Virus record (IMG/VR): IMGVR_UViG_3300047586_000100
Coordinates: 1-22,409 of that record
DNA from: a virus
Direction: 5' to 3' (one strand)
DNA: 22,409 nucleotides
Shown: in pieces, positions 1 to 22,409 of the stretch
Position numbering within the stretch: position 1 is the stretch's first letter
Layout of the letters: each line of letters starts with the position of its first letter
Position numbers and translations under genes: made by a program
The notes under the pieces: model-generated
The model's input: only the letters and a program-made list of their open reading frames with translations
Told to the model about the DNA's origin: nothing
Database searches by the model: none

Positions 1-58
1 CGTTGACGACGAGCTGCTCCATCGGTTCCCGCCAGTGCTGCTTGTTCGACGAGTACAT
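1..58 (-). CDS. N-terminus of an unidentified protein, cut by the window edge
   Basis: Only the first 19 codons are visible, starting at an ATG at 58 and running off the left edge (MYSSNKQHWREPMEQLVVN). I do not recognise the family. The support is codon choice: 17 of the 18 codons after the start end in G or C, as in the phage genes nearby, whereas the opposite strand over the same bases shows no such bias. An in-frame stop lies 28 bases upstream of the ATG (88-86), so the start is bounded. There is no clear Shine-Dalgarno sequence before it, so the message may be leaderless or the start may be wrong. It would be transcribed divergently from the lipoprotein cassette at 128-855. Confidence 0.4.
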   Translation of the reverse strand, partial: MYSSNKQHWREPMEQLVVN

Positions 59-127
59 TAGGAGACGACAGAGACAGCCGCCTCGTCACGGTAGTTGTCC
101 ACATTCCGCGCGGGAAGGTGCATAGCG

Positions 128-220
128 ATGGACAAAGCCACGAGATGGCAGGCTGTTGGGTTGTTGTTGCTGGCGGTCGTAGCCCCGATCCTGCTGGCGC
201 TGCTGCTGCTCAGGGGCTAA
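128..220 (+). CDS. 30-residue single-span membrane peptide
   Basis: This short ORF encodes a charged N-terminus (MDKATRWQ) followed by an almost unbroken run of about 20 Leu/Val/Ala/Ile residues and a terminal Arg-Gly, so one transmembrane helix fills the peptide. A good Shine-Dalgarno (GGGAAGG at 112-118) sits 9 bases before the ATG, and the downstream lipoprotein gene has the same kind of site. The stop codon at 218-220 lies 17 bases before the lipoprotein start, which suggests one transcript. Function is not known. A small membrane partner of the lipoprotein or a holin-like peptide are possibilities. A spanin pair is unlikely because the neighbour is much larger than Rz1-type lipoproteins and the genes are away from the lysis genes. 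Confidence 0.5.
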   Translation: MDKATRWQAVGLLLLAVVAPILLALLLLRG

Positions 221-237
221 CGGAAGGTCGCGAGAAT

Positions 238-855
238 ATGAGACGGATGGCATTGGTTCTGAGCCTGGCGGCAACCCTGGCAGCGGCCGGGTGCTCAGCT
301 CAGGCGGTCGGCACGGTCACGCCGGCCAAGCCTACCGGTTCGGCATCGACATCGGCTGCCGGGGCGAGTCCTGCGGCGGCGATCTCGACCGAAACGCCGC
401 TTCTAACGGCCAGCCCCACGCCCGCAGGTCCCAAGACCTACCAGATCGGCGACACCGTCACTGTGATCCAAGGCGGCTCGGATTGGGCGAAGATCATGAT
501 TTCCGACGTCAAGGTGGTCAGCTCCTACAAGGGCACTTACAGCAACGACAAGCCGCAGATCGCAGGCAACGTCTTCATCCAGGCCAAGGTCAGCTATGAA
601 GCCCTCACCGATGGCGTCGACTACAACCCATTCGACTGGCAGGTCTTCTGCGCCGGCGAGGCCGTCCAGAACTACTCCATCGTCCTCTACGGTCCGGAGC
701 CAAGGCTCTCGTCGGGTACGCTGCCGAATGGCCGGAAGGCCTCGGGTTACGTCGTCTATGAGGTCGCGCCTGCTGGCGAGGTGCGGATGTCCTACCGCGG
801 CAACATGTTTAGCAACGAGGGGCCCGTGTTCGAGGTGGTTATCCGAGCCTCCTAG
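238..855 (+). CDS. Secreted lipoprotein with DUF4352-like domain
   Basis: The 205-residue protein starts with MRRMALVLSLAATLAAAGC, a short lipoprotein signal peptide with the acylated Cys at residue 19. A Ser/Thr/Ala/Pro-rich linker of about 45 residues follows. The rest is a beta-rich domain opening with YQIGDTVTVIQ and ending in FEVVIRAS, which resembles the immunoglobulin-like DUF4352 family of Gram-positive surface lipoproteins; this assignment is by eye. The ATG at 238 was chosen because it begins the signal peptide and has GGAAGG about 10 bases upstream. A longer in-frame start at 118 would bury the signal sequence. The gene opposes the phage operon and shares its intergenic end with the terminator at 864-893. 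It could be a lysogenic-conversion or superinfection-exclusion gene, or a host gene flanking a prophage. Confidence 0.8.
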   Translation: MRRMALVLSLAATLAAAGCSAQAVGTVTPAKPTGSASTSAAGASPAAAISTETPLLTASPTPAGPKTYQIGDTVTVIQGGSDWAKIMISDVKVVSSYKGTYSNDKPQIAGNVFIQAKVSYEALTDGVDYNPFDWQVFCAGEAVQNYSIVLYGPEPRLSSGTLPNGRKASGYVVYEVAPAGEVRMSYRGNMFSNEGPVFEVVIRAS

Positions 856-863
856 AGACGCCG

Positions 864-893
864 AAAAGCCCCGCCCTCCGAAGAGAGCGGGGG
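864..893 (-). terminator. Intrinsic terminator of the late operon
   Basis: Read on the minus strand, the arms CCCCGC and GCGGGG (869-874 with 887-892) enclose a mismatch and an inner CTC/GAG stem capped by a C(UUCG)G tetraloop. The hairpin is followed directly by CTTTT. It lies 26 bases past the stop codon of the last tail gene (919) and just beyond the lipoprotein stop (855). The T run is on the minus-strand side, so the main direction is that of the phage operon. The AAAAG before the stem on the plus strand may give weak bidirectional action. Confidence 0.85.
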
Positions 894-918
894 ATTGAGA
901 TGCAGGGTCCGGGAAGGC

Positions 919-1380
919 TCAGCCGGCGCCCATCACTGGCAGATGCGCGGGTGTACCGCCAACGAGGCGCGGGGCGGTCTTGCCGTCCTTGTCCAGCGCC
1001 ATCGGGCGATCCGGTCCGCCGACGATATGGCGGATATCCTTCGCCCCGGCAGCGTTCGGCTCCACTGCTGCGATGGCGGCCTCGACGGCAGCCCGCTCGC
1101 GCCGATACCCGCTCGTCTTGTGAACGAGGGCCGCGATGCGCTTCTGTTTGTCCAGCTCCACCGTGAAGTCATGCGCGCCGGAGCCGAGCCATTCAGGCCA
1201 GGTGCCCGAGCCGGTGGCATTGGATACATCCCAGATGTCGCGCAGCTTGCCCCCCGCGGCCTCGTGGGCGTCGAAGTCAGCTAGTCCAACAACGTCGCTG
1301 GCGGCGTTCCGGACCACGAGATAATCGAGTGTTGCCACGACGACTCCCTCATTGTCATAGGCAAGAAGCATGGCCAGCAT
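919..1380 (-). CDS. Hypothetical protein, last gene of tail operon
   Basis: This 153-residue soluble protein starts at an ATG placed immediately after the TAA stop of the large tail protein, so the two are translationally coupled. A GGAG lies 12 bases before the start. The first ~35 residues (LAYDNEGVVVATLDYLVVRN) look like beta strands. A middle segment carries GTWPEWLGSGAHDF, and the C-terminal half is a charged helical stretch (SGYRRERAAVEAAIAAVEP). I recognise no enzyme motif. The position after the receptor-binding protein and before the terminator suggests a tail-tip accessory or fibre-assembly protein. That is inference from position only. Confidence 0.75.
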   Translation of the reverse strand: MLAMLLAYDNEGVVVATLDYLVVRNAASDVVGLADFDAHEAAGGKLRDIWDVSNATGSGTWPEWLGSGAHDFTVELDKQKRIAALVHKTSGYRRERAAVEAAIAAVEPNAAGAKDIRHIVGGPDRPMALDKDGKTAPRLVGGTPAHLPVMGAG

Positions 1381-4300
1381 TTAGTATCCAGTCTCCACTA
1401 GAGCGTAGTAGCGAAATGTCCATGCCACGACGGTTCCTGAGATGGTAAGAGCGGACGCCCACATGCCTGTATGTCCAGACGACGGCATCCAGCATTCCGA
1501 TGAGTTGTACTGAAGTGCTGCCCCGTTTGCGTTGTTGAAGTTGAGGAAAGGCATTGTGGCAGAGTACCCAGATTGCTGCTGAAACCACAGAGATGCGGGC
1601 ACATATGTGAGTCCCGTCGACAGGTTGACTGTGTTCGTATTCTGTACTGGGGCCGTACCGTTGGCGGGGACCGTGATTGTACCCGTCGCCACGATCTTGA
1701 ATATGTCGCTCGTACCGTCGATGATGACGGTCGAGCCGGCGTTGGTGACGGTCAATTCGCCGTTGGTGATCGCGACGCCGGTCGAATCGATCGTCACATG
1801 GCCCGCGGCGTCGTAGGCGGCGGGGTAGAACTCGATCGCATCGAACGCGACCTGAGCAGTTGCAGTCGAAGTCGCCGGACTGTAGGGCCTCACCCGCGCG
1901 AAAGCCGCATCGCTCGGCGCGGCGACTCGGCCCGTCTCTTCAATCCAGGTCGCCGACGCCCCCACGTTGTAGTTCGTGAACACTGCAGTGTTGGCCGTGG
2001 CCGAGGCCGAGCCGTCTGCTTTGTACCACTGGATGTAGAGGCTCGCATACGCGGGTGAGGTGTTCAGGTAGTAGCCCCGGACCCAGGCCCGGACGCCGTA
2101 GATCTCTCCAGGGCTAACCGGGACCAGCGCCGAATAGACGGACATGGCCGCAGGCGTAGAACCCTGGATCAGCTGCATGCAATTGGCGCCCTGATAGGGC
2201 GAACCCTGCCACACCCTGATGGTGCTTCCGGCCGGATGAACGACGAGCTCCCAACCGGGCACGGCCGCTGCCAGTAGCGCGTTGGTGGAAAGGTCCGCGC
2301 CTATCGAGCCGACGTAGTTCTCGAAACTGCCGTTGGGACAGGTGTTCCGGTTGATCCCGACCGAGAGCTGAGTCGCGCCGATTGCGCCGGCGGCGATCTG
2401 GGCGGCCGTGATGGTGTTGGCAGCGATCTGCGAGGCCGTGATGGTGCCGGCCACCATCCGGTCACCCGTGATCGTGCCCGCCGTGATGTCCGCCCCGTCG
2501 GTGGCCTTGACCCAGACGTTCGCGACGTTGCGGTAGAGTTTGCCGTCAGTCGTAAGGAAGACCACGAAGCCGATGGGATACGCAGCGTTGGGCAGGCCCG
2601 GCAGCGAGCCGACCGGTGGGATGCCGGAAAAGCCCACGGGCAGGCTCTGATTGATGGCGTTAACCCAGGACCCGCTGAGGTTCTGGTAGAGCTTATGGTC
2701 GGTCGTGAGGATGGCGTAGGAGTCCGCCGGATAGTTCGTATCCGGCAGGCCGGGGAGGGCGGAGACGATCACGACAGGCCGAACCCACGGGGCGAACGGC
2801 TCTATGCCGACGGTGCCAGTGCCGATCTTCTTACCGACGACGGATCGCGGCGGCGGGGCCGAGTAGGCCCAGAGCGGGATGAGCCCGCCGAACTGGATGT
2901 CGTAGGCCTTCGTGTTGCCGCCGGCGAAGTAGTAGCGGGTGACGAGGTTGATGCGGAAGTAGGTGTCCGTCCAGATGTCGAAGTGGGCCGCATACCTGAT
3001 GTCGAGGATCTGCCCGGGCTTCCAGCCGTTCGCCCCGGTGATGTGGACCTGGCCCTGGAGCGAGGGCCAGGCGTTGGTGTCGAGGAGCGCGTTGCCGACG
3101 GCCTGGGCCATCGCCCAGGTGGTGGCGTTCGGCGCGTCGTAATACGCTTCGCGCCGGCCGTAGGCTGTGATGCTGCCAGAATTCGTGACCCAGCCGCTGC
3201 CGGCCGCGTTCGCGCCTCGCATGTAGTAGGCGTTGACGAGCGACTTGCTGTCGCGGGTGATGGTGAACGGTTCCTCGGGGTTGACCTCGCCGCCAGCGGG
3301 GGTCCGGGTATCGAGCGCGAACGGCGCTGTGTCTGCCGTGGAGTTCGTGACGTGAAGCAGGCCCGCGCCGTCGGACCAGTAGTACCAGCCGGTGCCGGCC
3401 AGTGAGCAGGTCATCTCGATTGCGCCGCGCAGGGTCGTGTTTTCCAGCAGGCAGGCCGGGAGCGAAGGCCCCGGGTTGACGATGTACGTCCAGATCTGGG
3501 GCATCAACGGCCCGTAGGTCGAGAGGAGATAGACCATCCGGGCATAGAGCGTCTCGGCCGGCCGCGACTCGGAGGGCACGAGGGAGAGGTCGAGGATCTC
3601 GCCGAGGTCGTCGCACGTCAGCTGGAACGACCGACCGTTGCCCAGGGTATCGAGCTGGGCCGGGTTGAGGTAGCCCGTGAAGACGAAGCGGCCGTCGTTG
3701 TTGTCCCAGAGCTGCGTCAGGGCTTTGGGGGCGAGTCCCAGGCTGATGGTCGAGTCCAGCACGGTGCAGTTGAGCTGCCCAGGCTGGCGGCAGCCGGACT
3801 CCACGACGACATAGGAAGACAGGTCCGTGAGGCCCGTGATGTCCAGGCCCCCGACCCAGAGGGTGAGCGGCGAGGGGCCGAGGCTGGCGGAGGCCCAAAG
3901 GGCGGCGCGCTGTGTGGCTTTAAGCCATGTAGCCCATACCGCAATCTCGTCGAGCGACCCGTTGAAGTAGTTGCCGGTGGTCCAGCACTGGGCGACATCG
4001 AGGACCGAGGTATTGGTGAGATTGCGGGTCGACTCGCTGGAGATGTTAACGGGTGAACCGCTGATCGCGCCGTCGATGTACCAGACGCCGTTGCCGCCGC
4101 GGTCCATGACGAGCAGGGCGTGATGCCAGGCCCCATCCGCCAAACCCGAGGCGCTGGTGACGATCAGCGCGCCAATCGGGGTGCGAAGCTGCCCCGCCGT
4201 GTCCATATAGGCTCCCCAGCCGTTAGAGCCGTCGCCGCGGTACAGGATGAACTCGGGAGCCGTCGGATTGCCGCTGCGCTTGAAGAGGAAGCTCAGGCTG

Positions 4301-4557
4301 TAGTTGCCGGTTCCGAAGTTGTAGGCGGCGTTGGACGTGGCTTCCATGTACTCGGAGGACGCCGAGGCGAAACCTGCCGCGGTGTCCGAGTCGTTGACCA
4401 AGGGGCCGGCTATCCCGAGAGCCGGGGTGTTGTAGTAGATCCCGTTATTCGCGATCGGTGAGATGTCATGAGCGACGGTGCCCGACGGCTCCCCGAGGCG
4501 GTAGTAGGCAACCAGGTTCGGGATGTTGAGGACGACCAGATCGTAGGGGGCGGTCAT
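1381..4557 (-). CDS. Tail hub / receptor-binding protein with LamG and CBM-like domains
   Basis: The 1058-residue protein starts in an ATGA overlap with the tape measure stop. Residues ~10-225 form a LamG/concanavalin-type lectin domain (GAWHHALLVMDRGGNGVWYIDG, then FNGSLDEIAVW). Residues ~230-570 look like a phage tail hub (LTLWVGGLDITGL, FVFTGYLNPAQL, LTCDDLGEILDL). Residues 598-634 and 649-685 are two copies of one module (LPGLP..YP..LTTD.KLY.N..W). Residues ~690-733 repeat AGTIT/AxQIAA, as in trimeric fibre connectors. Residues ~740-912 resemble a CBM4/9-type carbohydrate-binding fold (CPNGSFE to VAFDAIEFYP). The last ~130 residues form a beta-rich tip. It likely docks under the tail tube and binds surface glycans. 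No separate distal tail protein is visible. DNA coding for the last ~80 residues is about 54% GC by my count, clearly below the rest. Confidence 0.85.
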   Translation of the reverse strand: MTAPYDLVVLNIPNLVAYYRLGEPSGTVAHDISPIANNGIYYNTPALGIAGPLVNDSDTAAGFASASSEYMEATSNAAYNFGTGNYSLSFLFKRSGNPTAPEFILYRGDGSNGWGAYMDTAGQLRTPIGALIVTSASGLADGAWHHALLVMDRGGNGVWYIDGAISGSPVNISSESTRNLTNTSVLDVAQCWTTGNYFNGSLDEIAVWATWLKATQRAALWASASLGPSPLTLWVGGLDITGLTDLSSYVVVESGCRQPGQLNCTVLDSTISLGLAPKALTQLWDNNDGRFVFTGYLNPAQLDTLGNGRSFQLTCDDLGEILDLSLVPSESRPAETLYARMVYLLSTYGPLMPQIWTYIVNPGPSLPACLLENTTLRGAIEMTCSLAGTGWYYWSDGAGLLHVTNSTADTAPFALDTRTPAGGEVNPEEPFTITRDSKSLVNAYYMRGANAAGSGWVTNSGSITAYGRREAYYDAPNATTWAMAQAVGNALLDTNAWPSLQGQVHITGANGWKPGQILDIRYAAHFDIWTDTYFRINLVTRYYFAGGNTKAYDIQFGGLIPLWAYSAPPPRSVVGKKIGTGTVGIEPFAPWVRPVVIVSALPGLPDTNYPADSYAILTTDHKLYQNLSGSWVNAINQSLPVGFSGIPPVGSLPGLPNAAYPIGFVVFLTTDGKLYRNVANVWVKATDGADITAGTITGDRMVAGTITASQIAANTITAAQIAAGAIGATQLSVGINRNTCPNGSFENYVGSIGADLSTNALLAAAVPGWELVVHPAGSTIRVWQGSPYQGANCMQLIQGSTPAAMSVYSALVPVSPGEIYGVRAWVRGYYLNTSPAYASLYIQWYKADGSASATANTAVFTNYNVGASATWIEETGRVAAPSDAAFARVRPYSPATSTATAQVAFDAIEFYPAAYDAAGHVTIDSTGVAITNGELTVTNAGSTVIIDGTSDIFKIVATGTITVPANGTAPVQNTNTVNLSTGLTYVPASLWFQQQSGYSATMPFLNFNNANGAALQYNSSECWMPSSGHTGMWASALTISGTVVAWTFRYYALVETGY

Positions 4558-6743
4558 GAGCTGGCTACCAGGCCGCGGGTGACGGCCGGCATCAGGCGGC
4601 CTATGGCTTCGTTCACAATCTGGCCCAGGATCCGCTTGTCGACCATGATCTGGAGGGTGGTAGCGCCGGTCCCGGCGCCCGCTGCCGAGACCCCCCCGGG
4701 TATGCCGAACTGGCGCATCTTGCTCTCGGGGATGACGTATTCGCGCTCGCCGCCCTCACCGAGCCAAGCGAGAGTCGGCTTGCTTACGCTGCCGCCTTCG
4801 GCGAAGTGCGGCAGGTGGTCGAGCGGGTTGAAGTCGATGTGGCTGATGTTGTCCATCAGCGTCTGAAGACTGTGGAGCGGGTCGAGCATGTCCCGGAAGA
4901 GGTCCGTGATGGTGCCGATGGGCTCGAAGAGGCCGTGGAGGGCGTCGCCGCCCCGCTTCGCCCAGTAAGCGAGACCGCCGGTGTCGTTCAGGTAGCCGTT
5001 CAGCCATCCCAGGAGGGGCAGGATGGGATAGAGCATCGAAGCGAGACCGCCCACCGGGGAGAGCTTCTCATTGAGCCACTGGAGCGGTTGGAGGACAAAC
5101 GTGTTGATGATGCCGCCCGTCACCCCGACGGCGCCCGCGAGCCCACCCATGGCGCCCAGGAGCTGCGCAAGGGCCACTCTGAGGTCCGCGCCTGCCTTGA
5201 CCCCCGCATCCCGGGCGCTGGTGGCGTTCGTGGTGAAATCTTTGAGGGCGCCGGCCATGGTGGTGTTCAGGCCGGTGAACGTAGAGCCGACGATGGGCGC
5301 AATGGCCCCGACGCCGGCCGTGATGCCGCCATTCACGGCCTGGTGGGCGGCCAGGAGATCGGCCAGATGCTGCTTCTCCGCGTTAAGCTCGGCGAGCTGG
5401 GCCGCTTCGTCCTGCTTCTTCTTCCAGTCCGTGAGGCTGACTTCAGTGGTCTGGACCTTGTCCTTGGCCGCGAGGATGTCGGCCTCGCGCTTCTGCTGGG
5501 CCTTGATCTGCTCGGCGGCACTGAGGCCGTAGGTGTCGACGGAGGACGCCTGGAGGTTCGCGAGCTCGGTCTTCGCGTCGGTGATCGCCTTTTCGAGGTC
5601 GGCCTGCTGCTGCTGAGCCTGCTCCGTGGCCTGGAGATCCTTGAGCGCGGCGATCTGGGCGCTGATGGCCGCGGTCTGCGCCTTGATCGACTCGGCATAG
5701 GGGTCCTTTGCCGATCCGCCGCCCCCCCCGCCGCCAGCCGCCGGCGCGGCGCCGACTGTGCCGGGTGCTGGCCTGTTAACGGGAGCGGGCGCGCTGGATT
5801 CGCCGCCTGGTCCACCGGCCGGTCCGCCGGCCGCCCCGCCGAAGTCGACTCCAAAGATGCCGCCGATCACGCCCATGACGAAGTTGGCCACGGACACGGC
5901 GTACGCCACGATGTCGTTGAGGTGGGCCTCGACATAGGCGCCGAAAGAGGTCACGAACCCCTCGAGCGTCGGCTCGAGCCCGGCGAAGATCGAGGTCTGG
6001 ATCCCGGTGACGATGTTGCCGAGATTGCCCATCTCGATCCCGAAGCGGTGGGCGGCATCGGTCGTGCTCTGGTCCAGGACCATGCCGGCGTTGCCCGCGT
6101 CGATCGTGAGCTGCCGCATCTGCGCATCGGTCAGGTTCAGGAAGTCGAGCATCGTGTAGCCGGTGCGGCTGAAGAGCTCCTGCGCCGCTGCCGTCTTCGC
6201 GAGCGAGTCTCCCTGCGAGGAGAACGCCTGCTGCAGATTGCGGATGATCGTGTAGGTGTCGAGGAATTGCCCGTTCGCGTCGCGGGTCGCGATGCCCAGA
6301 TTGGTGAACAGCTTCTCGTGGGTATCGAGGTTCTTGCCGAACATCGCGAAGAGGCGGTCCGCGGTGCCCATGTCCACGCCGAGCTCGCGCATGATCGCGG
6401 CGAGAGAGCTGGTCTGCTCCGCCGTCATGCCGGTTTCGATCTGCAGCTGGTAGATCTGCTGGGCCCAGGCGTAGCCCGCCTCGACGGCCTGGGGGATGGC
6501 ATCGACGATGCGGCCGATCGCGTTGGTCAGGTCGTTGAAGAGCGAGATGCCGATGCCGATGCCGATGCCCTGGGCGATCGACCCGAATGCCGACAGCGCG
6601 CCCGACAGCTTGCCGGTCTTGGTCGCGCTCTCCTCGGCGGTGCCGCCCAACTGGGTGATGAGGCCATGGACGGACTTCAGGGTCGCGGTTGCCTCATCGA
6701 CCGCCCGGACGATGATCTGGAGCTGTTCGTCGTTGCTACCCAT
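4554..6743 (-). CDS. Tape measure protein
   Basis: The 729-residue protein sets tail length and is threaded through the tail tube in siphoviruses. It begins MGSNDEQLQIIVRAVDEATA, a usual tape-measure opening. A hydrophobic Gly/Ile-rich stretch follows near residues 50-75, then a helical region. A poly-Gly linker lies near residue 340, followed by a long Ala/Gln/Glu coiled coil (~350-465). A second hydrophobic region lies near 540-590. The C-terminal motif HFAEGGSVSKP...GEGGEREYVIPE (about 646-672) is the signature found near the end of many tape measure proteins. The start has GGAGG ten bases upstream and lies 6 bases past the chaperone stop. By the usual ~1.5 angstrom per residue rule, the tail would be about 110 nm; this is inference. 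Confidence 0.93.
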   Translation of the reverse strand: MGSNDEQLQIIVRAVDEATATLKSVHGLITQLGGTAEESATKTGKLSGALSAFGSIAQGIGIGIGISLFNDLTNAIGRIVDAIPQAVEAGYAWAQQIYQLQIETGMTAEQTSSLAAIMRELGVDMGTADRLFAMFGKNLDTHEKLFTNLGIATRDANGQFLDTYTIIRNLQQAFSSQGDSLAKTAAAQELFSRTGYTMLDFLNLTDAQMRQLTIDAGNAGMVLDQSTTDAAHRFGIEMGNLGNIVTGIQTSIFAGLEPTLEGFVTSFGAYVEAHLNDIVAYAVSVANFVMGVIGGIFGVDFGGAAGGPAGGPGGESSAPAPVNRPAPGTVGAAPAAGGGGGGGSAKDPYAESIKAQTAAISAQIAALKDLQATEQAQQQQADLEKAITDAKTELANLQASSVDTYGLSAAEQIKAQQKREADILAAKDKVQTTEVSLTDWKKKQDEAAQLAELNAEKQHLADLLAAHQAVNGGITAGVGAIAPIVGSTFTGLNTTMAGALKDFTTNATSARDAGVKAGADLRVALAQLLGAMGGLAGAVGVTGGIINTFVLQPLQWLNEKLSPVGGLASMLYPILPLLGWLNGYLNDTGGLAYWAKRGGDALHGLFEPIGTITDLFRDMLDPLHSLQTLMDNISHIDFNPLDHLPHFAEGGSVSKPTLAWLGEGGEREYVIPESKMRQFGIPGGVSAAGAGTGATTLQIMVDKRILGQIVNEAIGRLMPAVTRGLVASS

Positions 6744-6749
6744 GCCAGA

Positions 6750-7405
6750 TCAGCCTCCAGGGGAGTTGAGAGATGAGGTCGCCCGAGCGGAGTCGGCCAT
6801 GAAGGTGCGGATGGCACGGACGTACAGCACGATCCGCTCGGGGGTGCGCTGGAGCTCGTCGTAGGAGCGCCAGGCATCGGGGAAGACGAGGTTGCCGAAG
6901 CCGTCACCGTGCGCGTTGGCGCAGAGGAGGTAGGCAGCCCGAAAAGAGCCGCTGGCCGTGGCCTGGTGGGCGAAGACGTGGGCTACTTCGCCCTCAACAG
7001 ATTTGGGCTCGGGAGGCCCTCGCGGATCCGTAGCACGCCGTTCCAGATCGGCGTGATCTTGGTCGCCTGGCTGACGGTCCGGAGCACGGCGAGGGCTTCT
7101 GGCGTCGGCTTGAGGTCCGGACCACGCCGCAGGCTGACGGGGGGCCCACCATCCCGCGGGGTCACGGCGCCGTCTTCGATCAAGGCGACGATCGAGGCGT
7201 TCATCACCTCGGACATGGCGGCGGGGCGATTCTGCGCGAGGATCATGAAGGCGTCGAGCAGCTCATCCGCCTGGTAGTGCATGGGATCGATGGCGAGCTT
7301 CACCCAATCGCCGTCGGCGAACCGGATGACGCCGTCCTTGTCCATCGCAGGATCGGGAGCGGGGGCCGGCTTTGCGGCCGGCCCCGTTGCCTTGCGCTGG
7401 CTCAC
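6750..7405 (-). CDS. Tail assembly chaperone, long form by -1 frameshift (gpGT-like)
   Basis: This is the extended product made when ribosomes slip at CCCAAAT (7007-7001). The first 135 residues are those of the short form. Reading then continues in the -1 frame for 83 codons (SVEGEVAHVFAHQATA... to ...SSLNSPGG) and stops at TGA 6752-6750, giving 218 residues. The downstream frame has strong G/C third positions and no start codon of its own near the overlap, so it fits no independent gene. Placement between the major tail protein and the tape measure is the hallmark of lambda G/GT-type chaperones, which hold the tape measure during tube assembly. The family is inferred from layout and frameshift, not from sequence similarity that I can verify. 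Confidence 0.82.
6968..7007 (-). promoter_or_regulatory. Programmed -1 ribosomal frameshift site with stem-loop
   Basis: On the minus strand the heptamer C CCA AAT (7007-7001) matches X XXY YYZ in the zero frame. A 7-base spacer (7000-6994) follows, then GGGCGAAG (6993-6986), a 10-base loop holding the zero-frame TAG stop, and the perfect partner arm CTTCGCCC (6975-6968). The loop contains AGCCC, which can pair with GGGCT at 6940-6936, so a pseudoknot is possible. Slip site, spacer length and stem together form a standard stimulator of -1 frameshifting. Confidence 0.85.
6983..7405 (-). CDS. Tail assembly chaperone, short form (gpG-like)
   Basis: The 140-residue short form starts at a GTG that overlaps the TGA of the major tail protein (GTGA), which implies coupled translation. 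No Shine-Dalgarno is visible. An ATG at 7345 would shorten it by 20 residues. After a Pro/Ala-rich leader it reads DGVIRFADGDWVKLAIDPM and then a helical core (LLDAFMILAQNRPAAMSEVMN, trimmed here to its features: helical, amphipathic). It ends at TAG 6985-6983, which lies in the loop of the frameshift hairpin. The longer ORF extending up to 8371 in this frame is only a shadow over the major tail gene. Short forms are normally made in excess over the frameshifted form. Confidence 0.82.
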   Translation of the reverse strand: MSQRKATGPAAKPAPAPDPAMDKDGVIRFADGDWVKLAIDPMHYQADELLDAFMILAQNRPAAMSEVMNASIVALIEDGAVTPRDGGPPVSLRRGPDLKPTPEALAVLRTVSQATKITPIWNGVLRIREGLPSPNLLRAK

Positions 7406-8385
7406 GGCAGAATCGTCAGGCCGTTCGCGATGGCAATCGAGAACGGGGCGGCGGCCGTGGGATCGAACGTGGCTTGGCCCGTCGACTTGACCATCCAGAG
7501 ATCGCTGGCCACCTGGAGCGAGCTGTCGGTGAAGTAGCCGTACCAGTCGAGCGTCGCGCTCTTGGGAGTCGTCGGCGAGGAGCCCGCGATCGTCGAGCCG
7601 GTGACCGCGACGCGCACCTTGCGGTAGGTGTTGGCCTGGAAGGCAAGCAGGTTGGCCGTGGAGTCGAAGAACGTGGTGGTGATCAGCTTGGCACTGTAGA
7701 TCTTTGGCACCGCGAGGGCCGGATACAGGTTCCCGTCGCCGATCCAGAGCCACGTCCACGGGAGCTGGATCTCCAGCTGCGCGTCGGTCATCTTGGCCGC
7801 TGTGGCGCCGATGGTCGTGGTGTCGATGAAGCCCGTGAAGAGCGAGCCGTTGATCTCTTCCCAAACGACCGGGGTCAGGGCTCCGGTGAACGCCTGAGCG
7901 ACGAAGTTCTGGGCCGTCACGTCGATGTCGAGCGTTGCCGCCTTGTCGGCGTAGAGGCCGAGGGTCAGCTTGGAGATCAGCGCGCCGCCGATCTGGTAGG
8001 CCGCGGTGTCGTTGCCGAGTTCGAGCGTGTAGCTCTTGCGGTCGTCGGTCGTGCCGGTTGGCGCGAAGGTGTAGGTGTAGACCGACGTGTTGGTCATCGT
8101 GCCCGTCACGCCGCCCTTGATTCCGCCCAGGAGCCACCAGGGCAGACTCTCGAACGTCGGCCGGAGCTTGATTCCGGGGATGTCGACGTTGTACTTGCCG
8201 GTGATGGGCGGGTCGAAGAGCGGATGCAGCGAGGCCCGCTGACTTGCCCGCTGGATCTTGTCGTACTTCCAGACCGGCATCACCGGGGTCAGCAGATCGG
8301 CACAGACGCGCGTCGCGGCGATGGGTGTGTATCGAGTCGCCTCGACCACGCCCTGGAGTTTGGTGGTCCATGCGGCACCAGGCAT
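7402..8385 (-). CDS. Major tail (tube) protein
   Basis: The 327-residue protein precedes the tail chaperone and tape measure, the fixed position of the tube subunit in siphoviruses. It opens MPGAAWTTKLQGVVEATRYT and is beta-rich throughout, with repeated Thr/Val/Gly strands (VTGTMTNTSVYTYTFAPTG; YTLELGNDTAAYQIGGALI). I assign it by position and composition; it resembles phage tube or virion proteins of about 300 residues. The start codon has AAGGAG nine bases upstream, embedded in the last codons of the preceding gene. A GC-rich hairpin 44 bases before the start (8429-8448) may affect its expression. The end overlaps the chaperone GTG. Confidence 0.85.
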   Translation of the reverse strand: MPGAAWTTKLQGVVEATRYTPIAATRVCADLLTPVMPVWKYDKIQRASQRASLHPLFDPPITGKYNVDIPGIKLRPTFESLPWWLLGGIKGGVTGTMTNTSVYTYTFAPTGTTDDRKSYTLELGNDTAAYQIGGALISKLTLGLYADKAATLDIDVTAQNFVAQAFTGALTPVVWEEINGSLFTGFIDTTTIGATAAKMTDAQLEIQLPWTWLWIGDGNLYPALAVPKIYSAKLITTTFFDSTANLLAFQANTYRKVRVAVTGSTIAGSSPTTPKSATLDWYGYFTDSSLQVASDLWMVKSTGQATFDPTAAAPFSIAIANGLTILP

Positions 8386-8391
8386 CGGCGG

Positions 8392-8640
8392 TTACTCCTT
8401 CTCGGCCGGCGTGGCCGCTGAATCAAGAGGCCCCGCAGACGCGGGGCCTTCGGGCTGGGGTTCGGGCTCGATCGGCGGTGGCGCCTCCATCGCGTGGAAG
8501 GCGCCGGAGGCGATCAGGGCCTTGGCATCTGCGGGCTCGGCGTCGAACTCCACGTTCGGCACCGTCTCGCTGTAGTGGTAGGCGCCGGTCCTATCGACCA
8601 GGCGGTCGGGGACCAGATGGACGAGCTTCTTGGTGGGCAT
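8392..8640 (-). CDS. Small acidic tail-module protein, 82 residues
   Basis: The start overlaps the stop of the tail terminator gene by one base (TGATG), so translation is coupled. The N-terminal half looks folded (MPTKKLVHLVPDRLVD, then a helix ADAKALIASGAFHAM). The C-terminal third is disordered and rich in Pro, Glu and Ala, ending PAEKE. The AAGGAG ribosome site of the major tail gene lies in its last codons. I do not recognise the family. Small proteins at this point of siphovirus modules are common, and roles in tube or head-tail completion have been proposed for some. The DNA for its C-terminus contains the perfect inverted repeat at 8429-8448. Confidence 0.7.
   Translation of the reverse strand: MPTKKLVHLVPDRLVDRTGAYHYSETVPNVEFDAEPADAKALIASGAFHAMEAPPPIEPEPQPEGPASAGPLDSAATPAEKE
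8429..8448 (-). repeat. Perfect 8-bp stem hairpin upstream of the major tail gene
   Basis: The arms GGCCCCGC and GCGGGGCC are separated by four bases and lie inside the disordered C-terminal coding part of the 82-residue gene. On the minus strand the hairpin is followed by TCTTGATT, a poor T tract, so it would be a weak terminator at most. It may act as an RNA-stabilising or processing element just before a highly expressed gene. Confidence 0.6.
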
Positions 8641-9077
8641 CAGGCAGTCCTCATTCCAGCGACAACGACTTGGACAAGCACCTCGGCTTCGGCCCGGATG
8701 CTCAGGTAGTTCCCGCCGTACTCGCGTCCGTCGACGGGTTCGGAAGAGATCAGGCGGCTCGTATCGACCTGGCCGCCGAGCTCGCGGCCGGTTCGGAAGG
8801 CGGTAAAGAGCGCCTTGATGAACGGATAGAGGAAGGCGAGCGCGGTGGCCGTGTCGCCTGGCCGCGCGAAGTTGATCCAGATCGGAAACCGTGCCGTGTA
8901 GCCCTCGGTGGACGCCGTCTCGATCATGCTGAGCACAGGCGGCAGGACGATGGCGGCGGGCAGGATGGGTGAGCCGTCGGGCACCAACGAGGTCGAGCTG
9001 TTGATGCCGGCGATCGCGCCGACCTTAGTGGCCAGCGCAGCCGCCACCTGATCCCAGTCGACGTCAGGCTTTGGCAT
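8640..9077 (-). CDS. Tail terminator / tail completion protein
   Basis: The 145-residue protein starts 13 bases inside the end of the neck gene, with GGAGGT just upstream of its ATG. It reads as an alpha/beta protein: an N-terminal helix (DWDQVAAALATKVGAIAGI), an early strand with Pro (ILPAAIVLPPVL), a helix TATALAFLYPFIKALFTAF, and a terminal strand AEAEVLVQVVVAGM. Size, fold pattern and position between a gp10-type neck protein and the major tail protein fit the gpU-like tail terminator family that caps the tube. The family call rests on synteny more than on a visible motif. Confidence 0.7.
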   Translation of the reverse strand: MPKPDVDWDQVAAALATKVGAIAGINSSTSLVPDGSPILPAAIVLPPVLSMIETASTEGYTARFPIWINFARPGDTATALAFLYPFIKALFTAFRTGRELGGQVDTSRLISSEPVDGREYGGNYLSIRAEAEVLVQVVVAGMRTA

Positions 9078-9708
9078 TGGAACCTCCCGCCGTCAGCGCC
9101 TGGTGGATCGACGCCTGAAACGCTTCCTGCGCTCGGTGGTGCCCTGCACGCTCGCTCTCGGCGAACCACGGCTGCGCGGGCATGCCCTGGGTGGACTTGA
9201 CGATCGCCATGCCGGCGGTGCCGTACATCTTCTGGCTGCGCCGCGTCTGGCGGCCGGTCTTGGTGAAGATCGAAGCCCGGGCGCCGAATCGCTGCTCGAC
9301 GACCATCTGGGAGGGGAACATCATCGCCTTCTTGACCGGGCGCCTGTCCGGACGTCTGAGGCCCGTGCCCGATGCATCGATCTCCGCATGCTTCGGGCCA
9401 AAGACCCCGGTGCCGGTCTGCAGGAAGAGCGCGGCGAGGTAGCCGTCGCGATGCTGTCGGCCGCGGGGACCGGTCTTGCCGCTGACACCCACCTCATCGG
9501 TCCAGGTCCGGCTGCCGAGTGAGCCGGCCGCGCTGTTGCCGCCGGAGTGGCCGCCTCGGATGTGCGAACGCTCCTGCTGGTAGAACTCGTTGAGCGCGGC
9601 CTTGACCGCCGGCTTGACGTAGCCCTTGAAATCGGCCAGCTTCTCGAAGCGATCCTTGAGCTCCTGAGGGATGACGAGGGTGACCTCGAAGTTGGAGGGG
9701 TCGGCCAT
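9064..9708 (-). CDS. HK97 gp10-like neck protein
   Basis: The 214-residue basic protein starts with an ATG preceded by GGAGG. The N-terminus (FEVTLVIPQELKDRFEKLAD) and the helix KPAVKAALNEFYQQERSHIR match the usual opening of gp10/minor tail proteins that join head and tail. The middle carries GRQHRDGYLAALFLQTGTGVFGPKH, in which the LQTGTGVFGP turn is typical, and the C-terminal helix AHEAFQASIHQAL-like region closes the protein. A central segment rich in Arg, Lys and Ser (GARASIFTKTGRQTRRSQK) may contact DNA or be disordered. The gene overlaps the tail terminator gene by 14 bases. Confidence 0.72.
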   Translation of the reverse strand: MADPSNFEVTLVIPQELKDRFEKLADFKGYVKPAVKAALNEFYQQERSHIRGGHSGGNSAAGSLGSRTWTDEVGVSGKTGPRGRQHRDGYLAALFLQTGTGVFGPKHAEIDASGTGLRRPDRRPVKKAMMFPSQMVVEQRFGARASIFTKTGRQTRRSQKMYGTAGMAIVKSTQGMPAQPWFAESERAGHHRAQEAFQASIHQALTAGGSNAKA

Positions 9709-9711
9709 CGC

Positions 9712-10632
9712 TCAGCCCTCCGCGTAGTCGCGGTAGCCCTCTTCGAGCATCCGCCGCTCGTCGATGGACCAGTTCCGCGTAATGGTCGTGACACCCAGGG
9801 CGCTGTTTCCAACCTGGTCCGAGCCGTTGGCCAGGCGCGCCTGCCAGAGCCGCACGACCTGGTTCTCGGCGAGCATCTCGATGTCCGGCGGCACTTCGAC
9901 CCAGCCCAGGCGGCCGGTCAGCCGAACGACGTCGTGGCCGCTCGGGATGTTGATGTAGAGCGAGGGGTTGAGCTGGGTCGGGACGTCGGTGAGGACGATC
10001 TTCGTCGCCGGCCAGCCCAGGTCGCGGTCCGCAATGCTCGGGCGCAGGAAGTAGTCGACTGGGTTGACGACGGCGTAGGGATAGCCGGTCGCCGGCGCGA
10101 TCTCCAGAGTCGTGACGGACCCGATGCCACGCTTGACGACCAGCACGCGACCCTGGCCGCGGACGTGAGCCGTGCCCAGGCCATCGAAGAGGTAGACGCC
10201 ATCGGTGACGTCGCCGACGAACTGGCGCCCGGTGTAGTTGCTGACCACTCGCGTGACCGCGGTGATGAAGCGGTCAAGGTCGATGTCATCGTTGTGGTTC
10301 GCCTCGGGATAGCCGAGACGCCGGCGAACGTTCTCCAGCAGGCAGAGTCCCGTCCGGACGCCCCCGATCACCTGCCAGGGGTCGCTGTAGTCGCCGTCGA
10401 GAATCCCGGCCGCGTTGCTGATGCGCCAGCGGTACCAGGTGCCGTCGGTCCCGGTGGCGTCGCAGTAGAGGTAGCTCGTGACGGTCGCCGAGAGCGCCGT
10501 CGTCCCGATCTCCGTCCAGGGGCCGGCCGCTGCTGTCGCGCTCTCGACCCGGATCAAAGCGCCCGCGCCGAATCCGCCCGTGGCGAGCAGTTCGGCGGGT
10601 TCGGGAACATCGATGCGCAGCAGGTTCAGCAC
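9712..10632 (-). CDS. Head-tail connector (gp6-like) with N-terminal FN3/Ig-like domain
   Basis: The 306-residue protein starts at GTG 10632 with GAGG nine bases upstream. Residues ~25-90 form a fibronectin III-like unit: IRVESATAAAGPWTEIGT, a strand with ATVTSYLYCDATG, and TWYRWRISNAAG before DPWQVIGG. From ~95 it changes to the helical connector domain seen in HK97 gp6-type adaptors (LCLLENVRRRLGYPEANHND, then DRFITAVTRVVSNYTGRQF). The last ~150 residues are a beta-rich part not usual in the short adaptor. It sits in the neck, after the capsid genes and before the gp10-type protein. Adaptors of this type usually have about 100-200 residues, so this is a large, fused version. Confidence 0.72.
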   Translation of the reverse strand: MLNLLRIDVPEPAELLATGGFGAGALIRVESATAAAGPWTEIGTTALSATVTSYLYCDATGTDGTWYRWRISNAAGILDGDYSDPWQVIGGVRTGLCLLENVRRRLGYPEANHNDDIDLDRFITAVTRVVSNYTGRQFVGDVTDGVYLFDGLGTAHVRGQGRVLVVKRGIGSVTTLEIAPATGYPYAVVNPVDYFLRPSIADRDLGWPATKIVLTDVPTQLNPSLYINIPSGHDVVRLTGRLGWVEVPPDIEMLAENQVVRLWQARLANGSDQVGNSALGVTTITRNWSIDERRMLEEGYRDYAEG

Positions 10633-10638
10633 GGCGGT

Positions 10639-10788
10639 CTACCTCGTGGCGCGCTCGGGCGCGGTGCGCGTGGCCTTCTCGGGGACGGGCCGGACAGCCT
10701 CGGCCGGAGCGGGTCGGACGGCTCGCTCCGGCGGCGCGGCGATGCGCACCTCAGGCTGTGGCGCTGGCTGTGGCGCCTCAGGCGTCAC
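10639..10788 (-). CDS. Short proline-rich ORF, 49 residues
   Basis: This ORF starts at a GTG overlapping the TGA stop of the preceding 74-residue gene (GTGA) and ends at TAG 10641-10639, six bases before the connector start. The product is wholly disordered and rich in Pro, Ala, Glu and Arg (MTPEAPQPAPQPEVRIAAPP at the N-terminus, then repeats of xAVRPxP). Its composition matches the C-terminal tail of the preceding gene, so the two may once have been one protein split by a frameshift. It could be a real coupled peptide or simply untranslated remnant. I see no slippery heptamer that would join the two. Confidence 0.4.
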   Translation of the reverse strand: MTPEAPQPAPQPEVRIAAPPERAVRPAPAEAVRPVPEKATRTAPERATR

Positions 10789-11009
10789 GCCTTCTTGCCG
10801 GTCTTCTTGGGCTCGGAGGCATCTTCGGCCGGCTCGAACGTGGGCTGCGGCGCGGGCTCGATGGCGCGCTCAGGAGCGGGCTCCGGAGCCTCTTCGATGA
10901 GACCGGCATCCAGCCAGGACTTCAGGATCAACTCGGGAATGCCGGCAACCGGATCACCCTCGGGGAACGTGCCGTAGATGCCAGCGATGGTCACAACTGC
11001 CCGGTACAT
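10785..11009 (-). CDS. Small neck/head-module protein, 74 residues
   Basis: A strong ribosome site (GGAGGT, 7-8 bases before the ATG) supports this start. Residues 1-40 look folded (MYRAVVTIAGIYGTFPEGDP, then a helix ELILKSWLDAGLIEE). Residues 41-74 are a Pro/Glu/Ala-rich acidic tail ending in a Lys cluster (EPKKTGKKA). Small proteins with this fold-plus-tail design occur between capsid and connector genes in HK97-like phages, but I cannot name the family. The 5' leader contains the 10-bp hairpin at 11030-11058. The stop overlaps the GTG of the next small ORF. Confidence 0.72.
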   Translation of the reverse strand: MYRAVVTIAGIYGTFPEGDPVAGIPELILKSWLDAGLIEEAPEPAPERAIEPAPQPTFEPAEDASEPKKTGKKA

Positions 11010-11029
11010 GGCTCAGACCTCCAAAGGAA

Positions 11030-11058
11030 ACGGCCGGGAAGCGAGGCCTCCCGGCCGT
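11030..11058 (-). terminator. Terminator-like hairpin after the decoration-like gene
   Basis: The arms ACGGCCGGGA and TCCCGGCCGT (10 bp, perfect) flank a 9-base loop in the 73-bp gap between the 148-residue gene (ends 11083) and the 74-residue gene (starts 11009). On the minus strand it is followed by TTCCTTT and then by the GGAGGT ribosome site. The T tract is broken, so partial termination with read-through is the likely effect. That would lower expression of neck genes relative to capsid genes. Confidence 0.6.
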
Positions 11059-11082
11059 ATTCATTGCTCGGAGAAGTGATGA

Positions 11083-11529
11083 CTACGCGGTGCCGTCGAT
11101 TGCTGACACCAGGATCTTGCCGCTGGCGACGGTGGCGTCCTTGGCCTTCGGCAGGGAGTCGCCCTCGTACAGCTCGGCGATGATCCCGTCGATCGTCGTG
11201 TTCTGCGTGCCCCGGATGACCTGCGCTCGCAGGTACCGCTTGCGCGGCCGGTACACGTCGACGATGGTCACCTGGTTGTCGTCGGTGCTCGGCACGTTCA
11301 TGTAGCCGGAGCCCAGGACGTCGGCGGCGTCCGAGAGGTTGGCCGCTGCGCCGTCCTGGACCTTGCACTGCGGGACGCCGCCGGCAACCGTGGCGCCGAG
11401 CAGGAAGATAAAGCGGACGCCCTCGAAGCCCATCGTGTCGACGACCGAGCTGGACTGCGGGGTCGTGACGCCGGCCGCGATGGCGTTCATGACTCGGACG
11501 ACCCGAGTGGTGTTGGAGAGGTTGCTCAC
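11083..11529 (-). CDS. Putative head decoration protein
   Basis: I place the start at GTG 11529, which has GGAG seven bases upstream and gives 148 residues beginning MSNLSNTTRVVRVMNAIAAG. The longer ORF from 11616 would translate across a structured leader with a poor N-terminus. The protein is beta-rich with a conserved-looking core (MGFEGVRFIFLLGATVAGGV; TIVDVYRPRKRYLRAQVIRG) and no membrane segment. Position directly after the major capsid protein suggests a decoration or capsid-stabilising protein. That assignment is by synteny. Short stretches (RF..LLG, GV, QDG) loosely parallel the protein at 16020-16433. Confidence 0.68.
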   Translation of the reverse strand: MSNLSNTTRVVRVMNAIAAGVTTPQSSSVVDTMGFEGVRFIFLLGATVAGGVPQCKVQDGAAANLSDAADVLGSGYMNVPSTDDNQVTIVDVYRPRKRYLRAQVIRGTQNTTIDGIIAELYEGDSLPKAKDATVASGKILVSAIDGTA

Positions 11530-11556
11530 GTTGATGCTCCTTGGCTGAGCAGGGGA

Positions 11557-11576
11557 GCGTTCCGCGCGCGGAACGC
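11557..11576. repeat. 20-bp perfect palindrome between capsid and decoration genes
   Basis: The half-site GCGTTCCGCG is followed directly by its exact reverse complement. In RNA it folds as an 8-bp stem with a CGCG loop. It lies in the 102-bp leader between the capsid stop (11632) and the GTG at 11529. A second stem (GGCCCGG at 11593-11599 with CCGGGCC at 11616-11622) stands next to it. No T run follows, so a spacer structure, RNase site or protein-binding site fits better than a terminator. Confidence 0.6.
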
Positions 11577-11631
11577 GATCAGTCGAGAGAGTGGCCCGGC
11601 GGGGAGGAGCCGCCACCGGGCCCGGCTGCGG

Positions 11632-12921
11632 TTAGCTGTGCTGGGTCAGGCGGGCGAACGCCTCGGCCAGGACCGGCATGCCATCGGTCTCCTTGCGACC
11701 GATGAAGCCGACCTGGTTGGTCTCGGCGTACAGCTCGACGAGCCGCTGGACGGTGACGTCGAGGGCGTCGGCGATCCAGTAGAAGCTGAAGTCGCCGCAG
11801 ATGCCGGTGTACAGGTTGGCGGTCACCGTATTGGGCACGTACTCCGACATGAAGTACGGCTTGCCCAGGATGGTGTCCGGCTGGCCCGCCGCGAGGCTCG
11901 CCTGGCCGATGGCACCGGCCGCCCAGACGTACTGGCCGTTGGTGTCCTTGACCTTGCGGATGACCTGGACGACGGTCCGGTTGAAGCCCCAGCGCGCCGT
12001 CTGCTGGTACTGCGGCTTGAGGCTGTAGAGGACGTTGATCAGGTCGTCGGCGACGATGGCCGTGGCGCCTGCGGTGAGCACGTCGCGCGAGGTCGGGATG
12101 CCGTCGGCCGAGGCCGTGAACAGCCCGAGCGGCTGCTGCGCGCCCGTGCCGGTCATGAAGCTCTTCTCTTCGGCGACTCCGAACTTGTACCCGAGTCGGG
12201 CCAGGACCAGGTCGTCGACCGTTGAGCCGTTGGCCGCGCCGCCGGCATCACGCGATGCCACCCGGAACGCCGTGGCGGCCCGGAGCAGCTTCGCGCTGAC
12301 CTTGATGCGCTTGGCCAGCGGGTGCGGGCGGAACTCGCGCTTGCCGAAAGCCATCGCGGAGTCTTCGTTGCCGGTCCCGAGCTCGACCGTCCAGTCGGCG
12401 TCGTCGGGATCGGCGGTCAGGGACGGGACGCCCAGGGACTGGGCATTCTCGACCCGGGCGACCGTTGCCAGGCCTCGGATGAAGACCTGGTTGTCGACGA
12501 ACTTGATGAGCTGGTCGCTGAATTCCTGCGGCGCGACGACGAAACCGCCCGAGGTGTCAGTGTCCATCGCCAGGGCGCGGAGCTCGGCCGACTGGCCGTT
12601 CCCGCGGAGGTACTGGCTGAACGCCTTGCGGTACTCCGGGGTGGCGTTGGCCCGCATTTCGCGGTTCTCGCCGTCGCCGGCCCCCGGGTTGGCGCGCGGG
12701 GTCTCGGGATGGAGCGGCTGCGCAAGCTGGGCCTCGCGCTTCGCGTTGCGCTCTTCGCGGTCGATCTGGGCGCCGAGCGAGTCGAACTCGTTCTCAAGGC
12801 CGTCGTACCGCGGCTTCTCTTCTGCACTGAGGTCGCGGCCAGCGGCCTCAGCCACGCCGAGCATGTCCTTCATCTCGCCGACGATGGCCGCTCGGCGTTC
12901 TCGCTTTTCACGGAGGTTCAC
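11632..12921 (-). CDS. HK97-fold major capsid protein
   Basis: The 429-residue protein opens with a charged coiled coil (NLREKRERRAAIVGEMKDML, to about residue 75) that corresponds to the delta/scaffold domain removed by the prohead protease. The mature part begins near MRANATPEYRKAFSQYLRGN. It contains TSGGFVVAPQEFSDQLIKFV, the usual entry to the HK97 shell fold, and later TILGKPYFMSEYVPN and FSFYWIADALDVTVQRLVEL, typical of the family. I chose GTG 12921 because AGAAGGAG lies eight bases upstream. The ATG at 12942 has no ribosome site and sits right behind the hairpin at 12946-12969. It follows the protease gene, as in HK97. Confidence 0.93.
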   Translation of the reverse strand: MNLREKRERRAAIVGEMKDMLGVAEAAGRDLSAEEKPRYDGLENEFDSLGAQIDREERNAKREAQLAQPLHPETPRANPGAGDGENREMRANATPEYRKAFSQYLRGNGQSAELRALAMDTDTSGGFVVAPQEFSDQLIKFVDNQVFIRGLATVARVENAQSLGVPSLTADPDDADWTVELGTGNEDSAMAFGKREFRPHPLAKRIKVSAKLLRAATAFRVASRDAGGAANGSTVDDLVLARLGYKFGVAEEKSFMTGTGAQQPLGLFTASADGIPTSRDVLTAGATAIVADDLINVLYSLKPQYQQTARWGFNRTVVQVIRKVKDTNGQYVWAAGAIGQASLAAGQPDTILGKPYFMSEYVPNTVTANLYTGICGDFSFYWIADALDVTVQRLVELYAETNQVGFIGRKETDGMPVLAEAFARLTQHS

Positions 12922-12945
12922 GGTGGATCTCCTTCTGGGCATACC

Positions 12946-12969
12946 AAAAGACCCGGATCGCTCCGGGCC
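12946..12969 (-). terminator. Terminator-like hairpin between protease and capsid genes
   Basis: On the minus strand, GGCCCGGA pairs with TCCGGGTC (one G-U pair) around a GCGA tetraloop and is followed at once by TTTT and then GG. It lies in the gap between the protease stop (12996) and the capsid start (12921). Because the capsid must be expressed, it probably gives partial termination, or protects the 5' end of a processed capsid message. Confidence 0.72.
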
Positions 12970-12995
12970 TCTGAGTTGCCGCTGGTGGGGTTGGG

Positions 12996-13742
12996 CTAGA
13001 TGGTTGCCTCGCGCTCCCGCAGGGTCAGAAGCCGCCGCCTGATCGCTATGAGTCCGCTCGCCTGAACGGTCTCGGGATCGGGAGCGCCAGACTCGCCTGA
13101 GTCCGCTGCCCTGTTGAGAACGTCGATCGAGTCGATCACGAGCTGGCGGTCGCGTTCATTCACATGCCATACGGCCGGGCGCTCGGAGATCGCGATGTGA
13201 TGGGCCAGGGCATCGAAGTCGAGCCCTGCGTTGGTAAGAACGGCCCGCGCCTCCAGGCGCGTCTGGGGGTAGGCCGGGAAGGTCACGGGGCTGACGTCGA
13301 ACAACTCGCGGAAGGCGATGATCGTCCGGAGCAGCGTGCCGTCCGGCATCGTCGACCACTCGTCCTTGTCGATCCAGAAGCCGAACGACGCCTGATTGAC
13401 GTCGCCGCGGCGCATCGGGGTCAGGACCATGTCGCGGATCAGCTGCGTATCCGGCGGGTTGATGCTCGTCCCCAGGCCGCGGTCGTCCTCTACCACGGTC
13501 ACCGTGCCAGACGACTGGCGGCCCAGGACGAAGTCCGGGTTGTGGTTCCAGAGCGCCCGAACGTCGCTCGCCGCCAGGGCGAGCAAGAACGATCCCGGCT
13601 TGATGATCTCGCGGAAGCCGCCGAGATCCTCGGAGAGCTGATCGAAGACTGCAGCGTGCCCGTCAATGACGGGGGGCGCACCGTCACCGACGTCTCGGAC
13701 CTCGATCCGATCGAAGGCGTAGTCGCGTTGTTCTCGAAGCAT
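12996..13742 (-). CDS. Prohead (maturation) protease, HK97 family
   Basis: The 248-residue protein fits the caudoviral prohead protease family, a herpesvirus-assemblin-like serine protease that cleaves scaffold from the capsid. The opening strands lead to IDGHAAVFDQ and the FREIIKPGSF motif typical of the family. The likely catalytic His is in LWNHNPDFVLGR (His67) and the likely Ser is in NQASFGF (Ser119). The pre-catalytic strand AFRELFDVSPVTFPAYPQT is also characteristic. The C-terminal ~60 residues are helical and charged with a short disordered break (DSGESGAPDPE). A TAGGAGG ribosome site precedes the ATG. The gene follows portal by 8 bases and precedes the capsid. Confidence 0.92.
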   Translation of the reverse strand: MLREQRDYAFDRIEVRDVGDGAPPVIDGHAAVFDQLSEDLGGFREIIKPGSFLLALAASDVRALWNHNPDFVLGRQSSGTVTVVEDDRGLGTSINPPDTQLIRDMVLTPMRRGDVNQASFGFWIDKDEWSTMPDGTLLRTIIAFRELFDVSPVTFPAYPQTRLEARAVLTNAGLDFDALAHHIAISERPAVWHVNERDRQLVIDSIDVLNRAADSGESGAPDPETVQASGLIAIRRRLLTLREREATI

Positions 13743-13750
13743 ATGGCCTC

Positions 13751-15808
13751 CTACCGGGCAGGGGCGAGATCGCAGATGCAGCGATCGTGGATCGGAGCGT
13801 GATGGACGTTGGACTCGGGGACCAGCGGCTCGTCTGCGCCGTCGGCCTCGAATGGCTGGCCCTTGGCCAGGAAGGGCTCGTCGATGGCGCGCACCTGCCC
13901 ATGCAGCGCCGTGCAGTAGGGGCAGGAGTCACGAGCGACCCAGGACACGTTTCGGATCCCGGAGCCGCGCCAGGCTTGGCGCGTGATCGCCCCGGCGGCG
14001 CGCGTTGACTCGTCGGCAGCCTGTGAGGCCGGCCGCCAGCTGGCCCAGTCGTCGAATTGTGCCTGGAGAGCCTCGACCGGGTCCGCTGCGGTCGTCGCAG
14101 CGTCGGCCATGACGCCCGCCAGCGCGCCGCGCGAGCGACGGCACCAGCCGGCGCTGGCATCGGTGAGATAGCCCGTGAGCATCGAGCGGACGCCATCGGT
14201 GACGTCGGGCGCCTGGGCGTTGATCTCGTCGGCGGCGTCCGCGCCGATCGCGTCGCCGTAGCTGTCCAGGGCCGGCCGGAGAGCCCGCGCGACATAGTCG
14301 CCGTGGCTGTCCGCCGCGTAGAAGGCGTCGAGCCAGTCGCCGAAGTCACCGGCGCCGCGGGAGCCGAACGACTTGCGCGCCTGGCGCATGACGTCGGCCT
14401 CTTCGCGCCGAAGAGAGCGGCCGTAGGCGTCCGCGAAGAGCGGGCGGTAGGCGTCGCGGAGGCGGCCGCGGGCCACGGCGTTCCGCGCGGAACGCTGCGA
14501 GCGGCCGCCGTTCGGGTTGACCTGGTCGCCTGGCTCCTTGGGCTGCGGCGGAGTTCCGGAGCCGACATCGACGCTGTCGACCGGGACGTAGTTCAGCGGC
14601 ACGAAGTACCTGGTGCCCTGGTCGCCTGGGAGTGGATTCTCGTCCTCGTCCTCGAGGGCATCGTTCGCATTTTTGGCCCCCATCTGCCAGGCAACCTGGT
14701 GGGTCTCCCAACGCGTCTTGTCATCGCCGCGGAGGAGGGCCGCCATCTGGTGCCGCGTGAAGTAGCGGCCGGTGCCCGGCAGGAGATCCTTGTCGGCCTG
14801 CTTCTCCCAGCGGACGCACCAGGGCCGCATGGTGAACTTGGTGTAGTCGAGCGACTCGGTCGCGCTGGTGCTCCCCGTTTCCTTGGTGAGCTCGGCGAGC
14901 ATGTGCGGCGGCATCCGGAACATCCGGGCCACTTCGTTGAGCTGGAAGGTCCGGGTCTGGAGGAACTGCGCGTCCTCGGGCGGGACGCCGACCTCAGTGA
15001 CTGACAGCCCCTCCTCGAGCACGGCCACCCGCTGGGCATTCGTGAGGCCCTTGTGACGGTCTTCCCAGTCCTCGCGCAGATCTGCCTTCGCAGTCTTGGA
15101 CAGATGGCCGGGGTGCGTCAGAACGACGCCAGGGCGGGCGTCGTTGCCAAAGAAGCGACCGCCGAACTCCTCGGTCGCCATGGCCAAGCCGACCGCCTCA
15201 CGTGCCAGGTGGATCGGCGAGTAACCCAGGATGCCGTCCGAGCCGAAGCCGCGAACGTGGAAGATCCGGTAGGCCGCGAAGTCCTTGATCTGGCCGCCGG
15301 GCAGGGTGTAGCGGTAGACGAGCTCGCCGGGTTTCGCCTGGCCGTCTGTGATCGCCACGTCGACGCCGTTGCGCATGACGCGCATCTTGTCCGGGCGCAG
15401 GGGCCAGAGCGCCCGCGGCCGCATACCCTGGTCCCAATCGATCTCGGCATAGCAGTTGCCGCGCAGCAGAAGGTGGCCCTGGAGCGCTTCCTTCCAGCTG
15501 ACCGAGTCCATCTCCGGATTCGGCGTCTCGAGCAGCAGGTTGTAGATCGGCAACTCGTCTGCCTGGCGCTTGCCGCGCGGTTTGAGCTGCTCGTACGTGT
15601 ACATCGGCAGCGTCGCGATGTCTTCGGAGATGTTCCGCACCGCCGCGAAGATCGCGGCAACGCCGAGCGCGTTCTCGGGTGTGACGCGGATCCCCGACGC
15701 GGTCAGATCGCCACCGCCGAAGAGCTTCTCGACCCAGTAGGCGGGCGTGCGTGGGTTGCTGACTTCGAGGCGCCAGCCGCGGGTCGCTGCTCGAGCGAAG
15801 ATGCCCAT
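13751..15808 (-). CDS. Portal protein fused to MuF-like minor head domain
   Basis: The first ~430 residues are an HK97-type portal (SGIRVTPENALGVAAIFAAV; ISEDIATLPMYTYEQL; FRMPPHMLAELTKETGSTSA), forming the DNA-translocation ring at one vertex. Residues from ~440 onward, after a Pro/Asn/Gly linker, are a helical domain ending in the MuF/SPP1 gp7-type cysteine-histidine motif: SCPYCTALHGQV, then HHAPIHDRCICD. In most phages this minor head protein is a separate gene next to portal; here both are one 685-residue chain. The ATG at 15808 has GGAGG nine bases upstream and overlaps the stop of the small membrane-protein gene by one base. The coding region includes an 18-bp palindrome at 14478-14495. 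Confidence 0.9.
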   Translation of the reverse strand: MGIFARAATRGWRLEVSNPRTPAYWVEKLFGGGDLTASGIRVTPENALGVAAIFAAVRNISEDIATLPMYTYEQLKPRGKRQADELPIYNLLLETPNPEMDSVSWKEALQGHLLLRGNCYAEIDWDQGMRPRALWPLRPDKMRVMRNGVDVAITDGQAKPGELVYRYTLPGGQIKDFAAYRIFHVRGFGSDGILGYSPIHLAREAVGLAMATEEFGGRFFGNDARPGVVLTHPGHLSKTAKADLREDWEDRHKGLTNAQRVAVLEEGLSVTEVGVPPEDAQFLQTRTFQLNEVARMFRMPPHMLAELTKETGSTSATESLDYTKFTMRPWCVRWEKQADKDLLPGTGRYFTRHQMAALLRGDDKTRWETHQVAWQMGAKNANDALEDEDENPLPGDQGTRYFVPLNYVPVDSVDVGSGTPPQPKEPGDQVNPNGGRSQRSARNAVARGRLRDAYRPLFADAYGRSLRREEADVMRQARKSFGSRGAGDFGDWLDAFYAADSHGDYVARALRPALDSYGDAIGADAADEINAQAPDVTDGVRSMLTGYLTDASAGWCRRSRGALAGVMADAATTAADPVEALQAQFDDWASWRPASQAADESTRAAGAITRQAWRGSGIRNVSWVARDSCPYCTALHGQVRAIDEPFLAKGQPFEADGADEPLVPESNVHHAPIHDRCICDLAPAR

Positions 15809-16017
15809 CAGCGCTTGCCTCCGTCATCGGTGGCGGCCCGCGAGGCCGAAACAAGGTAGGCGCCGACCAGCAGCCAGGGCAGCGCGGGATGGAACATGTT
15901 GAAGCCGACCGCGAGGCAGGCCACGCCCGCAAGGGCGAGCAGGTCAGGGATGCCGGTTCCTATGCGATGCGCGCCAGCCTTGCGGAGGCGCGCGATTGCC
16001 CGGCGGAGCCGAGCCAC
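15808..16017 (-). CDS. Small membrane protein in head module, 69 residues
   Basis: The start is a GTG three bases past the preceding stop and the end overlaps portal by one base (TGATG), so the gene is tightly embedded in the operon. An Arg/Lys-rich N-terminus (MARLRRAIARLRKAGAHRIG) precedes two close hydrophobic segments (LLALAGVACLAVGF and LPWLLVGAYLVSA), which suggests a hairpin in the membrane. The family is unknown to me. Membrane proteins between terminase and portal are unusual as virion parts, so anchoring assembly to the membrane or a late host-directed role are options. Coding is supported by the overlaps and codon bias. Confidence 0.65.
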   Translation of the reverse strand: MARLRRAIARLRKAGAHRIGTGIPDLLALAGVACLAVGFNMFHPALPWLLVGAYLVSASRAATDDGGKR

Positions 16018-16019
16018 GA

Positions 16020-16433
16020 CTACAGCTCGATGCCGTAGAAAAAGCCACTGATTGTTTCGGTCGAGACGCCCTGTGCCGTCAGGACGTTGTTCGCGGCGGC
16101 CGAGATGATGCCCGCCCCTAGCGGAACCGGGAGCGGCTGGCCCACGGGGGTGGCGGGGATCGTCAAGATCGTGGCGCCGGCTGTGTTGTCGCGGAGGGTG
16201 ATGTTGCCCGTGGCGACGCCCTGCGTGATGACGAAGCCCAGGAGACAGAACTTCTTGCCGGAGGTCGGGGTCCAGACGGTCGTCTCGTTTGTGATGACCG
16301 TCGCGGCGACCGACTTGAACACGTTGGCGCTCGGGCCGGCGTTGACGACCTCGGCGACCGTGCCGTCGCCCATATCCCTGTAGCGCTTCTTGTTTCCGGC
16401 GCCACCAATCGAGATGAGTTCGTCACCAGCCAT
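16020..16433 (-). CDS. Putative head decoration / beta-rich virion protein
   Basis: The 137-residue protein starts at an ATG with a strong ribosome site (AGGAG, 6 bases). After a polar N-terminus (ISIGGAGNKKRYRDMGDGT) it is a run of beta strands (KFCLLGFVITQGVATGNITL; ATILTIPATPVGQPLPVPLG) ending TISGFFYGIEL. There is no signal peptide or membrane segment. Such proteins occur beside portal genes in phages and are thought to be capsid decorations or spikes, but I assign no named family. It stands between large terminase and portal, where a structural gene of this type is less usual than after the capsid. Confidence 0.65.
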   Translation of the reverse strand: MAGDELISIGGAGNKKRYRDMGDGTVAEVVNAGPSANVFKSVAATVITNETTVWTPTSGKKFCLLGFVITQGVATGNITLRDNTAGATILTIPATPVGQPLPVPLGAGIISAAANNVLTAQGVSTETISGFFYGIEL

Positions 16434-16446
16434 GGTCGTCTCCTAG

Positions 16447-18045
16447 CTAGAAGGTGAAGAGGTGCTCGGTTTCGTAGATCGAGACCGTGGACGGGACGAC
16501 CGGGGCGATGGCCCACGCGTGGTAGGCACCGATCGAGCCGGCGATCGCGTCGTCGATGTGCTTGTTGCGAGCGCCACGGGGCTTCGTCAGCCGCCACGCG
16601 CGGTCGCTGATGTCCTTCTTGACGGCCGAGCCGATCTGCAAGGCGAAATCCGGATCGTCCCCGTGCTCGATCGTGCCGCCTACGATCAGGTCGTAGTAGG
16701 TCATGCAGGCTGGTCCCATGCGCGAGTCCGTCTGGGGGACCTCGATCATGTTCAGACCCTTGCCCCGCAGGATCTCGGCGCTCCGGTCGAAGCGCCAGGG
16801 GTCGTAGTAGTAAGCCGGGCCCGGTGCCATCTCGTCTGAGTCCGGCATCTGCGCGGCTGGCGCCGGGAAGAGCTCGAACAGCTCGAGCAAGTAGTTCTCG
16901 ATCGTCGCCAGATCGATCCGCCATTGATCGTGCCGCGGGTCATCGAGCGGGTAGGGGTTCATCCAGTTCTTGACGACCTGGCGGAGCTTCTCGCCGCGCT
17001 GCTGGTTGAGCATCACCGCAGTCGAGTCGTGAGTTCGCGCCGCATCGATCGCGACGTGAAGCGGTAGGTCCGGGTCCAGATCGTCGATCGTCAGCACCCG
17101 GTTGACCGAGCAGGCACCCCAAGCACCTGGCGGCAGCCAGGCCTCTTCGCTCTCGGTCCATTGGTTCAGGAAGTAGCGGCGGTAGACGTTCTCGGTCTTC
17201 TTGCCGAGCATATCGAGGTAGAACTCGGCCTGGACGCTGACCCCGAAGTTGGGGTTTGCGGCCTTGATGACCTTGAGGTCGCGGTAGTCGCAGCCCTCCG
17301 GGGCTTCGACGATGTAGGCGAAGTAGTGCGGGTCGATCAGCGTGCCCGCCAGGATCCGCTTCGCCATCTCATACTGGCGGCCGCAGATCGTCTCCTTGTT
17401 GCTGCCGGCGGTCGTGATCTGGATGATCATCGGCTGCTCGCGGGCGCCGATCCCGTTGGTCAGGATGTCCCAGACCTGCTCGCCCTTGCCGACCCACTCG
17501 TGGAGCTCGTCGATCAAGACCGCGCTGAGGTTCTTGCCGTCGTTCGTCCCGGCCGCCGCGGCCACCCGGAACATCTTCGCGCCGGGCCGGCTCGGGACCA
17601 GGATCTCGCGCTCGTAGACCTGAGCCACCGCCGACAATGGTCCGAGCGTGACCATCATCACGGCGCTGCCGAAGAGCAGGTCGGCCTGTTCGTCGCTCGC
17701 CGCGGCGCATGCGATCTTCGGGCTCGGCTCTTCGTCCGCGATCAGCAGGTAGAGTCCGATCGCCGCGATGAGGGTCGTCTTGCCCTGTTTCTTCGGGATG
17801 CTGATGTAGGCCCAGCGGATCAGCCGCTTGCCCGTGGTCGGGTCGAGCGCGAACAGCCCCAGGATGAGGAGCTTCTGCCAGACCTCGAGCAGCAGCGGCC
17901 GGCCGATCAGCGGACCGTCCGGGTGGACGCAGTTCGCTTCGATCCAGCGGATGACGCGCATCCCGCGCGTCGGCTTTGGTTCAGGCTTCGGCGTAGTCCG
18001 TGCCGATGCCGAGCTCGTCTTCTTCTTGCGACTTGCCGTTGGCAT
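16447..18045 (-). CDS. terL: Terminase large subunit
   Basis: The 532-residue packaging motor has an N-terminal ATPase and a C-terminal RNase H-like nuclease. The Walker A-like motif is PKKQGKT (84-90), Walker B is VLIDE (176-180) and the coupling motif is ITTAG (210-214). Nuclease acidic residues are visible in HVAIDAARTHD (Asp334, Asp340) and near HIDDAI (Asp498/499). The N-terminus WIEANCVHPDGPLIGRPLLL is typical of terminases of P27-type systems. The ATG at 18045 lies 65 bases inside the small subunit gene; the first 28 residues are low complexity. An alternative ATG at 17961, after the small subunit stop, would remove only these residues, so the start is uncertain. Confidence 0.95.
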   Translation of the reverse strand: MPTASRKKKTSSASARTTPKPEPKPTRGMRVIRWIEANCVHPDGPLIGRPLLLEVWQKLLILGLFALDPTTGKRLIRWAYISIPKKQGKTTLIAAIGLYLLIADEEPSPKIACAAASDEQADLLFGSAVMMVTLGPLSAVAQVYEREILVPSRPGAKMFRVAAAAGTNDGKNLSAVLIDELHEWVGKGEQVWDILTNGIGAREQPMIIQITTAGSNKETICGRQYEMAKRILAGTLIDPHYFAYIVEAPEGCDYRDLKVIKAANPNFGVSVQAEFYLDMLGKKTENVYRRYFLNQWTESEEAWLPPGAWGACSVNRVLTIDDLDPDLPLHVAIDAARTHDSTAVMLNQQRGEKLRQVVKNWMNPYPLDDPRHDQWRIDLATIENYLLELFELFPAPAAQMPDSDEMAPGPAYYYDPWRFDRSAEILRGKGLNMIEVPQTDSRMGPACMTYYDLIVGGTIEHGDDPDFALQIGSAVKKDISDRAWRLTKPRGARNKHIDDAIAGSIGAYHAWAIAPVVPSTVSIYETEHLFTF

Positions 18046-18532
18046 CGGGTCCGTCCACCAGTGCGTTGAGCTCGGCGGCGGTCTTCGCGCCGGCGAGCTT
18101 CTGAAGTCCGAGTCGCTGGCGTGAGGCGGGGTTCAGGCCCAGCCGGTCCTCACACCATTGGATCTCGCGGATCGCATCCTTGAGCGCGCCGTTCAGCGGG
18201 TTCAGCGTTGCCTGCCCCTTCGAGCCGGCGACGGTTCGTTTGGCGCGGCACGCTCTCCGGAGGCGCCGGCGTTCGTCCTCAGCCTCCACGAGGCGCTCGA
18301 CCGTGGCGGCGTCCGAAGGCTTCCAGAACTTCGCGATATCGCTCGACCAGAGCCGATCCCATTCGCGGAGCGAGGTCGGCATCAGCCGGTCTTCGTTCTG
18401 GCCCTTGGTCCATCTCGCCGGCGCCGCCGGCGGCCAGCCCTTCGTCTTCACGGAGAGCCCCGTGCTCGGCGGAGCCACCACCTCGAGGTGCATCCGGCCT
18501 GAGCGCTGCTTGATCGGACCGCGGAGGCCCAT
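17981..18532 (-). CDS. terS: Terminase small subunit, P27 family
   Basis: The 183-residue protein begins MGLRGPIKQRSG, the opening typical of P27-family small terminases, and has GGGAGG seven bases before the ATG. PPAAPARWTKG and REWDRLWSSDIAKFWKPSDA match the usual second segment. A long charged helical region then runs to about 120 (ERLVEAEDERRRLRRACRAK). A second helical part contains LGLNPASRQRLGL, the family's C-terminal signature. The acidic tail (SQEEDELGIGTDYAEA) overlaps the large subunit start. It recognises phage DNA and starts packaging together with the large subunit; the HNH gene just upstream is a usual partner. Confidence 0.92.
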   Translation of the reverse strand: MGLRGPIKQRSGRMHLEVVAPPSTGLSVKTKGWPPAAPARWTKGQNEDRLMPTSLREWDRLWSSDIAKFWKPSDAATVERLVEAEDERRRLRRACRAKRTVAGSKGQATLNPLNGALKDAIREIQWCEDRLGLNPASRQRLGLQKLAGAKTAAELNALVDGPDANGKSQEEDELGIGTDYAEA

Positions 18533-18552
18533 CTATCGGCCTCCCTTCGAGG

Positions 18553-18906
18553 TCAGGTCTTGGCACCGCGCGAGTCGTTCGACCAGCCGCACGTCACGCG
18601 ACAATTGCTCGGGTCATTGGTCCCGCCTTTGGAGCGCGGAACGATGTGATCGCCCGTCAGTTTCGCGGCCGGGCAAGGGTGCGGGCCGTGCCCGATCTCA
18701 AGCATCCCGGGACACCATTCGCCGTAGACCGCCAGATGCCTTCGCACTGCCGCGTCTCGGACCCGGCGCCAGTCGCTACCGAGGCCCCTGGCCGCCGCAG
18801 AGCCCCGTCGCTGGTCGATCTTCGCGTTGAGCGCCGCCTGGCACCGCCGGCAGCGGCGGCCTGTCGTGGGGCGCTTACAGCCGAGGCAGGGGTAGACGAT
18901 GGGCAT
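18553..18906 (-). CDS. HNH endonuclease next to terminase
   Basis: The 117-residue protein has an N-terminal zinc knuckle (CLGC at 7-10, CRRC at 19-22) and an HNH core at LTGDHIVPRSKGGTNDPSN (83-101), with Asp86/His87 as the metal-binding and catalytic start. The usual CxxCN end is altered: it reads C106-G-W-S-N110, so the second Cys is Ser. Cys65 and Cys78 lie earlier and might supply zinc ligands. HNH proteins encoded beside terminases are needed for DNA cleavage during packaging in HK97-like phages, which is the expected role here. The ATG lacks a clear ribosome site; it may be coupled to the small ORF that overlaps it. Confidence 0.88.
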   Translation of the reverse strand: MPIVYPCLGCKRPTTGRRCRRCQAALNAKIDQRRGSAAARGLGSDWRRVRDAAVRRHLAVYGEWCPGMLEIGHGPHPCPAAKLTGDHIVPRSKGGTNDPSNCRVTCGWSNDSRGAKT

Positions 18907-18976
18907 CGCGGTATCTTCGGACGGTTCCCCTGAGCTGGACCAGCTCGTCCAACGGGACTGCTCCGCGCTTGTTCAC
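18875..18976 (-). CDS. Possible 33-residue basic peptide
   Basis: This ORF starts at a GTG overlapping the TGA stop of the 121-residue gene (GTGA) and ends inside the start of the HNH gene, overlapping it by 32 bases. The product is basic (MNKRGAVPLDELVQLRGTVR at the N-terminus) and could form one helix. Its value may be mainly to carry ribosomes to the HNH start, which has no good ribosome site. There is no homology evidence. Confidence 0.3.
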   Translation of the reverse strand: MNKRGAVPLDELVQLRGTVRRYRDAHRLPLPRL

Positions 18977-19338
18977 CGCGTTTCCGAGCTGAGCCGCACT
19001 TTCGTGGACCATCGCAACCGGCCGAGATGTTCGAGCTCCGGCAGCAAGGCAACCACGGCCAAGAGATCCTCGGACGAGCGACCCACGACGTCGATCGTGA
19101 CGAAGCGATATGCCTCGATCTCGCGCTCGCCTTCAACCTCGCGGAGGGGCCGCTTCACGCTCATGCCCACCGTGAAGGTGGCGCGATAGTCCACATGGAA
19201 CGGCCGGCCACGCCCGGCGACCCACTCGGGCGTAATGTCCGCGGCATACCAGCCGGGGGGCAATGCGGCCTTGATCGCCGCGGCCATCTCATCGAGAGAG
19301 TCCCGGATCCCCACCTCCATCGTTTCGGGCGTGTTCAT
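18973..19338 (-). CDS. Hypothetical protein, 121 residues
   Basis: The soluble alpha/beta protein begins MNTPETMEVGIRDSLDEMAA, with GGAG about 11 bases before its ATG. A helix (DEMAAAIKAALPPGWYAADI) leads to a strand-rich middle (FHVDYRATFTVGMSVKRPLR) and a C-terminal alpha/beta part with SSEDLLAVVALLPELEHLG. No enzyme motif is visible and I do not recognise the family. It is the first gene after a 111-bp non-coding gap and may therefore lead the packaging operon. Confidence 0.68.
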   Translation of the reverse strand: MNTPETMEVGIRDSLDEMAAAIKAALPPGWYAADITPEWVAGRGRPFHVDYRATFTVGMSVKRPLREVEGEREIEAYRFVTIDVVGRSSEDLLAVVALLPELEHLGRLRWSTKVRLSSETR

Positions 19339-19449
19339 TCTGCGGGGGTCTCCTGCGGCTGGCGGGGAGTCCTTCTAGCGGCCAGCGCGTCCGACTTAGA
19401 ACCTAGCCGGCGGTTTGGGTTCAGGCCCAACGACGGGAGCCGTTACCGT
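19339..19449 (-). other. 111-bp non-coding gap before the packaging genes
   Basis: No ORF with the local codon bias crosses this interval on either strand. It holds the ribosome site of the 121-residue gene. On the minus strand there is a very weak promoter-like pair (TTGGGC at 19430-19425 and TAGGTT at 19405-19400, 19-base spacer) and a small TTGGG/CCCAA inverted repeat. It is the largest gap in the minus-strand gene series apart from the structured interval after the capsid gene, so it is the best place here for a late promoter, but the match is too poor to call. Confidence 0.3.
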
Positions 19450-19671
19450 TCAGTGCTTCGGGACGATGATACGACTTGGCGCCTCCGTTGGGGCGGTGGC
19501 TTGGGCGAAACCCTGAGAGAGCACCGCGATCAGCGCCATGCCATCGGCGACGCTCATGGGCGAGGGCAGGTCAATCATCGCGACCTCGCCGCTCGGCAGG
19601 TTGATCGTCCCTCCGAAGCGCTTCCTCGGAGCGGCGGCACGGGCGATGGCCAGATCGATGGGGTCAGACAT
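19450..19671 (-). CDS. Hypothetical protein, 73 residues
   Basis: The ATG lies 8 bases inside the end of the 43-residue membrane-peptide gene, with AGGGAAAG just upstream. The product begins MSDPIDLAIARAAAPRKRFG, then has strands GTINLPSGEVAMIDLP and one moderately hydrophobic helix (VADGMALIAVLSQGFAQ), ending IIVPKH. No family is recognised. Overlap with the upstream gene and codon bias support it. It is the last gene of the lysis-side cluster before the non-coding gap. Confidence 0.65.
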   Translation of the reverse strand: MSDPIDLAIARAAAPRKRFGGTINLPSGEVAMIDLPSPMSVADGMALIAVLSQGFAQATAPTEAPSRIIVPKH

Positions 19672-19795
19672 GAGGCTTTCCCTTCGCGATGAATGCCGCC
19701 TTGACCATCACGATGGCGATCGTCAGACCGAAGGCCAGCACGACCAGGCCGAGTGCGCCGGCGATGCACCACTGGAAGAACTCGAACGGCGTCAT
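19664..19795 (-). CDS. 43-residue single-span membrane peptide
   Basis: This small ORF starts in an ATGA overlap with the stop of the 207-residue gene and ends 8 bases inside the next gene. It encodes MTPFEFFQWCIAGALGLVVL followed by AFGLTIAIVMVKAAF and a basic tail (IAKGKPHV), so one long helix with a cytoplasmic positive end is likely. Both overlaps plus strong G/C third positions make it a convincing gene despite its size. Its function is unknown; location in the lysis-side cluster suggests a holin-related or regulatory membrane peptide. Confidence 0.65.
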   Translation of the reverse strand: MTPFEFFQWCIAGALGLVVLAFGLTIAIVMVKAAFIAKGKPHV

Positions 19796-20415
19796 CGACC
19801 GATCCTCCGGGGCTCGTACAGGTCAAACAGCGCGGCTATCGAGGCGGACAGGTAGTCAGCGAACATCTCGATCGGCCAGTTGCCGCGCGCCGCGATCACG
19901 TGCCAGTTGCCGCCCGAGCGGAGCACAGCCCAGATCGTGCGGGCGCCAAGCTCGCGAGCCGGGCGCCGGCCCCCCCCGCGGCTCATCCGAGCCAGGGCCG
20001 CGGCCAGGGGGCGGCGATAGAAACCGTCGCCATCGGTCTCGGTCTCGCTGTGCTCAATGTAACGCTCAAACGCCGGCAGGATCCGCGGCGAACCGAGAAC
20101 GGAACCGCCGACCAGCTGGTCGGGAGTGGACTGCGCCGCGCCGAGCTTCGCAGGCTCCGGGCAATTCTCGCGGTCCGGCTGGCCGAAGAAGACGCCGTCC
20201 ACGGCATGCATGCTCTCGGGTATCGGCTCTTCGGCCCAGCGATTGGCGAGCCAGATCAGCCGGCCCTCGAAGGTCACCGGGCAGCGAAGGATGGTGGTCC
20301 GCGGATAGTGCGCCGCGGAGCCGCGGACCACCTTGGAGGCATTCGCACTCGTCTCACTCGCATTCGGTGATTTGGGCGAAAGACTCTCTCGCGGCAGTGC
20401 GCGGGTGGTCAGCAT
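19792..20415 (-). CDS. Unrecognised 207-residue protein
   Basis: The ATG at 20415 follows the preceding stop by four bases but has no ribosome site, and the first ~27 residues are Ser/Asn-rich with weaker codon bias than the rest. The true start may be further in. The core looks like a globular alpha/beta protein (VTFEGRLIWLANRWAEEPIP; SMHAVDGVFFGQPDRENCPE; RTIWAVLRSGGNWHVIAARG) with a C-terminal helix (MFADYLSASIAALFDLYEP). No signal peptide or membrane span is seen. I cannot name a family. It lies between two membrane-peptide genes downstream of the peptidase. The coding DNA contains a 12-bp inverted repeat at 20293-20332. Confidence 0.68.
   Translation of the reverse strand: MLTTRALPRESLSPKSPNASETSANASKVVRGSAAHYPRTTILRCPVTFEGRLIWLANRWAEEPIPESMHAVDGVFFGQPDRENCPEPAKLGAAQSTPDQLVGGSVLGSPRILPAFERYIEHSETETDGDGFYRRPLAAALARMSRGGGRRPARELGARTIWAVLRSGGNWHVIAARGNWPIEMFADYLSASIAALFDLYEPRRIGR
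20293..20332 (-). repeat. 12-bp perfect inverted repeat inside the 207-residue gene
   Basis: GGTGGTCCGCGG (20293-20304) and its exact reverse complement (20321-20332) flank a 16-base spacer. It lies near the 5' end of the gene, around codons 28-41, and would form a very stable RNA hairpin. No T run follows on either strand. Confidence 0.55.
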
Positions 20416-20419
20416 GTCG

Positions 20420-20554
20420 TTACGCCAAGGACGAGCCGGCGAAGAACGCCAGCCCTATGGCGATGAGGTTGAAGTCAGTCCTGACGCCCAGGGCCGCGAT
20501 CACGAAGCAGATCACGGCGATGACGAGCAGGACGGCGTGGGCGTTGACGATCAT
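20420..20554 (-). CDS. 44-residue membrane peptide, two short spans
   Basis: I place the start at ATG 20554, which overlaps the stop of the holin-like gene as ATGA. The longer ORF upstream is a shadow of that gene. The product reads MIVNAHAVLLVIAVICFVIA, a short turn with ALGVRTDF, then NLIAIGLAFFAGSSLA, giving two membrane segments joined by a small charged loop. Coupling to a two-span holin-like gene and position after the peptidase suggest a second holin, an antiholin or another lysis regulator. The assignment is by context. Confidence 0.68.
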   Translation of the reverse strand: MIVNAHAVLLVIAVICFVIAALGVRTDFNLIAIGLAFFAGSSLA

Positions 20555-20940
20555 GTCTTCAGCCAGCGGCCGGCCATCTTGTCTGCGAACGCGGGCGTCA
20601 TCTTCCAAAGATCGGCCCTGGGCGGTTGGGCGCCCTTCGCAGAGGCTTGGATATACCCGAACGCGCCGAGGAACCAGCTAATGACAGCAGGGGCGACCTT
20701 CGATCGCACCAGCACAACGGCCAGAGCCATGAGGACCGGCGCGGCGATCGTGGCGAATGCCACGAGCTCGGACCAGGCCGCGGCCGGCGAGTCGGGGATG
20801 GTCCAAGCGAACGCCTTGCCCATCGCGATCAGAGTGGCGGCGAGGATCGCTACCGAGTAGCCGAGAGCCTCTCGGACGGGCGCCGGGAGACGCAGCCACG
20901 CGTTGTGGATCGTGGCGACGATGGAACCGATGGTCTTCAT
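20551..20940 (-). CDS. Holin-like two-span membrane protein
   Basis: The start at ATG 20940 (AGGAG just upstream) gives 129 residues; the ORF extending to 21150 overlaps the peptidase gene and is a shadow. The N-terminus (MKTIGSIVATIHNAWLRLPA) leads to a membrane segment LGYSVAILAATLIAMGKAF, a short loop, and a second one FATIAAPVLMALAVVLV. The C-terminal ~45 residues are polar (SAKGAQPPRADLWKMT). Two spans, a polar C-terminus and the place directly after the peptidase fit a holin that releases or activates the lysin. Holins share little sequence, so this is structural and positional inference. Confidence 0.7.
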   Translation of the reverse strand: MKTIGSIVATIHNAWLRLPAPVREALGYSVAILAATLIAMGKAFAWTIPDSPAAAWSELVAFATIAAPVLMALAVVLVRSKVAPAVISWFLGAFGYIQASAKGAQPPRADLWKMTPAFADKMAGRWLKT

Positions 20941-20947
20941 GGCTCTC

Positions 20948-21997
20948 CTATCCCCACTTCGCGACGGGAGTCCCGCCGACGGTGCCTGTGATGACGAAAG
21001 TGGTGGGACCGGTTTGTAGCGGCGTGTAGTCGCCCGTCTTCGCACCGTTGAACATCTTGCCGAAGGCGACGAGATCGCCGGCGACGACCAGATACCAGAC
21101 GGCGTCGGGGCCGTTAGCCGTTCCAGATCCCACGACCGGCGTCGCGCCACGAGGAAGGATCGGGGTGAGCGTCCCGTCCTTCATTCGGAAAGCCTGGTGG
21201 TCCGAGGTGATGTTCAGCGAGCCGATGAGGTCGTAGGTTCCGGGTTGCATGTTGTCCTCCGGGATGGGCAGGACGCGGCCTGTCAGTGTTTGGAAGGCGT
21301 CGGCCAGGGCTGGCAGATCCATGCCCGCCATGAACTCCTTGGACTTGAGATGCTCGGGCAGGATGACGCCCCAGGTCCCGCCAACGTCGTGCGCCCAGAA
21401 CGCCTGGGTGAGGCCGTTCTCGCGGGTCCAGGTCTCCATCCGCACGTCGTCGGCCGCGGTGTCCCTGTGGCCGGCGGACAGGATCGAGTGGTAGCCCTTG
21501 ATCGGGGAGAGGGGGTGGTAGTCCCACGGCCTTCTCGCGTTGTAGTCGTCGTAGGTGGCGTCGCGCACGGTGACCGACGTCCAGACGAAGCCGAAGATCG
21601 AGATGGCGGCGTCGTGCTTGTCGAGGCTGACCGTGCCGAACGCCACGATGTCGCCGCGCTTCTGGAGGTACTCCAGGAGCGTCTGAATGTCCATGCCGTT
21701 GTCTTCGGCGGGGTAGTTGGGGTTCTGGGTCTTGTAGATCGCGACGATCTCGGCGTCGGTCAGGATGATCTCCCTGCCGCCCAGGATCGCCGAGACGAGG
21801 GCCTTGACGGCCGCCCAGGTGGCAGCGACGCACGTTCCCTTGAGGTTGTTGAGCCACCAGGGCCAGGTCGACCGGTAGCCCAGGTAATCGACCGGCGGCG
21901 TCGCCGGCAGGACTCCGGTGAAGAAGTCCGACAGGGTCAACGCAGGCTTGTTGATGGGCGGCCGACAGCCGAGCTTGGGAAGGATCGGGTCAGACAT
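20948..21997 (-). CDS. Papain-like cysteine peptidase, probable endolysin
   Basis: The 349-residue protein has a papain-type layout. The likely nucleophile is Cys56 in LKGTCVAATWAAVKAL, where a helix follows the Cys as in the C1 family. The likely His is His170 in KGYHSILSAGH, and a third-residue region lies in WTRENGLTQAFW (Asn194). No signal peptide is present. The C-terminal ~120 residues form a different beta-rich part (TYDLIGSLNITSDHQAFRM; VWYLVVAGDLVAFGKMFNG), possibly cell-wall binding. Next to a holin-like gene the best role is peptidoglycan peptide cleavage at lysis. A structural or host-directed protease is the alternative. AGAGGTGG precedes the ATG, which overlaps the HNH-like gene by 8 bases. 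Confidence 0.7.
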   Translation of the reverse strand: MSDPILPKLGCRPPINKPALTLSDFFTGVLPATPPVDYLGYRSTWPWWLNNLKGTCVAATWAAVKALVSAILGGREIILTDAEIVAIYKTQNPNYPAEDNGMDIQTLLEYLQKRGDIVAFGTVSLDKHDAAISIFGFVWTSVTVRDATYDDYNARRPWDYHPLSPIKGYHSILSAGHRDTAADDVRMETWTRENGLTQAFWAHDVGGTWGVILPEHLKSKEFMAGMDLPALADAFQTLTGRVLPIPEDNMQPGTYDLIGSLNITSDHQAFRMKDGTLTPILPRGATPVVGSGTANGPDAVWYLVVAGDLVAFGKMFNGAKTGDYTPLQTGPTTFVITGTVGGTPVAKWG

Positions 21998-22409
21998 GGG
22001 CCACCTCTGGGATCAGGACATGCGGCGGAACCGGGATCACCGGCTGCCCCGGCGGCACGCGGAAGGGCGGCACATCGGGTCGGGCATGGCGCTGGTCTCG
22101 GTACTCGGGATATGAAGCGTGGTGGATGCCGATGCTGCCGGCATTGGACGGCCAGACGAGACCGCCGCGGTGTGGATCGGGCAGACCGGCCAGCCAGTGT
22201 GGGACGCTCTTCGCGGCGCGATGGCAGGCCGAGCAGAGCACCTGGAGATTGAACGGCGAGTCGACGAAGTGTTTCCATGTGGCAGGATCGGCCAGGACGA
22301 AGCCCGAGCCCGACCAGTCGAAGGTCGGGTGGTCCGCCATGACGCGCGGCCAGTAGATGCCACCCATGCCCTGACCCTCGCCTGTGAACGCGTCCTCGGC
22401 CCAGAAGTG
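21990..22409 (-). CDS. HNH-like protein, 5' end outside the window
   Basis: The reading frame is open to the right edge (HFWAEDAFTGEGQG precedes the first internal Met at 22367), so the start is probably outside. The visible part contains an HNH-type zinc/HNH end: SPFNLQVLCSACHRAAKS, where NLQ.LC..CH..K is the classic second half of the fold. An earlier ADHPTFDW could hold the first His. The last ~70 residues are Pro/His-rich and unlike the catalytic domain. It overlaps the peptidase gene by 8 bases. It may be a homing-type nuclease or a phage DNA-processing enzyme. Confidence 0.62.
   Translation of the reverse strand, partial: HFWAEDAFTGEGQGMGGIYWPRVMADHPTFDWSGSGFVLADPATWKHFVDSPFNLQVLCSACHRAAKSVPHWLAGLPDPHRGGLVWPSNAGSIGIHHASYPEYRDQRHARPDVPPFRVPPGQPVIPVPPHVLIPEVAHV

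Follow-up and report, generated by a model that had tools for sequence, protein, structure and literature searches.

The left end of the window (the whole stretch analysed, an entire IMG/VR record that forms a linear fragment of 22,409 bp) carries two plus-strand genes, for a 30-residue membrane peptide and a 205-residue lipoprotein, which face the minus-strand late operon across a UUCG hairpin. The pair is likely to be cargo for the lysogenic state. That it is a lysogenic conversion cassette (a 'moron') with superinfection exclusion as its probable function is, by analogy with known systems, about evenly balanced; if the pair is taken to be lysogenic cargo, exclusion would by the same analogy have a slightly better than even chance. 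Conversion is the best reading because, in five relatives, the slot that separates the late operon from a regulator-like HTH gene holds mostly exported or membrane-bound cargo. Of the two-part exclusion or conversion unit proposed in the original prediction, conversion is therefore the favoured half, Ltp and other prophage defence genes in such positions make exclusion a fair guess, and the peptide as a conserved second part is unsupported.

The late operon fills most of the window (terminase, portal, protease, capsid, tape measure and tail genes), and the phage is probably tailed and temperate, with a host in Chloroflexota. The fragment is cut just to the left of the pair, its edge lying 127 nt before the peptide start. 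Positions 1–93 are apparently non-coding, each of the six frames having a negative score across roughly the first 127 nt. They are followed on the plus strand by a conserved leader (94–131, GTTGTCCACATTCCGCGCGGGAAGG...), which matches relative L002, reaches the peptide start and is likely a promoter or 5′UTR with a ribosome-binding site, by the peptide gene (128–220) and by the lipoprotein gene (238–855). On the minus strand lie the terminator-like hairpin of the late operon (868–893), between the convergent units, and the operon's last gene (919–1380), which encodes a 153-residue protein of no recognised family. Both predicted ORFs with matching ribosome sites are confirmed, with GGAAGG placed 9 nt before the peptide start (113–118) and 10 nt before the lipoprotein start (222–227). 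No integrase was found in the window in a search of nine phage records that included it, and no repressor was noticed there. At the other end of the window, the probable lysis region of the late operon (20420–21997) contains membrane ORFs of 44 and 129 residues; a 349-residue protein beside them matches phrog_19005 (E=9e-10).

The lipoprotein ORF is coding beyond doubt. Its frame has a codon log-likelihood of +33.6, against −36.6 to −156.1 for the five other frames, and comparison with three homologues from residue 61 on gives dN of 0.21–0.35 and dS of 1.03–1.20, a sign that the head is under purifying selection. The ORF caller used here prefers an alternative start, the in-frame ATG at 247. 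The protein consists of a signal peptide with Cys19 (AAGC), a 45-residue linker in which 33 residues are S, T, A or P, and a beta-sandwich head at approximately 69–205. A classical lipobox has Leu at −3, which the AAGC of the window lacks; the cysteine position is present in seven of the eight rows of the lipoprotein alignment A2 that reach it (L035 being the exception), and also in the homologue of the satellite-like element L054, described below.

The head is predicted to resemble, as an approximate fold, a telokin-like Ig beta-sandwich of the YcdA/MPT63 type. The structure model, built from only two sequences, has a mean pLDDT of 53.7, with 44–74 by block in the head; an earlier single-sequence model (pLDDT 38) was useless and was left out of the fold search. 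The modelled head matches YcdA with a Z of 12.2 over 121 residues, followed by YjhA (9.9), YxkC (9.8) and MPT63 (9.2), the first unrelated row being at 8.0. B. subtilis YcdA and M. tuberculosis MPT63, as DUF4352/telokin-like exported proteins, share the exported beta-sandwich fold; they differ in being host proteins rather than phage cargo, and the window lipoprotein scores 15.8 bits with DUF4352 (PF11611), under the Pfam gathering cut-off of 25.9. The L054 homologue reaches 21.4 bits, and DUF4352 matches seven of the nine members of A2 (best E=0.00086). The family profile found nothing convincing among PDB sequences, and PF07553, the Ltp repeat family, gave no match to the window lipoprotein at E<=1. 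Viral fold matches include DUF4352 and DUF5067 proteins and, more weakly and both with large rmsd, the lipoproteins of Rhodococcus phage Sleepyhead (E 1e-4, TM 0.40) and Gordonia phage Eyre (E 4e-4, TM 0.34, rmsd 20.4). Matches to phrog_806 are weak for the window lipoprotein and for Eyre gp34 alike (E=1.4e-4 and 0.006).

The peptide (MDKATRWQAVGLLLLAVVAPILLALLLLRG; ATG ORF, single membrane span) is probably a real gene: the signal exceeds chance, is weaker than that of the lipoprotein and falls short of certainty. Its frame has the best codon score of the six, +1.4 against −1.0 to −24.1, which is below the threshold of the ORF caller used here. The mean hydropathy over 17 residues is 3.22, whereas none of 6365 ATG ORFs of 20–50 residues in 40 first-order Markov windows reaches 3.0; in the real window one other ORF of 141 in this size range does so, at 20420–20554 in the probable lysis region. 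An attenuator leader (11 of the 30 residues are Leu) was ruled out by the 17-nt gap between the genes and by the lack of structure above shuffles, and an N-terminal extension of the lipoprotein frame by that frame's score of −8.6 over 128–217. That the 30-residue peptide is a conserved partner is unsupported: no homologue was found in 20 other records, and phrog_37706 gave only a weak match (E=0.0045). It is the weakest part of the cassette, in which it may possibly have a role.

Scans with the last late gene (919–1380) as synteny anchor gave ten viral loci and two in MAGs titled 'Chloroflexi bacterium', 12 loci in all; L004, L009 and L011 break off no more than about 1.1 kb from the anchor, which leaves nine informative. 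In five of these (L002, L003, L005, L007 and L008) the late operon is followed by opposite-strand cargo, a same-strand regulator-like HTH gene and a divergent HTH gene, with one or two further small genes at the late-operon end before the cargo in L007 and L008. The cargo-side HTH gene is of the Cro/C1 type (HTH_3) in L002, L003 and L005, with scores of 24.8, 23.1 and 23.7 bits (cut-off 23); the regulators of L007 and L008 were judged by eye. The remaining four (L006, L010, L012 and L013) show, by eye, neither such a regulator nor cargo within about 3.5 kb. The slot thus adjoins the regulator region in five of nine informative relatives, and the window fragment stops before that place. A scan with the tail protein gene (1381–4557) as synteny query returned no loci.

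The cassette lies outside the lytic operon and is read against it, in the window and in the relatives. The cargo in the slot is an N-terminally anchored protein in L002, a lipoprotein in L003, a cysteine-rich membrane protein in L005, a membrane protein in L008 and five genes, two of them for lipoproteins, in L007. By our own ORF caller and our own definition of 'exported', and in few phages, eight of nine slot cargo proteins are exported or membrane-bound; among the other called genes the figure is 20 of 148 (P ~9e-7). Tyrosine integrases were found in three of the nine phage records searched, window included (those of L003, L007 and L008), and serine recombinases in none of the nine. In L003 (6903–6922) and L008 (6968–6993) a UUCG terminator-like hairpin lies on the late strand past the opposite-strand cargo gene; late transcription may therefore run antisense through the cargo and silence it during lysis.

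Exchange of cargo within this slot is visible at the leader. Window positions 94–131 are identical to L002, directly upstream of the L002 cargo start, at 34 of 38 positions (89%, with a 20-nt perfect run; E=4e-7), while the 93 nt flanking the leader are no more alike than shuffled sequence. The same leader precedes unlike membrane genes, for the peptide in the window and for the N-terminally anchored protein in L002, which share no clear nucleotide similarity (52 of 99 aligned columns identical, a figure without shuffle control). A common leader with different genes behind it indicates a slot for exchangeable cargo. Among viral_contigs, a leader scan returned only the L002 record and L016, where the match is inside an ORF and is taken as chance. 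The leader core ACATTCCGCNCGG also lies 15 nt upstream of the lipoprotein homologue in host genome G046, and has 11 sites in eight host genomes against one for the reversed control. It was considered as a general host promoter and rejected: eight sites were read, and five of the seven besides the G046 lipoprotein site look coding by eye. A further motif in the leader, TTGTCCACA (window 95–103, present in the L002 leader too), has the look of a high-GC bacterial DnaA box.

The hairpin at 868–893 has ten pairs (one mismatch allowed), a UUCG loop and a TTTT tail on the minus strand; 11 of 200 shuffles fold equally well, and a standard terminator scan does not list it. It suits a terminator of the late operon. 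The suggestion that both units share it is only half supported, because there is no T-run in the plus direction. The stretch 855–919, where an attachment site had been considered, holds this hairpin, and the window contains no tRNA gene.

L012's host belongs to a Chloroflexota class of which 177 genomes were searched; nine of these have homologues of the lipoprotein at E<=1e-3, seven of them strong and 41–66% identical. A draw from the phylum, with at most eight candidates scored per genome, gave matches at E<=1e-10 in two of 400 genomes, both already in the class set. Several host copies look chromosomal with no phage genes noticed nearby (that of L033 lies beside translation genes, for example), so the lipoprotein family need not be a phage weapon. 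By eye, the L030 and L031 copies are near tyrosine-recombinase-like genes and the L035 copy is 3.5 kb from a serine-recombinase-like gene (range 0.3–3.5 kb); this proximity argument is weak because L065 has a like recombinase without the lipoprotein. The second L030 copy and the L035 copy follow, by eye, a zinc-ribbon-like segment and not a lipobox. An alignment of the tail gene had no match in the seven lipoprotein-bearing host genomes, in a search without positive control. As sole query the lipoprotein found no relative in viral_contigs, in phages (E<=1) or in plasmids (E<=0.01); the family alignment later found L054.

No membrane micro-ORF was detected within 400 nt upstream of the nine host copies, of which three (the second L030 copy, L035 and L036) have an uncertain true start; the same search recovers the peptide of the window. 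The pair thus did not turn up as a widespread, phage-free housekeeping locus, a finding that would have told against a phage role: its lipoprotein is patchy in hosts, and a small membrane gene precedes the lipoprotein in both phage-borne copies (the window and L054) and in none of the nine host copies.

L054 (214–11271) is an element of about 11 kb bounded by 64-nt repeats of a tRNA-Val gene (95%), with an integrase and both terminase subunits; no capsid gene was recognised among the nine of its 14 called proteins that were scanned, and it looks like a phage satellite of Chloroflexota. Convergent to its operon end, a 111-residue membrane gene is followed directly by a lipoprotein that is 60% identical to that of the window over 146 residues. 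The two lipoproteins are not sisters; starred tree branches force two changes, indicating separate acquisitions. Five copies of a 67-nt GC-rich repeat occupy gaps between the outer genes of L054 (363–429, 1865–1931, 2613–2679, 3787–3853 and 4464–4530), and this repeat has matches in 20 of the 177 class genomes at E<=1e-3, sometimes several per contig.

The membrane gene of L054 belongs to a loose family that also takes in the L008 cargo, which stands alone in its slot without a lipoprotein partner. The two proteins are linked only through L056 and L058 (L008–L058 E=7e-26, L054–L058 4e-5, L054–L056 2e-7, L008–L056 7e-6), their direct comparison not being significant. In genome G179 a gene of this family overlaps by 4 bp the gene of a two-repeat Ltp lipoprotein (PF07553, E=2.6e-25, 88.8 bits). 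Ltp occurs in two of the 177 class genomes; in the second, G105, no such upstream gene was seen by eye in the short locus. The predicted pairing of a membrane gene with a lipoprotein thus recurs, in L054 and with Ltp in G179, while the 30-residue peptide itself is unmatched. The G179 pair lies at 4872–5545 of locus L064, approximately 4 kb from a gene (195–836) that by eye resembles a rolling-circle initiator.

The closest analogue is Ltp of phage TP-J34, which belongs to the lysogeny module and is transcribed in the prophage; according to the available text of PMC3952083, it is held outside the membrane by a lipid anchor, has a Ser-rich spacer and a repeat domain, and blocks DNA injection, and many exclusion proteins have an N-terminal helix or a lipid anchor. 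The window protein is likewise a phage lipoprotein with a predicted lipid anchor, a low-complexity spacer and a folded head, and would share the lysogeny-side position described there for Ltp; in addition, the membrane family of L054 and L008 provides the partner gene of the G179 Ltp. The two differ in the head, which in the window is a predicted beta-sandwich lacking Ltp repeats, and exclusion by the window protein would follow by analogy only. Other prophage genes offer parallels in position and make-up. In the accessible portions of the sources, bstA is placed downstream of cI and is transcribed from the cI promoter (PMC7067206), and CarolAnn 43/44 are expressed together with the repressor and confer defence (PMC6426606). 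CarolAnn 43/44 and Sbash 30/31 are presented there as two-gene prophage defence systems with abortive infection as the proposed mechanism and an effector with four predicted membrane spans. Together with lambda rexAB they resemble the window pair as two-gene units with a membrane part; they are expressed in lysogeny, as the window pair would be, and CarolAnn 43/44 adjoin the repressor; they differ in that the partner is not described, in the same portions, as an exported lipoprotein, and that the Sbash pair lies away from the repressor. PADLOC 2.0 recognised none of six proteins (the pair and the cargo of four relatives) at E<=0.1. A literature search for DUF4352, lipoprotein and phage returned one paper, on Staphylococcus islands, and related searches found none that treats the family as exclusion proteins.

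On the preferred reading the pair would sit where the late operon gives way to an immunity region, whose presence in this phage we infer from the relatives. Because it is read from the opposite strand, it could be expressed at times of late-gene silence. After export the lipoprotein would be lipid-anchored at Cys19, presumably at the cell surface, where its flexible S/T/A/P linker could hold the telokin/YcdA-like head off the membrane, and exclusion would take place at the envelope, for example by interference with DNA entry of related phages. The 30-residue peptide may be a small partner of the lipoprotein.

Conversion could also be of another kind, in which a host envelope lipoprotein, active in ligand binding, the cell wall or stress, was captured to help the lysogen and not to block phages. 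The strong homologues in seven class genomes (several seemingly chromosomal), the fact that YcdA and other telokin-like lipoproteins belong to hosts, and the separate acquisition of the window and L054 copies all agree with such a capture. The patchiness of the homologues in hosts argues against it, as do, weakly in view of L065, the recombinase-like genes near the L030, L031 and L035 copies and, in addition, the pairing with an Ltp-linked membrane family, which points to exclusion; we regard it as possible, if somewhat unlikely. Whichever function applies, the lipoprotein might be all that matters, the 30-residue ORF being a leader, what is left of a previous membrane-anchored cargo, or a chance product. 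The peptide has no match in 20 other records, no counterpart upstream of the nine host copies and a codon score below the caller threshold, and the L002 copy of the leader precedes an N-terminally anchored protein. A chance origin sits badly with a hydropathy that none of the 6365 random ORFs attains and with the peptide's own ribosome-binding site; L054 likewise has a membrane gene directly upstream, and the comparison with the L002 gene, made without shuffle control, shows no clear nucleotide similarity. That the lipoprotein acts alone is a tenable view, held tentatively, without being the probable one.

An abortive-infection pair of the RexAB or CarolAnn 43/44 kind, in which the membrane peptide would be the effector that depolarises the cell once its partner senses infection, would suit a lysogeny-side unit of two genes, one of them for a membrane component. 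It is improbable, given an exported lipoprotein, one short span and no conserved peptide, whereas the known partners are not described as lipoproteins in the source text available and the effector there has four predicted spans. More improbable still is that the left end belongs to the chromosome of a host, next to an integrated prophage, and that the two genes are host genes. Host homologues of the lipoprotein do exist; the leader, however, has its match in the phage relative L002 at the corresponding position and in like orientation, five relatives have comparable cargo in the slot, no tRNA gene is present, and the nine host copies have no upstream membrane ORF. Finally, Rz/Rz1 pairs generally consist of a small membrane ORF and a lipoprotein after it, and the pair could on that ground be taken for a two-component spanin used in lysis. 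This can hardly be right: the genes are read against the late genes and lie some 20 kb away from the membrane ORFs at 20420–20940, the peptide has no outer domain, and the lipoprotein has a predicted beta-sandwich head and homologues in host genomes.

With a lysogenic conversion cassette as the preferred reading, the architecture is one already known, and what is new is the type of head, the host group and the recurring pairing with a membrane gene. It is conceivable, as a speculation that we consider unlikely to hold in full, that two-part surface-exclusion units form a common stock for the phages, satellites and further integrated elements of this Chloroflexota class. Each unit would pair a small membrane protein with a lipoprotein bearing an exchangeable head, either telokin-like or Ltp; the units would be put behind a conserved leader in one immunity-side slot and traded with the host, and the slot would then be a rapidly evolving, prophage-borne locus of surface defence. 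The slot beside the immunity genes is in any case a defined place to seek exclusion or conversion genes in Chloroflexota phages, hosts for which our literature search found no worked example of such genes. The recurring pairing, once with Ltp, leads to the prediction that telokin-type phage lipoproteins with no assigned role act in superinfection exclusion.

Gordonia phages, in which a lipoprotein of putative kinship occupies a like position, offer a cultivable place for testing. Homologues of Eyre gp34 occur in 34 phage records, all of Gordonia and some of them duplicates. In Eyre, gp34 is on the repressor's strand beside the integrase and repressor; in all three of the 34 records inspected the gp34-type lipoprotein is read against the late genes beside the integrase, with the repressor in view on its own strand in two. 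Eyre gp34 has no DUF4352 match and hhalign aligns it with the window family over only 28 columns, so that the kinship of the two lipoproteins is at best putative. The likeness lies in the orientation opposite to the late genes, the nearby integrase and small membrane-like peptides in the region; the differences are that these peptides lie on the opposite strand or at a distance of 1.4 kb, and that the host is actinobacterial. Taken loosely, the statement that the window peptide has no obvious known counterpart was too strong, in that three Gordonia phages have such peptides near the lipoprotein; they may be compared with it in size and region only. The peptides, of 26–39 residues, are found in Eyre (L084, 6448–6528), ThankyouJordi (L085, 4336–4455) and LordFarquaad (L086, 3960–4076), and share the sequence MLYDILAI.

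Follow-up and report, generated by a model that had tools for sequence, protein, structure and literature searches.

How is the short interval between the tail tube gene and the tape measure gene of this viral genome decoded? In the window, i.e., the whole 22,409-nucleotide stretch of DNA that was analysed (IMG/VR record IMGVR_UViG_3300047586_000100, positions 1 to 22,409), a zero-frame gene, here called G, ends within an open reading frame in the -1 phase, here called T. The first-pass annotation had proposed that a -1 frameshift cassette at this place hides the second half of a tail chaperone. Judged from sequence, programmed -1 ribosomal frameshifting in a tail assembly chaperone gene of the lambda G/GT type, with a predicted G-T fusion as its product, is the reading that we favor, with a probability of about 95%. 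The relevant features are as follows.

7402..8385, minus strand: tail tube (major tail) protein, matching phrog_290, with Phage_tube_2 just below the Pfam cut-off
6983..7405, minus strand: gene G, zero frame, 140 aa, with codon usage like that of the other genes of the window
7001..7007, minus strand: slippery heptamer C_CCA_AAT in zero-frame phase, with a homologous site in 21 of 24 relatives
6994..7000, minus strand: spacer CTGTTGA, 7 nt
6968..6993, minus strand: stem-loop with an 8-bp stem and a 10-nt loop
6750..7001, minus strand: T, the -1 frame extension, 83 codons plus the stop codon TGA (6752-6750), with the codon usage of a real gene
4554..6743, minus strand: tape measure protein, matching PHROG profiles (phrog_8462 and others)

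Gene order and protein identity

The genes follow each other in the order tube, G, T, tape measure, with G and T located between the tube and tape measure genes. The GTG start codon of G at 7405 overlaps the stop codon of the tube gene, an alternative start being ATG at 7345, and its stop codon is the TAG at 6985-6983. At the other end, the Shine-Dalgarno sequence of the tape measure gene sits in the last codons of T. The G frame is also open upstream through the tube gene, giving a 462-aa ORF from ATG 8371 (6983-8371, minus strand), and a gene caller could choose this false ORF over the GTG start of G.

Neither G nor T gave a significant match in Pfam, PHROG or NCBIfam, and searches of the sequences of solved structures with T and G profiles revealed nothing credible. 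An AlphaFold model of G alone reached a pLDDT of 50, which is too poor for a fold search. Rfam and tRNA scans found nothing. The T protein of one relative matches phrog_9001, 'tail assembly chaperone', at E 0.004, and a profile comparison of the G and T of the window with those of the relatives was not significant. Since a significant match to a named family is lacking for both halves, the designation 'tail chaperone' given in the first-pass annotation rests on gene order and frameshift architecture, both of which agree with it, and G and T are therefore treated here as a putative chaperone pair. Elsewhere in the tail region, a 1058-aa tail protein (1381-4557, minus strand) contains a Laminin_G_3 (concanavalin-like) domain at residues 79-215 (E 3e-12), and this protein is a candidate for the receptor-binding part.

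The slip site and coding in two frames

T is open for 83 codons, as was first annotated, and its TGA stop codon ends at 6750. The -1 frame is also open upstream of the slip site, to 7262, and the zero frame and the -1 frame overlap over 92 codons. T might be a separate gene with a start codon of its own, or be translated by termination and reinitiation at the stop codon of G, either of which would dispense with frameshifting; phage operons often show stop-start coupling. However, the -1 frame contains no ATG, GTG or TTG between 7262 and 6830, and the only nearby NTG codon, the CTG at 7046, is not preceded by a Shine-Dalgarno sequence. The first start codon in this frame is the GTG at 6830, the product of which would count only 26 aa. 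Thus, the earlier statement that T has no start of its own is borne out.

Read on the minus strand in the zero frame, the end of G is GGC CTC CCG AGC CCA AAT CTG TTG AGG GCG AAG TAG. The CCCAAAT in this segment (7007-7001) obeys the X_XXY_YYZ rule in the phase C CCA AAT and is the sole in-phase XXXYYYZ heptamer within the 92-codon overlap. It is followed by the 7-nt spacer CTGTTGA (7000-6994) and a perfect stem, in which GGGCGAAG (6993-6986) pairs with CTTCGCCC (6975-6968) through eight Watson-Crick base pairs. The loop comprises positions 6985-6976, and the zero-frame TAG (6985-6983) forms its first three bases. Slip site, spacer, stem and the position of the stop codon in the loop were all described correctly in the first-pass annotation, to the exact coordinate.

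A further element had been suggested there, i.e., an H-type pseudoknot in which the loop sequence AGCCC pairs with GGGCT at 6940-6936 to complete the stimulator. The complementarity is present as described and amounts to -7.5 kcal/mol when calculated as a duplex. When the downstream sequence is shuffled, however, 18% of the shuffles yield a comparable 5-bp match, and the GGGCT is contained in a local 7-bp hairpin (6953-6933) of -10.6 kcal/mol. The pseudoknot is, hence, unsupported by these tests and appears rather unlikely, and the stimulator is taken here to be the simple stem-loop.

At a GC content of 66.5%, as in this genome, long ORFs abound in all frames, and the openness of the -1 frame is therefore in itself weak evidence. 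The same holds for a single in-phase heptamer in an overlap this long: in codon shuffles, the probability of finding one such site in 92 codons was 0.44 for any XXXYYYZ and ~0.10 for sites of the A/T type. Codon usage, in contrast, provides strong evidence. With ten other genes as the training set of the model, G in frame 0 and T in frame -1 scored -5.30 and -5.48 bits per codon, respectively, as compared with -6.4 to -6.9 for the wrong frames. Both halves are, therefore, coding. If one change from frame 0 to frame -1 is allowed, its optimal position is ~6997, at most a few codons from the heptamer, with a gain of 81 bits over no switch. The significance of the site derives from this coincidence of the codon-usage switch with the heptamer and from the fact that relatives share it.

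The tail module in Chloroflexota genomes

Close relatives of the tail module are absent from IMG/VR and the GenBank phages. Searches of IMG/VR with peptide patterns for the fusion, the tube and the tape measure protein found none, tblastn of the fusion and the tube against phage records gave no credible match, and the tape measure protein gave partial matches only. Similarly, the G-T fusion of one of the relatives described below had no match in phage records. Via the capsid, about 100 related loci could be found, but these carry different tail modules. One locus, L084, is located in a Chloroflexi metagenome-assembled genome, and a tube search of 400 genomes of its phylum gave matches up to E 2.8e-33. 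Further searches with the tube gene as bait, most of them with an alignment of six tubes (A4), added relatives. In total, 25 relatives were confirmed by the tube profile, 24 of which have enough downstream DNA to be evaluated, while L146 is incomplete. The phylum to which a Streptomyces locus belongs was represented by 296 genomes, and the tube profile found no match in these; although such an empty answer proves little, it makes a host among the Chloroflexota more likely.

The head module (11632-18045) and the tail module (4554-8385) of the window differ in their relatives. The capsid protein is at most 55% identical to proteins of IMG/VR contigs and 49% identical to that of Streptomyces phage Chymera, whilst relatives of the tube turned up in Chloroflexota genomes alone. 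The phage looks mosaic in its head and tail modules. Besides, a 349-aa protein (20948-21997, minus strand), a putative cysteine-peptidase-like protein, shares 47% identity over 243 aa with the product of an ORF located just upstream of the tube gene of one relative, L109. Its gene is virion-linked and lies at different places in the window and in L109.

An in-phase X_XXY_YYZ heptamer together with a -1 T frame is present after the tube and G genes in 21 of the 24 evaluable relatives; the architecture is, therefore, conserved. Their T frames count 58-170 codons, and the tape measure gene is visibly next in most of them. The first-pass annotation had named related phages without slip site and -1 open frame as an outcome that would speak against the cassette; such an outcome did not appear. 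Most of the heptamers, i.e., 15, are of the CCCAAAN class (nine CCCAAAC, five CCCAAAA and one CCCAAAG); two are CCCTTTN (one CCCTTTT and one CCCTTTA), and four are AAAAAAN (one AAAAAAC and three AAAAAAA, the latter in L139, L141 and L150). At the same place, loci with weaker similarity in the tube have A_AAA_AAC (L033) or a run of ten A (L084). The closest relative, L113, has AGC CCA AAC, followed by a perfect 8-bp stem (AGAGCCAG/CTGGCTCT) with the zero-frame TAG in the loop. With a codon-usage model trained on its own structural genes, the best switch in L113 lies 4 codons from the heptamer, and over L109-L113 this distance is 0-4 codons.

When 22 loci were subjected to a phase test, in-phase heptamers of the A/T type were found in all 22 overlaps, with ~2 expected from codon shuffles, while the other two phases contained such heptamers in only 3 and 2 loci; since these loci had been chosen for having a heptamer, the unbiased figure is the 21 of 24 given above. 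Perfect stems with a length of at least 6 bp that start +4 to +9 nt downstream were present at 11 of 22 sites; of 3300 control positions taken from these genomes, only 121 had one (3.7%; P about 8e-11). Similar stems were seen at 10 of the 21 relatives. In signals of the lambda type, a stimulatory structure of this sort is often present but is dispensable. The local folding z-score was -1.5 at the sites vs. -0.05 in the controls.

These data bear on two further explanations. Only one metagenomic virus record underlies the window, and one indel, introduced by sequencing or assembly or acquired as a recent frameshift mutation, would produce an identical picture from one ordinary gene. However, 21 of 24 independent genomes share both the split and a canonical heptamer, the stems are far above the controls, and the overlaps are in the expected phase only, so that the chance of an error is negligible and this reading is ruled out by the relatives. 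Alternatively, a fusion mRNA could be made by slippage of the polymerase on the DNA rather than of the ribosome on the mRNA. This is conceivable for relatives with A runs, i.e., the AAAAAAA of L139, L141 and L150 and the ten A of L084. The CCCAAAT of the window, however, contains no long homopolymer, CCCAAAN is the commonest site among the relatives, and the stems begin 4-9 nt downstream, as is expected of a ribosomal stimulator. Transcriptional slippage is, hence, hardly credible.

Three relatives deviate. L143 (G591:C47) has a -1 T frame, but the canonical heptamer is missing, and a TTG is located right after the stop codon of G, as would suit an independent start of T. Yet, if T generally had its own start, the junction heptamers and stems of 21 relatives would be left unexplained, and a separate gene for T is considered very improbable. 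Thus, both the independent start and transcriptional slippage were rejected on the evidence of start codons, heptamers and stems, and programmed frameshifting is retained as the explanation. L149 (G853:C100) contains a G-like ORF with no T before the tape measure gene. In L153 (G805:C641), T is in the +1 frame relative to G, and the junction reads TCC AAA AGC TGA, possibly reflecting a +1 slip on AAA_A or an assembly indel.

Proposed mechanism and comparison with known systems

In the proposed mechanism, most ribosomes would read G to the TAG at 6985 and produce the 140-aa protein. In a minority, the 8-bp stem located 7 nt downstream would slow translation whilst tRNA-Pro is on CCA and tRNA-Asn on AAU, and these ribosomes would slip back by one base, the tRNA-Pro re-pairing from CCA to CCC and the tRNA-Asn from AAU to AAA. 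They would then read 83 further codons, and G joined to T in this way is a 218-aa fusion. By analogy with lambda, many copies of G may coat the tape measure protein, while few copies of G-T recruit the tube subunits, and the slip rate would set the G:GT ratio. The sequence elements, the coding nature of both frames, the frame switch at the slip site and the conserved architecture are shown here, whereas the production of the fusion, its frequency and the role of the proteins as chaperones are inferred.

In E. coli, C_CCA_AAG is the best of all 64 heptamers, reaching 54% with a strong stimulator (PMC4066793). A heterogeneous A-site codon, e.g., AAY, lowers the efficiency in this host, AAU belonging to the low-efficiency class, and slip sites of low efficiency serve where only a small amount of fusion is required (PMC4066793). 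Because of these rules, a low fusion yield may be expected at C_CCA_AAT. Asparagine codons, AAC or AAU, are found as the second codon of the slip site in the window and in 10 of the 21 relatives. Possibly, Chloroflexota phages with this tail module favor Asn codons in the A site (C_CCA_AAC/-AAU), which would suggest that tRNA-Asn or the ribosome behaves in a lineage-specific manner, or that very low amounts of fusion have been selected, and L153 may have moved to +1; this suggestion is a tentative one.

Frameshifting of the lambda G/GT type is a well-known phenomenon. The conserved -1 frameshift of the tail genes of dsDNA phages was described earlier (Levin 1993; Xu, Hendrix and Duda 2004, reviewed in PMC5009743) and is retained despite low similarity of the G and T sequences between phages (PMC5009743). 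In lambda, the G-T frameshift occurs at a low level, resulting in gpG and gpGT at about 30:1, and the G part binds the tape measure protein whereas the T part binds the tube subunit (PMC5009743). The locus described here resembles gpG/gpGT in its position between the tube and tape measure genes, in a G that ends in a slippery heptamer, in a T that lies in the -1 frame without a start codon and, by inference for the window, in a G-T fusion that is the minority product. It differs from lambda in that its G and T do not significantly match known chaperone families and in the details of the signal, i.e., the C_CCA_AAU slip site with an 8-bp stem and the zero-frame stop codon in the loop. The g-t frameshift has also been reported in the haloarchaeal tailed viruses HCTV-1, -2 and -5 (PMC5009743), which have archaeal hosts and in which X in the slip site is G or A, whereas it is C in the window. 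Streptomyces phage Chymera (NC_073457) has a related head module (capsid 49%, portal 37%) and, likewise, two small ORFs between the major tail protein and the tape measure gene. Its tail module is a different one, however, and gp15 and gp16 have no recognisable similarity to the G and T of the window. What is new is the set of proteins and the phage group, and perhaps also the prevalence of C_CCA_AAN with Asn codons in that group.

For the annotation of this genome, the finding supplies the missing C-terminal half of a protein, T being a frame that automatic annotation would drop. As G and T match no profile library and only the architecture identifies them, the frameshift signal is useful as an annotation tool. 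A ready set with which the slip rules can be tested outside E. coli is formed by the recurrent C_CCA_AAN sites. Thus, the tail-chaperone frameshift is extended to a nearly unsampled group of phages, represented by prophage-like loci in Chloroflexota genomes.
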